Source: Pseudomonas deceptionensis (GTDB lineage: Bacteria; Pseudomonadota; Gammaproteobacteria; Pseudomonadales; Pseudomonadaceae). From it: a stretch of 64,000 bases of DNA. The first letter of the stretch is position 1. Each line of letters begins with the position of its first letter. Positions 1 to 64,000 of this stretch are shown in pieces. The stretch covers positions 3,307,501-3,371,500 of the forward strand of contig NZ_FNUD01000002.1 of the NCBI RefSeq assembly GCF_900106095.1, given 5' to 3'. A program made the position numbers and the translations under genes. The notes under the pieces were generated by a model. The model was not told the DNA's origin and did not search any database. It saw nothing but the letters and a program-made list of their open reading frames with translations.

Positions 1-679
1 GGTCGTAGCGCTTGCCTGCCCACAGTTTTGCATCGCGAAACATCGTGCTGTCCTGGAACGAGGCCAGATTGTCGAGCTGGGAGTAGGCCTGGCGCACGTT
101 GAATTCGCTGTCTTCGGCAGTCCAGTCGTTAGGGTTTTCGACCCCGTCGGCGATGGTGGCAACGAACGTGGACCGGGTGCCGTTGCTGGCGTACATCTCC
201 TTGCTCAGGCTCAAGCCTATGTAGGTATCGACCTCGGTACCAAGCCGGCCAATGGCGCCGCCTACCGAACCGGCCGGGGTCATGTAGGCACTGCCATGAC
301 CGGCACCGGCCGCCTGGTTGATGATCGTGCCGGAGCGGGCATAGGCGGTGTACGAGAAGCCATCGTTCAAGCTGGCTGCAGGGGCGGTCAGCGTTGCAGG
401 TGCTGCCGGGGGCGGCGCCGGGTTCGCTGCAATCAGCCCGGTGTTATCGCCGGCAGGTGCCCGGGGTTTGCCCGTGACCTGCCTGTTGAGCTGTTCAAGC
501 TGGTCGCGCAATACCCTGGCATCGCTCTCGGCCGTCGAAGCCCGTGCTTCGGCAGCAGCAGTCCTGGCCTCCAGCCTGGCGAGACGCTCCTCGATACTGG
601 GCGGGGCTGCCGCCATAAGCGGGGTGGCCGCGACGAGCAGGCACAAGCCTGCCCAGGGACGCAGGGCAACTAAGTCCAT
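1..679 (-). CDS. LamB/ScrY-type carbohydrate outer-membrane porin, N-terminal part (gene runs off the window)
   Basis: Reading leftwards from an ATG at 679 with a GAGG ribosome site, the frame stays open to the window edge (226 codons). It begins with a signal peptide (residues 1 to about 24), then an Ala/Glu/Arg-rich heptad stretch (IEERLARLEARTAAAEARA) like the periplasmic coiled coil of sucrose porin ScrY, a Pro/Ala linker, and then the start of a maltoporin barrel (FSYTAYARSG, GGAIGRLGTEVDTYIGLSL, VRQAYSQLDN, LWAGKRYD). The family lets sugars diffuse across the outer membrane; the substrate is unknown. It is divergent from a LacI regulator with a LacI-like palindrome between them, which suggests sugar-inducible control. 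Family assignment is firm; the specific sugar is not. Confidence 0.85.
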   Translation of the reverse strand, partial: MDLVALRPWAGLCLLVAATPLMAAAPPSIEERLARLEARTAAAEARASTAESDARVLRDQLEQLNRQVTGKPRAPAGDNTGLIAANPAPPPAAPATLTAPAASLNDGFSYTAYARSGTIINQAAGAGHGSAYMTPAGSVGGAIGRLGTEVDTYIGLSLSKEMYASNGTRSTFVATIADGVENPNDWTAEDSEFNVRQAYSQLDNLASFQDSTMFRDAKLWAGKRYD

Positions 680-757
680 TGATAAGCCTCTTATTATTGT
701 TTTTTCAGGGTTGCACCCAGTTGCCGGGCCAGGGTTTCATGCGCCGGACAGCTGTTC

Positions 758-771
758 TGGTAACGTTAACA
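758..771. promoter_or_regulatory. Candidate LacI-family operator
   Basis: TGGTAACGTTAACA is a near-perfect palindrome around a central CG, the usual architecture of LacI/GalR-family operators. It lies about 80 bp upstream of the porin start and about 200 bp upstream of the LacI gene, so it could serve porin repression. Function is inferred from form and position. Confidence 0.45.
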
Positions 772-968
772 CAACTCGCTTCAACAGGGCATGCCACAGC
801 ACTGAAAAGCCGGGCAATCAGGGTTCGGGGGCGAGGTTTTTTTCGGGTGCTCAAGATGGCGGGCAGGGCGCAAGACGGATCGGCAGGCATTTGCGCCACC
901 ACAGGCTTGCTGTCATGCTCCTGCCGGTTATGACCCATGCACCGAGAATCACACAAGGGCAGTTGTAA

Positions 969-1967
969 ATGGCTTCGGTTAAAGATGTTGCGCGGTTGGC
1001 AGGGGTCTCCCTGATGACAGTATCCAGGGCGATCAACACCCCGCAAAAGCTCAACGCCGACACCCTGGCGAAGGTTCGCCAGGCCATCGAGGCGCTGGGC
1101 TATGTGCCCAGCGAGTCTGCGCGCAAGATCCGCGGTGGCCACTCCAGCAGCAAGACCATAGGCGTGTTCGCCCTCGACACGGCGACCACGCCGTTTGCCG
1201 TGGACATGCTGCTCTCGCTGGAGCGTACCGCGCGGGACAACGGCTGGAGCGTGTTTATCATCAACGTCTTCGAAACCCCGCCCAACCAGCAGACCATCGA
1301 CCTGATGCTGTCCCATCGACCGGACGGGATCGTCTTCAGCGCCATGCAACTGCGTGAGCTGGACATCCCCGAAGTGCTGCGCAATTACCCCTTGGTACTG
1401 AGCAACTGCATGAGCAGCAGCCCGGGCGTGGCGTGCTATGTCTCCGATGATGAAGACGGCCAGTATCAAGCCGTACGCCGGGCCCTGCAAAAGGGCTATC
1501 GCCGCCCGTTGTGCATCAACCTGCCGCGCAACAGCATGGCCTGGGGGTTACGCCAGCAAGGCTTGTCCCGTGCCCTGATGGAGGCCGATATTCCTCTGGA
1601 CAGCGTCCTGCAATATGACCTGTCGACAGATGATGGCTATGACGAAACCATTACCGAACTCAAACGCCAGCTGGCTGAGTCCCCGGCCGGGCCGGGCTTT
1701 GACCTGCTGATATGTGGCAATGACCGTATTGCCCTGATCGCTTACCAGTTTTTGCTCGGCCAGGGCCTGAAGATACCGGGTGATGTTGCCGTGCTGGGTT
1801 TCGACAATATGGTGGGCGTTGCAGAGCTGTTTTATCCGCCGTTGACCACTGTCCAACTGCCCTATTACGAGATGGGCTGCCGCGCCGCCCTGCACCTGAT
1901 CGAAAACCGGGACGAGCCCTTCACCCACAAGGTGAAATGCCCGGTTATTGAGCGTATGTCGCTGTAA
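969..1967 (+). CDS. LacI/GalR-family transcriptional regulator
   Basis: 332 residues, normal for the family. The N-terminal helix-turn-helix and hinge are clear (VKDVARLAGVSLMTVSRAIN, residues 4-23, then LGYVPSESARKIRGG). The periplasmic-binding-protein-like effector domain follows, with typical end motifs (PGDVAVLGFDNM, LTTVQLPYYEMG). The ATG has an AAGGG site 9 nt upstream. It is divergent from the carbohydrate porin and probably controls it in response to a sugar. The last 23 bp overlap the convergent ArsR-type gene. Confidence 0.9.
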   Translation: MASVKDVARLAGVSLMTVSRAINTPQKLNADTLAKVRQAIEALGYVPSESARKIRGGHSSSKTIGVFALDTATTPFAVDMLLSLERTARDNGWSVFIINVFETPPNQQTIDLMLSHRPDGIVFSAMQLRELDIPEVLRNYPLVLSNCMSSSPGVACYVSDDEDGQYQAVRRALQKGYRRPLCINLPRNSMAWGLRQQGLSRALMEADIPLDSVLQYDLSTDDGYDETITELKRQLAESPAGPGFDLLICGNDRIALIAYQFLLGQGLKIPGDVAVLGFDNMVGVAELFYPPLTTVQLPYYEMGCRAALHLIENRDEPFTHKVKCPVIERMSL

Positions 1968-2700
1968 CCGGTATCGATACGGGACGGGCCTGGCTGGCCA
2001 TCTCAAGCGTGAGCCCGAATCGGGTGCAGAACGCTTTGCGGCCCTTGGGGGTTAATGCGAGTACCCGGCTATCAAGGTCCTGGGTGACCCATTTGCGGTC
2101 GATGAACAGTTGCAAAAAAGCAGCGCCCAGGGCACCGGCCAGATGCGGACGGCGCATGCTCCAGTCCAGGCATGGACACGCAAGGCGACGCCGCTGCGCC
2201 TTGATGGCGGTTATCTCAAGCCCGAGTTCCTTCATTGCATTTTCCCCGGCCGGGGTCAGTTGATACGTGTTGCTGGCGTCCAGGCCCGGCGTTAACCAGC
2301 CTGAGTCAATGAGATGGTCGTGGAACTGCACGCCCAATGTGCCTGCCATGTGGTCATAGCAGGTCCGCGCGAACTGCAATCTGTCAGGGGTGGTGGGGAC
2401 AAAGGCTGGCGCGGCGTTCTGGCTGATCACCATCAGTGCTTCAAGTGCCTGGGCGACATGCGCGTCTGCCAGGCTGTAGTAGCGATGCCGGCCCTGTATG
2501 TACAGCGTGATCAGCCCATCCTCTTTGAGCCGGGTCAAATGCGCGCTGGCGGTGGACGGGCTGACGTTGGCGATGACGGCCATTTCCGTGCTGGTACGGG
2601 CGTGGCCATCCATCAGTGAACACAGCATTTTTGTCCGTGCCGGTTCGGCGATGGCACCCGCGATCCGGGACAAGGATGTTTCACTGTCGAGGCAATCCAT
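1945..2700 (-). CDS. ArsR-type winged-helix regulator
   Basis: 251 residues from the ATG at 2700, which has GGAG upstream; longer in-frame starts lack a ribosome site. The N-terminal 100 residues are a classic ArsR/SmtB-type winged helix (IAEPARTKMLCSLMDGHARTSTEMA, then VSPSTASAHLTRLKEDGLI and the wing IQGRHRYYSLAD). The CXC-type metal-binding motif of ArsR and SmtB is not seen in the recognition helix, so the inducer is probably not a metal. A roughly 140-residue C-terminal region with a CPCLDW motif follows. It is divergent from the P450 gene over a 74-bp gap and probably controls it. Confidence 0.85.
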   Translation of the reverse strand: MDCLDSETSLSRIAGAIAEPARTKMLCSLMDGHARTSTEMAVIANVSPSTASAHLTRLKEDGLITLYIQGRHRYYSLADAHVAQALEALMVISQNAAPAFVPTTPDRLQFARTCYDHMAGTLGVQFHDHLIDSGWLTPGLDASNTYQLTPAGENAMKELGLEITAIKAQRRRLACPCLDWSMRRPHLAGALGAAFLQLFIDRKWVTQDLDSRVLALTPKGRKAFCTRFGLTLEMASQARPVSIPVTATYAQ

Positions 2701-2702
2701 AT

Positions 2703-2718
2703 TTCGCTCCTGAGCGAA
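2703..2718. promoter_or_regulatory. Candidate operator palindrome
   Basis: TTCGCTCCTGAGCGAA has perfect 7-bp arms around 2 bp. It lies immediately upstream of the ArsR-type gene's start, covering its ribosome-binding region, inside the divergent promoter shared with the P450 gene. The position fits an autoregulatory operator; this is inference. Confidence 0.4.
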
Positions 2719-2774
2719 TCGTGGGCACTGAAGATGTTCGATAGTAGCGCTTCTTTGTGAACAGGACTTGCACA

Positions 2775-3932
2775 ATGACGCCGTTTCAAGCCGCCACACA
2801 TCCCGATCCGTACGGTTACTACCAGCAGCTCAGGCAGCACAGCGAGCTGTGGTTTGACCCTGGGCTCGGGCTATGGATTGCGAGCAGTGCCCGGGCCGTG
2901 GAGGCCATTGCGACCCACCCCGATTGCCTGGTTCGACCACCGGGTGAGCCCGTGCCTTGTGCCATTGCTCATGGCTCGGCCGGGCAGGTTTTCGGTCATT
3001 TGATGCGGATGAACGAAGGGGAGCGGCATCGATGCCCCAGGCGTGTCATTGCACCTGTCCTGGCCTCAATAGGGGCCGCCAGTATCGCGCACAGCGTGAT
3101 GCGTCTGTTCGACTCGCCCGGTGACCCGTTCGAAGAGCTGAATGCGCTGATCTTCACCTTGCCCGTGTCGGTTGTCGCGGATTTGCTGGGTTTCGCTTGC
3201 GGCCAATTGCAGGAAGTCGCCGAGCGCACCCGGGATTTTGTCGCCTGCCTTTCACCGTTGAGCGATGAAGCGCAATTGCACGCCGCTGACGTCGCCGCTG
3301 TCAGGCTTGGCGACTTGTTCAATGGGTTGCTCAGCAGTGAGGGCAAGGAACGCGGTGTTCTGGATCACATCTATAGCCAGCATCAGTCAGGCGACTGGCC
3401 GGACCGTGATGCCTTGATTGCCAACGTGATCGGCCTGTTATCACAGACCTGTGAGGCCAGCGCAGGCTTGATCGGCAACACCTTGGTCGCTTTGCAGCAG
3501 CAACCCGGCCTGCTGCAAAGCGTGCGGCAGGCACCGCAGCGGGCGGTCGAGCTGGTAGCCGAAGTGGCGCGGCATGACTCGCCGGTGCAGAACACCCGAC
3601 GGTTTGTGGCAGCGCGATGCACGGTAGGCGATCGCGTTTTGGCGGCGGGGGATACCGTTCTGTTGTTATTGGCCAGCGCCAACAGGGACCCGTGGGCCAA
3701 TCCCGACCCCGACAGTTTCCAGCTCGACAGACCTGCGCGGCGAACCTTCAGTTTTGGCTACGCACGGCATGAGTGCCCTGGTCAGCAACTTGCGCTGAGT
3801 ATCGCGTCGCATGCCATTCAGGCATTGCTGCGCCGACAGCCCGCATTCAGTGCAGATGCATTGCAGTGGCGTTACCTGCCTTCACTGAATGGCCGGATTC
3901 CGCGTTTTTATCATCAGGAGCACACGCAATGA
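2775..3932 (+). CDS. Cytochrome P450
   Basis: 385 residues from the ATG at 2775 (AGGA 8 nt upstream), the size of a soluble bacterial class I P450. The haem loop near residue 330 is FGYARHECPG, fitting FGxGxHxCxG with Ala for the second Gly and Cys as haem ligand. The ExxR pair is EVAR near residue 270, followed by HDSPVQNTRR. The I-helix reads SQTCEASAG, so the usual acid-Thr pair (AGxDT/AGxET) appears as Glu-Ala. That is unusual for a monooxygenase and hints at altered oxygen activation or peroxygenase-like chemistry. It overlaps the next gene by 4 bp (ATGA), so the two are translationally coupled. Substrate unknown. Confidence 0.9.
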   Translation: MTPFQAATHPDPYGYYQQLRQHSELWFDPGLGLWIASSARAVEAIATHPDCLVRPPGEPVPCAIAHGSAGQVFGHLMRMNEGERHRCPRRVIAPVLASIGAASIAHSVMRLFDSPGDPFEELNALIFTLPVSVVADLLGFACGQLQEVAERTRDFVACLSPLSDEAQLHAADVAAVRLGDLFNGLLSSEGKERGVLDHIYSQHQSGDWPDRDALIANVIGLLSQTCEASAGLIGNTLVALQQQPGLLQSVRQAPQRAVELVAEVARHDSPVQNTRRFVAARCTVGDRVLAAGDTVLLLLASANRDPWANPDPDSFQLDRPARRTFSFGYARHECPGQQLALSIASHAIQALLRRQPAFSADALQWRYLPSLNGRIPRFYHQEHTQ

Positions 3933-4273
3933 TCGCCGTCATTTTTGAAGCCTGGCCACACGAAGCGCAGTACCAGCGTTATCTCGACCTTGCGGGTGAG
4001 CTCAAACCCTTGCTGGCTGAAGTGGATGGTTTTATTTCCATTGAACGTTTTCAAAGCCTCAGTGAGCCCACAAAACTGCTGTCGTTATCATTTTGGCGCG
4101 ACGAGGCGGCCATCGGGGAGTGGCGGCGCATCGAGTTGCACCGCACAGCCCAGTCAGCAGGGCGAAAGGAAATATTCGATGACTATCACCTTCGCATCGC
4201 CCAGGTTGTGCGTGACTACAGCCTTGAGGATCGTGCTCAAGCACCCACCGACAGCAGGCGGATTCACGAGTGA
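3929..4273 (+). CDS. Antibiotic-biosynthesis monooxygenase (ABM) family protein
   Basis: 114 residues with the dimeric ferredoxin-like ABM fold pattern: MIAVIFEAWP, a central LLAEVDGFISIERFQS, LLSLSFWRDEAAIGEWR and HRTAQSAGRKEIFDDYHLRIA. Family members are cofactor-free monooxygenases, haem-degrading enzymes or small stress proteins. The start overlaps the P450 stop, so the product is probably made with it and may act on the same substrate or on the product. The exact reaction cannot be read from sequence. Confidence 0.8.
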   Translation: MIAVIFEAWPHEAQYQRYLDLAGELKPLLAEVDGFISIERFQSLSEPTKLLSLSFWRDEAAIGEWRRIELHRTAQSAGRKEIFDDYHLRIAQVVRDYSLEDRAQAPTDSRRIHE

Positions 4274-4336
4274 AGCACTTAGGGTCAATTACCCGGGGTG
4301 CGAGCCTGATGGTGTGTGGGGAGGGCGTCCACCCTG

Positions 4337-4783
4337 TCATTGCTGAATGTCGGCCTCGACCAGTTTGGCGAGCAGCACCAGCGATTCTTGCCAGCCAAGA
4401 TAGCAAGCCTGCACCGGGATCATTTCGGGTATGCCTTCTTGCACAATCGTTAACTCGACACCGCAGAACACCTCGCGCAGAGAGACCGTTGTGTGCATGA
4501 CGCCCGGCAGGTTCGGGTCATCGAACGTGTCCGTGTACCGAATACGCTCATGGGGCACCAGTTCAATATATTCCCCGGCGAACGCGTGGTTCTGGCCCGT
4601 ACTGAAATTGGTAAACGACATTCTGTAATCGCCACCGGCCCTGGCATCCAGATGATGGATCTTGCCGGTAAAGCCGTTCGGGGGTAGCCATTTGACCAGG
4701 GCATCGGCATCCAGGAATGCGCGGTAGACGCGCTCTGGCGGGGCTTTGATAACACGGTGAAGACGGAGGGTGTGGGTGGGCAT
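4337..4783 (-). CDS. SRPBCC (AHSA1/START-like) family protein
   Basis: 148 residues with the helix-grip signature: RLHRVIKAPPERVYRAFLDADALVKWLPP at the start, GGDYRMSFTNFSTG in the middle, and PVQACYLGWQESLVLLAKLVE in the final helix. These small cytosolic proteins bind hydrophobic ligands. GAGGTG precedes the ATG. It converges with the P450/ABM pair but shows no clear link to it. Ligand unknown. Confidence 0.8.
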   Translation of the reverse strand: MPTHTLRLHRVIKAPPERVYRAFLDADALVKWLPPNGFTGKIHHLDARAGGDYRMSFTNFSTGQNHAFAGEYIELVPHERIRYTDTFDDPNLPGVMHTTVSLREVFCGVELTIVQEGIPEMIPVQACYLGWQESLVLLAKLVEADIQQ

Positions 4784-5153
4784 GATTGCACCTCAAAGCA
4801 GAGGGTGGCTCGCTGAAAACTCACGGGTAGAGCGTAGAAGACCTGCCACACGCTGCACGGCCCGTTGACCAGCGGCGGGTGCATAAACAGGGTGTGGGGT
4901 TCAATTAATTGTGCTTATACCTTAAGTAGGGTTGCCTGCCGCCCGGGTTTGAAATGAGGTGTTTTGCGGCGTTTGCTACACCTTAAGCATTAGCTTTCGG
5001 GCCGTGTAGAGCGTTAGTTGGATAGCGTTAATACCAAGTTGTGAATTGTGAGTTAGAGCCTGCGGCGTTGATATGTCTGATCGCAAGGAATGTACCTCTG
5101 ACGTCAGGGCAGAGGTCTTTGAGCTCAGGCGTTACAGACGCAGGGAACTGATC
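4784..5153. other. 370-bp intergenic region with short direct repeats
   Basis: No gene can be supported here. The octamer ACCTTAAG occurs twice, at 4919-4926 and 4980-4987, 61 bp apart in otherwise AT-richer DNA. This could be a promoter or regulator-binding region for the downstream lipoprotein gene. An in-frame extension of that gene to 5073 exists but has no ribosome site. Confidence 0.4.
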
Positions 5154-6398
5154 ATGAACACTCAATTGTGGTTGAAAACAAGTACGGCTTTATTGTTGGT
5201 AATGACCGTTAGCCTCGCCGGGTGCCATAGCGGCGGTGGTGGACACAGAAGCAGCGTTGCGAGTACTCCGCCCGTTGATCCTGTGACTCCGGTGGATCCT
5301 GTGACCCCGGTAGATCCGGTAGATCCAGTTAATCCCGGCGCCGGCAAAACACCTTTGGTGACAGGCGAGGTACTGGGTCAGGTCGGCACTGCCGTGGGCG
5401 GTGTTGGCGGCGTGGTCAGCGGTGTGGGCGAAACCTTGACCAAGGTCCCGGTGGTCGGGGCAGCCGGTGGGCTGGTGGTCAATACCGGCAATGCCGTGAC
5501 CTCCATTACCGATGGGGTGACCCATGGTCTGGGGTCACTGGGCACAGACAAGAACTCGCTGGGCATCACCGTGGCCGGTGTCACCCATGGGGTCAGTGAC
5601 GTCGGCAAAGGTGTTTCGTCACTCGGCACGGGTGTCAGCACGTTACTGGACAAAACGCCGATCAGTCAGGTCCCGCTGGTAGGCGGCGTGGTGGGTAAAG
5701 TCACCGGCACTGCTGGCGGGCTGGTGGACAAGGTTGGTACCACCGTGACCATGCTGGGCAACACCTTGACCACCAACGTGACCAGCGGCGCGCTGGGTAA
5801 CGTGACCGGCGGCGTGAATGACAAGGTGGTCGTGCCCGTGATCTCGTTGGTCGAAAACGTGACCGGTAAAGTGGGCACCACCACGGGCCTCGGGGCACCT
5901 GTGGATGGTCTGCTGAAAAAAGTCGGCGGTACGGTAGGTGGGCTGGGTGACAAAGTGGCAGGCACCGGGAATAACCCGGTTACCCATCTGGTGGGTGATG
6001 TGCTTGGCGGTGTAGGTGGCGCAGTGGGTAAAACCGGTGGCTACCTGAATCCGCCTGCAGGTTCCGGTTCCGGCGCGGGCGGTCTCGGCGGCTTGCTGGG
6101 GGTGGGTGGTACTGGCAGCGGCACCGGCGGCCTGCTGGGTCTGGGTGGTACTGGCAGCGGCACCGGTGGCTTGCTGGGTCTGGGCGGTACTGGCAGCGGC
6201 ACCGGTGGTCTGCTGGGCCTGGGCGGTACTGGCTCTGGCACCGGTGGTCTGCTGGGTCCTGTAACGGGCGGTTTGGCCAGTGTGGGCGGGACCGGCGGTT
6301 CGGCAGGCGGCCAGGGCAACACCGGCACCGCCACTGGCGGCTTGGGTGGCCTGGGCGGTTTGCTTGGCGGGCTGGGGAACCTGGGCAAGAAAAACTAA
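5154..6398 (+). CDS. Glycine-rich, collagen-like-repeat lipoprotein
   Basis: 414 residues from the ATG at 5154 (AGGGA upstream). The N-terminus is a lipoprotein signal with lipobox LAGC near residue 24, then HSGGGG. A Pro/Val/Asp-rich spacer of TPVDP-type repeats follows (residues about 38-62). A long low-complexity region comes next, dominated by Gly, Val, Thr and Leu (VGGVGGVVSGVGETLTK-like units), and then four exact or near-exact 13-residue repeats. The end is Gly/Leu-rich and finishes GNLGKKN. It is probably an envelope-anchored structural or matrix protein. Similar Pseudomonas proteins are usually called collagen-like, although strict Gly-X-Y periodicity is not seen. No enzymatic motif. 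Confidence 0.7.
   Translation: MNTQLWLKTSTALLLVMTVSLAGCHSGGGGHRSSVASTPPVDPVTPVDPVTPVDPVDPVNPGAGKTPLVTGEVLGQVGTAVGGVGGVVSGVGETLTKVPVVGAAGGLVVNTGNAVTSITDGVTHGLGSLGTDKNSLGITVAGVTHGVSDVGKGVSSLGTGVSTLLDKTPISQVPLVGGVVGKVTGTAGGLVDKVGTTVTMLGNTLTTNVTSGALGNVTGGVNDKVVVPVISLVENVTGKVGTTTGLGAPVDGLLKKVGGTVGGLGDKVAGTGNNPVTHLVGDVLGGVGGAVGKTGGYLNPPAGSGSGAGGLGGLLGVGGTGSGTGGLLGLGGTGSGTGGLLGLGGTGSGTGGLLGLGGTGSGTGGLLGPVTGGLASVGGTGGSAGGQGNTGTATGGLGGLGGLLGGLGNLGKKN
6099..6254 (+). repeat. Four tandem 39-bp coding repeats
   Basis: Four consecutive 39-bp units encode G(V/L)GGTGSGTGGLL; only the second residue of the first copy differs. Synonymous differences between copies show the protein sequence is being kept while the DNA drifts. 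The array is a likely site of copy-number variation between strains. Confidence 0.85.
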
Positions 6399-6429
6399 TT
6401 TGACACCTACACAACGCTACACACGGTTT

Positions 6430-6461
6430 CGTGTCACCCAGGCTCAGTCCTGGGTGACACG
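6430..6461 (+). terminator. Strong hairpin after the lipoprotein gene
   Basis: A perfect 13-bp stem (CGTGTCACCCAGG and its complement) closes a 6-nt loop 32 bp after the lipoprotein stop. There is no U-tract, so it may act as an RNA-stabilising 3' end or a weak terminator. Confidence 0.5.
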
Positions 6462-6462
6462 A

Positions 6463-6783
6463 TCACTGTGTTGAAGTTGAACTTCGCACCTCGTTGTCCA
6501 CGGAATTGTTCAATAACCCGTATCGACAAACTTCTGAGCGTGCTTGGTACTGGTCTCCCAGATACGTTTGATTACGTCACCACCTATGGTTAGGCGGATC
6601 TCGAGGGTCACAAATCGAGCTGCGACGCACTGTGCCTGCAGCGCTTGCGCGAGGCGGGTGCAGTGGTGCGCGCTAAACGCTGGACGATCACGAAGCTTTT
6701 CTGGAGTACTGGCTATTAACCGTCCGTTGCGTTGCTTTTAAGCTGGCTTCACTGATTTGAGCCAGCCTCTGAAGGACGCAAGC
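6463..6783 (+). other. Intergenic stretch with a possible decayed reading frame
   Basis: Between about 6505 and 6720 one plus frame reads ITRIDKLLSVLGTGLPDT, continues FDYVTTYG, hits a TAG, and resumes ADLEGHKSSCD to LFWSTGY and a stop at about 6720. No start codon with a ribosome site is evident, and I do not recognise the family. It could be a gene remnant or chance. The 3' part probably carries the promoter of the SDR gene. Confidence 0.25.
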
Positions 6784-7533
6784 ATGAAAAAGCTGCAGAA
6801 CAAAATCGCACTGGTGACCGGAGCCTCAAAAGGAATTGGCGCAGCAATTGCCAGGCAATTGGCCAGGGATGGCGCAACCGTGATCGTCAACTATGCCCAC
6901 AGCCGCGAGGATGCCGACCGGGTGGTCTCGCAGATTGTGCAGACTGGCGCAAAGGCCTGTGCGGTTCAGGCGGATGTTTCCAACAAGTCTGAAGTCAAGA
7001 CGCTGTTCAAGACCATTGCCGGCAAATTCGGTCATATCGATATTCTGGTCAACAATGCCGGTGTTTACGCCACCAGCGCTCTGGCCGATATCACCGAGCA
7101 CGAGTTTCACCGCCAGTTCGACCTCAATGTGCTGGGCCTGATCCAATGTACCCAGGCCGCGGTCGAGGTGTTCAATCCTGCGGGCGGCAGCATTATCAAT
7201 ATCAGCTCCAGCGTCACCTCCTTTACACCTGCCAATTCTGCGGTCTACACCGCCTCCAAGGGGGCGGTTGACGCCATCACCCGTACCCTGGCCAATGAAT
7301 TGGGGCCCAAAAAAATCCGGGTCAACTCGGTCAACCCGGGGTTGGTGGAGACTGAGGGCGTGCACGCGAGCGGATTTTTTGAAGACGCCTTTCGCCAGAA
7401 AATCGAGGCCATTACGCCCTTGGGCCGCATCGGTCAGCCTGAGGATATCGCCCCGGCTGTGGCCTTTCTGGCGTCGGGAGATGCGGGCTGGATCACCGGT
7501 GAGATACTCGTGATCGGCGGTGGGCTGCACTGA
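6784..7533 (+). CDS. Short-chain dehydrogenase/reductase (classical SDR, FabG-like)
   Basis: 249 residues from the ATG at 6784 (GAAGGA upstream). All classical motifs are present: TGASKGIG for NAD(P) binding (residues 12-19), NNAG near 91, ISSS with the catalytic Ser near 141, YTASK with Tyr/Lys near 155, and VNPGLVET after it. The closing WITGEILVIGGGLH is typical. It is a cytosolic carbonyl/alcohol oxidoreductase of unknown substrate. The 3' 100 bp overlap the convergent AraC-family gene, so the two may be linked in control or function. Confidence 0.9.
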   Translation: MKKLQNKIALVTGASKGIGAAIARQLARDGATVIVNYAHSREDADRVVSQIVQTGAKACAVQADVSNKSEVKTLFKTIAGKFGHIDILVNNAGVYATSALADITEHEFHRQFDLNVLGLIQCTQAAVEVFNPAGGSIINISSSVTSFTPANSAVYTASKGAVDAITRTLANELGPKKIRVNSVNPGLVETEGVHASGFFEDAFRQKIEAITPLGRIGQPEDIAPAVAFLASGDAGWITGEILVIGGGLH

Positions 7534-8450
7534 TTGCGGGCTGATTGCTCACGGACATAATTGCGGGGCGATTGCAGCATGACGCGCTTGAATGCGGTGC
7601 TGAAAGCGCTCTCTGACTCATAGCCCAACGAAAACGCGATGGTTGCTACTGAGTCACCGGTGTTTTGCAGGCGATCACTGGCCAGCAACATGCGCCAGCA
7701 GGTCAGGTATTCCATGGGTGCCACACCGACTACCTGCTTGAAACGCAAGGCAAAGGCCGAGCGTGACAGGGTTGCCTGTTGCGCCAGCTGCTGGACGGTC
7801 CAGCGGCAGGCCGGGTCGCCATGCATCGCGCTCAGGGCGCGGCTGAGATTGCGATCGGCCAGACCATGAAACCAGCCGCTGCCGCTGCTGCCCAGGATTG
7901 CAAGATGGGTGCGCAGGACTTCCAGCAACATGATATGCGCCAGATGCTCAGTCATCAGCGATCGGCCAGGGCGTTGCTGGTGCAATTCCGAGGTGAACCG
8001 TTCAAGGGCCCAGCGCAGGATCGACGCCTGTGGTTCGTTGCCTTGCACATAAACCAGCGAGGGCAGAGAGCTGAGCAGTAACCGGGCAGGAGTGCCGGTG
8101 AAGTCAAAGCGGCCACCGACCAGCAGAACGTCATCGCCACCATGACTGAACACCAGTTCATCTGCCGCGAGCGTTTGAAAGTGACCTTCTGAAGCCATGA
8201 CCGGCTGTGACATATCGCTGTAGAGCGTGAATGGCATGCCTTGGGTCATGAGGAAGCAGTCGCCTTGAGCAAGTTGCAGGGGCTGCTGTTCACCCTGCAC
8301 ATGCAGCCAGCACTGGCCCTTAATCACGGCGGTGAATTTGATGCCATCTCTTTGGGGAAAGTTGAACGCCCAGTCGCCTCCCAGTGTGAGCGTGGCGCAG
8401 TGGTAATTACGAATTCTCAATAAAGCCAGGACGTCGGACAGAGGATCCAT
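7434..8450 (-). CDS. AraC-family regulator with cupin-type sensor domain
   Basis: 338 residues. The N-terminal cupin domain is typical of the AraC 'cupin_6' group (IRNYHCATLTLGGDWAFNFP, KGQCWLHVQGE, LAQGDCFLM). The C-terminal double helix-turn-helix is clear (WTVQQLAQQATLSRSAFALRFK and IAFSLGYESESAFSTAFKR, then SPRNYVR). AAAGG precedes the ATG. About 35 residues after SPRNYVREQ are low-complexity and are read antisense through the end of the SDR gene, a 100-bp overlap longer than usual. The gene is divergent from the aldehyde dehydrogenase, its likely target. Confidence 0.88.
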   Translation of the reverse strand: MDPLSDVLALLRIRNYHCATLTLGGDWAFNFPQRDGIKFTAVIKGQCWLHVQGEQQPLQLAQGDCFLMTQGMPFTLYSDMSQPVMASEGHFQTLAADELVFSHGGDDVLLVGGRFDFTGTPARLLLSSLPSLVYVQGNEPQASILRWALERFTSELHQQRPGRSLMTEHLAHIMLLEVLRTHLAILGSSGSGWFHGLADRNLSRALSAMHGDPACRWTVQQLAQQATLSRSAFALRFKQVVGVAPMEYLTCWRMLLASDRLQNTGDSVATIAFSLGYESESAFSTAFKRVMLQSPRNYVREQSARNQCSPPPITSISPVIQPASPDARKATAGAISSG

Positions 8451-8537
8451 GCTTCACCTTTCAGGACGTTTGACAAAGTAATTAGCGCTTTATAGCAGAG
8501 TTAATCCAGTTTTCAGGTTTAAAGATGAGGTTTTTGC

Positions 8538-10013
8538 ATGCGAGTTGAGTTCGATAAACATTATGGGCCGCTGATCAATGGTGTTTTTGAAGCGGATGCC
8601 CAAGAGCGGTCCTTTGCTGCTGTCGACCCCGCGACCGGTCATCATCTGGCGCATATCCGTTATTGCGATGAAGCGGATGTCGATCGGGCGGTGAAGGCTG
8701 CCCACATAGCGTTTCCAGCCTGGCGTGCGCTTGGTCAACAGAAACGCGCTCGTCTGGTTAACCTGTTGGCGGACGAAATCGAGGCGCATAGCGAACGCCT
8801 CGCAATGATTGATGCCCATGACGTGGGCCGGTGTATCAGCGAAGTGCGCAAGGACTATCTGACTGCGGTTCGCCACTACCGGTATTTCGCATCGGTGATC
8901 ATGGCTCATGAAGACAGCGGACGTGAGATCGAAGGTGGTTACAGCATCGCAAAACGAGAGCCGCTAGGGGTTTGCGGGCAGATCATCCCATGGAATGCGC
9001 CGGCGATCATGGCTGCGTTCAAGCTCGCACCAGCGTTGGTGGCGGGCAATACGGTGGTGTTGAAACCGGATGAAAACGCCTCCTTGTCGACCCTTGAATT
9101 GGGCAAGTTGATCAACAGGATTTTCCCCGGCGGCGTTGTGAATATGGTTACCGGGCGGGGTGAAACAGTGGGTTCAGCGCTGAGCGAACATCCTCTGATC
9201 AGAAAGCTGTCGTTCACCGGCAGTACCGAAGTGGGCAGGATCGTTGCCGGGGTGGCTGCCAGGCGCCTTGTGCCCTCGACCCTTGAGCTGGGAGGCAAGA
9301 GCGCCAATATCGTGTTCCCTGATATTGAGGACATTGATGCGGTGGTCGATAATGCTACGTTTGCCGCCATTCATAACAACGGGCAATCCTGCCTGGCTGG
9401 TACCCGATTGTTCGTGCATGCGGACATTGCCACCGTTTTCCGGGAAAAGCTGATTGCTTCGTTCAATCGCGTGAAAGTGGGCTCCCCGCTGGCAGAGGAT
9501 TCTCGGGTGAGCTGCCTGGTCAGCGCCCGTCAAGGTCAGCGCGTTCTGGAATACATAGGGCAGGGTGTGAAAGAGGGTGCCGAGTTGCTCGCAGGTGGTG
9601 AGCGGGTTGCCATTCAGGGATGCGAGCAAGGCTACTTTATCCAGCCCACACTACTGTTGGCTCGCAATGAGATGCGGATTTGCCAGGAGGAAATTTTCGG
9701 GCCGGTTTTATCGATGATCGTGTGGGACGATTATGAGTCCATGATTGCTCAGGCCAATGACAGCGAATATGGGCTGGCTGCGGGTATTTATACCGGCAAC
9801 CTCAAGCATGCCATGCAGACGGCTTCGCGGCTGGAGGCAGGGTCGGTCTGGATCAATCGCTACTCGAATATCACCGATGGCACCGCATTTGGCGGGTATA
9901 AAAATAGCGGCATCGGCAGGGAGTTCTGCCGGGAAACGCTGAATGCTTATACCCAGGTCAAGACCATTACGGTGCAGGCACAAGTGCCCGCAGTTTGGTT
10001 TTCACCGGTATGA
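8538..10013 (+). CDS. NAD(P)-dependent aldehyde dehydrogenase
   Basis: 491 residues, full length for the ALDH superfamily. It has the cofactor segment IIPWNAPAIMAAFKLAPALVAGN with VLKPDENAS, the SFTGSTEVGR turn, catalytic Glu in LELGGKSANIV (near residue 254), catalytic Cys in NNGQSCLAGTR (near 288), and EEIFGPVLS. It oxidises an aldehyde to an acid in the cytosol; the substrate is unknown. GAGG precedes the ATG. The divergent AraC regulator probably controls it, with the SDR beyond as a possible alcohol-to-aldehyde partner. Confidence 0.92.
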   Translation: MRVEFDKHYGPLINGVFEADAQERSFAAVDPATGHHLAHIRYCDEADVDRAVKAAHIAFPAWRALGQQKRARLVNLLADEIEAHSERLAMIDAHDVGRCISEVRKDYLTAVRHYRYFASVIMAHEDSGREIEGGYSIAKREPLGVCGQIIPWNAPAIMAAFKLAPALVAGNTVVLKPDENASLSTLELGKLINRIFPGGVVNMVTGRGETVGSALSEHPLIRKLSFTGSTEVGRIVAGVAARRLVPSTLELGGKSANIVFPDIEDIDAVVDNATFAAIHNNGQSCLAGTRLFVHADIATVFREKLIASFNRVKVGSPLAEDSRVSCLVSARQGQRVLEYIGQGVKEGAELLAGGERVAIQGCEQGYFIQPTLLLARNEMRICQEEIFGPVLSMIVWDDYESMIAQANDSEYGLAAGIYTGNLKHAMQTASRLEAGSVWINRYSNITDGTAFGGYKNSGIGREFCRETLNAYTQVKTITVQAQVPAVWFSPV

Positions 10014-10163
10014 TTTTGAACTGACGTTGAAGCCCTTGAGCATCCCGGATGCTATGGGGGCTCAAGCGTGAAGTCCTGCCCGCCATTTCGCTTCTGGCTG
10101 GACTGGATGACCTGCCGGGTCTGGCTCAGAGCCCGGCGCAGGTTTAAGCGCTCGGTGAGGCAA

Positions 10164-10655
10164 TCAAATGTCCATGACCATTTCGTGCCAAGCCATGCCG
10201 CCATGGTCAGACGGCGAGGGCTGAACGTACTGGTAACCCAGCTTTGCATACAGCGCGACATGCTGTTCTTTGCACATCAGGTGGATGGTTTTTTTGCCCA
10301 GACGCTGCATCTGCTCGACAAACCTGCGCATCAGCAGCGTTGAAAAGCCCTTGCCCTGATGCTCAGGCGATACAACGACGGACATGATCACCACATTGGG
10401 CGCCGATGGATCGTGGCCCATCAGCTCTTTGAATTCTTCGTCCGACATGACGACGTTGTGGGCGCAACCGCTATTGATGAAGCCCGCTATCTCGCCACCC
10501 TGCTCGAGGATGAGGAAGCCTTGCGGGTAACCGGCAATCCGGGTGCGGATTTTCTCAAGCGTAGCGGCTTCGTCGCCTTCATAGGCGCTGGTTTCTATCT
10601 GGTAACAACGCTCGGCATCCTTGAGCGTTGGCTGCCTGAATGTGATCTCGGTCAT
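10164..10655 (-). CDS. GNAT-family N-acetyltransferase
   Basis: 163 residues from the ATG at 10655, which has AGGAA upstream. The acetyl-CoA-binding motif A is VVVSPEHQGKGFSTLLMRRF; the N-terminus FRQPTLKDAERCYQIE and the end LYAKLGYQYV are typical of GNAT. Acceptor unknown. It begins 7 bp after the stop of the gamma-glutamylcyclotransferase-like gene, so the two form an operon. Confidence 0.88.
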   Translation of the reverse strand: MTEITFRQPTLKDAERCYQIETSAYEGDEAATLEKIRTRIAGYPQGFLILEQGGEIAGFINSGCAHNVVMSDEEFKELMGHDPSAPNVVIMSVVVSPEHQGKGFSTLLMRRFVEQMQRLGKKTIHLMCKEQHVALYAKLGYQYVQPSPSDHGGMAWHEMVMDI

Positions 10656-10662
10656 GGGATTC

Positions 10663-10986
10663 CTAGCGCAGTGCGTAGACGTGGGCATCAATCAGCGAGC
10701 CATTCCCCAAGGTTACCTGGGTCAGGACACGTTGATATTCAGCCCCTTCAAAATCGTCAAGGGCCTGCCAGTGCATGGGGAAGTTCCCGGAGCAGAACAC
10801 GTGGCCGTGAATTTCATCGCCATCTTCAGCAATCACCAACCCCGGGAACCCCATCTCTGCGCCCCAGCCGGCCTGAACCAGGCGGCCTTTTAGCGAGGCG
10901 GGCTCCCATGTGCCACCGATGTTGGTCATTACATGCTCATTTGGCCCGCCCGGGCCCAGGGTTCCATAAACGAATAGACGCTCCAC
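10663..10986 (-). CDS. Gamma-glutamylcyclotransferase-like (AIG2/GGCT) protein
   Basis: 107 residues. The start VERLFVYGTLGPGGPNE carries the YGTL signature of the fold, and LDDFEGAEYQRV carries the conserved acidic residue of the cyclotransferase site. An ATG at 11001 is in frame, but the AAAGGAG just after it lies 5 nt before the GTG at 10986 and looks like the true ribosome site, so I place the start at the GTG. The family cleaves gamma-glutamyl amides or related compounds; the specific substrate is uncertain. Confidence 0.8.
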   Translation of the reverse strand: MERLFVYGTLGPGGPNEHVMTNIGGTWEPASLKGRLVQAGWGAEMGFPGLVIAEDGDEIHGHVFCSGNFPMHWQALDDFEGAEYQRVLTQVTLGNGSLIDAHVYALR

Positions 10987-11123
10987 GTTTGCTCCTTTCA
11001 TTCAAAAGTGCGGGAGCGTGACTGATGGGCAGGCTTCAGGGCAATCAGAAAATAAGCGATCAGTGAATGCAGTCTCCAATGGTGATGTCCCGCTGTTCGG
11101 AGGTAGATCATGTCGCGACGGCG

Positions 11124-12200
11124 TTAAACATCGGAACGCCGACCAGCACAGTTAAGGTCGCCCTTGGTAGTGCGGATAGTCATGCAAACTGAAACCGCCA
11201 TTGAATCGGGCGTGAGTGGTATTGCACAGGTGGATGATGGCGTCGATGGCACCTCGCAAGAATGCTGATTGCCATCTCGACCCTGGGCTTTCTCACCAAA
11301 CCCCGGATCTACCCGCTTGCCGATATCCCGCAGGCGGGCCCAGTGATCCACAATGGCAGGTGTTTCATCCAGGCTGCTGACGAACATCCACAGGTAAGTC
11401 ATGACCGCATACACGTGCCCGGCTTTTACAGCCGGTGACAGGGCCAGTTGACTGATGGCGATCACGAACAGGATGGCCGAAATCACGCCCACAAACAGAT
11501 AGGCCGATGCCTCGCGGTCCGAGAGCCAGATCCGCAGCTTCGAAAGCAGTTGGTAATGGCGTTGCAGCGTTTTCGCACCGACGCTCTGTACCAGGCCGAT
11601 CTCTTGTTCCAGCCGGTCGTTGAGCCGTTCGTACAGTTCCTGATTGCGCCGGGAAAAACGCGGCAGCAGTGCTGCGCACACCAGCAACACCGCCAGGCAC
11701 GCCAGGCCGACCCACAGCTGGATCACCAGCAACATCACGGCAGCACCAATCACGGACAGCAGCGCGGTGGCGATGGTCGGGATGTGCTTCTCGAAGAAAT
11801 CCACGAAGTCGCGCGCAAGGACCACCCGTGCCGCAGCCACGGCGTCAGTCTGGTTTTGCAGGCGCTGATTGAGGATCACCGGCACCGCCAGATCCGCATA
11901 AATGCGCGTGAAGGTTCGGGTATCCAGCGCCCGGCGCGCAGCCCCCACAATCCAGAATGCCAGCACCACCACGGCGTAAAGCAGTGCACTGCTCACATCG
12001 CCGCGAATGATCGAGTCCACCGCAAAGCCGGCAAACAGGGGGTAGGCCAACAGCAGCGCATTCTCCAGCCCCACCAGCGACAGGGTGAAAAACAGTTTGC
12101 CGGGGTAGGTTCTGGCAATGCCTTTGAGGGTTTGGCTGGCCGATTGTGGTTCGGACGTTTTACCGGGTTCGATCAGGATGTGTGGCGTGACGACTGGCAT
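11124..12200 (-). CDS. Stand-alone ABC-transporter six-helix membrane domain protein
   Basis: 358 residues from the ATG at 12200. It has an ABC exporter type I membrane domain pattern with about six transmembrane segments (LFFTLSLVGLENALLLAYP, SALLYAVVVLAFWIVGAAR, IATALLSVIGAAVMLLVIQ, VGLACLAVLLVCAALLP, LFVGVISAILFVIAI), but no Walker A, signature or Walker B: the ATPase half is absent. About 50 polar C-terminal residues after KRVDPG look unlike the family and may be read-through past an ancestral stop. The gene is divergent from a TetR regulator across twin operators. It could be an efflux subunit needing an ATPase encoded elsewhere, or something other than a transporter. Confidence 0.78.
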   Translation of the reverse strand: MPVVTPHILIEPGKTSEPQSASQTLKGIARTYPGKLFFTLSLVGLENALLLAYPLFAGFAVDSIIRGDVSSALLYAVVVLAFWIVGAARRALDTRTFTRIYADLAVPVILNQRLQNQTDAVAAARVVLARDFVDFFEKHIPTIATALLSVIGAAVMLLVIQLWVGLACLAVLLVCAALLPRFSRRNQELYERLNDRLEQEIGLVQSVGAKTLQRHYQLLSKLRIWLSDREASAYLFVGVISAILFVIAISQLALSPAVKAGHVYAVMTYLWMFVSSLDETPAIVDHWARLRDIGKRVDPGFGEKAQGRDGNQHSCEVPSTPSSTCAIPLTPDSMAVSVCMTIRTTKGDLNCAGRRSDV

Positions 12201-12230
12201 GGGTACACCGAATGGAAGATAAGCGCTATT

Positions 12231-12270
12231 ATTGAGCGACTGCTCAATTATCTTTGAGCGACCGCTCAAT
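12231..12270. promoter_or_regulatory. Twin TetR-type operators
   Basis: Two 18-bp palindromes, ATTGAGCGACTGCTCAAT (12231-12248) and TTTGAGCGACCGCTCAAT (12253-12270), lie centre-to-centre 22 bp apart, about two DNA turns. They sit between the divergent membrane-protein and TetR genes. Size, symmetry and location fit two TetR-family dimers binding side by side and controlling both genes. Confidence 0.75.
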
Positions 12271-12315
12271 AAGCAAGCGCCGTTTATCAGCCTTGCGCCA
12301 CGGGGTTGTTTCCAC

Positions 12316-12891
12316 ATGTCGCGTATCGACCGTAAAGACCAGATCCTCACCGCCGCCCTGGAGCTGTTTCGCACCAAGGGTTTTGCCGATGTCTCTACCC
12401 GCGATCTGGCGGAACACGCAGGGTTGTCCCGCAGCCACATCTACCATTACTTCGCTGACTGGAAGGAACTGCGCCGCGAAGCCTTTGTGCGTTTTGCCGA
12501 TGAGCAGCTGGCAGACATCTACACGCCGTTACAGCACTTGCCGCCTCAAGAGGCGCTGGTGGGTTTCCTGACAGCCTGCCTGCCGGCCTCTGCCGACGAT
12601 GGTTGGGCGCTCTGGCTGGATGCCTGGGATGAAGCGATGCATGACGCTGATCTGGCGACGGCGTACCTGAGCGTCAACGCCCAGTGGAATGCCATGCTGG
12701 GCGAGATCATTGAGCGTGGGGTTACGGCGCAGGTTTTTGCGTGCGCGAGCCCGACACGGGCCGCACGACAAATCTTCGCCCAGGCGATGGGGTATGCCGA
12801 CGATCTGCTGTTGCAGCCTTCTGGCGAAGCGGCTGGCGCGGCGCTGGATGAGGTGCTGGAGGTGGCGGGGTTGCTGTTGGGGCGCAGCTGA
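12316..12891 (+). CDS. TetR-family transcriptional repressor
   Basis: 191 residues from the ATG at 12316. The helix-turn-helix is textbook TetR (RKDQILTAALELFRTKGFADVSTRDLAEHAGLSRSHIYHYFADWKEL, residues 4-49), followed by an all-helical ligand domain (WALWLDAWDEAMHD) of the TetR_C type. It is preceded by twin palindromes and divergent from the ABC membrane protein, which it most likely represses. The inducer is unknown. Confidence 0.9.
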   Translation: MSRIDRKDQILTAALELFRTKGFADVSTRDLAEHAGLSRSHIYHYFADWKELRREAFVRFADEQLADIYTPLQHLPPQEALVGFLTACLPASADDGWALWLDAWDEAMHDADLATAYLSVNAQWNAMLGEIIERGVTAQVFACASPTRAARQIFAQAMGYADDLLLQPSGEAAGAALDEVLEVAGLLLGRS

Positions 12892-13088
12892 TCAGGGGGG
12901 CAGAGGCTGTCCGGATCCCCAAAAAGCACCTCGCTAGGGCTCTGGTACGAATTTTTAATGACTACAATCCGAAGACATGCCCCCCATTGAGCCCCTGCGC
13001 GAGTCAAGTACACGAGCGATAGTGAACGGGAATCCTGGTTCAATTCAGCATGTAGGACTGATGCGGCTGCGAATAGTGCAGAAGGGTT

Positions 13089-13796
13089 CTAGTTGCGACC
13101 GAAGAGGTTGCGCTGGACCTGTAACAGGTGAGCTTCAATCAGATCGCGTGAGAGCTTCTCGTCGCGGTCGCGCAGGGCATCGACAATTGCACGATGTTGC
13201 ACTTCGTACTGACTGCGCCGCTCCGGGGTCAACGAGTTTTTCTTCAGGCGACCCCATTCACCTTCCTCACGGATTTGCGTGGTGAGCTCAAGGATTTTCA
13301 AAAAGAGGCTATTGTGAGTGGCTTCAGCAAAGGCCTGGTGGAGAGCGCCATCCCAATGCTCGAATTCCTCAATGGTCGTGGCGGCTTCTGATCGGATAAT
13401 GCACTCGTCCATCTTCTCGAAGTCCGTTGCCGTGGCATACCGGACAATCAGGTTGGGCATCTGGGTTTCGATCAGAAGACGTGCCTCCATCAACTCGGCA
13501 GGGCTTGTTTGAACAGCTGAGGCGCGGTGTTCAACAGCGGGGGCTACCAAGCGCACATTGTCTGCAACGAAGGTGCCGCTGCCCACGGATTGAGTAATCA
13601 GCCCCATTTCTTTTAGGTTGGAAAGTACACGTCTGACAGAACCTCTGGAAGCCTGGAAGGACTCACTCAGTTCTCGTTCTGCGGGCAGCTTTTGCCCCGC
13701 GGCAAGTCGGCCGCTCTCGATCTCTTCGACGAGGTATTTGGCCAAGCTCCGTGCGCCATCTGCACGTACGGACTTTTGAGCCACTGCTTCACTCAC
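13089..13796 (-). CDS. GntR/FadR-family (FCD) transcriptional regulator
   Basis: 235 residues from a GTG at 13796 (AAGG upstream). The winged helix is at residues about 18-78 (LAKYLVEEIESGRLAAGQKLPAERELSESFQASRGSVRRVLSNLKEMGLI, then SGTFV). The C-terminal FCD domain has the expected Asp/His-rich helices (EHWDGALHQAFAEATHN, EVQHRAIVDALRDRD) that bind a metal and an organic acid in the family. It is divergent from the FAH-family hydrolase gene, with palindromes between, so it probably controls that catabolic operon. Confidence 0.9.
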   Translation of the reverse strand: MSEAVAQKSVRADGARSLAKYLVEEIESGRLAAGQKLPAERELSESFQASRGSVRRVLSNLKEMGLITQSVGSGTFVADNVRLVAPAVEHRASAVQTSPAELMEARLLIETQMPNLIVRYATATDFEKMDECIIRSEAATTIEEFEHWDGALHQAFAEATHNSLFLKILELTTQIREEGEWGRLKKNSLTPERRSQYEVQHRAIVDALRDRDEKLSRDLIEAHLLQVQRNLFGRN

Positions 13797-13895
13797 GCTG
13801 AAAGCCTTTTATTAAGGAGGATTAAGGGTGTGTAGGAGTGAAAGGTATACCAATTGGTCTAAGGCTGCAAAAAAATGGTTGCAATGGTTCTTTTG

Positions 13896-13946
13896 TGGTC
13901 CTATATTCGGTTCAAGTTGAACCAAAAATAGACCAAAATAGGACCA
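13896..13946. promoter_or_regulatory. Nested inverted repeats upstream of the hydrolase operon
   Basis: An inner perfect palindrome GGTTCAAGTTGAACC (13909-13923) is flanked by outer arms TGGTCCTAT (13896-13904) and ATAGGACCA (13938-13946). The TGGTC/GACCA half-site recurs at 13931-13935, and ACCAATTGGT lies further upstream (about 13849-13858). GntR/FadR operators often contain TGGT and ACCA half-sites, so this is the likely operator region of the divergent regulator. Confidence 0.55.
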
Positions 13947-13952
13947 ATAACA

Positions 13953-14834
13953 ATGAAGCTTGCAACCATTGAAAACGCCGCCGGCGAACTGTCTGTTGTA
14001 CTCGTGAATAGCGAATCTGAAAGATTTTGGCCTGTTTCCGAGCTGATTTCCGGCTTCTCGGGTGACATGAACCAATTGGTACTACAGTGGGATCAGCTGA
14101 AGTCTGATCTGGTGCCGAGCGGTGAGGGTCAGTCGCTGGAAGGCGTGACACTCAAGGCGCCCCTGCTGCCGCGTCGCAACCTGTTTTGCGTGGGTAAGAA
14201 TTATCACGAGCACGCAGCCGAATTCAGCAAGTCCGGTTTCGACCACAGCGCAAAAGACGGTGAAATTGCACCAGAATTTCCGGTGGTCTTCACCAAAACT
14301 CCCGACACCGTCATTGCCACAGGCGACAAAATTCCACGTCACGCCGATGTAACGGATCAACTCGACTACGAAGCTGAATTCGCCGTGATCATCGGTAAAG
14401 GCGGCCTTGGCATCAGCAAGGCGGACGCCTACGCTCACGTATTTGGCTACACCATTGTCAACGACATGACCGCCCGTGACCTGCAGAAGAACCACCGCCA
14501 ATGGTTCTTGGGCAAATCACTCGACGGCTTTGCGCCGATGGGCCCATGGATTTCCACGCCCGACGAAGTCAATGTCGCGGATGCCTCCATTCAGTGCTGG
14601 GTCAATGGTGAGCTACGCCAGAACTCCAACATCGGCCAGCTGATTTTCGACATTCCACACCTGATTGAAACCATTTCCGCCGGCATCGAGCTCAAACCAG
14701 GTGACGTGATCGTGACCGGCACCCCAGTGGGCGTGGGCATCGGCTTTACGCCGCCGCGCTTCTTGCAGTCGGGCGATGTCGTTCGCATCGAAATCGTCGG
14801 CATCGGCGCTCTGGAGAATGAGGTGGCAGAGTGA
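13953..14834 (+). CDS. Fumarylacetoacetate hydrolase (FAH) family protein
   Basis: 293 residues with the complete FAH C-terminal domain: NLFCVGKNYHEHAAEF, the metal-binding LDYEAEFAVIIGK, GYTIVNDMTARDLQ, KSLDGFAPMGPW and the closing VIVTGTPVGVGIGF. Family members hydrolyse or isomerise beta-diketo acids or decarboxylate hydroxy-dienoates in catabolic pathways. The stop overlaps the start of the alpha/beta hydrolase (GTGA), so the two are coupled. With its neighbours it suggests breakdown of an organic compound down to carboxylic acids; which compound is unclear. Confidence 0.9.
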   Translation: MKLATIENAAGELSVVLVNSESERFWPVSELISGFSGDMNQLVLQWDQLKSDLVPSGEGQSLEGVTLKAPLLPRRNLFCVGKNYHEHAAEFSKSGFDHSAKDGEIAPEFPVVFTKTPDTVIATGDKIPRHADVTDQLDYEAEFAVIIGKGGLGISKADAYAHVFGYTIVNDMTARDLQKNHRQWFLGKSLDGFAPMGPWISTPDEVNVADASIQCWVNGELRQNSNIGQLIFDIPHLIETISAGIELKPGDVIVTGTPVGVGIGFTPPRFLQSGDVVRIEIVGIGALENEVAE

Positions 14835-15616
14835 CTACCCAGATCCTGAACGGCATTGCCGTCGAGGTTTCAGGGGAAGGCGATCCACTGCTGTGCATTC
14901 ACGGCTTGGGCGGTTCTTCGAATACCTGGACCCCAGTTCTGCCAGCCTTTGACGGCTTCAAGGTTATTCGCTTCGACCTGCCAGGCAGCGGGCGCTCCGC
15001 GCTGGCCAGTAAGCCGCTCTCGATTGAGCTGTATGTGCAGACGGTTGAACACGTGCTTGAAGCGTTGGGCGTCGACAAAGTTCACGTCGTCGCCCACTCG
15101 ATGGGCACCATCGTAGCCGCCCACTTCGCTGCACGGCACCCCGCCCGGGTGAACAGCATGGCGCTGTTCGGTCCGCTGCTGGCTCCACCGGATGCGGGCC
15201 GCCCAGGTATTCAGGCCCGTGCCGATCTGGCCCGTAGTGGTGGAGTAGAGGCGATGCAGGACATTGCCGATGCGATCGTAAAAGGTGCCACCGCCCAGCA
15301 AACCAAAGACAGCCAGCCTGCCGTTGTCGCTTTGGTGCGTGAATGCATCATGCGTCAGCCTGCCGAGGGCTACAGTCAGAGTTGTGAGGCGCTGTCGAAA
15401 GCCCAACCCGCCACAGTGGAAAACATCATTGCGCCGGTGCTGCTGGTGACCGGCGATCAGGATGGCGTGGCTCCCGGGCCGGCTGTCAAAGCCTTTACCG
15501 AGCGCCTGGCCAAGGGGCGCATGGTGACGTTTGACGAATGCGGGCATTGGACGACCTTCGAAAAGCCCGTGCAGTGCATCGCCGAGCTCAAGCAGTTCTA
15601 CCAGTCTATTGCGTGA
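14831..15616 (+). CDS. Alpha/beta-hydrolase (enol-lactonase / C-C hydrolase-like)
   Basis: 261 residues from a GTG overlapping the previous stop. The oxyanion loop is LLCIHGLGGSSNTW, the nucleophile elbow VVAHSMGTIVAAHF (Ser near residue 96), the acid VTGDQDGVAPG and the catalytic His DECGHWTTFEKP. The pattern resembles 3-oxoadipate enol-lactonase and meta-cleavage hydrolases. It is cytosolic with no signal peptide. Operon context implies ring or ester opening next to the FAH-type enzyme. Confidence 0.88.
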   Translation: MTTQILNGIAVEVSGEGDPLLCIHGLGGSSNTWTPVLPAFDGFKVIRFDLPGSGRSALASKPLSIELYVQTVEHVLEALGVDKVHVVAHSMGTIVAAHFAARHPARVNSMALFGPLLAPPDAGRPGIQARADLARSGGVEAMQDIADAIVKGATAQQTKDSQPAVVALVRECIMRQPAEGYSQSCEALSKAQPATVENIIAPVLLVTGDQDGVAPGPAVKAFTERLAKGRMVTFDECGHWTTFEKPVQCIAELKQFYQSIA

Positions 15617-15736
15617 GCTTCATGGCAGTCGGCCTTCGCCTGAAGCCGGCCGCCATGATTTAAGCAGGAGTGTTTCTACAGCCGCCAACGCGTTCAGGCG
15701 CTGTGTATCCCTGATAAAAGATTTCGGAGAATTCAG

Positions 15737-17062
15737 ATGCATAACAATAAGATTGCATTCACGAATGTCACCATTTTCGACGCAAGCGGTGACAAGCCTT
15801 ACAAAGGCAGCGTGCTGGTTGAGGACAATCGCATCAAACGCATTGTTCGCGGCACCGCGAAGCTGCACGACCTCGATGCGCAAACCATCGATGGTAAGGG
15901 CGCGTTTCTGATGCCCGGCATGACCGAAGCCCACACCCACTTCTCGTGGAATGACCAACCTTCCCTGGCCGCCATTCAAATGATGCCGCCTGAAGAACAC
16001 ATCCTCTGGTGCGTCGGCGTCGCCAAGCGCTACCTCGATATGGGCTGGACATCCTGCATCGGTGCAGCTGCGGCGAAAGCGCGGCTGGACGTTGTGCTGC
16101 GTAACGCGATCAACTCGGGTCAATTTCCAGGCCCGCGCTATCTTGCCGGCAGTCAGGAAGTGTCGACCATCGGCGCGCTGGGCGACAATACCCTGCCGCA
16201 CCTGCCTTTTCCCGAATTGAACTTCGGCGCCCTGTGCTGCGGCCCGGAAGAGATTCGCAAGACCGTCCGAACTTTCATCAAGTACGGCGTCGATCACCTG
16301 AAGATCAATCTTTCCGGCGAATACATTGCCGGTATTGCGGCAGAAACCTCGCCGTTTGCTGAAGAAGAAATCGCTATGCTGGTTTCCGAAGCCAAGCGCT
16401 TCGGAAAGCGCGTCGCAGCGCATGCGCGCTCGGCGGAGTCGGTCAAACAGTGTGTGCGTTACGGCATCGACATGATTTACCACGCCAGCTTCGCAGACGA
16501 AGAAGCACTGGACATGCTCGAAGCGAACAAGGAAAAACACTTCGTCGCGCCTGGCCTGGCCTGGTTGATTCGCACCACCTACAACGCCTCCGAATGGGGT
16601 GTTACCCCGGCGATTGCAGAAAAAATGGGCTACAAACGCGAGCTGGAAGCCGCGTGTGAAACCCTGCAAAAAATGCATAAACGGGGCATTCGGGTTCTTC
16701 CCGGAGGTGACTATGGGTTTGCCTGGATGCCACACGGCACCAACGCCATGGACCTCGAATACTTCACCACCTACCTGGGCATGAGCAACATGGAAGCGCT
16801 GATTTCGGCGACCCGTTACGGTGGCCAGATCATGATGCAAGGCAGTGAGCTGGGCCAGGTCAAGGAGGGCTTCCTGGCTGACTTGATGTTGGTCACCGGC
16901 AACCCGCTGGCAGATATCAAGGTGCTGCAAGACCCTGAAAAAATCGCGCTGGTCATGAAAGACGGTGTGATCCACAAAAGCTCTTTTCAGATCCAGCCTC
17001 CGGGCGCTGTCATCCACCATATGCCAGCCCATAAAACCGCCAGGGTAACTGCCCACTCCTGA
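15737..17062 (+). CDS. Metal-dependent amidohydrolase family enzyme
   Basis: 441 residues with GGAGAA upstream of the ATG. Ligand motifs of the amidohydrolase barrel are complete: EAHTHF (residues about 64-69), a Lys in LKINLSG as the likely carbamylated bridge, AHARS, IYHAS and GGDYGF for the final Asp. The N- and C-terminal beta-sandwich is present (FLMPGMTEAH, GFLADLMLVTGNPLADI). Related enzymes hydrolyse cyclic amides, lactones or dipeptide-like compounds. It follows the hydrolase pair on the same strand, with the Tsx-like channel next. Confidence 0.88.
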   Translation: MHNNKIAFTNVTIFDASGDKPYKGSVLVEDNRIKRIVRGTAKLHDLDAQTIDGKGAFLMPGMTEAHTHFSWNDQPSLAAIQMMPPEEHILWCVGVAKRYLDMGWTSCIGAAAAKARLDVVLRNAINSGQFPGPRYLAGSQEVSTIGALGDNTLPHLPFPELNFGALCCGPEEIRKTVRTFIKYGVDHLKINLSGEYIAGIAAETSPFAEEEIAMLVSEAKRFGKRVAAHARSAESVKQCVRYGIDMIYHASFADEEALDMLEANKEKHFVAPGLAWLIRTTYNASEWGVTPAIAEKMGYKRELEAACETLQKMHKRGIRVLPGGDYGFAWMPHGTNAMDLEYFTTYLGMSNMEALISATRYGGQIMMQGSELGQVKEGFLADLMLVTGNPLADIKVLQDPEKIALVMKDGVIHKSSFQIQPPGAVIHHMPAHKTARVTAHS

Positions 17063-17218
17063 TCCAGGGCGCCTCACGGCGCCTTGATTCAATTCGTCCG
17101 ATAACCCGGCACTGATCGCAGGATCAGGGTCTTGAATGCTCTTTGCCTGAAGCTCGCCGATCCCGTCTGCGTGCGGCGTAGCTGTGTGTCTCCATAAAAA
17201 CAACAATCGAGATAGACC

Positions 17219-17989
17219 ATGAAAAAAATAATAATCCCCGCTGCAGTACTGTGTGGTTTTCCGGGTTTTTGCTATGCGGCTGACTACCCTGAATTCAATA
17301 TCAACGTGCTGAGTGCCATGGCAACGGGAAACTCCAAGGCGGATCCTATTCTGGGCACGGGTACGTCAGACAAGAACCTGACGACTTACCAGTTCGAGCA
17401 CTTCAGCACCTTCAAGTACGGCGATATTTACCTGGATGCTGAACTGTATAAAGGTCACGACGTTGGAGGGGAGGGGGCCGCTTCTGGTGGGTCAGGCAAA
17501 GACTCGCAGAGCTTACTGGTCGCCAACCCAAGGCTAAGTCTGGGCAAGATGACAGGCCGGTCATTTGCATTTGGGCCAATTACCGATGTGTCGCTGATCG
17601 CCCGTTGGGAAGACGCCAGCTATGGCGATTTCCGTTCAAGAAACTACGGACTTTCGCTCAACTTCGACGTACCTGGATTCGCTTATTTTGAGTCGGGGCT
17701 GTTGCAGCGCACCACTAACTACAACGACCCGACCTGGCTGTGGCGCTCCTACCTGATCTCCAAACCCTGGGAGATTGCCGGTCAGCAGTTTAACTTCACG
17801 CTGCTCTCGTTGATCAACGGCACCGATCACAACGGCACCGAGTATTTCACTCGCCCCGAGGTGCTGTGGCACGTCGACAAAGCCGGCGCCTTTCAGTTGG
17901 GCGTAAGGGTCGAGACCCATCACTATGACATTGGCGGAGACCGCTACGAAAGAGTCTCCCCAAACATCATATTCAAATGGTTTTTGTAA
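17219..17989 (+). CDS. Tsx-like outer-membrane channel protein
   Basis: 256 residues with a signal peptide cleaved near CYAADYP (about residue 20). The mature part is a beta-barrel rich in alternating aromatic strands and ends in ...VSPNIIFKWFL with terminal aromatic/aliphatic residues. Segments such as TYQFEHFSTFKYGDIYLDAELYK and GRSFAFGPITDVSLIARWE fit the nucleoside-specific channel (Tsx) family. In this cluster it probably imports the substrate of the upstream hydrolases across the outer membrane. Confidence 0.78.
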   Translation: MKKIIIPAAVLCGFPGFCYAADYPEFNINVLSAMATGNSKADPILGTGTSDKNLTTYQFEHFSTFKYGDIYLDAELYKGHDVGGEGAASGGSGKDSQSLLVANPRLSLGKMTGRSFAFGPITDVSLIARWEDASYGDFRSRNYGLSLNFDVPGFAYFESGLLQRTTNYNDPTWLWRSYLISKPWEIAGQQFNFTLLSLINGTDHNGTEYFTRPEVLWHVDKAGAFQLGVRVETHHYDIGGDRYERVSPNIIFKWFL

Positions 17990-17992
17990 CGG

Positions 17993-18741
17993 TTACTTCC
18001 AGAACGTAGCGCCGATTCGATTAATCCACTTGGCATTGCCCGGGCGTGTGCCCAGCAACGCGTCAAGTTTATCGATTAAGGGCACAAGCATGTTGCGTGC
18101 TGCAGAGGCTGCAGCCTCTTCGTCACTTGCAACGATCGCATCGAGGATCGCGTGGTGATCAGCGAGGCTTGGCTCTGGGAGATCAGCATCTGAAAAGATG
18201 CTTTTCGTATGGCTGTTAATAGAGGCGGTGAAATAGGCATATAGCGCCTGCAAAGCATCATTGTGTGAAGCGGTTGCGATCGCGACATGGAAGTCGCGGT
18301 CACGGTCCAGGAACTCGTCGAGAATGCTTTCGCTGGTGTATTCACCGCGGACGGCGAGGGCGCCCTTCAGGCGAGCTATATCTTCAGGCGTACGACGCCG
18401 GGCAGCAAAACGAGCCGCCTCGGACTCTAGCAGGCACTGCAATTCGATATGATCGCGCAGACCGGCACGGTTCAGCTTGCTGACCGTTTGGGCAGGGTCC
18501 AGCTCACGACGCACATAGGTACCATCGCCTTGGCGAACCTCCAGCATGCCCGCGTGTGAAAGCACGCGTATTGCTTCCCTGACGGTGTTGCGCCCAACCG
18601 CGAATTGTTCGGCGAGCTCCGCTTCCTTGGGAATGCACTCACCGACCTTCCAGACGCGCTGATCGATCAGCGAACGAATGCTTCGATAGTGGATTCAACC
18701 AGTGATAGGCGCGGGACGGGGGGTTGAGCTGGTTTTTCTAT
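17993..18741 (-). pseudogene. GntR/FadR-family regulator, frameshifted N-terminus
   Basis: The C-terminal part is a good FCD-type GntR (VGRNTVREAIRVLSHAGMLEVRQGDGTYV, then a helical ligand domain ending INRIGATFWK). Upstream the frame reads IRSLIDQRVWKVGECIPKEAELAEQF and then meets TGA. The expected preceding helix (LSLVESTIEA) is in another frame, joined by one missing base near 18679-18681. That upstream frame has ATA rather than ATG at its likely start (18739-18741), after an in-frame TAA. An internal GTG at 18565 would lack most of the DNA-binding domain. I read it as an inactivated regulator, unless the missing base is a sequencing error. It lies just after the Tsx-like gene. Confidence 0.75.
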
Positions 18742-18854
18742 TAATTAATTCTCGACTGACGCGATAGATCCTGAGATCCCATCTATTCCATTATACACAG
18801 AGCGGTTTGGCTAACGCCGTGACGCGAGTGTCACCATGACCGACTCTGTGATAC

Positions 18855-19757
18855 TCAAGAGTCAGGCTGATCCGTAAATCCCAAGCGATTCTGTAAGAAG
18901 TTGGCCAATGTGCGTACCCGCTCGGGAATGTAGCGAGTGGGAGGAAAGACCAGGAAAAATTCGAATTCGTCCTCGGATTGCCAGTCGCCAAACATCGGAA
19001 TCAGTTTCCCCCGTTTGACTTCACCATTACCGTAATAGCTGGGTACCTGGATGATCCCCAGGCCACTGCGCGCTGCGGCGACGAGCGCCAGGCCACTGTC
19101 GCTGCCGACCCGACCCATTGGTTGAAGGTGATGCACGCTTTTGCCTTTTCGATAGCTCCAGCGTCGACCCAGTAATGATAGGCACAGCGCTGGCGGCAAC
19201 TCTCCAGGATGCTTGCAACCGGATACCGACGTCAGCAGGGAAGGGGCAATCAGTGTGCGAAGAGGAAACGTGATGAGGCGCTTGGCGATCAGGTTCGAGT
19301 CGGCAAGTGGGCCGAGCCTGACGCTTATATCGACGCCTTCGCTGACCAGGTCGACGTTGCGCGCAGTGACATTGATAAACAGGTGAATGCCTGGATACGC
19401 CAACGCGAACTCTGCCAATAATGGCGGAAGCGTGGTTTCTGCGAAGTGCCCCGCCAAACTGATTTTAATATTCCCTCTCAGTTGTGAGCGACCCAAGCGA
19501 ACCTCATCGTGGGCCTCTTCAATTCCGTCCATCAGCCCGCGGCATTGCTTATAGAAGGCCTGTCCCGCTTCTGTCGGTATGCAGCCGCGCGCCGTGCGTT
19601 GCAACAACTGTTGCCCCAACCTGCTTTCCAGCGCGCCCACCTTGCGGCTGAGGTTTGCAACTGACGAGTCAAGGATCTTCGCTGCTGCGCTGAAGCTTCC
19701 TCCCTCAACAGTGGCAACAAGCTCCGGTATTCCATCGAGTATGTTTGGCTTTCCCAT
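18855..19757 (-). CDS. LysR-family transcriptional regulator
   Basis: 300 residues. The N-terminal helix-turn-helix is typical (FSAAAKILDSSVANLSRKVGALESRLGQQLLQR), followed by a LysR substrate-binding domain (RGNIKISLAGHFAETTLPPLLAEF, GVDISVRLGPLADSNLIAKRL, GLGIIQVPSYY). It belongs to the CrgA/YafC-like group that usually controls a divergent oxidoreductase. Here it is divergent from an SDR gene with an inverted repeat between. Confidence 0.9.
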   Translation of the reverse strand: MGKPNILDGIPELVATVEGGSFSAAAKILDSSVANLSRKVGALESRLGQQLLQRTARGCIPTEAGQAFYKQCRGLMDGIEEAHDEVRLGRSQLRGNIKISLAGHFAETTLPPLLAEFALAYPGIHLFINVTARNVDLVSEGVDISVRLGPLADSNLIAKRLITFPLRTLIAPSLLTSVSGCKHPGELPPALCLSLLGRRWSYRKGKSVHHLQPMGRVGSDSGLALVAAARSGLGIIQVPSYYGNGEVKRGKLIPMFGDWQSEDEFEFFLVFPPTRYIPERVRTLANFLQNRLGFTDQPDS

Positions 19758-19806
19758 AGTGCAAAGCTGCTTCTCTTTTTTGGATCTACCTAGTCATTAT
19801 TCGTAA

Positions 19807-19835
19807 GCATACGCTAACGGCTACTTTACGTATGC
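19807..19835. promoter_or_regulatory. Candidate LysR operator
   Basis: GCATACG (19807-19813) and CGTATGC (19829-19835) form a perfect 7-bp inverted repeat separated by 15 bp in the LysR/SDR intergenic region. Spacing and position fit a LysR tetramer recognition site. Confidence 0.5.
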
Positions 19836-19891
19836 GCTTGCGGCGAACGCATCTCGCGCCCCTGTGAGCCCTGAAGATTGGGAGAACCTGT

Positions 19892-20608
19892 ATGTCATAT
19901 CAAGGCAAAAAAGTAGTCATTCTCGGTGGGGGTTCCGGTATGGGCCTAGCATTGGCCAAAAAGGTGATTTCCTCCGGTGGAACGGTGGTCATCGGTGGTC
20001 GTAATGCCGCCAAGCTCGACAATGCGGCAGCTATGCTGGGTGATCGGGCGAGCTATATCGCGTTTGATCTGGGGGACGAGGCAGCGGTCAAAGCCGCGTT
20101 CGAGAAAATAGGCGCGTTCGATCATTTGGTGACGACTGCCGCTGAGCTGACGTTCGCTGCAGTGTCTGATCTCACGACCGAGCAAGTCGAATCAATGCTC
20201 GTGTCAAAGTTTTGGGGGCCGTTTTATGCCTCGAAATACGCTGCACCCCACATCGCGAAAAACGGCTCGATTACGTTCTTTTCGGGGCTGGCGGCCTATC
20301 GTCCAGCCCCGGGGGCTTCGATTGTCGCAGCGTTAAACGCAGCGCTCGAAGGTTTTGCCATGACGTTGGCGCTGGAAATCAAACCCGTGCGGGTCAATGT
20401 AGTGTCGCCAGGCGTTGTCGATACGCCAACGTGGGACTTCCTGGGTGCCGAAGACCGTCAAGGCTTGTTCGACAGCGTAGCGGGCAGCCTTCCGGTCGGG
20501 CGTGTTGGTCAGGCTGATGATCTCGCAGACGCCGCGTTGTCGTTGATGGGGAATGGTTTTATCAACGGTACTGTTCTCCATGTCGATGGGGGTGGCCGCA
20601 TTGCTTGA
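19892..20608 (+). CDS. SDR-fold protein lacking the usual Tyr/Lys dyad
   Basis: 238 residues, with GGGAG before the ATG. The nucleotide-binding turn GGGSGMG (residues about 12-18) and the ends VVSPGVVDTPTW and GTVLHVDGGGRIA are normal SDR. At the active site a Ser is present (TFFSGLAAY), but the YxxxK segment reads VAALN (in SIVAALNAALEG), so both catalytic Tyr and Lys are replaced. It may be a non-catalytic or differently working member. It is followed 36 bp later by a PRISE-like reductase. Confidence 0.85.
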   Translation: MSYQGKKVVILGGGSGMGLALAKKVISSGGTVVIGGRNAAKLDNAAAMLGDRASYIAFDLGDEAAVKAAFEKIGAFDHLVTTAAELTFAAVSDLTTEQVESMLVSKFWGPFYASKYAAPHIAKNGSITFFSGLAAYRPAPGASIVAALNAALEGFAMTLALEIKPVRVNVVSPGVVDTPTWDFLGAEDRQGLFDSVAGSLPVGRVGQADDLADAALSLMGNGFINGTVLHVDGGGRIA

Positions 20609-20644
20609 TGCCTACGCTTTTTACTTCACAACGAGGGTTTTCCA

Positions 20645-21706
20645 ATGAGCGATAAACACGTAGCACTGGTCGTGGGTTCCAGCGGCATCATTGGCAGTGC
20701 ACTGGTGGAAACGCTGCTCGGCGCAAACGACTGGACCGTTCGTGCCTTGCGTAAAACCAGCGTTGCCGGGGTTGAGGCTATCGATTGTGATTTGAGTGAT
20801 GCCCAGGCAACGCGGCGAGCACTTGAAGCCGCCTCTGATACTACCCACGTCTTTTATGCGGCGTTGCAGACCCATGCGGAGTTGGCGCGCGAGTCTGAAA
20901 TCAACACCGAGATGCTGCGTAACGTACTCGACGGATTAAAGGCAAACGGTGCACCACTGAAGCGGGTTGTGCACTACCAGGGCGCGAAGGTTTACGGCGT
21001 ACATCTGGGGGCGTGTGTCGCACCTTTTTATGAAGATGACCCTCGGCACGTGGCGGCCAACTTCTACTACGCCCAAGAGGATCTGCTCAGGGCAAGGCAG
21101 GTCAGTGACGGCCTGGATTGGAGCATACTCAGGCCCGATGTAGTGGTAGGCGATATCGCCGGCAACCCGATGAACATCGCGATGGTGATCGGCGTCTTCG
21201 CTGCGCTGAGCAAGCAGGCAGGCGTACCTCTGCGGTTCCCAGGCTCCATGCGCACATACCGTGAGGTAGTTGCTCAATTCACTGATGCGCACTGGCTGGC
21301 ACGTGCAAGCCTTTGGGCAGCGCTGGCACCGAATGCACGTAACGAAGCTTTCAACCTGGTGGGTGAACCTGTGCGCTGGGAGCGCATCTGGATCAAGATC
21401 GCCGATGCGCTGAAGATGGATGTTGCCACGCCTCAGCCGTTTTCCCTCGCCAAGCATATGCCGGGTAAGGCGCAGGACTGGGAGCGATTGGCGAGTGAAC
21501 ATAACCTCGACACTTTGCCCTATGAAAAGCTGGTTGGCTGGCCGTTTGGTGATTTCATTTTCAACACCGAGTTCGACATGATTTCCGATATGAACAAGAT
21601 CCGTCGTGCCGGGTTCACTGAGGTTGTGAACAACGAAGAGATCATGGTTGATGCCTTGAAATGGCTTTCGGACAAGGGATTCATACCGAGCAGCGATGCT
21701 AGTTAA
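20645..21706 (+). CDS. PRISE-like extended SDR (progesterone 5-beta-reductase / iridoid synthase-like enone reductase)
   Basis: 353 residues with GAGGG upstream. The Rossmann motif is LVVGSSGIIGSALVETLL. The characteristic PRISE segments are seen: HVFYAALQ, HYQGAKVYGVHLG, EDDPRHVAANFYYAQEDLL, WSILRPDVVVG and EAFNLVGEP. The family reduces C=C bonds of enones with NADPH, with the catalytic Tyr in FYYAQ rather than YxxxK. Bacterial substrates are mostly unknown. It is co-transcribed with the upstream SDR-like protein. Confidence 0.85.
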   Translation: MSDKHVALVVGSSGIIGSALVETLLGANDWTVRALRKTSVAGVEAIDCDLSDAQATRRALEAASDTTHVFYAALQTHAELARESEINTEMLRNVLDGLKANGAPLKRVVHYQGAKVYGVHLGACVAPFYEDDPRHVAANFYYAQEDLLRARQVSDGLDWSILRPDVVVGDIAGNPMNIAMVIGVFAALSKQAGVPLRFPGSMRTYREVVAQFTDAHWLARASLWAALAPNARNEAFNLVGEPVRWERIWIKIADALKMDVATPQPFSLAKHMPGKAQDWERLASEHNLDTLPYEKLVGWPFGDFIFNTEFDMISDMNKIRRAGFTEVVNNEEIMVDALKWLSDKGFIPSSDAS

Positions 21707-21740
21707 GCTATGTAAGCCGCAGTTGATACGGTAACTGAAA

Positions 21741-21766
21741 AGCGGCTCAAGATTTTTTGAGCCGCT
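21741..21766 (+). terminator. Hairpin after the PRISE gene
   Basis: AGCGGCTCAA and TTGAGCCGCT form a 10-bp stem with a 6-nt loop 35 bp after the stop. The 3' side is not a clean U-run, so terminator strength is uncertain. It lies between convergent genes. Confidence 0.55.
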
Positions 21767-21878
21767 GTCGCCATTTTGTGGGTACGAGATTACGGCTTTC
21801 GTTCTGTGGCGCTGCCTTCGCGCAGGGTCGCGGTAGCGTTCGTACACCACAGCCCGTTTTGGCCATTTTTGTAGCCGA

Positions 21879-22793
21879 TCAAAGACTGTCCGGGTCCCCA
21901 AAAAACATCTGAATCCGCGAGCGCAACCAGCGCTCGCCGGGGTCGTTGTCCTGGGCGCCGCGCCAGGCCATGTGCAGTTCAAAGCTTTGCACCTCCAGCG
22001 GAGGATCTTCGGCGCGTACTCCGCCGGCCGCAGTGAGGGCTTCGGCGGTGTAGTCGGGGACGGTGGCGATGATGTCGGTGCCCGCCAGCAGGGTGCTCAG
22101 GCCATTGAACTGCGGTACGGCCAGTACCACGTGGCGCTTGCGGCCCATTTTTTCCAGCTCGGTGTCTATAAAGCCACTCAGGTCGCCGGCAAATGAGACC
22201 AGGGCGTGGGGCCGCTCGCAGAAGTCATCCAGGCTCATTGCGCCGGGCATGGTGTCGGCCCGCAACAGCTTGGGCCGGCTGCGCCGCAATACCTTGCGCT
22301 TGGCATTGGCAGGCAGGTCGCTGGTGTAGCTGACGCCCACCGAGATTTCGCCCGAAGCCAGCAGGGGCGGCATCAGAATGTAGTTGACCCGCCGCACCAC
22401 CAGGACGATACCCGGCGCTTCAGCACGCAAGCGCTTGAGCAGCAGGGGCAGCAGCGCGAACTCGACATCGTCCGAGAGGCCGATCCGGAACACCGAGGTG
22501 CTGGTGGCCGGGTTGAACTCTGACGCGCGGCTCACCGCCGTGGAAATCGAGTCCAGGGCCGGTGACAGCAGGGCAAAAATCTCGATCGCCCGTGCGGTGG
22601 GTTCCATGCTGCGCCCTGTGCGCACAAAAAGCGGGTCATCGAACAAATTGCGCAGGCGTGACAATGCTGCACTGATGGCCGGCTGCCCCAGGAAAAGTTT
22701 CTCGGCTGCGCGGGTCACACTGCGTTCATGCATCAGGGTTTCAAAGACGATCAGCAGGTTCAGATCGACGCGACGCAAGTCGTTACGGTTCAT
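21879..22793 (-). CDS. LysR-family transcriptional regulator
   Basis: 304 residues. The NodD/SyrM-like helix-turn-helix is clear (RVDLNLLIVFETLMHERSVTRAAEKLFLGQPAISAALSRLRNLFDDPLFVR), followed by an effector domain (FRIGLSDDVEFALLPLLLKRL). It is divergent from the quinone-oxidoreductase-like gene across 278 bp and probably regulates it. Confidence 0.9.
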   Translation of the reverse strand: MNRNDLRRVDLNLLIVFETLMHERSVTRAAEKLFLGQPAISAALSRLRNLFDDPLFVRTGRSMEPTARAIEIFALLSPALDSISTAVSRASEFNPATSTSVFRIGLSDDVEFALLPLLLKRLRAEAPGIVLVVRRVNYILMPPLLASGEISVGVSYTSDLPANAKRKVLRRSRPKLLRADTMPGAMSLDDFCERPHALVSFAGDLSGFIDTELEKMGRKRHVVLAVPQFNGLSTLLAGTDIIATVPDYTAEALTAAGGVRAEDPPLEVQSFELHMAWRGAQDNDPGERWLRSRIQMFFGDPDSL

Positions 22794-23071
22794 CGGGCAG
22801 GCTTCACAGGGGAGTCAACAGGTAGTGAGGTAACGGATCTTACTGGCAAAATCGTTTTTTCGTCACTCGGTAGATTTTGTTTTGATCTTACATGGCGAAG
22901 GTTTCTCATCTATTTACGGCGGTTTTCCTTGGTTTTTAGGGGGCGCACCGGCTAGCAATCTGTCTGCGGATCAATGTCAGGCATGTCGACTATTAATGCT
23001 GTCTGTTAGTCTTGCGCACAAAGCCCGGATAAAGTCCCGTGGTATTAGCGATTAATTAGGCGAGGTTTGTA

Positions 23072-24094
23072 ATGTCGCGCACGATCCGTTTTCACAAGTT
23101 TGGTCCGGCCGAAGTGCTCAAGTGCGAAGAGCACGAAGTCGCCGCGCCTGCGCCTGGCGAAGTGCAGGTCCGTGTCGAAGCCATTGGCATCAGCTGGTAC
23201 GACGTGCTGTGGCGCCAGAATCTGGCCCCAAGCCAGGCCCGGCTGCCTGCCGGTATCGGCCATGAAATGGCAGGTGTTGTCACCGCCGTCGGCGCGGGCG
23301 TGGATGATCTGGCCATCGGAGACAAGGTCGCCAGCTTTCCCGGCCAAAGCGCCAACGACTACCCCACATATGGCGAGCTGATCTTGATGCCGCGCTCCAC
23401 GCTGACCCGCTACCCGGACGTATTGTCTGCGGTTGAAGCCAGCGTGCATTACACGCCGTTGTTGATCGCCTACTTCGCCTATGTCGATCTGGCGCAGGTC
23501 AAGCCCGGGCAAACGGTGTTGATCACCGATGCCAGCCACTGCGCCGGACCTTCGTTTGTGCAGTTGGGCAAGGCGCTGGGCCTGAAGGTGATTGCCGCGA
23601 CCAAAGACGCCGCCGAGCGCGAATGCCTGCTGAGCCTGGGTGCCGACAAAGTGATCGTCACCGAAGAGCAAGACCTGCTGATGCAGATCAACAAGATCAC
23701 CGACAACAAAGGCGTGGACGTGGTGCTCGATGGCCTGGGCGGCCCGCAAATGTCGGTGTTGGGTGACGTGCTGGCACCTCGTGGCAGTCTGGTGCTGTAT
23801 GGCCTGCAAGGCGGCAATCAAACCCGCTTCCCGGGCTGTGCCTGCTTCCAGAAGAACATCAAGTTTTTTGTCCACTGCATCGGCAACTTCACCGGCAAGC
23901 CGGAACTGGGCATTGCTCAGGATGAGGAAGCCATGAAGCGCGCTCTGCGCGACATCAACCAGCTGACCGCTGACCGGGTGCTGACGCCACTGGAAATACG
24001 GGTGTTCCCGTTTGAGCAGTACGTTGAGGCGCATCGCTATATGGACGATTGCCCATGCCGCGGGCGAGTCGCGCTGCAACTGACCCCGGCCTGA
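23072..24094 (+). CDS. Zinc-less medium-chain dehydrogenase / quinone oxidoreductase-like
   Basis: 340 residues. It has a GroES-like domain (FHKFGPAEVLKCEEHEV, GIGHEMAGVVTAVGAGVDDLAIGDKV) and a Rossmann domain (VLITDASHCAGPSFVQLGKALGLKVIAATK, GVDVVLDGLGGPQM). The zinc-binding GHE pattern survives (GHEMAG), but the structural-zinc cysteine cluster is not seen, so it fits the quinone-oxidoreductase branch. GAGG precedes the ATG. A strong terminator follows. Substrate unknown; control by the divergent LysR is likely. Confidence 0.88.
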   Translation: MSRTIRFHKFGPAEVLKCEEHEVAAPAPGEVQVRVEAIGISWYDVLWRQNLAPSQARLPAGIGHEMAGVVTAVGAGVDDLAIGDKVASFPGQSANDYPTYGELILMPRSTLTRYPDVLSAVEASVHYTPLLIAYFAYVDLAQVKPGQTVLITDASHCAGPSFVQLGKALGLKVIAATKDAAERECLLSLGADKVIVTEEQDLLMQINKITDNKGVDVVLDGLGGPQMSVLGDVLAPRGSLVLYGLQGGNQTRFPGCACFQKNIKFFVHCIGNFTGKPELGIAQDEEAMKRALRDINQLTADRVLTPLEIRVFPFEQYVEAHRYMDDCPCRGRVALQLTPA

Positions 24095-24130
24095 ACCCGC
24101 GCTGCCGGGCAGCACTCAAGTCAACGGCTG

Positions 24131-24167
24131 AAAAAAGCCCCTGAACATTGCGTTCAGGGGCTTTTTT
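24131..24167 (+). terminator. Intrinsic terminator
   Basis: A perfect 16-bp inverted repeat including A6 and T6 ends, with a 5-nt loop (attgc), lies 37 bp after the oxidoreductase stop. The GC stem followed by TTTTTT on the plus strand is a textbook rho-independent terminator and also works in reverse. Confidence 0.9.
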
Positions 24168-24415
24168 GTGTGCCCGGGCAAACAGGTTGTTTAAGGGGGC
24201 GTCACGGCCCTTTACCGTTTCAGGCCCGTGCAGGGGAAAAAAATTATTCACAAATATGTCACATGCTACATATTGTATTTTTTTAGCGGATTTTATGTAG
24301 GGCTATTCCTGTGCGTATGTGCGCTGCGTCTGTTCCGGGGCGGAGGGTAGAGGTAAATGTGGGCGCGTCCAGTTGGGCTGCTGATAATGCAGTGCTCGAA
24401 CTGGAGGAGTCATCC
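24168..24415. other. AT-rich promoter region of the unknown gene
   Basis: No gene is supported in these 248 bp. Positions about 24235-24300 are strikingly AT-rich for this genome (runs of A and T around TATTGTATTTTTTTAG), which fits a promoter for the following gene. The reading frame extends in to 24311 but without a ribosome site. Confidence 0.4.
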
Positions 24416-25897
24416 ATGAACAACTTCCATGAACAAGCAATGTGTTTTGTGTATCAACAAGTGCTTCAGCGACTATTGGGTTGTTTCAGCCGTCCCGAAC
24501 GTATTGCTTTGCAACTGTTGATTCAGCGTTTATTGGTGGCGGCGGGGGGCGTGGACAATATCGGGCGCTATCGGGTCATAGTGGTTCACGAGGGGGGCAA
24601 GGAGTGCGCTTATGCATTGGCTTTTTTACGGGCAGCCCAGCTCAGTATTGCGGGGCGTTCGCCCGATACATTCATGTTGCGCGTTGCCATACTGCGCCAG
24701 CCGCGATTGACTGCCAATGTAATGGGCCGTATTCAGGCTCAATGCAGTGGGTTGTTTGTCTATGACGACAACCGAGTGGAGTTGCTGTTGGTGGATGAGC
24801 ACGAGGTGACCCGATTGCAGGCGCCGGCAGCCTTTGAACGCCTGACATCGGTCATTAATCGCACGCAGGTACTGATGTCGGGGCACCTGACCCAGGGGGA
24901 TGCGCGGGCCACGTTCTTTTACTCCGACCTGTTGTCACGGGCCAGGCTGTATCACCGTGCGTGCGAGTGGGGCGGTGAGGTAGACGCCTTGATTGACCGT
25001 CGCCCGCCTGCCCGCCTTGGGCAATACATGGCGTGGATCCGGCGGGTTGCTCACCAGCAGGGGCATGTGTTGCAGGGCGGGCAGCGGGAGGGGCTCGAAA
25101 GTGTGATCAAGTTGTGCTGCAAGCTGGATGACGACTATAAACAGTTGTTGCGCCTGTCAACGGCATCGGAGGGTGATGTCGGGGGTGGCGCAGCCGCCAA
25201 TGAGATCAACGTCATTAATGTGTTTGATTGCCTGTCCCAGGAAGTGGATATTTCGCGCTCTCAGGTACTGATGTTTGTAGAGGGCCCCTGGAATATAAAA
25301 GTGCTGGATATAGAAGAGCCTCAGGCTGCTGTCGTGTTATTGGCCGCCCACGAGCACGGATTGCGTGGGGTCTATAAATACGGCGTTGAATACAGCGTCG
25401 GGGTAGATGCCTACTTGCGCCGTGCTTCGATGGAGAACGAGTGCAATGAGCGATTTAAAGGGCAACTGGTCAAGCAATTGGGGGCGGCTTTTAATACGGC
25501 CAAAAGAATAGAAAAATTGCACGGTGCCGCTACCCAATACCTGAGAGAGCTGCACGGTGTCAGTGACGAGCAGTTGGGGTGTTTTATGTGCTCACCTTTT
25601 GTTGACCAGGGCCGTGGTCTGCAAGCGTTCTTGCAAGCGTGCTACCCCGAAAAGCTGGCGTTGCTCAACGGGTTCCGGCAGGTGCTGATGGGGCAACCCC
25701 TATCATTACAAGAGGATGCGACCTGGCTGGTGTCGGTGAGCGGCTTGCCTCTGGACTCACTTCAAGCGCTGTACCACATGCAAAATATCGACTTCAGGCA
25801 AGGCCGCTCCCTGATTGCCGCCCTTTGGGCCCACGACCCGAACAGGCAGCCCTGGCACTCGGCCCCTGCGTGTTATGGCGCGCCGCTCATCCAATAG
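24416..25897 (+). CDS. Hypothetical protein, unknown family
   Basis: 493 residues from the ATG at 24416, which has GGAGGAG 8 nt upstream. I do not recognise the family. No signal peptide or clear transmembrane helix; a mixed alpha/beta composition. The N-terminal part has hydrophobic strand-helix alternation (GRYRVIVVHEGGKECAYALAFLRAA, FMLRVAILRQ, LFVYDDNRVELLLVDEHEV). The middle is helical (LLRLSTASEGD..., NVINVFDCLSQEVDISRSQVLMFVEG), and a C-terminal block has several Cys (LGCFMCSPF). No catalytic motif stands out. It lies 74 bp upstream of the FAN1 nuclease on the same strand and may share its transcript. Its codon use is less GC-rich than the neighbours. Confidence 0.75.
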   Translation: MNNFHEQAMCFVYQQVLQRLLGCFSRPERIALQLLIQRLLVAAGGVDNIGRYRVIVVHEGGKECAYALAFLRAAQLSIAGRSPDTFMLRVAILRQPRLTANVMGRIQAQCSGLFVYDDNRVELLLVDEHEVTRLQAPAAFERLTSVINRTQVLMSGHLTQGDARATFFYSDLLSRARLYHRACEWGGEVDALIDRRPPARLGQYMAWIRRVAHQQGHVLQGGQREGLESVIKLCCKLDDDYKQLLRLSTASEGDVGGGAAANEINVINVFDCLSQEVDISRSQVLMFVEGPWNIKVLDIEEPQAAVVLLAAHEHGLRGVYKYGVEYSVGVDAYLRRASMENECNERFKGQLVKQLGAAFNTAKRIEKLHGAATQYLRELHGVSDEQLGCFMCSPFVDQGRGLQAFLQACYPEKLALLNGFRQVLMGQPLSLQEDATWLVSVSGLPLDSLQALYHMQNIDFRQGRSLIAALWAHDPNRQPWHSAPACYGAPLIQ

Positions 25898-25971
25898 GAT
25901 TTGCCAGAACACTGGGCAAACTGATATCTGTACGCATATCCAGTATCAAAAGCCAGTGGTCCGTTCTGCCC

Positions 25972-27621
25972 GTGATTTCCAATCCCCTTGAAGACCCGTT
26001 TTACTACCTGAAGAATTTCCAGCATGTACTCGGCTGGATCGCTGCCCGTTATGACGACGTGTTAAGTGATGACGAGCACCGCTTTATTGCCGGGTTTTCC
26101 GAGCTGCCCGGCACGTCGCAAGCGTTGTGGGTACGCATGGTGATGCGCAAGGGTCAGCATTTTCGGGCCAGCAAGCTGAGCTATCCGGAAATCGGCGATG
26201 CGTCTCAGGCCGCAGCCCCCTTGCTGGCCTCAGGCTGGCTCAGTGATCAGGCGCCCCTGGCATTGGCCGAGGTGTTCGAAGTCCTGCAAAAGCCTGAAAT
26301 CCTGGCCCGTTTCAGTGGGCATATCGTGCAGCCCAAGGCTAAAAAATCAGAGTGGCTGGCGGCGCTGGCGGTGGATTTTACCCAGCATCAAAGCCTGGCC
26401 CAGTGGCATCCCGACCTGACAGAACCGCTTTACACCCTCAACCACCGGCCCCTGTGCGATCGCCTGCGGCTGATGTTTTTTGGCAACCTCAGTCAGAGCT
26501 GGTCAGACCTGGTGCTGGCGGATCTGGGCCTGTTCACTTACGAACAAGTCGACTTCAGCCATGAGTCGCGGGCGCTGCGCAATCGGGCCGACATTGATGG
26601 TTATTTGCATCTGTATGCCTGCCGTGAGCAGTTCGAGGCGGGGGGCTGTGTGGCTGAAGTGTTGCAACGGGTGCTCGACTATCAGGCGGATAACCGATGG
26701 CTGCAACGACGTCGCGCTCGCTTGCTGTTTCAACTCGGCCAGCACCTGGAACGCATCGACGATTTGCCAATGGCGTTGCAGGTCTACCAGCAGAGCCAGC
26801 ACCCTGATGCACGCCAGCGCAGCATCCGGGTGCTTGAGCGTCAGGGTGAGTACGCGCAGGCACTGAGCCTGGCAGACACTGCGCAACAGGCGCCGCGCAC
26901 TGATGCCGAACAGCAGCATCTGCTGCGGATCATCCCGCGGTTGAGGCGCAAGCTCGGGCTATCGGCGCTTGCGGTTTCCAGGCCCGGCCCACCCGACCGG
27001 CTGGACCTCAGCCTGCCACGGGACGACGCCACCTGCGTTGAACTCATGATGGTCGCGCACCTGCATGCGCCCCAGGCCCCGGTGCATTATGTGGAAAATA
27101 CCCTGATCAACGGGCTGTTTGGCTTGCTGTGCTGGCCGGCCATCTTTGCGCCGTTGCCGGGGGCGTTTTTCCACCCGTTTCAGAGTGGCCCGGCCGACCT
27201 GCTGGAGGAGGACTTCGGCCTGCGCCGTGCCGAGCTGTTCGACGCCTGCCTGGCACAGCTGGACGACGGGCGTTACCTGCACACCATCCGCGCTGCGTAT
27301 GCTGCCAAATACGGTGTGCAGTCGTCCTTTGTGGCCTGGAATTACCTGAACCCGACCCTGCTCGAACAGGCGCTGGAGTGCTTGCCGCCTGCGCACCTGA
27401 AGCTTTGGTTCCGGCGCCTGTTGCTGGATATAAAGGCCAACCGCACCGGCATGCCTGACCTGATCCAGTTTTACCCGGCACAAAAAACCTACCGCATGCT
27501 GGAGGTCAAGGGCCCGGGCGATCGTTTGCAAGACAACCAGCTGCGCTGGCTGGCCTTTTGCGAAGCGCATCAGATGCCGGTCACCGTGTGCTACGTGCAA
27601 TGGCAGGAGCCCCAGGTTTGA
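25972..27621 (+). CDS. FAN1-type structure-specific nuclease (VRR-NUC domain)
   Basis: About 549 residues from a GTG at 25972, just before ISNPLEDPFYYLKNF; earlier in-frame starts lie inside the upstream gene. The C-terminal VRR-NUC nuclease has its metal ligands: Glu in VENTLINGLFG, then GMPDLIQFYP, LEVKGPGD and Gln in DNQLRW, the PD-(D/E)xK pattern. The N-terminal part resembles the SAP/TPR-like region of bacterial FAN1 (LYACREQFEAGG, tandem helices near residues 250-330). FAN1 resolves 5' flaps and interstrand crosslinks by repeated incision. It overlaps the helicase gene by 4 bp, so both are probably made together for crosslink repair. Confidence 0.9.
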   Translation: MISNPLEDPFYYLKNFQHVLGWIAARYDDVLSDDEHRFIAGFSELPGTSQALWVRMVMRKGQHFRASKLSYPEIGDASQAAAPLLASGWLSDQAPLALAEVFEVLQKPEILARFSGHIVQPKAKKSEWLAALAVDFTQHQSLAQWHPDLTEPLYTLNHRPLCDRLRLMFFGNLSQSWSDLVLADLGLFTYEQVDFSHESRALRNRADIDGYLHLYACREQFEAGGCVAEVLQRVLDYQADNRWLQRRRARLLFQLGQHLERIDDLPMALQVYQQSQHPDARQRSIRVLERQGEYAQALSLADTAQQAPRTDAEQQHLLRIIPRLRRKLGLSALAVSRPGPPDRLDLSLPRDDATCVELMMVAHLHAPQAPVHYVENTLINGLFGLLCWPAIFAPLPGAFFHPFQSGPADLLEEDFGLRRAELFDACLAQLDDGRYLHTIRAAYAAKYGVQSSFVAWNYLNPTLLEQALECLPPAHLKLWFRRLLLDIKANRTGMPDLIQFYPAQKTYRMLEVKGPGDRLQDNQLRWLAFCEAHQMPVTVCYVQWQEPQV

Positions 27622-29870
27622 GTTATCGCGTTGCGGTGCGCGCCCTGTGCGAATTCACGGCCAAGGCGGGAGATCTGGATTTGCGCTTCACGCCTTCGCC
27701 CACGGCCCAGCAGGGGATTGCCGGGCACCGTACGGTGGCGGCGCGGCGCGGTGGACAGTATCAGGCAGAACTGAGCCTGGAAGGCGAGTACGGTGCCTTG
27801 ACCGTGCGGGGCAGGGCAGACGGCTACGACCCGGCAGGCAATGTGCTGGAAGAAGTGAAAACCTTTCGCGGCGATTTTGCCGCCATCCCGGCCAATCATC
27901 GCCAGTTGCACTGGGCGCAGGCCCGGGTCTACGGTTGGCTGTTGTGCCAGAGCCTGCAACTGGAGCACGTCAACCTGGCGCTGGTGTACTTCGATATCGT
28001 CAGCGAAAAGGAAACCCGGCTTCAGGAGCGCTGGTCGGCCGCGGACCTGGAGCAGTTTTTCAATCAGCAATGTGCGTTGTTCCTGAGCTGGGCCGAGCAG
28101 GAAATGGCCCATCGCATTGCTCGGGATGAGGCCGCCCGTACACTGACCTTCCCCCATGCCGGGTTCCGCACCGGGCAACGGGCCCTGGCCGAGGCGGTCT
28201 ACAAGACGGCCAGCACCGGTCGCTGTCTCATGGCCCAGGCGCCCACCGGGATCGGTAAAACCATCGGTACCCTGTTCCCGCTGCTCAAGGCCATGCCCGG
28301 CCAGCAGCTCGACAAGGTGCTGTTCCTCACGGCCAAGACCCCGGGGCGCAAGCTGGCCCTGGATGCGGCGCAGGTGCTCTACCCAAAGGCCCTGAACGCG
28401 CCGCTGCGGGTATTGGAGCTGGTAGCGCGGGACAAGGCCTGCGAATACCCGCAGAACGCCTGCAATGGCGACTCCTGCCCGCTGGCCAAGGGCTTTTATG
28501 ATCGCTTGCCGGCCGCGCGGCTGGAGGCGGTTGCCCGCTCGCCCCTCGATCAACAGACCCTGCGCGGCGTAGCCCTGGCACACGGGGTATGCCCGTACTA
28601 CCTGAGCCAGGAGATGGCGCGCTGGGCGGATGTGGTGATCGCCGACTACAACTATTACTTCGACTTTACGGCGCTGCTCTATGGCCTGGCCCAGGCCAGC
28701 CAGTGGCGGGTTGCGACCCTGGTGGACGAGGCTCACAACCTGGTGGAACGCGCTCGCCAGATGTACAGCGCAAGCCTTGACCAGCAGACCCTAAATAACG
28801 TGCGCCACACCGCCCCGGCAGCGCTCGACAAACCGTTCAAGCGCCTGAACCGTGAATGGAACGCCCTGCACAAGGAGCAAGTCGGGCCGTATCAGGTTCA
28901 CTCGCAACTGCCGGCCAAATGGCTGAGTGCCTTGAGTGCGTGCATCACCGCCATCGGTGACTACCTCAACGATCACCCTCAGGGGCTGAGCGGCAACCTG
29001 CAAGGGTTCTACTTTGAAGCCTTGCAGTTCAACCGGGTGGCGGAGCTGTTTGACGCGCACTTTCTGTTTGATGTCAGCCTGCGCGAAGACGGCAAACGGC
29101 GTTTGTCGCAGCTCAACCTGCGCAATATCGTGCCTGCCGCCTTCATCGGCCCGCGTCTGGCCAGCGCCCGGTGCAATGTGCTGTTCTCGGCCACCCTGAG
29201 CCCGCAAACCTACTACGCCAACCTGCTGGGTTTGCCGGCGGACACCGTGTGGATGGATGTCGAGTCACCGTTCCAGGCCGAGCAGCTGCACGTGCAGGTG
29301 ATCAGCCAGATTTCTACCCGCTTTGTGCATCGCCAGGCTTCACTGGCGCCGATTGTCGAGTTGATCGCCCGCCAGTTTGAACAGCGGCCGGGTAACTACC
29401 TGGCGTTTTTCAGCAGTTTCGATTACTTGCAGCAGGTCGCCGAACTGCTCGCCGAGCGCCATCCGCACATCCCCCGGTGGTTGCAGGCGCGGCGCATGGA
29501 TGAAGCGGCGCGCCAGGGGTTTCTCGATCAGTTCACGATGTCGAGCCAGGGTGTCGGCTTTGCAGTGCTGGGCGGCGCCTTCGGTGAAGGCATTGACCTG
29601 CCCGGTGCGCGGTTGATCGGCGCCTTTGTGGCGACCCTGGGGCTGGCCCAGTTCAACCCGGTCAACGAGCAGATCAAACAGCGCATGGCCGCACTGTTTG
29701 GCGCCGGGTATGACTACACCTACCTGTATCCGGGTGTGCAAAAAGTAGTGCAGGCCGCCGGGCGGGTGATCCGCACCCAGAGCGACCAGGGCACGCTGTT
29801 TTTGATTGACGACCGCTTTGCCGAACGCAAAGTGCAGCAGTTGCTGCCGAGCTGGTGGCGATTGGGTTGA
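27618..29870 (+). CDS. Nuclease-helicase: PD-(D/E)xK domain fused to DinG/XPD-like helicase
   Basis: About 750 residues from a TTG at 27618 overlapping the FAN1 stop, with AGGAG 8 nt upstream. Residues about 1-170 form a RecB-like nuclease domain: GRADGY, EEVKTF and the QARVY motif of the Cas4/RecB type. The rest is an XPD/DinG SF2 helicase: Walker A APTGIGKTIGT, four cysteines (KAC, NAC, DSC, GVC) for a 4Fe-4S cluster, LVDEAHNL box, LFSATLSP, GGAFGEGIDLPG and QAAGRVIR. This would unwind 5'-tailed DNA and cut it. Coupling to FAN1 argues for a repair role, such as crosslink or stalled-fork processing. Confidence 0.9.
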   Translation: MSYRVAVRALCEFTAKAGDLDLRFTPSPTAQQGIAGHRTVAARRGGQYQAELSLEGEYGALTVRGRADGYDPAGNVLEEVKTFRGDFAAIPANHRQLHWAQARVYGWLLCQSLQLEHVNLALVYFDIVSEKETRLQERWSAADLEQFFNQQCALFLSWAEQEMAHRIARDEAARTLTFPHAGFRTGQRALAEAVYKTASTGRCLMAQAPTGIGKTIGTLFPLLKAMPGQQLDKVLFLTAKTPGRKLALDAAQVLYPKALNAPLRVLELVARDKACEYPQNACNGDSCPLAKGFYDRLPAARLEAVARSPLDQQTLRGVALAHGVCPYYLSQEMARWADVVIADYNYYFDFTALLYGLAQASQWRVATLVDEAHNLVERARQMYSASLDQQTLNNVRHTAPAALDKPFKRLNREWNALHKEQVGPYQVHSQLPAKWLSALSACITAIGDYLNDHPQGLSGNLQGFYFEALQFNRVAELFDAHFLFDVSLREDGKRRLSQLNLRNIVPAAFIGPRLASARCNVLFSATLSPQTYYANLLGLPADTVWMDVESPFQAEQLHVQVISQISTRFVHRQASLAPIVELIARQFEQRPGNYLAFFSSFDYLQQVAELLAERHPHIPRWLQARRMDEAARQGFLDQFTMSSQGVGFAVLGGAFGEGIDLPGARLIGAFVATLGLAQFNPVNEQIKQRMAALFGAGYDYTYLYPGVQKVVQAAGRVIRTQSDQGTLFLIDDRFAERKVQQLLPSWWRLG

Positions 29871-29941
29871 GGGTGCGACGTTGTGGCACACTGTTCGACC
29901 AGCGGCGCATGAGGCGCCTTTCCTACAGTGGAGTTCCCCCT

Positions 29942-30331
29942 ATGAGCATCAAACGTTTTGGTACCGGCGCAGTGGGTGCAGGTGGTCAGCCTTTGCCTTT
30001 CGCCCGTGCGGTTGAGGCTGACGGCTGGCTGCATGTGTCCGGTCAGGTGGCCATGGAAAACGGCGAAATCATCAATGGCGGGATCGTCGAGCAAACCCAC
30101 AAAACCATGCAAAACCTGATCGCGATCCTCGAAGAAGCCGGTTATGGCCTTGAAGACGTGGTCCGCGCCGGTGTCTGGCTGCAAGACCCCCGCGATTTCT
30201 GGAGCTTCAACAAGGTATTTGCCTCGTACTTCAAAAGCGAACACGCCCCGGCACGTGCCTGTGTGCAGGCGATGATGATGGTCGATTGCCGGGTCGAGAT
30301 CGACTGCATTGCCTACAAAGCCAAGCGCTAA
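29942..30331 (+). CDS. RidA/YjgF/UK114 family protein
   Basis: 129 residues with a GTGGAG site. The family core is clear: PFARAVEADGWLHVSGQVA, EQTHKTMQNLIAILEEAGYGLEDVVRAGVWL and the active-site Arg in ARACVQ near the end. RidA proteins hydrolyse reactive enamine/imine intermediates released by PLP enzymes. It is followed 42 bp later by a PLP-dependent D-amino-acid enzyme, a sensible partner whose imine by-products it could quench. Confidence 0.92.
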   Translation: MSIKRFGTGAVGAGGQPLPFARAVEADGWLHVSGQVAMENGEIINGGIVEQTHKTMQNLIAILEEAGYGLEDVVRAGVWLQDPRDFWSFNKVFASYFKSEHAPARACVQAMMMVDCRVEIDCIAYKAKR

Positions 30332-30372
30332 CACCGTTATCGCGCATAAAAACAATACGTGAGGAGTCGAGT

Positions 30373-31590
30373 GTGTCGAAGACGCTGAACCAAGCCCCGG
30401 TGCTTAAAGGCGCTGCCAGCCCCGGCGACAGCCTGGTACGTGATGTGAGCTTGCCCGCGCTGGTGATTCACCGTGACGCGCTGGAGCACAATATTCGCTG
30501 GATGCAGGACTTTGTGACCCGCAGTGGTGCAGTGCTCGCGCCCCATGGCAAAACCAGCATGACGCCGGCACTGTTTCGCCGTCAGCTGGAGCAGGGCGCC
30601 TGGGGCCTGACCCTGGCCAGCGCGGTGCAGACCTGCACGGCCTATGCCGGCGGTGTGCGTCGCGTGCTCATGGCCAACCAGCTGGTGGGTCGGGCCAATA
30701 TGGCGCTGATTGCCCGGTTGCTGACAGACCCCGGGTTCGAGTTTCACTGCATGGTCGATCACCCCGACAACGTGGCGGCATTGGGGGCGTTTTTCGCCGA
30801 ACGCGGCCAGCGCCTGAATGTCATGATCGAGTACGGCGTGGTGGGCGGGCGTTGTGGCTGCCGTTCCGAGCAAGAAGTCATGGCGCTGGCGGAGGCCATC
30901 AAGGCACAACCGGCCCTGGCTTTGACCGGGATCGAGGGTTACGAAGGCGTGATCCACGGCGAACACGCGGTCAGCGGGATTCGTGCGTTTGCAGCTTCGC
31001 TGGTGCGTCTGGCGCTGCAGTTGCAACGTGACGGCGCGTTTGCGCTGGACAAGCCGATCATCACCGCATCGGGCTCGGCCTGGTACGACCTGATTGCCGA
31101 AGGCTTCGAAGCCGAGGCTGCCAGCGGGCGTTTTCTCAGCGTGCTGCGCCCCGGCAGTTACGTGGTCCACGACCACGGTATCTACAAGGAGGCGCAATGC
31201 TGCGTGCTTGACCGTCGCAGCGACTTGCAGGAAGGCTTGCGCCCGGCGCTGGAAGTCTGGGCCCATGTGCAATCGTTGCCCGAGCCCGGCTTTGCAGTGA
31301 TTGCGCTGGGCAAGCGTGACGTGGCCTACGACGCGGGTTTGCCGATACCGTTAAAGCGGTATCGCGAAGGGGTACTGCCGGCAGTGGGGGATGACGTCAG
31401 CGGGTGCAAGGTCACGGCGGTGATGGACCAGCATGCCTTTATGACCGTTGCGCCGGGCACTGAGCTGCACATCGGCGACATCATCAGCTTTGGCACCTCG
31501 CACCCTTGCCTGACGTTTGACAAGTGGCGTACTGGCTGCCTGGTGGACGAGCAGTCGAATGTGGTTGAGAGCCTTGCCATAGAGTTCTGA
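30373..31590 (+). CDS. PLP-dependent D-threonine aldolase / D-serine dehydratase-like enzyme
   Basis: 405 residues from a GTG with GGAG upstream. It has the alanine-racemase-type N-terminal barrel with the PLP lysine in LAPHGKTSMTP and the substrate motifs CMVDHPDN and GIEGYEGVIHG. The C-terminal metal-binding D-serine dehydratase-like domain has DQHAFM (His) and SHPCLTFDKW (His and Cys). The family cleaves D-threonine or dehydrates D-serine to an amino-acrylate, which fits the RidA partner upstream. A hairpin ends the gene. Confidence 0.88.
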   Translation: MSKTLNQAPVLKGAASPGDSLVRDVSLPALVIHRDALEHNIRWMQDFVTRSGAVLAPHGKTSMTPALFRRQLEQGAWGLTLASAVQTCTAYAGGVRRVLMANQLVGRANMALIARLLTDPGFEFHCMVDHPDNVAALGAFFAERGQRLNVMIEYGVVGGRCGCRSEQEVMALAEAIKAQPALALTGIEGYEGVIHGEHAVSGIRAFAASLVRLALQLQRDGAFALDKPIITASGSAWYDLIAEGFEAEAASGRFLSVLRPGSYVVHDHGIYKEAQCCVLDRRSDLQEGLRPALEVWAHVQSLPEPGFAVIALGKRDVAYDAGLPIPLKRYREGVLPAVGDDVSGCKVTAVMDQHAFMTVAPGTELHIGDIISFGTSHPCLTFDKWRTGCLVDEQSNVVESLAIEF

Positions 31591-31599
31591 GGCCAAAAA

Positions 31600-31628
31600 G
31601 CCCTCACTCTCTTCCCGAGGGTGAGGGC
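31600..31628. terminator. Bidirectional hairpin between convergent genes
   Basis: GCCCTCAC (31600-31607) pairs with GTGAGGGC (31621-31628) in the 43 bp between two convergent genes. It resembles the GGGTGAGGG-type repeat seen elsewhere in the window and probably serves as a terminator for both genes. Confidence 0.5.
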
Positions 31629-31633
31629 CGTTC

Positions 31634-31909
31634 TCAATCGCGGTAAAACACCTGCACCAGGTGATAGCCGAACTTGCTTTTGATCGGCCCGTGCACCACC
31701 CGCAACGGCTTTTTGAAGATGATCTGGTCGATAACGCCAACCATCTGCCCCGGCCGCACCTCCCCCAGATCCCCCCCGCGCTTGCCTGACGGGCACGTGG
31801 AGAATTTTTTGGCCAGCACATCGAAGGCTTCGCCCTTGGCGATGCGTTGCTTGAGCGACTCGGCTTCTTCGGCGGTTTTCACCAGGATATGACGGGCTTG
31901 AGCTTTCAT
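31634..31909 (-). CDS. Parvulin-type peptidyl-prolyl isomerase (PpiC-like)
   Basis: 91 residues, the size of cytosolic parvulin with no signal peptide. The fold is recognised by ARHILVKTAEEAESLKQRI, FDVLAKKFSTCPSGKRGGDLGEV, GQMVGVIDQIIF and the closing KFGYHLVQVF with the conserved His. The family catalyses cis/trans isomerisation of prolyl bonds. Single gene, convergent with the D-amino-acid enzyme. Confidence 0.92.
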   Translation of the reverse strand: MKAQARHILVKTAEEAESLKQRIAKGEAFDVLAKKFSTCPSGKRGGDLGEVRPGQMVGVIDQIIFKKPLRVVHGPIKSKFGYHLVQVFYRD

Positions 31910-31953
31910 GGGACTTTACCTTGGAACTGTGGGGCTTATTGCGAGGGCGCGGA

Positions 31954-32880
31954 TTATGCCTGAGTTTTGCCTTCAGGGCTGTGGTAGCGCGGCAGGTACA
32001 AGCGCACGCAGGTACCGCTGCCGCTTTGGCTGCTGATGCTGACATGCCCGCCTGATTGCTGGGCAAACCCGTAGATCATGGACAGCCCGAGCCCCGTGCC
32101 CTGGCCGACAGGCTTGGTGGTGAAGAACGGGTCGAAGGCCTTGGCCAGGACTTGCGGGGTCATTCCCGTGCCAGTGTCACTGACTTGCAGCATCACATAG
32201 TCCCCTGAATCAATCGCTTCCAGGGTGCTCAGTTCACGGGCATCGAGGTACTGGTTGGCGGTTTTGATCACCAGGGTCCCACCTTCAGGCATCGCATCGC
32301 GGGCGTTGATCATCAGGTTGAGCAGGGCGCTTTCCAGCTGCCCGGTGTCGGTGTTTACCGGCCAGATGTTGTGGCCCAGTTCGAGACTCAAGTCGATGTG
32401 CGCGCCTTTGGAACTGCTGAACAGTGTCTGCAGCGAATTCACCAGCTGATTGGGGTCCAGCGGCTTGCGGTCCAGTGACTGCCGGCGGGAGAACGTCAAC
32501 AGGCGGTTGGTCAGCGCGGCGGCCCGGTGTGCGGACGCCACGGCCGCATCGGCAAAGCGCTCCACCTCGCCAATACGGCCCGCCGCGATAAAGCGCTTCA
32601 TCAAATCCAGGCTGGCGATGATGCCGGTGAGCATGTTGTTGAAATCGTGGGCGATGCCTCCGGTCAACTGACCCACGGCTTCCATTTTTTGCCCATGGCG
32701 CAAAGCCTCTTCGGCGCGTGCGCGTTCGAGTATTTCGCGTTGCAGTTGCAGGTTGGCCTCGGCCAGCGCCCGGGTGCGCTCGAGCACGCGCGCCTCGAGG
32801 GTTTCGTTAAGTTCAAGCAAGGCTTGTTCGGTGGCGCTGGCCTGCAAGCGCTGGCGCCGCCTTGAACTCTTGACTGCCAT
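31954..32880 (-). CDS. Orphan sensor histidine kinase without visible sensor domain
   Basis: 308 residues from the ATG at 32880. An N-terminal coiled-coil region (ATEQALLELNETLEARVLERTRALAEANLQLQREILERARAEEAL) leads into the H-box GIAHDFNNML. The HATPase domain follows: N-box NLMINARDAMPEGG, VSDTGTGM, FDPFFTTKP, GTGLGLSMIYG. No transmembrane segment, PAS/GAF or receiver domain is seen, so the input is probably cytosolic and no partner regulator is adjacent. The type resembles the kinase half of hybrid sensors. A start at 32946 is also in frame. Confidence 0.85.
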   Translation of the reverse strand: MAVKSSRRRQRLQASATEQALLELNETLEARVLERTRALAEANLQLQREILERARAEEALRHGQKMEAVGQLTGGIAHDFNNMLTGIIASLDLMKRFIAAGRIGEVERFADAAVASAHRAAALTNRLLTFSRRQSLDRKPLDPNQLVNSLQTLFSSSKGAHIDLSLELGHNIWPVNTDTGQLESALLNLMINARDAMPEGGTLVIKTANQYLDARELSTLEAIDSGDYVMLQVSDTGTGMTPQVLAKAFDPFFTTKPVGQGTGLGLSMIYGFAQQSGGHVSISSQSGSGTCVRLYLPRYHSPEGKTQA

Positions 32881-33001
32881 GGTGGTTCCCAGGATGAATC
32901 TCAAAGTAAGTCTATTTAATGCCGGATACCGGCTCAAAGCTATCAACCATGTTGCAAGCCCCGGTTTTGCCAGTGCGACTAAGGTCGAATGAGGCCAAGG
33001 C

Positions 33002-33270
33002 CTAGGGTCTGTTAACGTTTGGTTGTGAGCCGCGTCGCTGGGTCAAATTTTGCCAGGCAAGGCGCAGGGCGAAGGGAATGGTTGTTCCCTTCTCAAGCCC
33101 TGCAACGCAGCCTGGCGAAATTTGACACGCGACCCGAAGGGCCGATAGCCCATGTGGCGCAGGGCGGCGTTGCTCGCAGCTTATTTGGAACACAAACCAC
33201 GCTGCTCGCGTCTTGCCCTGCACCACATGGGCTATCGGCGCGGCCACAACCAAACGTCAACAGACCCTAG
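33002..33270. mobile_element. MITE-like element, 269 bp with three nested inverted pairs
   Basis: Terminal inverted repeats of 26 bp (33002-33027 and 33245-33270) differ at one position. Inside lie two more inverted pairs: 33042-33058 with 33110-33126 (17 bp, one mismatch) and 33141-33165 with 33215-33239 (25 bp, one mismatch). Together they could fold as a stem with two side hairpins. No protein of its own is credible. It sits just upstream of the porin gene and could affect its promoter. Confidence 0.8.
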
Positions 33271-33340
33271 CCTTTCGTACAATTGCGGCCATTTTTTTGG
33301 TGGGTCATATCTCGCCAATATTCGCTGTTGGAGCTTGTTC

Positions 33341-34642
33341 ATGGTTGTCCCTTTTTCATTGCTGGCGCAGAGCCGGGTTACTCGCCTGGGCGCGCTTGCA
33401 GTGTGTGCCGGTTTTGCCGCGCCGGCACAGGCCGGTGGTTTTTTTGAAGACAGCAGCGCAAAACTGGAAGCGCGCACGGTGTACTTCAACCGCGACTTTC
33501 GCGATGGCAACACCTCAAACCCTCAGGGCGCCTCCAAGCGTGATGAAACGGCGCAAGGTTTTATCCTCAATCTGCAATCGGGTTACACCGAAGGCACTGT
33601 CGGTTTTGGTCTCGATGCACTGGGCATGCTGGGCCTGAAACTGGACTCCAGCCCGGCCGACAGCAACAGCGGCCTGCTGCCTTCGACCGGCAACGATCCG
33701 CGTCGTTCCAAGGATCAATACGCCAAGATGGGCCTGACCGCCAAAATGCGTGTGTCACAGACCGTGCTCAAGTACGGCGCGCTGCTGCCGGACCTGCCGT
33801 TGCTCAAGTACAACGATGGTCGCTTGCTGCCGACCATGTTCAACGGCGCCATGCTGGTGTCCCAGGACATCAAGAACCTGAAGTTCATGGCTTCGCGCCT
33901 TGACCGCTACACCGCGCGGGATTCCACCGACGCTCAGGACCTGCGCCTGAACTGCAAAAACAAGCGTTATGCCTGCAACATCACCGCCGACCATTTCAAC
34001 ATGTACGGTCTGGACTACAAGGTCAACGAGCGCCTGACTGCGCAGTACCACTATGCCGAGTTGCAAGACATCTACCGTCAGCAGTTTGTCGGTTTGCTGG
34101 CAAGCCAGCCGGTGGGGCCGGGTGTGCTGTCGGCCGATGTGCGCCTGCTTAAAAGTGATGACGCGGGCTCGGCCAAGGCTTCGACCATCGACAACCGTGC
34201 CCTGGGGGCGATGCTGGGTTACTCGGTGAGCGGGCATAAAGTCAGCGCGGGCTGGCAGCGCATGAACGGCGACACCTCGATGCCGTACCTGGATGGCAGC
34301 AACCCGTACCTGGTCAACTACTTGCAGGTCAACGACTTTGCCAATGCCCAGGAGCGTTCCTGGCAACTGCGTTACGACTATGACTTCAAGGCTATCGGCA
34401 TTGACGGTCTGTCGTTCCTGACCCGCTACGTGAATGGCGACCACATCAAGGTGGTGGGCAGCACCGAAGAAGGCAAGGAGTGGGAGCGCGACAGCGAGCT
34501 CAAATACATCGTGCAGAGCGGCACGTTCAAGGACGTCAGCCTGCGCTTGCGCAATGCCACCTACCGCACCAACTACGCCCAGTTCGCCCGTGACGTGGAT
34601 GAGACTCGCCTGATCGTCAGCTATAACCTGTCGATCTGGTAA
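33341..34642 (+). CDS. OprD-family outer-membrane porin
   Basis: 433 residues from the ATG at 33341 (GGAG upstream); upstream in-frame codons belong to the MITE. The signal peptide ends near AQAGGFFED. Family features: KLEARTVYFNRDF at the mature start, FGLDALGMLGLKLDS, YGALLPDLPLLKYNDGRLLP, DHFNMYGLDYKVNERL and the C-terminal LRLRNATYRTNYAQFARDVDETRLIVSYNLSIW ending in Trp. OprD/Opd porins take up basic amino acids or small carboxylates; the substrate here is unknown. Confidence 0.92.
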   Translation: MVVPFSLLAQSRVTRLGALAVCAGFAAPAQAGGFFEDSSAKLEARTVYFNRDFRDGNTSNPQGASKRDETAQGFILNLQSGYTEGTVGFGLDALGMLGLKLDSSPADSNSGLLPSTGNDPRRSKDQYAKMGLTAKMRVSQTVLKYGALLPDLPLLKYNDGRLLPTMFNGAMLVSQDIKNLKFMASRLDRYTARDSTDAQDLRLNCKNKRYACNITADHFNMYGLDYKVNERLTAQYHYAELQDIYRQQFVGLLASQPVGPGVLSADVRLLKSDDAGSAKASTIDNRALGAMLGYSVSGHKVSAGWQRMNGDTSMPYLDGSNPYLVNYLQVNDFANAQERSWQLRYDYDFKAIGIDGLSFLTRYVNGDHIKVVGSTEEGKEWERDSELKYIVQSGTFKDVSLRLRNATYRTNYAQFARDVDETRLIVSYNLSIW

Positions 34643-34688
34643 GCAACACGCACAAGTCAGTAGATACTCCGTTGCCGGTCAAGGCCCT

Positions 34689-34741
34689 TGTGGGAGCGAG
34701 CCTGCTCGCGAATGATTTTCGCGAGCAGGCTCGCTCCCACA
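34689..34741. repeat. REP palindrome
   Basis: A perfect 24-bp inverted repeat starting TGTGGGAGCGAGCC with a short loop. An identical-armed copy is at 41712-41764 and a degenerate one at 48502-48553. This is the usual Pseudomonas repetitive extragenic palindrome. It lies between the OprD porin and the end of the mtl operon. Confidence 0.9.
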
Positions 34742-34800
34742 GTTGAAGTATCTGTAGCCGCAGCGACCCTGAAGGTCTTGCGGCGGCTACAGGGCGGCGG

Positions 34801-35739
34801 TTACATCAGCTGAGCGCGATACGGCAAGTCGGGGCCGGTCTTGCTGCAGGTAAGGGCGGCTGCCCGGCTGGCGAAGTCGAGCAGGGTGTCGAGCCGGGAC
34901 GCAGTCAACTGTTGCAACCCTTCTACTGAGTCCAGCTCATGCTCGGTCAGCCAGGCAATCACGGCGGCCTGAAAGGTATCCCCGGCACCCACGGTGTCTG
35001 CGACGGTCACCGCACTGGCGGGGATTGAGCGCTGGCCGTGTTCGCGGCTGAAGACACTGGCGCCCTGGCTGCCACGGGTCAAAAACACCAGCTGGCAACG
35101 CTGGCTCAGCCATGACCGGGCGATCAGCTGCGGGTCTTGCCCCGGATACAGCAACTCAAGGTCTTCATCACTGACCTTGATTACATCGGCATAGGGGATC
35201 AGCTCATTGATCCGCTGGCGCCACACTTCAATGTCCGGCTCGGGGTTAAGCCGCACATTGGGGTCGAGGCTGATCAGACGGCGTCCGCTTTCACGCTTGA
35301 CCAGGGCCAGCAAGGTGTCGGCAATCGGTTGCACCACCAACGAAAAAGACCCCACGTGCAGCCCCCGTACTTCAGGCCCCAGCTCAGGCAGATGATGGCT
35401 GTGAACCTGGCGGTCGGCGCAGCCTTCGCCCCGAAAGCTGTAGGCGGGCGAGCCGTTGGCGTCGAGGGCAACCATGGCCAGTGTGGTTGGTGCGTCCAGG
35501 TCCAGCAAATAGCGGTCACTCACGCCTTCGTCCAGCAGGACCTGCTTCAGGCGTCGGCCCAGATAGTCAGTGGACAGCCCCGCAAACAGTGCGCTCTCGA
35601 TCCCCAGACGTCGCAAACCCACGGCGACGTTGAACGGAGAGCCTCCGGCAATGGCCTTGAACTCCACTTTGTTTGCCTGTTCGCCGCTGTCCGCCTGGGC
35701 GAAAAAATCAAACAGCGCTTCCCCACAAATCAGATACAT
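34801..35739 (-). CDS. mtlZ: Fructokinase (PfkB family), last gene of the mtl operon
   Basis: 312 residues. PfkB signatures: the N-terminal GGSPFNVAVGLRRLG and the C-terminal GAGDTFQAAVIAWL with the catalytic Asp and anion hole. In the Pseudomonas polyol operon MtlZ phosphorylates fructose formed by mannitol dehydrogenase. It begins 5 bp after mtlY and closes the operon; the REP element follows. Assignment rests on family plus the complete, correctly ordered neighbourhood. Confidence 0.92.
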   Translation of the reverse strand: MYLICGEALFDFFAQADSGEQANKVEFKAIAGGSPFNVAVGLRRLGIESALFAGLSTDYLGRRLKQVLLDEGVSDRYLLDLDAPTTLAMVALDANGSPAYSFRGEGCADRQVHSHHLPELGPEVRGLHVGSFSLVVQPIADTLLALVKRESGRRLISLDPNVRLNPEPDIEVWRQRINELIPYADVIKVSDEDLELLYPGQDPQLIARSWLSQRCQLVFLTRGSQGASVFSREHGQRSIPASAVTVADTVGAGDTFQAAVIAWLTEHELDSVEGLQQLTASRLDTLLDFASRAAALTCSKTGPDLPYRAQLM

Positions 35740-35744
35740 AACGT

Positions 35745-37238
35745 TTACTCGGTTAAGGCCGCGACCTGTTGTCGGTAGCGGTTGTAGGCCTGTTCATATG
35801 CCGCGACGTTTCTGACGTCGGGCGAAGTTTGAGTGGCGGGGGCAAGGCGCACGCAACGCTGGCACAGTTCGGCCAGGGTCTGCTCGCCGCCTGCAACACA
35901 CCAGGCTGCCTGAATCGCCGCGCCCAGCGCAGCGGCTTCGCTTTGTTCGGTACACACCACCGGGGTGTCCATGATGTCGGCAACCATCTGGCGCCACAGC
36001 GGGCTTTTCGAACCGCCGCCCACCAGCCGTATGGTGTGGCTTTGCACGCCGTTGCGGCGCAGCAGGTCCAGGCCGTAGCGCAGGCCGAACGTGGTGCCCT
36101 CCATGGCTGCCCGGCAGAGGTTGGCCCGGGTCATGTTGGTCAGTGTCAGCCCCTGGATACTGCCACGGGCATCGGGCAGGGCGGGCACCCGTTCGCCATT
36201 GAGAAACGGCAGCAGGCTGACACCTTCAGCGCCGATCGGTGCCTGGCCGGCCAGTTGATTGAAGGCGTCCAGCCCCAGCTCGAACAAGTCGCGCACGGCG
36301 CCGGTGACATTGGTCAGGTTCAGGGTGCAGATCAAGGGCAGCCAGCCGCCGCTGGAGGAGCAAAAGCTGGCCACCGCGGCATCCGGGCTGACCTGCGGCT
36401 GTGGATCAAAGGCATACACCGTGCCCGATGAGCCCAGGCTCATGGTGATGATTCCAGGTTCGATATTGCCGGTGCCGATGGCGCCCAGCATATTGTCGCC
36501 GCCACCGCTGGAGACCACGGCCCCGGGGTTGAGCCCCAACATTCTGGCCACCTCGGGGCGCAGGGTGCCGACCGGCTGTTCGGAGCCGATCAATTCAGGC
36601 AGTGCCCGCTCAAGCCGGCCCTCGGCGTCGATATGGCGCAAAAGATCGAGGTCCCACTGGCGGGTGCGGACATTGAAATAGCCCGTGCCCGAGGCATCAC
36701 CGAACTCAGTGCAGCAGCGGCCGGTGAGCCAGTAATTGAGGTAGTCGTGGGGCAGCAGGATATGGGCGATCTGCCCAAAGACCTGCGGGTGATGGATTTT
36801 CGTCCATAGCAGCTTGGACACGGTATAGCCCGGCGCAATCACCAGCCCGAGGCGCTCCAGAGAACCGGCTTCGCCGCCCAGCCAGTGCAGCAACTGGCGG
36901 TTTTCGGGGGTTGACTCGGTGTCGCACCAGAGCTTGGCCGGGCGCAATACCTCGCCGTGCTTATCCAGCAGCACGAGGCCGTGTTGCTGGCCAGAGACGC
37001 CGATGCCTTGAATCTGCTGGCCGCTGACCCCGGCCTGTGCCAGTGCCTGGCGGGTGGCGTCCTGCAACGCGTGCAGCCATTGCTCGGTGTCTTGCTCGCG
37101 GCGGCCGTTTTCGGCCTGGATCAGCACATGCGGCGCTGCGCCCAGCCCCAGGACCTGGCCGGTATGGCTGTCGAGTACCAGCACCTTGGTGCCCTGGGTG
37201 CCGCAGTCGATGCCTAGGAATAAGTTGCGAGTGTTCAT
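35745..37238 (-). CDS. mtlY: Xylulokinase (FGGY family)
   Basis: 497 residues. The FGGY signatures are FLGIDCGTQGTKVLVLDSHTG at the start and a C-terminal VGGGSKSPLWRQMVADI. Catalytic Asp lies in GVSGQQHGLVLLD context typical of xylulokinase. It phosphorylates D-xylulose, the product when the operon's dehydrogenase acts on arabitol. It lies between mtlD and mtlZ, with a repeat-containing 67-bp gap to mtlD. Confidence 0.92.
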   Translation of the reverse strand: MNTRNLFLGIDCGTQGTKVLVLDSHTGQVLGLGAAPHVLIQAENGRREQDTEQWLHALQDATRQALAQAGVSGQQIQGIGVSGQQHGLVLLDKHGEVLRPAKLWCDTESTPENRQLLHWLGGEAGSLERLGLVIAPGYTVSKLLWTKIHHPQVFGQIAHILLPHDYLNYWLTGRCCTEFGDASGTGYFNVRTRQWDLDLLRHIDAEGRLERALPELIGSEQPVGTLRPEVARMLGLNPGAVVSSGGGDNMLGAIGTGNIEPGIITMSLGSSGTVYAFDPQPQVSPDAAVASFCSSSGGWLPLICTLNLTNVTGAVRDLFELGLDAFNQLAGQAPIGAEGVSLLPFLNGERVPALPDARGSIQGLTLTNMTRANLCRAAMEGTTFGLRYGLDLLRRNGVQSHTIRLVGGGSKSPLWRQMVADIMDTPVVCTEQSEAAALGAAIQAAWCVAGGEQTLAELCQRCVRLAPATQTSPDVRNVAAYEQAYNRYRQQVAALTE

Positions 37239-37267
37239 GCAGAACCTGTTTTTAGCCAGATCAAAAG

Positions 37268-37302
37268 CCCCTCTCCTTATGGGAGAGGGTTGGGGTGAGG
37301 GT
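37268..37302. repeat. GGGAGAGGG-type intergenic repeat
   Basis: CCCTCTCC and GGGAGAGG form a hairpin followed by GTTGGGGTGAGGG in the mtlD-mtlY gap. The same motif makes larger palindromes at 53726-53832. Being inside the operon, it may stabilise or attenuate the downstream mRNA. Confidence 0.6.
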
Positions 37303-37305
37303 TGT

Positions 37306-38781
37306 TCAAAGCCGCAGCAGTTTCTCCAGCGTCCCGCTCACACCCGCTTCACGCAAGCTGTTCAGGCACCACTCAAACGCTGCCACAAACTCGGGCGATT
37401 GAGCAATCGCACTGCCAAAGATCTCTTCCACAGCCAAAAACCGCTGCACGACCAGTGCATCGTCGGCCACCAGCGCCTGGCAAAAATGGGCCCGCGGGTC
37501 GGGGATGGCGTAGATTTGGCCGGTCTCATCCACGCCCTTGAGGTACAGCGCCCAGGCCGCAACCACCAGCGCAGCGCGTTTCAATTCGCGGCCATCGCTG
37601 ATCAGGCGGTTGATCGTGGGGACGGTGAACTTGGGGAATTTGGACGAGCCGTCGGAGCACACGCGCTCCAGCTGGTCGGCAATGGCCTGGTTGGAGAAAC
37701 GCTCCACCAGGGTGTCCTTGTAGGCGCCAAGGTCAATGCCGGGTACCGGCGCCAGTTGCGGGGTTACGTCCTGGTCCATGTAAGCGCGCATATAAGCCAC
37801 AAACAACGGATCGTTCATGGTCTCGTGGACAAAGCGATACCCCTTGAGAAACCCCAGGTAAGTCAGCGCCAGATGACTGCCGTTCAGCAGTTTTATTTTC
37901 ATCTCTTCATAGGGTGTCACGTCGTCGGTGAGCTGTACGCCGACGGTCTCCCAGGCCGGGCGGCCATCGGCGAACTTGTCTTCCAGCACCCACTGGATAA
38001 ACGGCTCGCACACCACTGGCCAGGCATCGTCGATCCCCAGTTGATCGTGCAGTTGCAGGCGATGGGCGTTGCTGGTCATGGGGGTAATCCGGTCGACCAT
38101 AGCATTGGGGAAGCTGACGTTGGCCGCGATCCAGTCATGCAGGTCGGCATCGCTCAAGGCGGCGTAGCTCAGCAAAGCCTTGCGCGCCACGTTGCCGTTG
38201 TGCGGCAAGTTATCGCAGGACATCAGGGTAAAGGCCCGCGTGCCCTGCGCCCGGCGCTGGGCGAGGGCAGCGCAGAGCACGCCAAACACCGTTGTCGGCG
38301 CCTTGGGGTGGGCCAGGTCGTGCTGGATTTGTGGCAGCGCAACCATGAACTCGCCGCTGCTGTCGTCGATGCAATAGCCGCCTTCGGTGATGGTCAGCGA
38401 AACGATGCGGATAGCCGGGCTGGCCAGTTTGTCGATCACCGCCTGTATGCCGTCTTCAGCCAGCAGCATGCCGCTGATCGAGGCGATGATCCGGCTTTGG
38501 GTATCGTCGCCATCGCCCAGTTCGAACAGGGTGTAGAGGTAGTCCTGGCTGGCCAGATCGTCACGCACTTTGCGGTCCTCTGCCCGCAGGCCGATACCGC
38601 AGATGCTCCAGTCCAGATCGCGGCCCTGGTTCATCAAAGTGTCTGTGTAATACGCCTGATGGGCGCGATGAAAACCGCCCACCCCGATGTGGGCGATGCC
38701 CTGGCGGGTATCGCTGGCAAGGTAGGCAGGTTTAGCCACTTGGTGGGTGAGATTGTCGAGGTTTCGGCGATTGAGTTTCAT
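37306..38781 (-). CDS. mtlD: Mannitol/polyol 2-dehydrogenase (long-chain)
   Basis: 491 residues from the ATG at 38781. GIGAHIGVGGFHRAHQAYY-like nucleotide-binding start (IAHIGVGGFHRAHQ) and the active-site K-x4-N-x2-H in KIKLLNGSHLAL identify the long-chain mannitol dehydrogenase family. It oxidises mannitol to fructose, and arabitol or sorbitol to xylulose or fructose, with NAD. It is 14 bp after mtlK. A longer in-frame start at 38856 would overlap mtlK and is unlikely. Confidence 0.94.
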   Translation of the reverse strand: MKLNRRNLDNLTHQVAKPAYLASDTRQGIAHIGVGGFHRAHQAYYTDTLMNQGRDLDWSICGIGLRAEDRKVRDDLASQDYLYTLFELGDGDDTQSRIIASISGMLLAEDGIQAVIDKLASPAIRIVSLTITEGGYCIDDSSGEFMVALPQIQHDLAHPKAPTTVFGVLCAALAQRRAQGTRAFTLMSCDNLPHNGNVARKALLSYAALSDADLHDWIAANVSFPNAMVDRITPMTSNAHRLQLHDQLGIDDAWPVVCEPFIQWVLEDKFADGRPAWETVGVQLTDDVTPYEEMKIKLLNGSHLALTYLGFLKGYRFVHETMNDPLFVAYMRAYMDQDVTPQLAPVPGIDLGAYKDTLVERFSNQAIADQLERVCSDGSSKFPKFTVPTINRLISDGRELKRAALVVAAWALYLKGVDETGQIYAIPDPRAHFCQALVADDALVVQRFLAVEEIFGSAIAQSPEFVAAFEWCLNSLREAGVSGTLEKLLRL

Positions 38782-38795
38782 GGGTGCAATCTCGA

Positions 38796-39899
38796 TTAGG
38801 CAGCAGCGCGCAATGGACGGGTGAGGGCCAGCCCGTTTGCATCGAATAAGTGGCAATGTTCACTGTCCAGGTGCAAGTGCAATTGCTCACCGTACTGGCT
38901 CGCCATATCACCACGGATACGCATGGTCAGGGGCTCGCCGCAAGCGGTAATCACATGGCAGTAGGTGTCGCTGCCCAGGCGTTCGCCGACATCGGCGGTG
39001 ACGGTCAGGGTGCAGTCGCCAGGTTTGGCCAGGTTCAGGTGTTCGGGGCGGATGCCCAGGGTCACGTGGCTGCCCAGGCTCAGCGAAGCACCGCTCAACG
39101 GCAGCTGGATGCGGGTGCCCGCATCCAGTTCGACTTCGCAACCCAGGCCATCGAGACGGCTGACCTTACCTTTCATAAAGCCCATTTTCGGCGTGCCGAG
39201 GAACCCGGCGACAAACAGGTTGGCCGGTTGGTGATAGAGGTCCAGCGGCGTGCCAACCTGTTCGATTTTGCCCGCATTGAGCACCACCACCTTGTCGGCC
39301 AGGGTCATGGCTTCGACCTGATCGTGGGTCACGTAAATCATCGTCGCTTGCAGCTCCTGGTGCAGGCGCGCCAGTTCGAGGCGCATTTGCACCCGCAGCG
39401 CCGCATCGAGGTTGGACAGCGGTTCATCGAACAGGAAGATTTTGGGGTTGCGCACAATCGCCCGGCCAATGGCCACGCGCTGACGCTGCCCGCCGGACAG
39501 GTGTTTGGGCTTGCGTTCAAGCAAGGGCGCGAGCTCCAGGATTCGCGCCGCTTCGTTGACCTTCTTCTCGACCTCGGCCTTGGGCACGCCCGCCAGGTCG
39601 AGGGCAAACGACATGTTCTTGCGCACGCTCATGTGCGGGTACAGGGCGTAGGTCTGGAACACCATCGCCAGGTCGCGTTTGGCCGGGCTGACTTGGGTAA
39701 TGTCGCGGCCATCCAGCTCGATGGTGCCATCGCTGACTTCTTCGAGACCGGCAATCAGGCGTAGCAGGGTGGACTTGCCGCACCCCGAGGGGCCGACAAA
39801 TACAACGAATTCGCGGTCATGCACTTCAAGGTCGATGCCCTTGATGATGGAAAAGCCTTCGAAACCCTTTTGCAGATTCTTGATTTTCAGGTTGGCCAT
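38796..39899 (-). CDS. mtlK: Polyol ABC transporter ATP-binding protein
   Basis: 367 residues from the ATG at 39899 (GGAGG upstream). Walker A GPSGCGKST, signature LSGGQRQRVAIGRA, Walker B IFLFDEPLSNLD, His switch VTHD, and a C-terminal TOBE-type regulatory domain as in MalK/UgpC. It energises import by MtlF/MtlG with binding protein MtlE. It is cytosolic and membrane-associated, 22 bp after mtlG. Confidence 0.94.
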   Translation of the reverse strand: MANLKIKNLQKGFEGFSIIKGIDLEVHDREFVVFVGPSGCGKSTLLRLIAGLEEVSDGTIELDGRDITQVSPAKRDLAMVFQTYALYPHMSVRKNMSFALDLAGVPKAEVEKKVNEAARILELAPLLERKPKHLSGGQRQRVAIGRAIVRNPKIFLFDEPLSNLDAALRVQMRLELARLHQELQATMIYVTHDQVEAMTLADKVVVLNAGKIEQVGTPLDLYHQPANLFVAGFLGTPKMGFMKGKVSRLDGLGCEVELDAGTRIQLPLSGASLSLGSHVTLGIRPEHLNLAKPGDCTLTVTADVGERLGSDTYCHVITACGEPLTMRIRGDMASQYGEQLHLHLDSEHCHLFDANGLALTRPLRAAA

Positions 39900-39921
39900 G
39901 ATGGGCCTCCACTCGTTGTTT

Positions 39922-40752
39922 TTATTTAACCGCACCGAAAGACAAGCCGCGTACCAGTTGCTTCTGGCTGATCCAGCCGAAAATCAGGATCGGTGCACAG
40001 GCCAGCGTCGACACCGCCGACAACTTGGCCCAGAACAGGCCTTCGGGGCTGGAGTAGGACGCGATCAAAGCGGTCAGTGGTGCGGCACTGGAGGACGTCA
40101 GGTTCAACGACCAGAACGCCTCGTTCCAGCACAGGATCAACGACAGCAGCAGGGTCGAGGCCAGCCCGCCCTTGCTGATGGGCAGCAGCACCCGGACGAC
40201 CTCCTGCCACAGGGTGGCACCGTCCAGGCGGGCGGCTTCGAGGATGTCCTTGGGGATGTCCTTGAAGTAGGTGTAAATCATCCAGACCACAATCGGCAGG
40301 TTGATCAGGGTGTAGATGATGATCAGCGCTGTGCGGGTGTCGAGCAGGCCAAATGTCTTGGCCAGCAGGTAGATCGGCATCAGCACGCCCACCGGCGGCA
40401 GCATCTTGGTGGAGAGCATCCACAGCAGCGTGCCCTTGGTGCGTTTGGTTTCGTAGAACGCCATCGAGTAGGCCGCCGGTATCGCGATCAACATGCACAA
40501 GGCGGTGGCGGTGAACGAGATCACCACCGAGTTCCAGGCAAAGCGAAAATAGCCGCTGCGCTCTTCGATGTGCAGGTAGTTCTCCAGCGTCGGGGTGAAG
40601 ATGAATTGCGGCGGTGTGGCAAACGCATCGAGCTCGGTTTTAAAGCTGGTCAGCACCATCCAGAAGATCGGGAAGAAAATCAGGATCGCGATGGCCCAGG
40701 CCAGGGTGCCGAGCAGCAGGCTTTGCAGGCGGCGGGATTGTTGAAGAGTCAT
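39922..40752 (-). CDS. mtlG: Polyol ABC transporter permease
   Basis: 276 residues with about six transmembrane helices (LLLGTLAWAIAILIFFPIFWMVL at the start) and the EAA loop EAARLDGATLWQEVVRVLLP that docks the ATPase. It is a MalG-type permease of the carbohydrate CUT1 family. GAGG precedes the ATG; 8 bp after mtlF. Confidence 0.93.
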   Translation of the reverse strand: MTLQQSRRLQSLLLGTLAWAIAILIFFPIFWMVLTSFKTELDAFATPPQFIFTPTLENYLHIEERSGYFRFAWNSVVISFTATALCMLIAIPAAYSMAFYETKRTKGTLLWMLSTKMLPPVGVLMPIYLLAKTFGLLDTRTALIIIYTLINLPIVVWMIYTYFKDIPKDILEAARLDGATLWQEVVRVLLPISKGGLASTLLLSLILCWNEAFWSLNLTSSSAAPLTALIASYSSPEGLFWAKLSAVSTLACAPILIFGWISQKQLVRGLSFGAVK

Positions 40753-40760
40753 GGCTGGCC

Positions 40761-41687
40761 TCAGGCTTTGTCTGTCAGGTTTTTGCCGAGCATGCGCACC
40801 AGGATGATGGCCGCGATATTGGCGATGACCACGGCGATCAAACCACCGGCCGAAGCCATGCCCACATCGAACTGCACCAGCGCCTGGTTGTAGATCAGGT
40901 ATGCCAGGTTGGTCGACGCATAGCCGGGGCCACCGTTGGTTGTGGTGAATATCTCGGCGAAAACCGACAGCAGGAAGATGGTTTCAATCATCACCACCAC
41001 GGCAATGGGGCGCGCCAGATGGGGCAGGGTCAGGTGCCAGAAAATCGCGATGGGCCCTGCACCGTCCAGGCGGGCGGCTTCTTTTTGTTCCTGGTCCAGC
41101 GACTGCATGGCGGTCATCAGAATCAAAATGGCGAAGGGTAGCCATTGCCACGACACAATGATGATGATCGACAGCAGCGGGTAGTGCGCCAGCCAGTCAA
41201 CGGGCTGGGCGCCGAACAGCTTCCACACGGCTGCCAGGACCCCGGACACGGGGTGGAAAATCAGGTTTTTCCAGATCAGGGCACCCACGGTGGGCATGAT
41301 GAAAAACGGCGAGATCAACAGCACCCGCACGATGCCGCGGCCCATGAATTCGCTGGCCTCCAGCAAGGCGCTGATCAACACGCCGAGCACCACGCTGATC
41401 AGCAACACACTGCCCACCAGCAGCAGAGTGTTGGTCGCGCCGGGCAAAAAGCCGGAGTCGGTGAGGAAGTAGGTGAAGTTTTCCAGGCCTACAAACTGGT
41501 TTTCGCCGGGGTACAGCAGGTTGTAGCGGATCAGCGAAAAGTAGAGGGTCATGCCCAGTGGCACGATCATCCACAGCAGCAAAAGCGCCACTGAGGGCGT
41601 GACCAGAAACCAGCCAGGGTTGAACAGCCTCGATCGGCGCGCCGCAGGCGGAGCGCCGAGCGCGGCGGTGACAGTTGAAGTCGTCAT
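40761..41687 (-). CDS. mtlF: Polyol ABC transporter permease
   Basis: 308 residues, MalF-type permease with about six transmembrane helices (WFLVTPSVALLLLWMIVPLGMTLYFSL) and the EAA loop EAARLDGAGPIAIFWHLTLPHL. It pairs with MtlG as the heterodimeric channel. It is separated from mtlE by 118 bp containing a REP hairpin. Confidence 0.93.
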   Translation of the reverse strand: MTTSTVTAALGAPPAARRSRLFNPGWFLVTPSVALLLLWMIVPLGMTLYFSLIRYNLLYPGENQFVGLENFTYFLTDSGFLPGATNTLLLVGSVLLISVVLGVLISALLEASEFMGRGIVRVLLISPFFIMPTVGALIWKNLIFHPVSGVLAAVWKLFGAQPVDWLAHYPLLSIIIIVSWQWLPFAILILMTAMQSLDQEQKEAARLDGAGPIAIFWHLTLPHLARPIAVVVMIETIFLLSVFAEIFTTTNGGPGYASTNLAYLIYNQALVQFDVGMASAGGLIAVVIANIAAIILVRMLGKNLTDKA

Positions 41688-41711
41688 TTTGAATTCACCT
41701 GAATTGCTTTA

Positions 41712-41764
41712 TGTGGGAGCGAGCCTGCTCGCGAAGGCCATTCGCGAGCAGGCTCGCTCCCACA
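41712..41764. repeat. REP palindrome between mtlE and mtlF
   Basis: The same perfect 24-bp-armed palindrome as at 34689-34741, here in the mtlE-mtlF gap. Such hairpins protect upstream mRNA from 3' decay, so more binding protein than permease may be made, as in the malE-malF arrangement. Confidence 0.9.
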
Positions 41765-41805
41765 GGAACTTCAGCGCCCACAGAATTTGAGCCTTGCAGG
41801 TACTG

Positions 41806-43116
41806 CTATTTGGGATAGCCCGCTCGCTTCATCTCGCGCTCGGTACTTTGCTGGGCCGCCGTGAGCGCTTGATCCACCGTGGTCTGGCCAATCAGCGCAG
41901 CGCTGAACAGCTTGCCGACCTGGGTGCCCACCGCCTGGAACTCGGGGATGGTCACCAGCTGAATGCCCACGTAAGGCACGGGTTTGATCGTCGGGTCCTT
42001 GGGGTTGGCGACTTTCAAGGATTCGAGGGTCACTTTGGCAAACGGCGCCGCCTTCAGATAGGCATCGGTGTAGGTCGAGTTACGGGTGCCGGGCGGCACG
42101 TTGGCGATGCCGTCTTTCTCGGCAACCAGCGCGCCGTATTCCTTGGACGTGGCCCAGGTGCTGAAGGTTTTGGCTGCGTCCTTGGCTTTGGAGCTGGTGG
42201 GGATCGCCAGCGCCCAGGAGTAGAGCCAGGCACTGCCCTTGTCGGTGACCGCCTGGGGGGCGAAGGTGAAACCGACGTGATCGGCCACTTTGCTCTGGGT
42301 GTGGTCGGTGACGAACGAGCCCGCGACACTGGCATCGACCCAGATCGCGCACTTGCCGCTGTTGAACAGCGCCAGGTTTTCGTTGAAACCGTTGCTGGTC
42401 GCACCCGGCGGGCCAGAAGCTTTCAGGGTGCCGACATAGAAGTTCAGTGCGTTTTTCCACTCGGGCCCGGTGAACTCGGGCTGCCACTGTTCATTGAACC
42501 AGCGCGCGCCGTAGGCATTGGCGATGGTGGTGATCAGCGCCATGTTTTCGCCCCAGCCGGCTTTGCCGCGCAGGCAAATGCCGTATTGCTCTTTCTCGGG
42601 CTTGTTCAGGGTTTTGGCGAATGCTGCGATCTGCTCCCAGGTCGGGTGCTCGGGCATGGTCAGGCCGGCGTCCTTGAACAGGTCGGTGCGGTAATAGGTC
42701 ATGGAGCTTTCGGCATAGAACGGCAGGGCGTAGAGCGTGCCCTTGACCGACAAGCCATCGCGTACCGAGGGGAACACATCATCAATGGCGTAGGTGGCCG
42801 GCAGGTCGGTCATGGGTTCGAGCCAACCCTTGTCGCCCCAGAGTGCGGCTTCGTACATGCCGATGGTCAGCACATCGAACTGGCCGCCCTGGGTGGCAAT
42901 ATCCGTGGTCAGGCGTTGGCGCAAGACGTTTTCTTCCAGCACCACCCAGTTGAGTTTGATCTCGGGGTGTTCGCTCTCGAAGGTCTTGGCCAGCTTTTGC
43001 ATACGGATCATGTCGCTGTTGTTGACCGTGGCAATGGTCAGGGTTTGCGCGCCCAGGCTCAAGCCGCTGAGGGTCATGCACGTAGCGACACATAACGCTT
43101 TGACAGGAATATTCAT
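41806..43116 (-). CDS. mtlE: Polyol ABC transporter substrate-binding protein
   Basis: 436 residues from the ATG at 43116 (GTGGAG upstream). The signal peptide (ALCVATCMTLSGLSLGAQT) precedes a solute-binding protein family 1 fold: LTIATVNNSDMIRMQKLAKTFESEHPEIKLNWVVLEEN, MTYYRTDLFKDAGLTMPEHPTWEQI and GKCAIWVDASVAG. It is periplasmic and delivers mannitol, sorbitol or arabitol to MtlFGK. It is the first structural gene of the operon after mtlR. Confidence 0.94.
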   Translation of the reverse strand: MNIPVKALCVATCMTLSGLSLGAQTLTIATVNNSDMIRMQKLAKTFESEHPEIKLNWVVLEENVLRQRLTTDIATQGGQFDVLTIGMYEAALWGDKGWLEPMTDLPATYAIDDVFPSVRDGLSVKGTLYALPFYAESSMTYYRTDLFKDAGLTMPEHPTWEQIAAFAKTLNKPEKEQYGICLRGKAGWGENMALITTIANAYGARWFNEQWQPEFTGPEWKNALNFYVGTLKASGPPGATSNGFNENLALFNSGKCAIWVDASVAGSFVTDHTQSKVADHVGFTFAPQAVTDKGSAWLYSWALAIPTSSKAKDAAKTFSTWATSKEYGALVAEKDGIANVPPGTRNSTYTDAYLKAAPFAKVTLESLKVANPKDPTIKPVPYVGIQLVTIPEFQAVGTQVGKLFSAALIGQTTVDQALTAAQQSTEREMKRAGYPK

Positions 43117-43256
43117 TGAGCACTCCACTTCATTGGCCAGACGGCTTTTGAAGGACGGTTATTGTTTTTATGGCGGCTCGCCCGGAGCAAGCGCTTGGGC
43201 GGATTACAGCCTTCAATCACCGTCGTGACAAATCACTGGCAGCACTCGAACCGATA

Positions 43257-44192
43257 CTATTTTGCACTTCGCAGGCGTTCGCTCAGTGGCGGCTGGTTTT
43301 GCTCGGTCAAACGCTGCACCGCCAGGCGCCGATAGTGTGACGGCGTCATGCCTTTTAGCTGCTGAAAGCGGCGGTTGAAGTTGGAAATATTGTTGAAACC
43401 TGACTCAAAGCACACGTCTGTTACGGGCTTTTGGCCGTCGGCGAGCAGTTCGCAGGACTTGCTGATGCGCAGGCGATTGACGAACTCGATGAAGCAGCGC
43501 CCTGTGGCCTGCTTGAACACCCTGGAAAAGTAGGTGGGTTTCATGCCCATGTAGTGAGCCACTTCTTCGAGCGGAAGCTCGCGGGCGTAGTGGCTAAAAA
43601 TATAATCCACGGCCCGGTTGGTACGGTCGATGGTCTGCTCGTCGGCCAATTGCCCGCACGTCACGCCCGACAGCAACTGATAGTCATCACACTCGGCCAG
43701 CAGCTCCAGCAAGATCAAAAAATGCCCCAGGCGGGTCACGCCCGTGGAGTCGGCAATGGTCTGCATCAGGCCCATGGCCTTGCGGATCGTGTGGGGGCAG
43801 CGAAACTCGATGCCGTAGTGCGCCCGTTCCAGCATCGGGGTCAGGGTTTTGAGTTCGGTAAATACCGAGGCGGCGCCTTCAAACAGTTCATCGGTGAAGT
43901 TCACCAGCATGTCGCGGGTGGGCACCACTTCATCCTCGGCCACCTGGCTGATCCAGTTGTGGGGCAGGTTGGGGCCGGTAAGGAACAACGACCTGGGATG
44001 GAAATTGCCGATATAGTCGCCGACAAACACCTTGCCGCTGCTGGCCACGATCAGGTGCAGCTCGTATTCCTTGTGGAAATGCCAGCGCACCAGGGGGCAG
44101 GGGAAACCATGCTGGCGATAGATGATTGACAGGCCGTTGTGGTCGTCCATCAGTTCGTAGGACGGGTCTGTAGCTCTGGCGAGTCGAGTCAT
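43257..44192 (-). CDS. mtlR: AraC-family activator of the mtl operon
   Basis: 311 residues. The N-terminal cupin sugar-binding domain (WHFHKEYELHLIVASSGKVFVGDY) and the C-terminal AraC double helix-turn-helix (LPLEEVAHYMGMKPTYFSRVFKQATG, VTDVCFESGFNNISNFNRRFQQLKGMTPSHYRR) fit MtlR of Pseudomonas. It lies immediately upstream of mtlE on the same strand, with a 140-bp gap holding the probable mtlE promoter. Confidence 0.93.
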   Translation of the reverse strand: MTRLARATDPSYELMDDHNGLSIIYRQHGFPCPLVRWHFHKEYELHLIVASSGKVFVGDYIGNFHPRSLFLTGPNLPHNWISQVAEDEVVPTRDMLVNFTDELFEGAASVFTELKTLTPMLERAHYGIEFRCPHTIRKAMGLMQTIADSTGVTRLGHFLILLELLAECDDYQLLSGVTCGQLADEQTIDRTNRAVDYIFSHYARELPLEEVAHYMGMKPTYFSRVFKQATGRCFIEFVNRLRISKSCELLADGQKPVTDVCFESGFNNISNFNRRFQQLKGMTPSHYRRLAVQRLTEQNQPPLSERLRSAK

Positions 44193-44295
44193 GGTCGGGC
44201 CGAATTCAGTCTTCTTATGTCACTGATCATGCCGTCTTCGCCTTATTCCTGCCAGCGACGGTTAATCTTGCGGCTTGTCCGAGGGGTAAGACACG

Positions 44296-45081
44296 ATGAA
44301 AACACTGTTATTGATCGGCATCGGCGCCGGCGACCCGGAGCACATCACCGTGCAGGCAATCAATGCGCTGAACCGTGCCCGGGTGTTGTTTGTGCTCGAC
44401 AAGGGCCAGACCACTGACGACCTGGTGCGCCTGCGCCTTGAAATCTGCCGGCGCTACATTCGCGAGCCGAGTTATCGGGTGGTTCAGGTCAGCGACCCCA
44501 AGCGCGACAGCGCAACGCCGTCCTACACCCAGGGCGTTGAAGACTGGCATGAGCGTCGGGCCGAGGTCTTTACACAACTGATCGAGGACGAATTGGCCGA
44601 CGGTGAGTGCGCAGCGTTCCTGCTGTGGGGTGAGCCGGGGCTGTATGACAGCACCCTGCGCATCCTGGACCGGGTGCGGGCCAACGGTTGCAGCGGTTTT
44701 GACTATGAGGTGATCCCCGGCATCAGCAGCGTGCAGGCGCTGGCAGCCCGGCATCGCATTCCCCTGAATGAGATCGGCCAGCCGATCCGTATCACCACCG
44801 GCCGACGGCTGGTGGCGGCAGACCTGGACAACGTGGTGGTCATGCTTGATGCCCACTGTGCCTTCGAGGCCTTTGTCGATGAAGACATCGACATTTACTG
44901 GGGCGCCTACATCGGTACGGCAGACGAAATCCTGATCGCCGGCAAGCTGGCTGACGTCTGCGAGCAGATCAAACAGGCCCGCAGCGCGGCCAGAGAGCGC
45001 AAGGGCTGGGTGATGGACACGTATCTACTAAGAAGACGACCTGTAGATCGACCTGATTCCTACATGAAAGTCCGATCGTAA
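44296..45081 (+). CDS. cobF: Precorrin-6A synthase (deacetylating)
   Basis: 261 residues with GAGGGG upstream. The tetrapyrrole methyltransferase fold is clear (LIGIGAGDPEHITVQAINAL, LLWGEPGLYDSTLRIL, YEVIPGISSVQALAARHRIPLNEIG, WGAYIGTADEILIAG). CobF methylates C-1 of precorrin-5 with SAM and removes acetate in the aerobic cobalamin pathway. It is separated from the cobW-cobN block by two envelope genes. Confidence 0.92.
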   Translation: MKTLLLIGIGAGDPEHITVQAINALNRARVLFVLDKGQTTDDLVRLRLEICRRYIREPSYRVVQVSDPKRDSATPSYTQGVEDWHERRAEVFTQLIEDELADGECAAFLLWGEPGLYDSTLRILDRVRANGCSGFDYEVIPGISSVQALAARHRIPLNEIGQPIRITTGRRLVAADLDNVVVMLDAHCAFEAFVDEDIDIYWGAYIGTADEILIAGKLADVCEQIKQARSAARERKGWVMDTYLLRRRPVDRPDSYMKVRS

Positions 45082-45150
45082 TTACGGTATCAATTCTGGG
45101 TGGGAGGTAGCTTTCGCGTTCCAGACGAATAACAAAAAGCAGGAAATACG

Positions 45151-47115
45151 ATGCGTAAAGCTTCCCCGGCTTACCTCCCGGCAATAGATGGGCTACGAGC
45201 CATCGCCGTAATCGCTGTAATCCTCTTTCATGCCGACTTTCTTAACGTGCTCCCCGGTGGCTTCACCGGGGTCGATCTGTTTTTCGTGATCTCGGGCTAT
45301 GTAATCAGCCAGTCCCTGTGCGACCGGGGGCACTCGGGGTTTGTCGACTATCTGAAAGCGTTCTATCGGCGCCGGCTGTTGCGTATTTTGCCGGCGCTGC
45401 TGGTTGTGCTGGTGGCCACTTTCCTGGTGTCGGCCCTGTTTGTGCCTCAGTCATGGCTCAGTGAACAGAGCAATCGTACCGGGCTGGCTGCCTTTTTTGG
45501 GGTCAGTAATATCGTGCTGGCCTGGAACCCCGATACCTACTTTACGCCGGGCGCCGAGCTCAACCCTTTTTTGCATACCTGGTCGCTGGGGGTTGAAGAG
45601 CAGTTTTACGTGGTCTTCCCGGTGCTGTATTTCCTGTGGCTTCGTTATAAAAAACACAGCGCTCTGGTGTGGGCCGTCCTGCCGGTATTGGCCATCGCCT
45701 CGCTGGTGGTCAGTGCCATGGAGACAAAAGCCGATCAGCTCTCGGCCTTTTACTTGCTGCCCGGCCGTTTCTGGGAGATGGCCGCAGGGGCCATGTTGTT
45801 CCAGATGATTGATACACGGCGCGCTTCACTGCGCTCCAGGGCCACTGCCAGCCTGCTGCTGGCAAGCGGTCTGGCGCTGGTACTGGCGGGGTTTGTGTAC
45901 GCCGAAGGCCAGGACTTCCCGTTCCCGTGGGCGATGGTGACGGTGCTGGGCGCTGTGCTGATGATCGCTGCGCTGGCACTCCCGGCAGACGGTTATGGCT
46001 CGCCGTTGCAGCGCCTGCTGCAAGCGTCCTGGGTGACCTATATTGGTCGTCTGTCGTTTTCCCTGTATTTGTGGCACTGGCCAGTTGCAGTATTTTTACG
46101 CTGGACCACGGGGACAGAGCTGCTGGTCGTTCAGTTGCTGTATCCGGTGGTGGTGCTGGCGCTGGCGGCAGCCTCTTACCACTGGATTGAAATCCCCGTG
46201 CGCACCGGTAAATCAGCGTGGCAGCGCCATGCCTGGAGTACGTTCGCCGTCAGTTTCATCGCTGTCGGCCTGCTCTGGTGGTCGGCGTTTTGGGTGACGG
46301 ACAACACTGAGCAGTTATCCCTGAGCCAAACCCGTGACACCTATACCTGGTATGCCTACAGGCATTACCCAAGGGAAGACGTCGTAAAGATCGAGGACCC
46401 GCGGGTTAACGGACGGCAGCTGTTTGTGATCGGGGATTCGCATGCGGCGGCCTACCGTACGCTGCTTAACAGTGTGTCGCTGACACTCGGGATCAAGGTG
46501 GTGGAGTACGAGCAGGGCGGGTGCGCAGTGGTAAGTCTGATGGCCGCCGATCCGCCCGATTGTGCGCAGCGTCAGGAAGCAGATCTGCGTGATATCGAAA
46601 GCCGGGCCAGGCCGGGCGACATTGTGTTTCTGGCCTCATTGCGCATGCCGGAGCTGCAAGATGTTGCATTCGATCAGGCCCTGTCCCTGCTGACGCCAGA
46701 GAGTTACGCCGCAGCCCTAGCCTCGGCCGAGCTCACGCTGGCGCGGCTGGCGGCCGCAAGCGTCCGGGTTTTGATCGATGCCCCCAAACCACTGTTCAAG
46801 GCACCGGCGGCTCGCTGTTCGGACTGGTTCAATCGGATGAACCCGATTTGCGCCGAGGGCCTGACGGTAGAAAGCAGGCAGCTGGAACGGCTGCGCGCTT
46901 CACAAATGCAGTTGCTGGACCTGTTGCAGCGTGAGCACTCCAGCCTGACCGTCTGGGACCCGTTCCCGCTGCTGTGTCCGGGCCCTGTGTGCTCGGCCTA
47001 TGACACCAACGGCCAGCCGCTGTTTTTCGACTCAAACCATCTCAGCGGCCATGGCAATCGGGTGCTGGAGCCGTCTTTCACCGAAGTGCTGCTGAACATC
47101 TGGCGTAACAGCTAG
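45151..47115 (+). CDS. OafA-type acyltransferase with C-terminal SGNH domain
   Basis: 654 residues with AGGAAA upstream. The N-terminal membrane acyltransferase-3 domain (YLPAIDGLRAIAVIAVILFHADF, GFTGVDLFFVISGYVISQSL, HTWSLGVEEQFYVVFPV) has about ten transmembrane helices. The periplasmic C-terminus is an SGNH hydrolase-like domain (VIGDSHAAAYR near residue 430, SNHLSGHG at the end). Such proteins O-acetylate lipopolysaccharide, peptidoglycan or exopolysaccharide. It abuts the glycosyltransferase tail to tail with no gap. Confidence 0.9.
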   Translation: MRKASPAYLPAIDGLRAIAVIAVILFHADFLNVLPGGFTGVDLFFVISGYVISQSLCDRGHSGFVDYLKAFYRRRLLRILPALLVVLVATFLVSALFVPQSWLSEQSNRTGLAAFFGVSNIVLAWNPDTYFTPGAELNPFLHTWSLGVEEQFYVVFPVLYFLWLRYKKHSALVWAVLPVLAIASLVVSAMETKADQLSAFYLLPGRFWEMAAGAMLFQMIDTRRASLRSRATASLLLASGLALVLAGFVYAEGQDFPFPWAMVTVLGAVLMIAALALPADGYGSPLQRLLQASWVTYIGRLSFSLYLWHWPVAVFLRWTTGTELLVVQLLYPVVVLALAAASYHWIEIPVRTGKSAWQRHAWSTFAVSFIAVGLLWWSAFWVTDNTEQLSLSQTRDTYTWYAYRHYPREDVVKIEDPRVNGRQLFVIGDSHAAAYRTLLNSVSLTLGIKVVEYEQGGCAVVSLMAADPPDCAQRQEADLRDIESRARPGDIVFLASLRMPELQDVAFDQALSLLTPESYAAALASAELTLARLAAASVRVLIDAPKPLFKAPAARCSDWFNRMNPICAEGLTVESRQLERLRASQMQLLDLLQREHSSLTVWDPFPLLCPGPVCSAYDTNGQPLFFDSNHLSGHGNRVLEPSFTEVLLNIWRNS

Positions 47116-48405
47116 TCAGACCCGGTTTTTTGCCTCGATCCACTGCGACATGTATTGGGTACTTTTGTGCTGGTGATGGCGCAACATTGCCCCGGTGAAG
47201 TTGTTGCGCCGGTGCTGCTCAAGCCCGGCGCGGCACGCTTCGATTCGCTCTACCAGCGCCGGGCCGTGGGTGCCCTGCAGGTAACGCGCCGCCAGCAGTG
47301 CCTGCCCGTGTTGCTGGGCCTGATGCCAGGCCTCGGGGTTCTGGTACAGCTCGACCGCCGCCGCCGCGATTGCGCTGGCGCTTTGCTCGATGGCACCGGC
47401 CCACGGCAGATCGCCGTGCATGCCTTCGGCGCCCACGGGGGTGGTCAGGTTGGGTGTGCCGCAGAGCATGGCGTCGGCGATTTTGCCCTTGATGCCTGCG
47501 CCAAAACGAAGCGGCGCCATACAGATCCGCGCGTTGCTCATCACCTCAAGGGCGTCTTCAGCCCAGTTGAGTACGTGAAAACCTTGCGCGGGGTTATGCA
47601 GCGCAGTGGCTTTGGGCGGGGTGTAAGCGCCGTAGACATGCAGCTGCGCGGCGGGCAGCTGTTGTCGGATCAACGGCCAGATGCTGGTTTTCATCCAGAG
47701 CACGGCGTCCCAGTTAGGCGCGTGACGGAAGTTGCCGATGCTCAGGAAGTGCTGGCGCTGTTCATAGGGCACGAACGTTGCGGGCACACTGTCGACCATC
47801 AGCGGGCACCAGTGCAGCAGGGCCTTGGGCACGTGGAACTGCTCCACCAACAAGTCGATTTCGTATTCGGAAATCATCAGGTTGAGGTCGCAGCGGTAAA
47901 TCGCGGCTATTTCCCGCTGCGCGAGGTCTGTGCCGGCCATCTGTTCGAAGGTTTCGCGCTGGGCCGGGGCGAACAGACTGCTGAAATCGTTGAGGTCGGT
48001 ATCGTGCTTGAGCCGTGCCTTGAGCTGTTGCTGACGGGCGTCGCGCAGGCTTTGCAGGTCGGAGGTTTCCAGCACGCGCAGAGCGTCGGGGCAGTGCTTT
48101 TCAACCCTCCAGCCGAACTGTTCTTCCATCATGAAACGGTCGAACAGCACGATGTCCGGGGCCAGCTCAGTGATAAAGGCATCAAAGCTGCTGTTGTTCA
48201 GTTCAATGGCGACTTCATCAATGCCCAGCGCGGCCAGGTCCGCCTTGTGCTCGCCAATGCCGGCGGGGCTGCTGAAGGTGATGTGCCAGCCTTGCTGCAA
48301 AAAGCTCTCAATGATTTGCATCATGTGCCCACCGGCCGCCGAAGAACGCGGTTCGGGCCACACGTAGCCAATAATCAGGACGCGGGTTGGAGGGGTGGAC
48401 GGCAT
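47116..48405 (-). CDS. Glycosyltransferase (GT4-like)
   Basis: 429 residues from the ATG at 48405 with AAGGAT upstream; a longer in-frame start at 48579 would run into the intergenic REP-like DNA. It has a GT-B pattern: N-terminal RVLIIGYVWPEPRSSAAGGHMMQIIESF, then SIGNFRHAPNWDAV, a sugar-nucleotide site APLRFGAGIKGKIADAMLCGTPNLTTPVGAEG. This suggests retaining transfer onto a glycan, with the convergent acyltransferase as a possible surface-polysaccharide partner. Acceptor unknown. Confidence 0.82.
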   Translation of the reverse strand: MPSTPPTRVLIIGYVWPEPRSSAAGGHMMQIIESFLQQGWHITFSSPAGIGEHKADLAALGIDEVAIELNNSSFDAFITELAPDIVLFDRFMMEEQFGWRVEKHCPDALRVLETSDLQSLRDARQQQLKARLKHDTDLNDFSSLFAPAQRETFEQMAGTDLAQREIAAIYRCDLNLMISEYEIDLLVEQFHVPKALLHWCPLMVDSVPATFVPYEQRQHFLSIGNFRHAPNWDAVLWMKTSIWPLIRQQLPAAQLHVYGAYTPPKATALHNPAQGFHVLNWAEDALEVMSNARICMAPLRFGAGIKGKIADAMLCGTPNLTTPVGAEGMHGDLPWAGAIEQSASAIAAAAVELYQNPEAWHQAQQHGQALLAARYLQGTHGPALVERIEACRAGLEQHRRNNFTGAMLRHHQHKSTQYMSQWIEAKNRV

Positions 48406-48501
48406 GGACAGATCCTTGAAGCGCTGAGGCTGAAAAAAGGCGGCAATTAGAACACAACTGCATGCAGCACCGATCCCTGCAGTCAGGTTTTGCGCGATCC
48501 C

Positions 48502-48553
48502 TGTGGGAGCTGGCCTGCCAGCGATGCCATCACCAGCAGTCTGGCCCCCACAG
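48502..48553. repeat. Degenerate REP-like palindrome
   Basis: TGTGGGAGCTGGCCTGCCAGCG on the left and TCTGGCCCCCACA on the right resemble the Pseudomonas REP with a decayed loop side. It lies just upstream of the riboswitch. Confidence 0.65.
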
Positions 48554-48595
48554 TAGTCTGTTGACCTGTTACAAAGCACTGCGTAGCCTTGCGCG

Positions 48596-48767
48596 TTCGA
48601 GGTTCTTCGCTATGCGAAGCTAAGAAGGGAACGCGGTATGCCGCGGCTGCCCCCGCAACTGTAAACGGTCAATGATCTTGCCATGCCACTGCGCAACACG
48701 CGGGAAGGCGCAAGGTCGGAATCAGCCCTGCTGATACCCAGCCGTAAGCCAGGAGACCTGCCTCGTG
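48596..48767 (+). ncRNA. Cobalamin riboswitch
   Basis: Conserved AdoCbl-riboswitch blocks appear in order: GAACGCGG, GCTGCCCCCGCAACTGTAAACGG (48647-48667 region), GCCACTG, CGGGAAGGCGC, GATACCCAGCCGTAAGCCAGGAGACCTGCC (48733-48762). The last block carries the B12 box AGCCAGGAGACCTGCC (48747-48762). It lies about 107 bp upstream of cobW and probably turns down cobW, cobN and the chelatase subunits when adenosylcobalamin is plentiful. Confidence 0.95.
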
Positions 48768-48873
48768 ACAGATTCTTACTTCAACCGGGCGGGGTGATCC
48801 GGTGGCGAATGTTGACCGCACACTGCCTGCGGTCGTCGTCCCGTATGCCCGCCGCTTTGCCAAAGGGCATCCG

Positions 48874-49944
48874 ATGAAAACACTGGCCAAAACTCCCGTC
48901 ACCATCGTTACCGGCTTTCTCGGTTCGGGTAAAACCACGCTGTTGCGCCATATGCTGGATAACGCCCAGGGCCGTCGCATTGCGGTGATCGTCAATGAAT
49001 TCGGCGAGCTGGGCATCGACGGCGAAATCCTCAAGCAATGCACCATCGGCTGCACCGAAGAAGAAGCCAACGGCCGCATCTATGAGCTGGCCAACGGCTG
49101 CTTGTGCTGCACCGTGCAGGAAGAGTTCTTCCCGGTAATGCGTGAGCTGGTTGCGCGCCGTGGCGACATCGACCATATCCTGATCGAAACCTCGGGTCTG
49201 GCCCTGCCAAAGCCGCTGGTTCAAGCTTTCCAGTGGCCGGAAATCCGCAGCGCCTGCACCGTGGACGCGGTGATTACCGTGGTCGACAGCCCGGCCGTGG
49301 CCGCCGGCACTTTTGCCGCCTTCCCGGACCAGGTTGACGCCCAGCGCAAGCTCGACCCAAACCTGGATCACGAATCGCCGCTGCACGAGCTGTTCGCTGA
49401 CCAACTGGCCAGTGCCGACCTGGTGATCCTCAACAAGGCCGACCTGATCAGCCCTGAAGACCTGGCAAAAGTGCGCGCCGAAGTGGCTGAAGAGCTGCCG
49501 CCAGCGGTCAAAATCATCGAAGCCAGCAGTGGCCGCTTGCCGTTGGACGTGCTGCTGGGCCTGGGCGCCGGTTCTGAAGACCATATCGATGGCCGCCACA
49601 GCCACCACGACCATCACCACGATGGCGATGAGGGTCACGACGATCACGACCATGATGCCTTTGACTCGATCTCCATCGAGCTGCCACAGGGTGAAGAGCG
49701 CGTATTGATGGAGGCCCTGACCCAGTTGGTGGTCAAACACGGCATTCTGCGGGTCAAAGGCTTCGCGGCGATCCCGGGCAAGCCGATGCGTTTGCTGATC
49801 CAGGGCGTGGGTACCCGCTTTGACAAGCACTTCGACCGCGCCTGGGCTGCGGATGAGTCGCGCGTTACCAAACTGGTGCTGATCGGCCAGGACCTGGACG
49901 CCGAACTGCTCGAGTCCACTTTGCGTAAAGCGTTGAGCGAGTAA
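48874..49944 (+). CDS. cobW: CobW-type GTPase metallochaperone
   Basis: 356 residues from the ATG at 48874 (AAGGG upstream). The N-terminal G3E GTPase has Walker A GFLGSGKTTLL, the metal site GCLCCTVQ and NKADL. A His/Asp-rich loop (SHHDHHHDGDEGHDDHDHD) near residues 240-265 may bind cobalt. CobW delivers cobalt to the chelatase for aerobic cobalamin synthesis. cobN begins 3 bp later and the cobalamin riboswitch lies upstream. Confidence 0.95.
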   Translation: MKTLAKTPVTIVTGFLGSGKTTLLRHMLDNAQGRRIAVIVNEFGELGIDGEILKQCTIGCTEEEANGRIYELANGCLCCTVQEEFFPVMRELVARRGDIDHILIETSGLALPKPLVQAFQWPEIRSACTVDAVITVVDSPAVAAGTFAAFPDQVDAQRKLDPNLDHESPLHELFADQLASADLVILNKADLISPEDLAKVRAEVAEELPPAVKIIEASSGRLPLDVLLGLGAGSEDHIDGRHSHHDHHHDGDEGHDDHDHDAFDSISIELPQGEERVLMEALTQLVVKHGILRVKGFAAIPGKPMRLLIQGVGTRFDKHFDRAWAADESRVTKLVLIGQDLDAELLESTLRKALSE

Positions 49945-49947
49945 GCC

Positions 49948-52900
49948 ATGCATCTGCTCAGGACCCAGCCCGGTGGCTTTGTATCGGACGACAATATTGC
50001 CGATTTAGGCCAGACCCCCGCCGAGCTGGTGATCCTGTGCAGCGGTGATTCAAGCCTGGCACTGCTGGCCGAAGCGGCGCAGCAGTTGCCTGAAGATTAT
50101 CCAGCCTTGCGTCTGGCCAACCCGATGCAGGTACAAAACCATGGCTCGGTCGACCTTTATGTCGATCAAGTGCTGCAACACGCCAAGGTGATATTGCTGT
50201 CGTTGCACGGCGGCATCGGCTATTGGCGCTACGGCATTGAGCGCCTGGTGCAACTGGCCGAGCGCGGCGTGACGCTGATCCTGGTGCCAGGTGACGACCG
50301 TCCCGACCCGGAACTCGCTGCACTGAGCACCGTACCCGCTGAACAGGGCGAGCGGCTGTGGCACTTTTTGCGTCAGGGCGGGCGGCATAACGCACTACAG
50401 CTTTATCGTTGCCTGGCCAGCGAATGGCTGGGCCGTGATTACCCATGGGACGAACCACAAACCCTGCCGCGTACCGCGATTTATCATCCGGCCCACGCCA
50501 ATGCCGAACTCAAGGACTGGCAGGCCGACTGGGTCCCCGGGCAACCGGTTGCTGCGCTGTTGTTCTATCGCTCGCATTTGCAGGCAGCCAACACTGCGTT
50601 TGTCGATGTGTTTTGCCAGCGCTTGCTGGCTGCCGGGCTCAACCCCTTGCCGATTGCCGTGGCCAGCCTTAAAGAGCCGGGTTGCATGGCAGTGGTTGAA
50701 GCGCTGCTGGATGAAGTGCAGGCCGGGGTCATTCTCAATACCACCGGCTTTGCCCAGTCCAGCCCCGAAGCGCCGCACCTGCGCCCGTTTCGGCGCAATA
50801 TCCCGGTGATTCAGGCCATTTGCGCCCAGGACAACGAGCCGGGGTGGCGGGCCAGTGAACAAGGCCTGGGGCCCCGCGATCTGGCGATGCACATAGCATT
50901 GCCGGAGCTGGACGGGCGGATTATCAGCCGCCCGATCAGCTTCAAGGACCTGGCATGGCGCAGTGAGCGCAGCCAATCGGATGTAGTGTGTTATCGCGCT
51001 CAACCCGAACGGATGGATTTTGTCGCGCAACTGGCCCGGCGCTGGGTTGAGCTGGCCCGCGTGGCGAACCCGCAAAAGCGAGTTGCGCTGATCCTGGCCA
51101 ACTACCCGACCCGCGATGGCCGCATCGGCAACGGTGTGGGGCTCGACACCCCGGCGGCGGCGCTGAATATCCTGCGGGCCTTGCAGGCTCAAGGGTATCC
51201 GGTGGACTGCGCGTTGCCCGAGAGCGGCACGGCGCTGATCCAGGCCCTGTTGGGCGGGGTCAGCAATGATCTGGACAGCCTTGACCTGCGCCCATGCATG
51301 CAAAGCCTGGTGCTGGACGAGTACCTGGCAATGTTCAATGCGTTGCCCGAGGCCAATCGCCAGGCGGTGACCGAGCGCTGGGGTGAGCCACACAACGACC
51401 CGATGTTCCGCAGCGGGCGGTTGATGATTGCGGGGCTGCGCTTTGGCCTGACCTTTGTCGGAATTCAACCGGCGCGGGGCTATCAGGTCGATGCCAGCGC
51501 CGTGTACCACGACCCCGATCTGGTTCCGCCCCACGGCTATCTGGCGTTCTACTTCTGGTTGCGCCACACCTATGGCGCCCACGCGGTGGTGCACGTGGGC
51601 AAACACGGCAACTTGGAATGGCTGCCGGGCAAGGGCGTCGGGCTGTCCGAGCATTGCTGGCCGGACGCGATCCTGGGGCCCATGCCCAACGTCTATCCCT
51701 TTATCGTCAACGATCCGGGCGAAGGCGCGCAGGCCAAACGGCGGACCCAGGCGGTGATCATCGACCATTTGATGCCGCCGCTGACCCGGGCCGAAACCTA
51801 CGGTCCGTTGCGTGATCTGGAGCTGCTGGCCGACGAGTATTACGACGCCCAATTGCTTGATCCGCGTCGTGCCCGCGAGTTGCAGCGCAGTATTCTCAAA
51901 CTGGTGCGTGACGCCCATATCGACCGCGAGCTGCAACTGGACGAAAACCTCGACAGCGATGCCGATGCAGCGATTTGGCTGCCCCGGCTGGACACCTATT
52001 TATGCGACCTCAAGGAGTCGCAAATCCGCGACGGGCTGCATATCTTCGGTGAGTCGCCAGCCGGGCGTCTGCGTATCGATACCTTGCTGGCGTTGTTGCG
52101 CATCCCCCGTGGCGATGGTCGTGGCGCGCAATCGAGCGTGCTGCGGGCGCTGTCCAAAGCCTTTGAGCTGGGCTTCGACCCGCTGGACTGCGCGCTGGCC
52201 GAACCCTGGACGGCGCGCCAGCCTGCCGAATTGCGAGCGGTCAGTGATGAGCGCTGGCGCACGGCGGGGGATGCCCGCGAACGTCTGGAACTGTACGCCG
52301 CGCAACTGATCGAACAGGCCCTGGAGGGCCGCCTGCAGTTGCCGGATACCGCGCAATGGGCTGAGGTGCGGGCCATTTTCGACGCGCTGCTGGATACGGT
52401 GGCACCGCGTCTGGATGCCTGCGGCCCGGCCGAGATGCAAGGCCTGCTCGATGCCCTCGGCGGGCGCTTTGTGCCGGCTGGGCCCAGTGGTGCGCCGAGT
52501 CGCGGCCGTCTGGACGTGCTGCCGACCGGGCGCAACTTTTTTTCCGTGGATGTGCGCAACCTGCCGACCACCACGGCCTGGCGGATTGGTTTTCAGTCGG
52601 CCAACCTGATCCTCGAGCGTCATTTGCAGGACCACGGCGACCATTTGCGGCAGCTGGGGTTGTCGGTGTGGGGCACGGCCACCATGCGCACGGGCGGTGA
52701 TGATATCGCCCAGGCCATGGCCTTGATGGGCGTGCGCCCGGTGTGGGCCACTGGCAGTCAGCGGGTCGATGACTTTGAAATCCTGCCGGTCAGCCTGCTG
52801 GACCGCCCGCGGGTGGACGTGACCTTGCGCGTGTCGGGGTTCTTCCGCGATGCGTTTGCCAACCTGATCCGTCTGTTCGATGCTGCTGTGCAGGCGGTGG

Positions 52901-53718
52901 CGGCGCTGGACGAACCGGACGACCTCAACCCGCTGGCAGCCAGGGTGCGCAGTGAACGTGAACAGCTGGAGCGTGACGGGCTGGCACCGGAACTGGCGGC
53001 ACGCCAGGCAGGTTGGCGGGTGTTCGGCGCCAAGCCCGGGGCTTATGGCGCCGGCGTGCAGAACGCGATTGATGGCCGCCTGTGGCAAAGCCGCGATGAC
53101 CTGGCCGAGGTGTATCTGAACTGGGGCGGCTATGCCTATGGCGGCGCCGATGAAGGCACCGCCGCACGCGGCCAGTTTGCCCGGCGGTTGAGCCAGGTGC
53201 AGGCGGTGGTGCAAAACCAGGACAATCGCGAGCACGACCTGCTCGATTCCAATGACTACTATCAGTTCCAAGGCGGCATGCTGGCTGCGGTTGAGAGCTT
53301 GAGCGGGCAGGCCGCGGCCAGTTATCACGGCGACCACAGCCAGCCAGACCTGCCAAAAATCCGCAGTCTCAAGGAAGAGCTGAACCGGGTGATTCGTTCC
53401 CGTGCCGCGAATCCGAAGTGGATCGACGGGGTCAAGCGTCATGGCTACAAGGGCGCGTTCGAAATGGCTGCGACCCTGGATAACCTGTTCGCGTTTGACG
53501 CCACCACGCATTTGATTGACGACCACCAGTACGCGTTGCTGGCGGATGCCTACCTGCTGGACCCTGACACCCGTGAGTTTGTGCAGCAGCACAACCCCCA
53601 TGCCCTGCGCGACATGACCGAACGCCTGCTGGAAGCCCAGCAGCGCGGGCTTTGGGGTGAGCCTGGCGAGTACCGCGAGGCACTGGAAAACCTGTTGCTG
53701 GATATAGAAGAAGAGTAA
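49948..53718 (+). CDS. cobN: Cobaltochelatase large subunit
   Basis: 1256 residues, full length for CobN. Family motifs: [43 protein letters not shown] and [20 protein letters not shown]. It inserts Co2+ into hydrogenobyrinate a,c-diamide with ATP. The gene has no separate CobS/CobT neighbours; instead ChlI/ChlD-type subunits follow, so the active enzyme is probably CobN with these. It begins 3 bp after cobW. Confidence 0.95.
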   Translation: [1256 protein letters not shown]

Positions 53719-53725
53719 AAAGCGA

Positions 53726-53832
53726 CCCTCACCCTAGCCCTCTCCCAGTGGGAGAGGGGACTGATTGGGGGATGTTAAGGATTTTCGCATCACCACACAT
53801 CGGCTCCCTCTGGGAGAGGGCTGGGGTGAGGG
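53726..53832. repeat. Long GGGTGAGGG-type palindrome between cobN and the AAA+ gene
   Basis: A 22-bp arm at 53726-53747 and its near-complement at 53811-53832 (one mismatch) enclose further CTCTCCC/GGGAGAGG symmetry. Related shorter copies lie at 37268-37302 and 31600-31628. This is a chromosomal repeat family, placed here inside the chelatase operon, so a role in mRNA processing is possible. Confidence 0.75.
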
Positions 53833-53877
53833 CTTTATTGAAGTCGATCAACATTCTACGAATTGGAACCCGAAAAC

Positions 53878-54885
53878 ATGACTGACACCCCGCATTTCCC
53901 GTTATCGGCGGTGGTCGGCGCGCAGGCCTTGAAACTGGCGCTGTGCCTGACGGCCATCGACCCGAAAATCGGCGGCGTGCTGATCGAAGGCCCGCGCGGC
54001 ATGGCCAAGTCGACCCTGGCCCGGGGCCTCGCGGACCTGCTGGCCAGCGGTCAATTTGTCACCTTGCCCCTGGGCGCCACTGAAGAGCGGCTGGTGGGTA
54101 CCCTCGATCTGGATGCGGCGCTGGGGCAGGGCAAGGCGCAGTTTTCGCCCGGTGTGCTGGCCAAGGCCGACGGCGGCGTGCTGTATGTCGATGAAGTGAA
54201 TTTGCTGGCCGACCATCTGGTGGATGTACTGCTGGATGTGGCAGCGAGCGGCACCAACGTGGTCGAGCGCGATGGTATCTCCCATCGTCACGCCGCGCGC
54301 TTCGTGCTGATTGGCACCATGAACCCCGAAGAAGGTGAATTGCGCCCGCAGTTGCTCGACCGTTTTGGCCTGAACGTCGCCATGAGCGGTCAGCCGCCAC
54401 CGGCCGAGCGTGGAGAAATCATTCGCCGTCGGCTGGACTTCGATGCCGACCCTCAAGGTTTCTGTGCGCACTGGGCCCCGCAGCAGGACGCCTTGCGCGA
54501 ACGCTGCCAGCAGGCACGTGAATTGTTGCACGGCATCGCCCTTGATGATCAGGCCCTGACCGTGATCACCGAGCGCTGCTTTGCCGCGGCAGTGGACGGC
54601 ATGCGCGCCGATCTGGTGTGGTTGCGGGCGGCGCGGGCCCATGCGGCATGGCGCGGGGCAACGGCGATCAGTCTGGACGATATCGATGCGGTGGCCGAGT
54701 TCGCCTTGCGCCATCGTCGCCGCGAATCCACCGGCCAGGCACCTACGCCCGAGCCGCCGCAATCACCGCCGCAATCGAGCAGCGCATCACCCCGGTCCGG
54801 CCAGGGCCAGTGGGGCGAGTTACCGGCCCAGCCCCAGGCATCCGGCGCTCGCCGTGAAGTGCCGAGCTGGCCAAAAAAGCCTTAG
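53878..54885 (+). CDS. chlD: AAA+ chelatase subunit (ChlI-like product; N-terminal half of a -1 frameshifted ChlD)
   Basis: 335 residues from the ATG at 53878. AAA+ motifs: Walker A EGPRGMAKSTLARGL, a LPLGATEERLVGTLD insertion, Walker B VLYVDEVNLLADHLVDVLLD and the sensor segment IGTMNPEEGELRPQLLDRFGL. A proline-rich tail (TPEPPQSPPQ) follows residue 285. It supplies ATPase power to CobN. The zero frame ends PSWPKKP-stop directly after the slippery heptamer A AAA AAG. The -1 frame continues as KKALGIRPRP into the vWA domain, predicting a 557-residue medium subunit as well. A start at 53863 (TTG) is also open. Confidence 0.85.
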   Translation: MTDTPHFPLSAVVGAQALKLALCLTAIDPKIGGVLIEGPRGMAKSTLARGLADLLASGQFVTLPLGATEERLVGTLDLDAALGQGKAQFSPGVLAKADGGVLYVDEVNLLADHLVDVLLDVAASGTNVVERDGISHRHAARFVLIGTMNPEEGELRPQLLDRFGLNVAMSGQPPPAERGEIIRRRLDFDADPQGFCAHWAPQQDALRERCQQARELLHGIALDDQALTVITERCFAAAVDGMRADLVWLRAARAHAAWRGATAISLDDIDAVAEFALRHRRRESTGQAPTPEPPQSPPQSSSASPRSGQGQWGELPAQPQASGARREVPSWPKKP

Positions 54886-54920
54886 GCATTCGCCCTCGAC
54901 CGGCAGAGGGGGCGGATGCC
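54873..54920 (+). promoter_or_regulatory. Programmed -1 ribosomal frameshift signal
   Basis: A canonical slippery heptamer A AAA AAG (54873-54879, in the right phase with the AAA+ frame) is followed by a 5-nt spacer (CCTTA, holding part of the zero-frame stop) and a hairpin. The 5' arm is at 54885-54897 and the 3' arm at 54906-54920, about 13 pairs with an 8-nt loop. The zero-frame TAG is at 54883-54885. In the -1 frame there is no stop until 55550. The heptamer, spacer and stem all match known -1 frameshift cassettes. Confidence 0.8.
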
Positions 54921-54995
54921 AGACCCCAGGCAGGCCAGCTCAGTACGGGCAAGCAGGGCACCTGTCGCAGTGCCGACAACGGGGCGGTTGATTGG

Positions 54996-55550
54996 GTGAA
55001 GACCTTGCTCGGCGGGCGCCCGCGTCAGCGTGCCGATCTGGCATTTAAAACCCGGCAAAGCAGCGCACAGGAACTGTGGCTTGTGGTGGTGGATGCGTCC
55101 GCCTCGACCCGTCGCCATCAGGCGCTGAGCGATGCCAAGGGCGTGTTGGCCCAGCTGTTTGAGGATGCTTATCGCCAGCGTGCCCGGGTGGCCGTGATGA
55201 CGGCCAGCGGGCATGCGCCGCAGTGGCAGGTCAGTGGCTCGAAGGCGTCGAAAGCCCTGGATGAATGGTTACAGGGTTTGGGTGCAGGAGGCGGTACGCC
55301 GTTGCTGGAAGCGTTGCGCGAGGTGGCGAGGTGGCTCGATGGTCGGCGCAAGCAATTTCCACAGGAACAGCAGCGCTTTTTGTTGCTGACCGATGGTCGT
55401 TTGAAGGAGTGGCCGGCCTTGCCCGCGATTGACTGCCCGGGGCTGCTGATCGATATCGAGAGAGGCCCGATTCGTCTGGGCCGATCCCGTCAGATGGCGC
55501 TGGAGCTCAATGCAGAATACCTGCATATCGACGGGTTGAATCTGGTGTAG
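54996..55550 (+). CDS. von Willebrand factor A domain of the chelatase medium subunit (ChlD-type), -1 frame
   Basis: The vWA fold is clear: MIDAS residues in VVDASAST (DxSxS), Thr in GGGTPLLEAL and Asp in LLTDGR. Coordinates start at a GTG (54996), but the same frame is open back to 54855 and reads on from the slippery site at 54879 through a linker (ALGIRPRPAEGADARPQ). No good ribosome site precedes the GTG, so synthesis mainly as a -1 frameshift fusion with the AAA+ part is likely. In ChlD the vWA domain binds the AAA+ ring and contacts the large subunit. A stand-alone 184-residue product is possible. Confidence 0.8.
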   Translation: MKTLLGGRPRQRADLAFKTRQSSAQELWLVVVDASASTRRHQALSDAKGVLAQLFEDAYRQRARVAVMTASGHAPQWQVSGSKASKALDEWLQGLGAGGGTPLLEALREVARWLDGRRKQFPQEQQRFLLLTDGRLKEWPALPAIDCPGLLIDIERGPIRLGRSRQMALELNAEYLHIDGLNLV

Positions 55551-55608
55551 AGGCTGAAAGCAAAATGGGGGAGCGAGGCCCGATCCCCCACGTCAGCTGT
55601 AAAGCTGA

Positions 55609-55875
55609 TTAAGCCGGCATTACCCAAGGCTGCAGCGCGTAGCCTTCGCTGCTCAGCTCGGCCCGGGCTTGTGCCAGCAGGCTTTCGAGTTGGGCGGCAT
55701 CTGCGCAGGCGCTGCGCGGGATCTGTTTGCGGCCGATACGGGTACTGGTGCGGTCGATAACGGTCAGGCTCAATTCGCCGTGGCCGTCCTGTGCAGCCCA
55801 GGCAACGCATTGAAAAGGTTCAAAGGCGTGGCCGGCAATCAAAAGAGCTTCGTTGAAACGGAGCGGGGCGTTCAT
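55609..55875 (-). CDS. Small conserved-looking hypothetical protein
   Basis: 88 residues with AGAGAG upstream. No recognised domain: RFNEALLIAGHAFEPFQCVAWAAQDGHGELSLTVIDRTSTRIGRK suggests mostly beta structure, and the C-terminus is helical. It converges on the chelatase block. Function unknown. Confidence 0.65.
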   Translation of the reverse strand: MNAPLRFNEALLIAGHAFEPFQCVAWAAQDGHGELSLTVIDRTSTRIGRKQIPRSACADAAQLESLLAQARAELSSEGYALQPWVMPA

Positions 55876-56014
55876 AGGGTCGTCTCTCTGGTGTGCCCAT
55901 CAAGTGATTAACCGTCGGCTGGGCTTACCGTTCGGTTGGTTACTTGTACTGATGACTTCTGACCGGCATCAGGTCACACACTTTCGTCACTTTTTTAAAA
56001 GTATTTTCACCCGA

Positions 56015-56028
56015 CTGATCCAGATCAA
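56015..56028. promoter_or_regulatory. Candidate ANR/FNR box in the intergenic region
   Basis: CTGATCCAGATCAA matches the FNR/ANR consensus TTGAT-N4-ATCAA with one mismatch. It lies in the 330-bp gap (55876-56205) between the small hypothetical gene and the sigma-54 activator gene, about 180 bp from the latter. Nothing else in this gap could be supported. Function is inferred from the match only. Confidence 0.4.
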
Positions 56029-56205
56029 TTTTTGACGTGCCTGCAAACTTTGCCCCCATTCATTTGGGTGCGCACAGTTTAATTGGCTATTAACGTTATA
56101 AAGAAACGATCCTGAACGCGCCCACAGTCTTGCTAAGGTTACGCTTGAGTCGAACAAGGGACTGTTTCTATTGCTTTTTTATTTATTTGGCGCCAAGGAA
56201 CAGTC

Positions 56206-57531
56206 ATGCTCACGATGTCATCTGCGCGACGTCTGCTGGTCGTGGAACCCTGTGAAGATTGCCATGAGTTGCTCCCCGGGCTGCGAACGCTGGGCTGGGC
56301 CGTAGACAGTTGCAGCCTGGCAACTGTTGTTGATCGAGCTTGCGACGTAGGGCTGTTCAGGTTGCAGCCTGCTCATCTTGAGCGCCCCGAAGCAGTGAAA
56401 GACATGATCAGCCGCAGCGGTACCGAGTGGATTGCGGTGCTGACCCCGGATGTCCTGAAACTGAGGAATGTGGGGGATTTTGTCTGCGAGTGGTTTTTTG
56501 ATTTTCATACCTTGCCCTTCGATGTTTCCCGGGTACAAGTCACGCTCGGCAGGGCCTTCGGCATGGCGCGACTGCGTGGCCGGGTGGTCACCCACGCCGA
56601 CAGGCGGGTAGATGAGCTGCTGGGTGAAAGCACGAGCATGCGCAACATGCGCAAAATCCTCGGCAAGTTCGCGCCCACCCAGTCACCTATCCTGATCCGG
56701 GGTGAAAGCGGTACCGGCAAAGAGCTGGTCGCCCGTACCCTGCATCGCCAGTCCTTGCGCAGCACCATGCCCTTTGTCGCGATCAATTGCGGCGCCATCC
56801 CGGAGAACCTGATCCAGTCAGAACTGTTTGGTCATGAGAAAGGCGCCTTCACGGGCGCCCATCAGCGCAAGATCGGACGTATCGAGGCGGCCCATGGTGG
56901 CACGCTGTTCCTGGATGAAATCGGCGACCTGCCGCTGGAACTGCAAGCCAATCTGCTGCGCTTTTTGCAGGAAAAACACATAGAAAGGGTCGGCGGCAGC
57001 CAGCCCATTCCTGTCGATGTGCGGGTGCTGGCGGCCACCCATGTGGACCTCGAGGCCGCGATTGTGAGCGGGCGTTTTCGCGAAGACCTGTACTACCGGC
57101 TCAACGTTCTGCAAGTGATCACGGACCCCTTGCGTGAGCGTCATGGTGATCTGGCCATGCTGGCCAACCATTTTGCCAATTACTACAGTCTGGAAACCGG
57201 TCGCCGCCCCCGCACTTTCAGTAATGACGCCCTGATTGCCATGGTTAATCACGCCTGGCCCGGCAATGTACGCGAGCTGGCCAACCGTGTGCGCCGGGGG
57301 CTGGTTCTGGCGGAAGGGCGCCAGATCGAGGCCCATGACCTGGGGCTGGAGTCGCGCCCGGCCTTTGCGGGCACCATGGGTACCCTGGAAGAGTACAAGG
57401 ACCGGGCGGAGCGTCAGGCGTTGAGCGAGGTGCTGGACAGGCACGGCGATAATCTGAGCCTGGCCGCCAAGGTGCTGGGGGTTTCGCGCCCGACGTTTTA
57501 CCGGTTGCTGCACAAGCATCACATCCGCTAG
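56206..57531 (+). CDS. Sigma-54-dependent transcriptional activator (VpsR/FleQ-like)
   Basis: 441 residues. The N-terminal domain (residues 1-130) resembles a receiver but lacks the canonical Asp pocket. The AAA+ core is complete: Walker A GESGTGKE, GAFTGA loop that touches sigma-54, Walker B GGTLFLDEIGDLP, then a Fis-type helix-turn-helix (LSLAAKVLGVSRPTFYRLL). It is convergent with fapF and separated by a terminator. Given the sigma-54 promoter ahead of fapA, it is the likely activator of the amyloid operon. Confidence 0.92.
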   Translation: MLTMSSARRLLVVEPCEDCHELLPGLRTLGWAVDSCSLATVVDRACDVGLFRLQPAHLERPEAVKDMISRSGTEWIAVLTPDVLKLRNVGDFVCEWFFDFHTLPFDVSRVQVTLGRAFGMARLRGRVVTHADRRVDELLGESTSMRNMRKILGKFAPTQSPILIRGESGTGKELVARTLHRQSLRSTMPFVAINCGAIPENLIQSELFGHEKGAFTGAHQRKIGRIEAAHGGTLFLDEIGDLPLELQANLLRFLQEKHIERVGGSQPIPVDVRVLAATHVDLEAAIVSGRFREDLYYRLNVLQVITDPLRERHGDLAMLANHFANYYSLETGRRPRTFSNDALIAMVNHAWPGNVRELANRVRRGLVLAEGRQIEAHDLGLESRPAFAGTMGTLEEYKDRAERQALSEVLDRHGDNLSLAAKVLGVSRPTFYRLLHKHHIR

Positions 57532-57547
57532 CCCCATCCAGAAAAAC

Positions 57548-57583
57548 AAAAGGCCCGCAGTGCTTGAGCGCTGCGGGCCTTTT
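57548..57583. terminator. Bidirectional terminator
   Basis: AAAAGGCCCGCAG and CTGCGGGCCTTTT (57548-57560, 57571-57583) form a 13-bp stem between the convergent activator gene and fapF. It has A/T-rich flanks on both sides, fitting rho-independent termination in both directions. Confidence 0.88.
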
Positions 57584-57599
57584 ACTTTTATCGGTTTTT

Positions 57600-58904
57600 T
57601 TAGAAGTAGTACGGGAATTTCAGGCTGAAGGTAAAGTCCGGCGCATCTTCCGTCAGGCCAATCGACAGGTTTGGCACAATGGTCAGGTTGTCGGTGGCAG
57701 CAACTGTCATGCCGACGTTGAAGTAACCCGCGTTGGCATCACTGGTAGTAACTGTTTGCCAGTCCCCGCCGTCCTGCTTGAGCTTGCTCTTTTTCTGAAT
57801 CAGGTCAGACACCGAGAACGACATACTCATTTTCTCGTTGAGCGCAAACGCCACACCTGCGCCAATCTGGAAGCTGTCACCCAGTTTGACCTTGCCCGGC
57901 TGTTTCAGGTTGTTGGTTGAGCTGATATCGCTAAACGACTCTTCGAGGTTGTGGGTGTACGACAGGGTTCCGAACAGTACGGCCGGGTCGAAGGTTTTAA
58001 CCACGGAGACGGCGGGGCTGATCGACCACACGCCATTACCGGTCGGCAGGTCTTCAGGGGTGAAGACGTTGGTGTTATCAACCGATTGAACCAGTTTGAT
58101 CCCGAACGGGTCTTTGCCGGTAGGGGCCTTGACCCGTACGCTGAAGACCGCATCAGGTGTATTTACCGATTCGTCGAGGAACTTGTAAGCCACGCCAAAG
58201 TTGACGTCGCCAATGGTCGGGTCGCGGGTGACGGTTTGTTCTGAAGTGGCTTGAGCATCACCGCCGTTGGCACCACCGGACTGGTAAGTCGACTCGCGAT
58301 AGATCACGGGTACGTTCACGTCGAACTGCCAGCGGTTATCCAGGTTGTAGCGGCCGGTCAGGTCCAGAGTCCAGTTGTCTGCCTTGATGCGATCAAGGTT
58401 GAGGTTGCCCAGGAAAATCGAGTCAAGGGCCAGGAAGCCATTGAGTATCAGCTGACGTGTGTCATAGCGCGAATACGTGATGCCGGTTTCGAGGCTGAAC
58501 TTGCCACCGCCGAAAAATCCGCTGGCCTCATCGTAAAGGTTGACCACGCTCTGGGCGGGTGCTGAGTCATCCTTCAAGGACTGCCCGTAAGAGCTGCCGC
58601 CTGCAGCGCTTGCAGCGCCACCTGCTGCGCCACCGCTGGCTGCGATGACTCCCTGGTTGCCTTTCATGTCGGCCGGAGATTTGGCCAGACGCCTGGGGGC
58701 TGGTGCTGCCGGTTGGTCTTCAACTTGACGAACCCGTTGTTCAAGCACAGCCAAGGCTTTTTGTTGTTGGTCGTAACGTTGGCGAAGCTCCAGTAGTTCT
58801 TTTTTCAGTAGCTCTACATCACCATCAGGCGCTGCATAAAGCAGGGCTGACGGTAGAAGAGTGCTCATACATACGACTGCGCGAAAAGTTAACGTTCGAT
58901 GCAT
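57600..58904 (-). CDS. fapF: FapF, trimeric outer-membrane pore for amyloid secretion
   Basis: 434 residues. A signal peptide ([24 protein letters not shown]) precedes a heptad coiled coil ([34 protein letters not shown]). A Gly/Ala linker follows, then a beta-barrel with the FapF pattern ([44 protein letters not shown]) ending [10 protein letters not shown]. It forms the gated trimer through which Fap proteins leave the cell. Last gene of the operon. Confidence 0.92.
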
Positions 58905-58951
58905 GAAATAGGCCGCCCAGAATAGATCGAGTTGTAAGACGTTAGCCTAGT

Positions 58952-59692
58952 TCAATATCCCATGTTGCGAAGACCTTTTAACGGACTAAGGTTGCAATCG
59001 AGCGCCCCTGAACTTGGCATGTTGTTGCGCAACACGACATTAAGCTGGGTGAGGTTATTCACCGAGTTGCCTCCACCCAACAGTGTTGTGCTCTGTAACA
59101 CGCCACCTTGAGCGATTTGTTGCAATGAACTGCCCTGATTGTTATTGGCCTGGATTGCCACCTGGACACCACCGCCCGTAGCGGAAACGGTCAGATTGCC
59201 TGCTGCGCTTGTTTGTGTGATGGGGGTATTGGCGCTCAGCAAGACGCCTTGCTGGTTCACCACTGGGGCCTGGTTGGCCTCGCTGACATTGATGTCGACG
59301 TTGTTGTAGGCCGTGTTGTTGTCGCCAGCAGCCCGCACGCTCTGGGTTACGCCCTGGCCGGTGGTCAGCCCTGTGCCACCTGTCACCGAGCCGGTGCCTG
59401 CAGAGACCGGTGCGCCACTGCCGGCGGAGCTGTAAGTAGAGACATAGAACCGGGGTTCGACGGTATTTTGCATGGTCATGGTCGTCGAAGCGCCCACAAT
59501 CCCGCCGTTACTGCTGGTCCATGTACTGTTCATCACAATGCCAAAACTGATGATCCGGCCCGGCATGACAAAGCGTCCGCGTAACTGAGACATTTCCGAG
59601 TCTTTCAATTCGACCGGTTTAAAGGTCGAGGCCGCGTGGGCGGGGAGGCTGCCCGCAAGGCATGCGGCAATCAGCCAATAGTGAGTTTTCAT
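58952..59692 (-). CDS. fapE: FapE, secreted minor amyloid component
   Basis: 246 residues from the ATG at 59692 (GGAG upstream). A signal peptide is followed by STFKPVELKDSEMSQLRGRFVMPGRIISFGIVM, a Gly/Ser/Thr-rich middle, and short Asn/Gln repeats. The sequence and fifth position fit FapE, a minor fibril-associated protein. It lies 45 bp after fapD. Confidence 0.88.
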   Translation of the reverse strand: MKTHYWLIAACLAGSLPAHAASTFKPVELKDSEMSQLRGRFVMPGRIISFGIVMNSTWTSSNGGIVGASTTMTMQNTVEPRFYVSTYSSAGSGAPVSAGTGSVTGGTGLTTGQGVTQSVRAAGDNNTAYNNVDINVSEANQAPVVNQQGVLLSANTPITQTSAAGNLTVSATGGGVQVAIQANNNQGSSLQQIAQGGVLQSTTLLGGGNSVNNLTQLNVVLRNNMPSSGALDCNLSPLKGLRNMGY

Positions 59693-59737
59693 GTGTTGCT
59701 CCAGGAGCGTCTGGCCCCGTCGCCATGATTGGCACAC

Positions 59738-60418
59738 CTAAAAAAAGTCGCTTTGGATAAACCCGAAGTCCATCAGCTCTGCATCTTTGACCGGGCTGAA
59801 GCTGTCCAGCTGGTTTTTTGCCGTTAGCGGAGCAGGGGGCGTCAGTAGCGCGTTGGTTTTGTCGTAGCCGGGGCCGATGACAGCAAACACGATGCCATTC
59901 CAGCCCTTGAGGAAATCTTCATGGGAATAACGCTTGTGGCCCAGCACCGGATCGCCGATGTAGACCCAGTCTTTCTGGGTGCGTTGCAGGACGACAAAGT
60001 GCTTGTAGCCACGTATGTCCAGCAGCACCACAACAGGAATGTTTACACTTTCAAGGCTCTGGGCCGGGATCCTGTAGCCCCGTGCGCGCATGCCGATGCT
60101 TTCGACGTAACGCTTCATGTCGAGCATGGAAAAGCCTTGGGTGCGTACCAGGTCCTGATCTGCGTTTTGCAGCATCCCCTTGATAATCTGGTCTTCGTCG
60201 ACATCCAGCCAGTAGGCCTGGCGCAGTACGGTGGCAAGCGCCGCGGCACCACAACTGAAATCGGTTTTTTGTTCAACGATGTCTGTGAAACGGCGCTCAC
60301 GGATGCTCTGCACCTGCTTGAACACCAGATTGCCGCCAGGCATGGCAGCGATTGGCATCTGTGCCGCCTGGGACATACCGGCCAGGCAGAGCATTAAGGA
60401 GAGGGCAGCAATACGCAT
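59738..60418 (-). CDS. fapD: FapD, C39-family cysteine protease
   Basis: 226 residues with a signal peptide. The C39 peptidase triad is visible: Cys in EQKTDFSCGAAAL (with preceding Gln), His in RGYKHFVVLQ and Asp in YIGDPVLG. FapD processes or supports secretion of the amyloid subunits in the periplasm. It follows fapC after a hairpin that probably lowers its expression. Confidence 0.92.
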   Translation of the reverse strand: MRIAALSLMLCLAGMSQAAQMPIAAMPGGNLVFKQVQSIRERRFTDIVEQKTDFSCGAAALATVLRQAYWLDVDEDQIIKGMLQNADQDLVRTQGFSMLDMKRYVESIGMRARGYRIPAQSLESVNIPVVVLLDIRGYKHFVVLQRTQKDWVYIGDPVLGHKRYSHEDFLKGWNGIVFAVIGPGYDKTNALLTPPAPLTAKNQLDSFSPVKDAELMDFGFIQSDFF

Positions 60419-60443
60419 GATGAATACGCCTTGGGGTAGAGAA

Positions 60444-60465
60444 AGGGTCTCGTAAACGAGACCCT
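60444..60465 (-). terminator. Attenuator hairpin between fapC and fapD
   Basis: AGGGTCTCG and CGAGACCCT form a perfect 9-bp stem with a 4-nt loop in the 63-bp fapC-fapD gap. On the minus strand it is followed by TTTCTC, terminator-like but weak. Partial termination here or 3' protection of fapC mRNA would give much more FapC than FapD, E and F. Confidence 0.65.
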
Positions 60466-60481
60466 CCTTTAGCTGTCGCGA

Positions 60482-61255
60482 TTACATGCAGACTTTGCAG
60501 CCAGCAGCGATGGACAGAGAGTTGCTTTGTTGGTTGCCCACACCCGCTGCGATGTTGGCACCACCATTACCCGACATGCCATTGAACGAATGGTCCATGG
60601 TGGCGTTGTTCACAACAGGGGTATTGTTGTGGTGCGAGCTTTGGCCCCAGGTATTGACGTTGCTCAGATACGACGCACCGGCTTCGTTGATCACCGACAG
60701 GTTGTTCGAGGTTTGGTTGGCGGTTGCGCCCGCGCCTGCAATACGGCCATTGGATACGGCGATGGCCAGGTTGTTTTTCTGTTGGTTGAAGTCACCAGCA
60801 GCCACGTTTATGCCCACATTGCCTGAGCTGCCATTGCCTGAACTTTCCAGCTTGGCGTTATTTTGTGTGCCGTAGTTGTGGTCGTTGTTATGACTGTTGG
60901 TCTGGGTTGCGCTGGTCAGTGATGCGGCGGTACCAAAGACGAACGTTTCGTCAGCGGTTGCGATTGCAACGGCGTTGTCTTGTTGGTTGCCCGAGCCGGC
61001 TGCGGCGTTGACACCCATGTTACCTTCAGCCCCTTTGACGGAGTCTTTTACGGTAGCGGTGTTTTTGATCGCTTTGTTGGTCACTTTGTTGTTGTGACTG
61101 TTTTGCACGTCAATCACAACAGCTGCAGCCCCCGCATTAGGGTCCATTGTGTAAGACGGTGGAGGTGGTGGGCCATCGTTGTGAGCATATGCGGCTACGG
61201 ACAGAAGTGCGGCCATAGCAAAAGCCAGAGGTTTCAGAGCGCTTGACGGTTTCAT
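60482..61255 (-). CDS. fapC: FapC, major functional-amyloid subunit
   Basis: 257 residues. After a signal peptide (LAFAMAALLSVAAYA) lie three imperfect amyloid repeats with Gly/Asn/Gln cores: EGNMGVNAAAGSGNQQDN, SGNVGINVAAGDFNQQKNN and NGGANIAAGVGNQQSN. They are separated by Asn/His-rich linkers, and the protein ends CKVCM, the conserved CxxC of FapC. It forms the cross-beta fibril of the biofilm matrix. Confidence 0.93.
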   Translation of the reverse strand: MKPSSALKPLAFAMAALLSVAAYAHNDGPPPPPSYTMDPNAGAAAVVIDVQNSHNNKVTNKAIKNTATVKDSVKGAEGNMGVNAAAGSGNQQDNAVAIATADETFVFGTAASLTSATQTNSHNNDHNYGTQNNAKLESSGNGSSGNVGINVAAGDFNQQKNNLAIAVSNGRIAGAGATANQTSNNLSVINEAGASYLSNVNTWGQSSHHNNTPVVNNATMDHSFNGMSGNGGANIAAGVGNQQSNSLSIAAGCKVCM

Positions 61256-61324
61256 GATGTTTCTCCGTGCTTCAATAGTGAGTTAAGTGTTGGCACTTTC
61301 TAATTGCACTACGTTGCTCTCGGG

Positions 61325-61900
61325 TCAGTCAGCAACCCGTATGTTGAGGGTGTTAGCCATGCGGTTCCCCACCCCTGCACTCTGGTTCAACTGCACCACC
61401 CCGCGGCTGCCGGTGAAGGCCTGGTCGCCTGTCACGACCTGGCGGCTGCCGCTGGTGGGGGGTGCAGTGCCCGAGTCTGGTATCAGCGCCACGTTCTGCT
61501 GTGACAGGACGCTGTCGTCTATGCCTTGAGGCTGGGCACTGATGCCTATCCGCACTGCATTGACCATTTGGTTGTTGGCACCGGCCGACTGGTTGATCCC
61601 GATCACGCCGGTGCCATTACTGAATGAGTTGCCGAGAATTGCTGCCTTGGCATTGAGCGAAGGATCGGCAGGGGTATTGATTTTTTGGGTGACGGAGGTT
61701 GAGGCGTGTGCCGAGGTGCCGAGGGCAACCGCCCGGACGTTGACTTGCTGCTGCTGATCGCCGGCCGCCTGGTTGATCGTGACGTTGCCATGAAAATCAG
61801 CACCGGAATTGTTGATCTCGGCGTTGTTATCGGAGGCAGCCATTACGTTGACACTGGCAAGCAATGCGGCAATCAGTACGGGCAGTCGGCGGGCAGTCAT
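61325..61900 (-). CDS. fapB: FapB, amyloid nucleator / minor subunit
   Basis: 191 residues. A signal peptide (PVLIAALLASVNVMA) is followed by three FapC-like repeats: GNVTINQAAGDQQQQVN, GVIGINQSAGANNQMVN and GVVQLNQSAGVGNRMAN. FapB is thought to nucleate FapC fibrils. It begins 1 bp after the fapA stop and has AGGGGAA before the ATG. Confidence 0.93.
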   Translation of the reverse strand: MTARRLPVLIAALLASVNVMAASDNNAEINNSGADFHGNVTINQAAGDQQQQVNVRAVALGTSAHASTSVTQKINTPADPSLNAKAAILGNSFSNGTGVIGINQSAGANNQMVNAVRIGISAQPQGIDDSVLSQQNVALIPDSGTAPPTSGSRQVVTGDQAFTGSRGVVQLNQSAGVGNRMANTLNIRVAD

Positions 61901-61901
61901 G

Positions 61902-62342
61902 TTATTTCCCCTGGCTCAACACTGAGAGTGGGCGCATGCCCTGTTCGATGCTGTTGCCTATCGTGTTGGATATAGTGCCGCCACTGCCGCCGCCATGGCC
62001 GTTGGTCATGCCTGGCAGGCCGTTGCTGTTGTTGAGCCCGGGCAATGAATTGGCGTGGGGGATGATGATGCGGTTGATCGAAGCACCGGTGCTCACACCG
62101 GCAAAGTCACCATCAGTGAGCTCACCGGTTACACCTATCACTTGTGCGGAAGGGTTGGCATTGACGGTGCGCGGATCAGGGTCGGGATGCATGGGCGGGT
62201 TGCCCACCGCATAGGGTTGAACCGTACGTGTCACCACGATCTCGCCATTAGGAGCGGCCTGGACGACGCTGCACAAACCCATCAAGGCGCTCAAGCTACA
62301 AACTGTCAGCAAATAATGGTTACCGCGATAGAGGTGACGCAT
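61902..62342 (-). CDS. fapA: FapA, periplasmic chaperone-like factor of the amyloid system
   Basis: 146 residues with a signal peptide (LLTVCSLSALMGLCSVVQA) and AGGGAG upstream. The mature part is Pro/Asn/Gly-rich with HANSLPGLNNSNGLPGMTNGHGGGSGG. First gene of the fap operon; FapA affects fibril composition. Identified mainly by position and size, since its sequence is poorly conserved. Confidence 0.85.
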   Translation of the reverse strand: MRHLYRGNHYLLTVCSLSALMGLCSVVQAAPNGEIVVTRTVQPYAVGNPPMHPDPDPRTVNANPSAQVIGVTGELTDGDFAGVSTGASINRIIIPHANSLPGLNNSNGLPGMTNGHGGGSGGTISNTIGNSIEQGMRPLSVLSQGK

Positions 62343-62393
62343 GTTCGTGCTCCCTTTATTCGACGCTGGCCCTAGTCAGCGTATTAAGGAGAG

Positions 62394-62409
62394 AGCAGAA
62401 GCTGTGCCA
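62394..62409 (-). promoter_or_regulatory. Sigma-54 promoter of the fap operon
   Basis: Read on the minus strand: TGGCACAGCTTCTGCT, matching the sigma-54 consensus TGGCAC-N5-TTGCW with one change (CTGC for TTGC). Spacing of GG and GC is right. Transcription would start about 40 nt upstream of fapA. The adjacent sigma-54 activator gene supports the reading. Confidence 0.78.
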
Positions 62410-62470
62410 CTTCTTGTTTAACCTTTAAAAACAACAGCTGTTGCAACAGTGTCGTTGTGTGCACCGACAA

Positions 62471-62494
62471 GTGTGTCTCAAACGTGAGACGCAC
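62471..62494. promoter_or_regulatory. Candidate activator-binding inverted repeat upstream of fap
   Basis: GTGTGTCTCA (62471-62480), loop AACG, TGAGACGCAC (62485-62494): 10-bp arms with one mismatch, about 75 bp upstream of the -24/-12 element, a typical enhancer distance. A second palindrome CAACAGCTGTTG is at 62432-62443. The rest of the gap to 62728 holds no gene; TGAAACCTT and AAGGTTTCA (62659-62698) form another inverted pair. Confidence 0.5.
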
Positions 62495-62728
62495 ACACAC
62501 CCGCTTGAATAAGCCTACGGTCAGGCGGGCACACTGTTTTAATGCTTTATCGGGGCGTGTTTCACGGGCTTTACACTAAACCGGAAAAGGCGTGACCTCA
62601 GTGTTTTAGCGGCTTTGGCGCCGAGTGACTGTTTCAGTAATGGACAACTTCAGGGTGCTGAAACCTTTAACTTGCAGGGCGAAAAGTTCAAGGTTTCAAG
62701 TGCCATTACTAAAAGACTAATACTTTGT

Positions 62729-63265
62729 TTATAAGTTTCTTGCGGGGGCAATTAATTGTTTAACCGCTGCAAAAGCCTGTTGCTGTCGAGCCTGCCAATC
62801 GCCATTAACCACCTGTACGGGTTGTTGGTGGCGATCGAGCCATTGTGCACTGGCGTTGAAAAACGCCTGACGTTCAGCCAGCGAGGGTTGGCAGCGTTGA
62901 CCGTCGGGTGTCCACTCCACGCCCTCGGGCGACAGCAGCAGGTGCAGGTCGTAATGGCGGCTTAGCAGTTCGGCTTCCAACCAGTCAGGGCAGTCGTCAA
63001 ACAGGGTCTGGCTCCACAGCATGTTGCTGAGCAAATGGGTGTCCAGAATCAGCAGCTCGGGCTGTTGGCTCCGTGCCTGATCTTCCCAGTCAAGCTGACC
63101 ACGGGCGATCGCCGGAATGTCTGCCAGGCAGGTGTCCCGAGGGTTTTGTTCGATGAAGTAACGGACGTATTCGCCCACCAGAATGGCGCCGAAGTGCTGC
63201 TGCAATTGCGCAGCCAGCCAGCTTTTACCACTCGACTCCGGCCCTGCCAGTACCAGCACCTTCAT
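62729..63265 (-). CDS. NadR-like ribosylnicotinamide kinase (P-loop)
   Basis: 178 residues. Walker A GPESSGKSWLAAQL at the start, EYVRYFIEQ, LLILDTHLLSNMLWSQ and YDLHLLLSPEGVEWTPDGQR match the C-terminal kinase half of NadR. It phosphorylates nicotinamide riboside to NMN. It overlaps the PnuC stop by 4 bp (ATGA), so transport and phosphorylation are coupled. Confidence 0.9.
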   Translation of the reverse strand: MKVLVLAGPESSGKSWLAAQLQQHFGAILVGEYVRYFIEQNPRDTCLADIPAIARGQLDWEDQARSQQPELLILDTHLLSNMLWSQTLFDDCPDWLEAELLSRHYDLHLLLSPEGVEWTPDGQRCQPSLAERQAFFNASAQWLDRHQQPVQVVNGDWQARQQQAFAAVKQLIAPARNL

Positions 63266-63825
63266 GTGCGCAGCGCCGGGTCGCGGTGCCAGTCACGCCA
63301 GCCTTGAATGGCGATGATCGCGAACAGGGCGTACAGGCCCGCCGTCCCGTACAGATCCTGGTAAGCAAAGAAACCGATATAGAGCACGTCGATCACACAC
63401 CACAGTGCCCAGCACTGCAGGCGTTTTTGGGCCATCCACACTTGGGCGACCAGGCTGAAAGCGGTCAGCGCTGCATCCTGCCAAGGGAACTGGGAGTCGG
63501 TCCAGTGCGCCATCGAGGCGCCCAATGCCAGGCTGCCCACGGCGCCGATAACCAGACCCAACCCCACGTGCAGGGATCTTAACCGGGTTACGACGCGGCC
63601 TTCATGTTGCTCGCCTGCGCGGGTCCACTGCCACCAGCCATAGACTTGCAGCAGGGCAAAAAACACTTGCAGCAACATGCCGGAGTACAGCTTGAGGCCG
63701 AAAAAAATCCAGCTATAAAGCAGCACCATCACCAGACCAATGGGCCAGCACCAAGGGTTCTGCTTGACCGTCAACCAGACGGCTATCACGCCGAGTGCGG
63801 CGGCAAACAGTTCGAGCCCTGACAT
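63262..63825 (-). CDS. pnuC: PnuC nicotinamide riboside transporter
   Basis: 187 residues from the ATG at 63825 (AAGGAA upstream); a longer frame to 63948 lacks a ribosome site. About seven transmembrane helices; PnuC signatures include WLTVKQNPWCWPIGLVMVLLYSWIFF, LYSGMLLQVFFALLQVYGWWQW and CWALWCVIDVLYIGFFAYQ. It imports nicotinamide riboside by facilitated diffusion, pulled by the kinase encoded next. Confidence 0.92.
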   Translation of the reverse strand: MSGLELFAAALGVIAVWLTVKQNPWCWPIGLVMVLLYSWIFFGLKLYSGMLLQVFFALLQVYGWWQWTRAGEQHEGRVVTRLRSLHVGLGLVIGAVGSLALGASMAHWTDSQFPWQDAALTAFSLVAQVWMAQKRLQCWALWCVIDVLYIGFFAYQDLYGTAGLYALFAIIAIQGWRDWHRDPALRT

Positions 63826-64000
63826 TGGGATTCCTTGGATGAGAGTGAAGGGCGGGGATTGTACCTGCAGCGGGGATGGTTGTGGGTTTGATAGGCCGCA
63901 GTGTGAGGCTGCGTCCGGCTGCGCAGCAGTCGTAAAGTCTGCTTCCATGGTTAAACAGACATATTGTGTATTCCGGTTTTGCGACCGCTGCGTCGCAGTG
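63826..64000. other. Upstream region of pnuC, window end
   Basis: 175 bp with no supported gene. It contains GC-rich TGCGCAGCAG- and GCTGCGTCGCAG-like symmetrical stretches. The pnuC promoter is expected here, but I cannot pick out a confident -35/-10 pair or an NAD-regulator operator. Confidence 0.3.

Follow-up and report, generated by a model that had tools for sequence, protein, structure and literature searches.

A frameshift site in the chlD gene of Pseudomonas deceptionensis that very probably serves to make two subunits of an aerobic cobaltochelatase

The chlD gene that follows cobN in Pseudomonas deceptionensis is very probably a frameshift gene of the fs-chlD type, in which -1 programmed ribosomal frameshifting would yield both a ChlI-like and a ChlD-like subunit of an aerobic cobaltochelatase. 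The observation itself is confirmed in detail in the window, that is, the whole stretch of 64,000 nucleotides that was analysed, and the case is carried by conservation rather than by any single fold. The frameshift reading is supported by a conserved heptamer, spacer, and stem, by a switch of the frame under selection, and by the lack of a CobS, CobT, or second ChlI match in the genome. That both products are made, in a certain ratio, and that they act jointly with CobN, we infer. The locus is composed of the following elements:

53878..54885, + strand: zero-frame open reading frame (335 aa), an AAA+ ATPase resembling the small subunit ChlI
54873..54879, + strand: slippery heptamer A_AAA_AAG in the zero-frame phase, read from the sequence and invariant in the 78-sequence alignment A1
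54880..54884, + strand: 5-nt spacer (sequence, fold), overlapping the zero-frame stop TAG at 54883-54885
54885..54920, + strand: hairpin of 13 bp with a 10-nt loop, the presumed stimulator (predicted fold; 98.5% paired in relatives)
54879..55550, + strand: -1 frame, linker and vWA domain with MIDAS (domain matches, codon periodicity)

The short product starts at ATG 53878, and positions 54871-54885 read CCA AAA AAG CCT TAG in the zero frame, so that the heptamer at 54873-54879 is in phase for a -1 shift. The first base of the zero-frame stop lies 3 nt past the heptamer and its last base 6 nt past. No second in-frame A_AAA_AAR occurs among the 6977 codons of the 16 open reading frames in the window. 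The computed masses are 35.8 kDa for the short product and 60.0 kDa for the joined product of 557 aa, in which the predicted junction joins WPKK to ALGIR and the MIDAS motif DASAS occupies residues 406-410. The heptamer, phase, stop position, 5-nt spacer, and hairpin described in the earlier note were thus all recovered on sequence and fold, as were the lengths of 335 and 557 residues and a -1 frame open through the vWA domain and MIDAS to 55550. In the proposed mechanism, ribosomes that keep the zero frame would stop at TAG 54883 and release the 335-aa AAA+ ATPase as the small (I) subunit. The hairpin 5 nt downstream would help some ribosomes to slip one base back at A_AAA_AAG, and these would read on through the linker and the vWA domain to make the 557-aa medium (D) subunit. 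The I and D subunits would then form an AAA+ motor with CobN that inserts cobalt in aerobic B12 synthesis.

Domain and family matches are consistent with these roles. In the 335-aa product a Walker A motif (GPRGMAKS) and a Walker B motif (LYVDE) can be made out, as would fit an AAA+ domain that needs to work as an ATPase. This product matches solved ChlI and 38-kDa magnesium-chelatase subunits, and scores 337 bits against the ChlI model TIGR02030, below the curated cut-off of 467; it is therefore ChlI-like, not a curated ChlI. The -1 part contains the vWA domain as a PF13519 match and resembles the solved 60-kDa magnesium-chelatase subunit (2x31). With 289 bits against the BchD-ChlD model TIGR02031, below the curated cut-off of 500, the joined product is likewise only ChlD-like. 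Its best family is the putative cobaltochelatase TIGR02442, with 494 bits compared to 416 for the zero-frame part alone; this too is below the curated cut-off (779). TIGR02442 is also the best family for two fused relatives, which likewise stay below the cut-off with 458 bits in one and 487 in the other.

The neighbouring elements on the 5' side include the following:

44296-45081, within the window: cobF
48583..48779, + strand: cobalamin riboswitch, followed by cobW and cobN (RF00174, 108.5 bits)
48802..49944, + strand: cobW (TIGR02475, 532 bits)
49948..53718, + strand: cobN, large cobaltochelatase subunit (TIGR02257, 1738 bits)

We take cobF to mark the aerobic B12 route. The adjacency of cobN claimed earlier holds, the gene lying just upstream on the same strand. 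Matches to microRNA and Thr-leader RNA families were rejected because their scores fell below their gathering scores, and a scan of 53600-55700 for promoters and terminators found none. A 21-nt repeat, CCCTCACCCTAGCCCTCTCCC, occurs with variants at 53726-53746 (+), 53812-53832 (-), and 37281-37301 (-); no copy is expected by chance. The first two stand in inverted orientation in the interval from cobN to chlD, and the repeat looks like a REP-type element.

The slip site is conserved in relatives. The genome (5.1 Mb) has its nearest named protein relatives in Pseudomonas, with 89-90% identity (L009, L010). A set of 80 named loci comprised 73 split ones, four fused ones, and three cut by contig ends ahead of the junction. 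All 73 readable split loci carry A_AAA_AAR in phase (AAG in 64, AAA in nine), and the zero-frame stop follows 3 nt past the heptamer in 72 of them and immediately in the remaining one (L044). In L044, and also in L114, a TAA follows the heptamer without the usual gap of 3 nt, and a ribosome on the slip site thus has the stop as its next codon. Within the genus, the AAA+ part was matched at E <= 1e-60 in 280 of 298 genomes, and the slip site is present in all 30 of the best loci from the 280 matching genomes, the present locus included. Eleven further genus genomes, ten weak-scoring ones and G176, were re-examined: five loci were readable and all have the site, three were cut by contig ends, and three were disrupted (G034, G080, G162), the copy in G080 (genome 86% complete) having AGAAAAG. 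A survey of 398 genomes across the phylum gave 59 matches, of which 28 new loci were read and 29 weaker matches stand outside the counts. The 28 loci comprised 21 split genes, all with the slip site, six fused genes, and one other ChlI-like protein. Overlapping AAA+ and vWA frames in a -1 relation, with a conserved in-phase A_AAA_AAR ahead of the stop, are thus found here as in fs-chlD genes.

The linkage to cobN is similarly widespread. Upstream cobN on the same strand was found in 75 of the 80 named loci, at most 583 nt away in 65; the five without it are the four fused ones and L070, whose contig stops ahead of the vWA part. Conversely, the 18 congeners lacking a chlD gene comprise 11 with no cobN match (three of these genomes are 73-78% complete), six with weak partial cobN matches, and one (G272) whose cobN lies at a contig end, a position where the following gene would be lost. 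All 12 tested genomes with a chlD gene carry cobN, whole or in pieces. Six congeners without chlD (G060, G082, G180, G185, G242, and G259) have a distant CobN-like protein (frame of 1408-1491 codons, best piece 215-228 bits), and none of the six has a strong TIGR02442 match. In L123, from G176, cobN runs on into the AAA+ frame without an intervening stop, the two sharing a single open frame of 1582 codons in which the chlD start is locus base 1501; this is possibly a joined CobN-ChlI protein or an assembly error.

Codon periodicity shows that the frame under selection changes at the heptamer. The alignment used comprised 88 sequences; the 125 loci of this analysis had been picked for having the heptamer, so they give no measure of its conservation. 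Ahead of the heptamer, zero-frame position 3 is the most variable, with a diversity of 0.546 in one stretch and 0.524 in another. In the interval 7-90 nt past the heptamer, the most variable position is the second of the zero frame and hence the third of the -1 frame (0.421 compared to 0.200 and 0.254), and -1-frame position 3 remains so to the end of the stretch (0.428-0.557). This shift of the variable codon position implies that selection follows the -1 frame right past the heptamer.

The hairpin is best judged from its relatives. Taken alone, the 61-nt hairpin stretch is unremarkable compared to shuffled sequences (z -1.48, 16 of 200 equally good), and the 121 nt around the slip site give a fold z of -2.88. 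Alignment A1 was drawn from the 82 sequences that reach 74% identity, 23 more distant loci being left out, and holds 78 of them; L041, L056, and L057, which failed a register test, and L051, which was removed by eye, were dropped because their stems differ. In A1, the stem is paired in 98.5% of 1014 cells, compared to 36-53% for versions slid out of register. Both sides have changed in 21 cells, a number that none of 500 shuffles reached. Twenty of the 21 fall on one stem pair (U-A 38, C-G 20, U-G 20), and the number of stem pairs with a both-side change, two of 13, is not above that of shuffles, 78 of 500 of which reach it. We conclude that a predicted and conserved stem, presumed to be stimulatory, provides the downstream RNA structure seen in fs-chlD genes, and that heptamer, spacer, and stem are all preserved in related Pseudomonas, as the earlier note had proposed checking. 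The 121-nt fold also pairs GAGCUGGCC just 5' of the slip site with GGCCAGCUC downstream; this outer helix was rejected as a conserved element, as it is 72.9% paired in the 78 relatives compared to a shuffle mean of 72.4, with 110 of 500 shuffles as high.

The same signals bear on the alternatives. One is transcriptional slippage: the RNA polymerase would gain or lose bases while copying the A6 run and so put part of the mRNAs in register. The site is indeed a run of A, and passages of PMC3711429 describe an efficiency that grew with the length of such runs, with frameshifting in E. coli of 63, 40, and 10% at sites with 11, 9, and 7 A. However, the run here has just six A, whereas PMC3711429 gives A runs above 7 for transcriptional slippage, and slippage by the polymerase needs neither the phase, nor the terminal G, nor a paired stem at a fixed spacing. 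We therefore regard it as highly improbable.

Equally hard to sustain is the view that the vWA part is a separate protein, started at GTG 54996 or TTG 55005 either by coupling or once the zero frame has terminated, with no joined product. The earlier note saw no convincing start within the -1 frame, and this stands in so far as no ATG precedes the vWA domain at this locus and no start is firmly conserved, but the two codons do exist in the -1 frame, and either would keep the vWA domain whole. Moreover, one or more ATG, GTG, or TTG codons lie between the heptamer and MIDAS in 88 of 91 distinct loci with at least 69% identity (the disrupted L132 and L135 being skipped). Nevertheless, 69 of the 91 have no ATG in the -1 frame ahead of MIDAS, the site of GTG 54996 is GTG in eight and TTG in three, and that of TTG 55005 is TTG in 54. 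The separate-protein view also sits poorly with the retention of the heptamer, with -1-frame selection that begins 7 nt past it, far upstream of these starts, and with fused homologues that share the domain order. Finally, although some congener copies are disrupted (G034, G080, G162), a broken gene or a sequencing error has a practically negligible chance and is refuted by the identical split at the identical site in every one of the 73 split loci of the named set that could be read, together with codon-level selection on both frames.

The genome has no match to CobS (TIGR01650) or CobT (TIGR01651), both of which are matched in a Caulobacter control genome, and the ChlI model finds nothing besides the chlD gene except two weak matches of 23-25 bits. 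The suggested search for cobS, cobT, and a second chlI thus gave no match to any of them, and the genome has no separate small-subunit gene, as in fs-chlD genomes, a feature that is not exclusive to frameshift genomes. Indeed, in each of 21 genomes searched for ChlI (E <= 1e-20), 15 frameshift and six fused, chlD is the only gene that matches, and a CobS match was found in none of the six fused-gene genomes. Since the fused genomes also lack a chlI or CobS match, the absence of chlI alone is no proof that the short product is needed. Among seven frameshift genomes outside the Pseudomonas family, two have a CobS-like gene (530 and 502 bits, cut-off 559) and two more have weaker matches (122-124 bits). 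The two strong CobS-like genes lie elsewhere in the genomes of G548 and G490 (chlD loci L159 and L162), in which two chelatase types may coexist.

Relatives in which the two frames are joined without a slip site had been named as cases that would tell against frameshifting. Such relatives do exist: fused AAA+/vWA genes with no conserved slip site were found at L160, L163, L165-L167, and L169, and at L173-L202. They form separate clades, however, and the four with long flanks have no adjacent cobN. A hidden frameshift in fused genes was considered and rejected: the linkers of 10 fused loci have no shared slip site, although some A-rich runs occur in those of AT-rich loci. The same was concluded for the G347 family, which was matched in 37 of 91 genomes; 30 loci were read, 20 of them entered a codon alignment that was also inspected for a dip in third-base diversity, and no conserved site was found. 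One of the 20 has a run of N, and two matches hold one internal TGA. A tree was built from the AAA+ parts of 40 frameshift genes, 21 fused genes, and one outgroup (62 in all). The state changes at least twice in it, but strongly supported branches force only one change, and long branches make the root unsure. The locus also sharpens the question of what plays the small subunit in fused-gene relatives in which no small-subunit gene was found.

Passages of PMC5009743 raise a regulatory potential and a triplex. In this vein, the frameshift could be a regulated valve whose long, GC-rich, little-varying stem responds either to the chelatase and its state or to a divalent metal such as cobalt, an extension to which we give a small chance. 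If so, the stem would set the ratio of short to long product next to genes that a B12 riboswitch already controls, and the existence of fused relatives that lack a small-subunit gene would imply that the short product tunes the enzyme and is not indispensable.

Genes of the chlD type with a programmed -1 frameshift were reportedly treated by Antonov 2020 (Mol Biol Evol 37:2268). The device as such has already been described, Pseudomonas included, in PMC3711429, PMC5009743, and PMC9227772, and the earlier note was right to call it known. PMC3711429 reports 23 frameshift genes for magnesium chelatase from six genera, Pseudomonas among them, and states that such genes had been annotated as two neighbouring genes; its values of 10-63% in E. 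coli, obtained with relatives of the present gene, speak for frameshifting here as well. According to PMC5009743, A_AAA_AAR is under strong purifying selection in Pseudomonas and others, and PMC9227772 sets out a proposal in which a single fs-chlD gene is the origin of both the small and the medium subunit of cobaltochelatase. Nothing essential distinguishes our locus from known frameshift chlD genes, which in the passages of PMC3711429 and PMC9227772 share the overlapping AAA+ and vWA frames, in that order, the A_AAA_AAR site, and the downstream structure; the three cassettes measured in PMC3711429 have 7, 9, and 11 A, whereas the site here is A6G. The closest parallel is the magnesium-chelatase site of Pseudomonas protegens (PMC5009743), which has the same A_AAA_AAR and a printed stem-loop that is almost identical, with small sequence differences in loop and stem. 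The CobN-CobS-CobT cobaltochelatase likewise combines large, medium, and small subunits in the same proposed reaction (PMC9227772), but neither CobS nor CobT is matched in the present genome. The locus is a clean, testable case in which recoding would let one gene supply two subunits of a B12 enzyme, and it belongs to a genus that is easy to handle. It resembles E. coli dnaX, which according to passages of PMC3711429 also uses A_AAA_AAG and a downstream hairpin to obtain two subunits of an AAA+ complex from one gene; the shift yields the shorter product in dnaX, whereas here it yields the longer.
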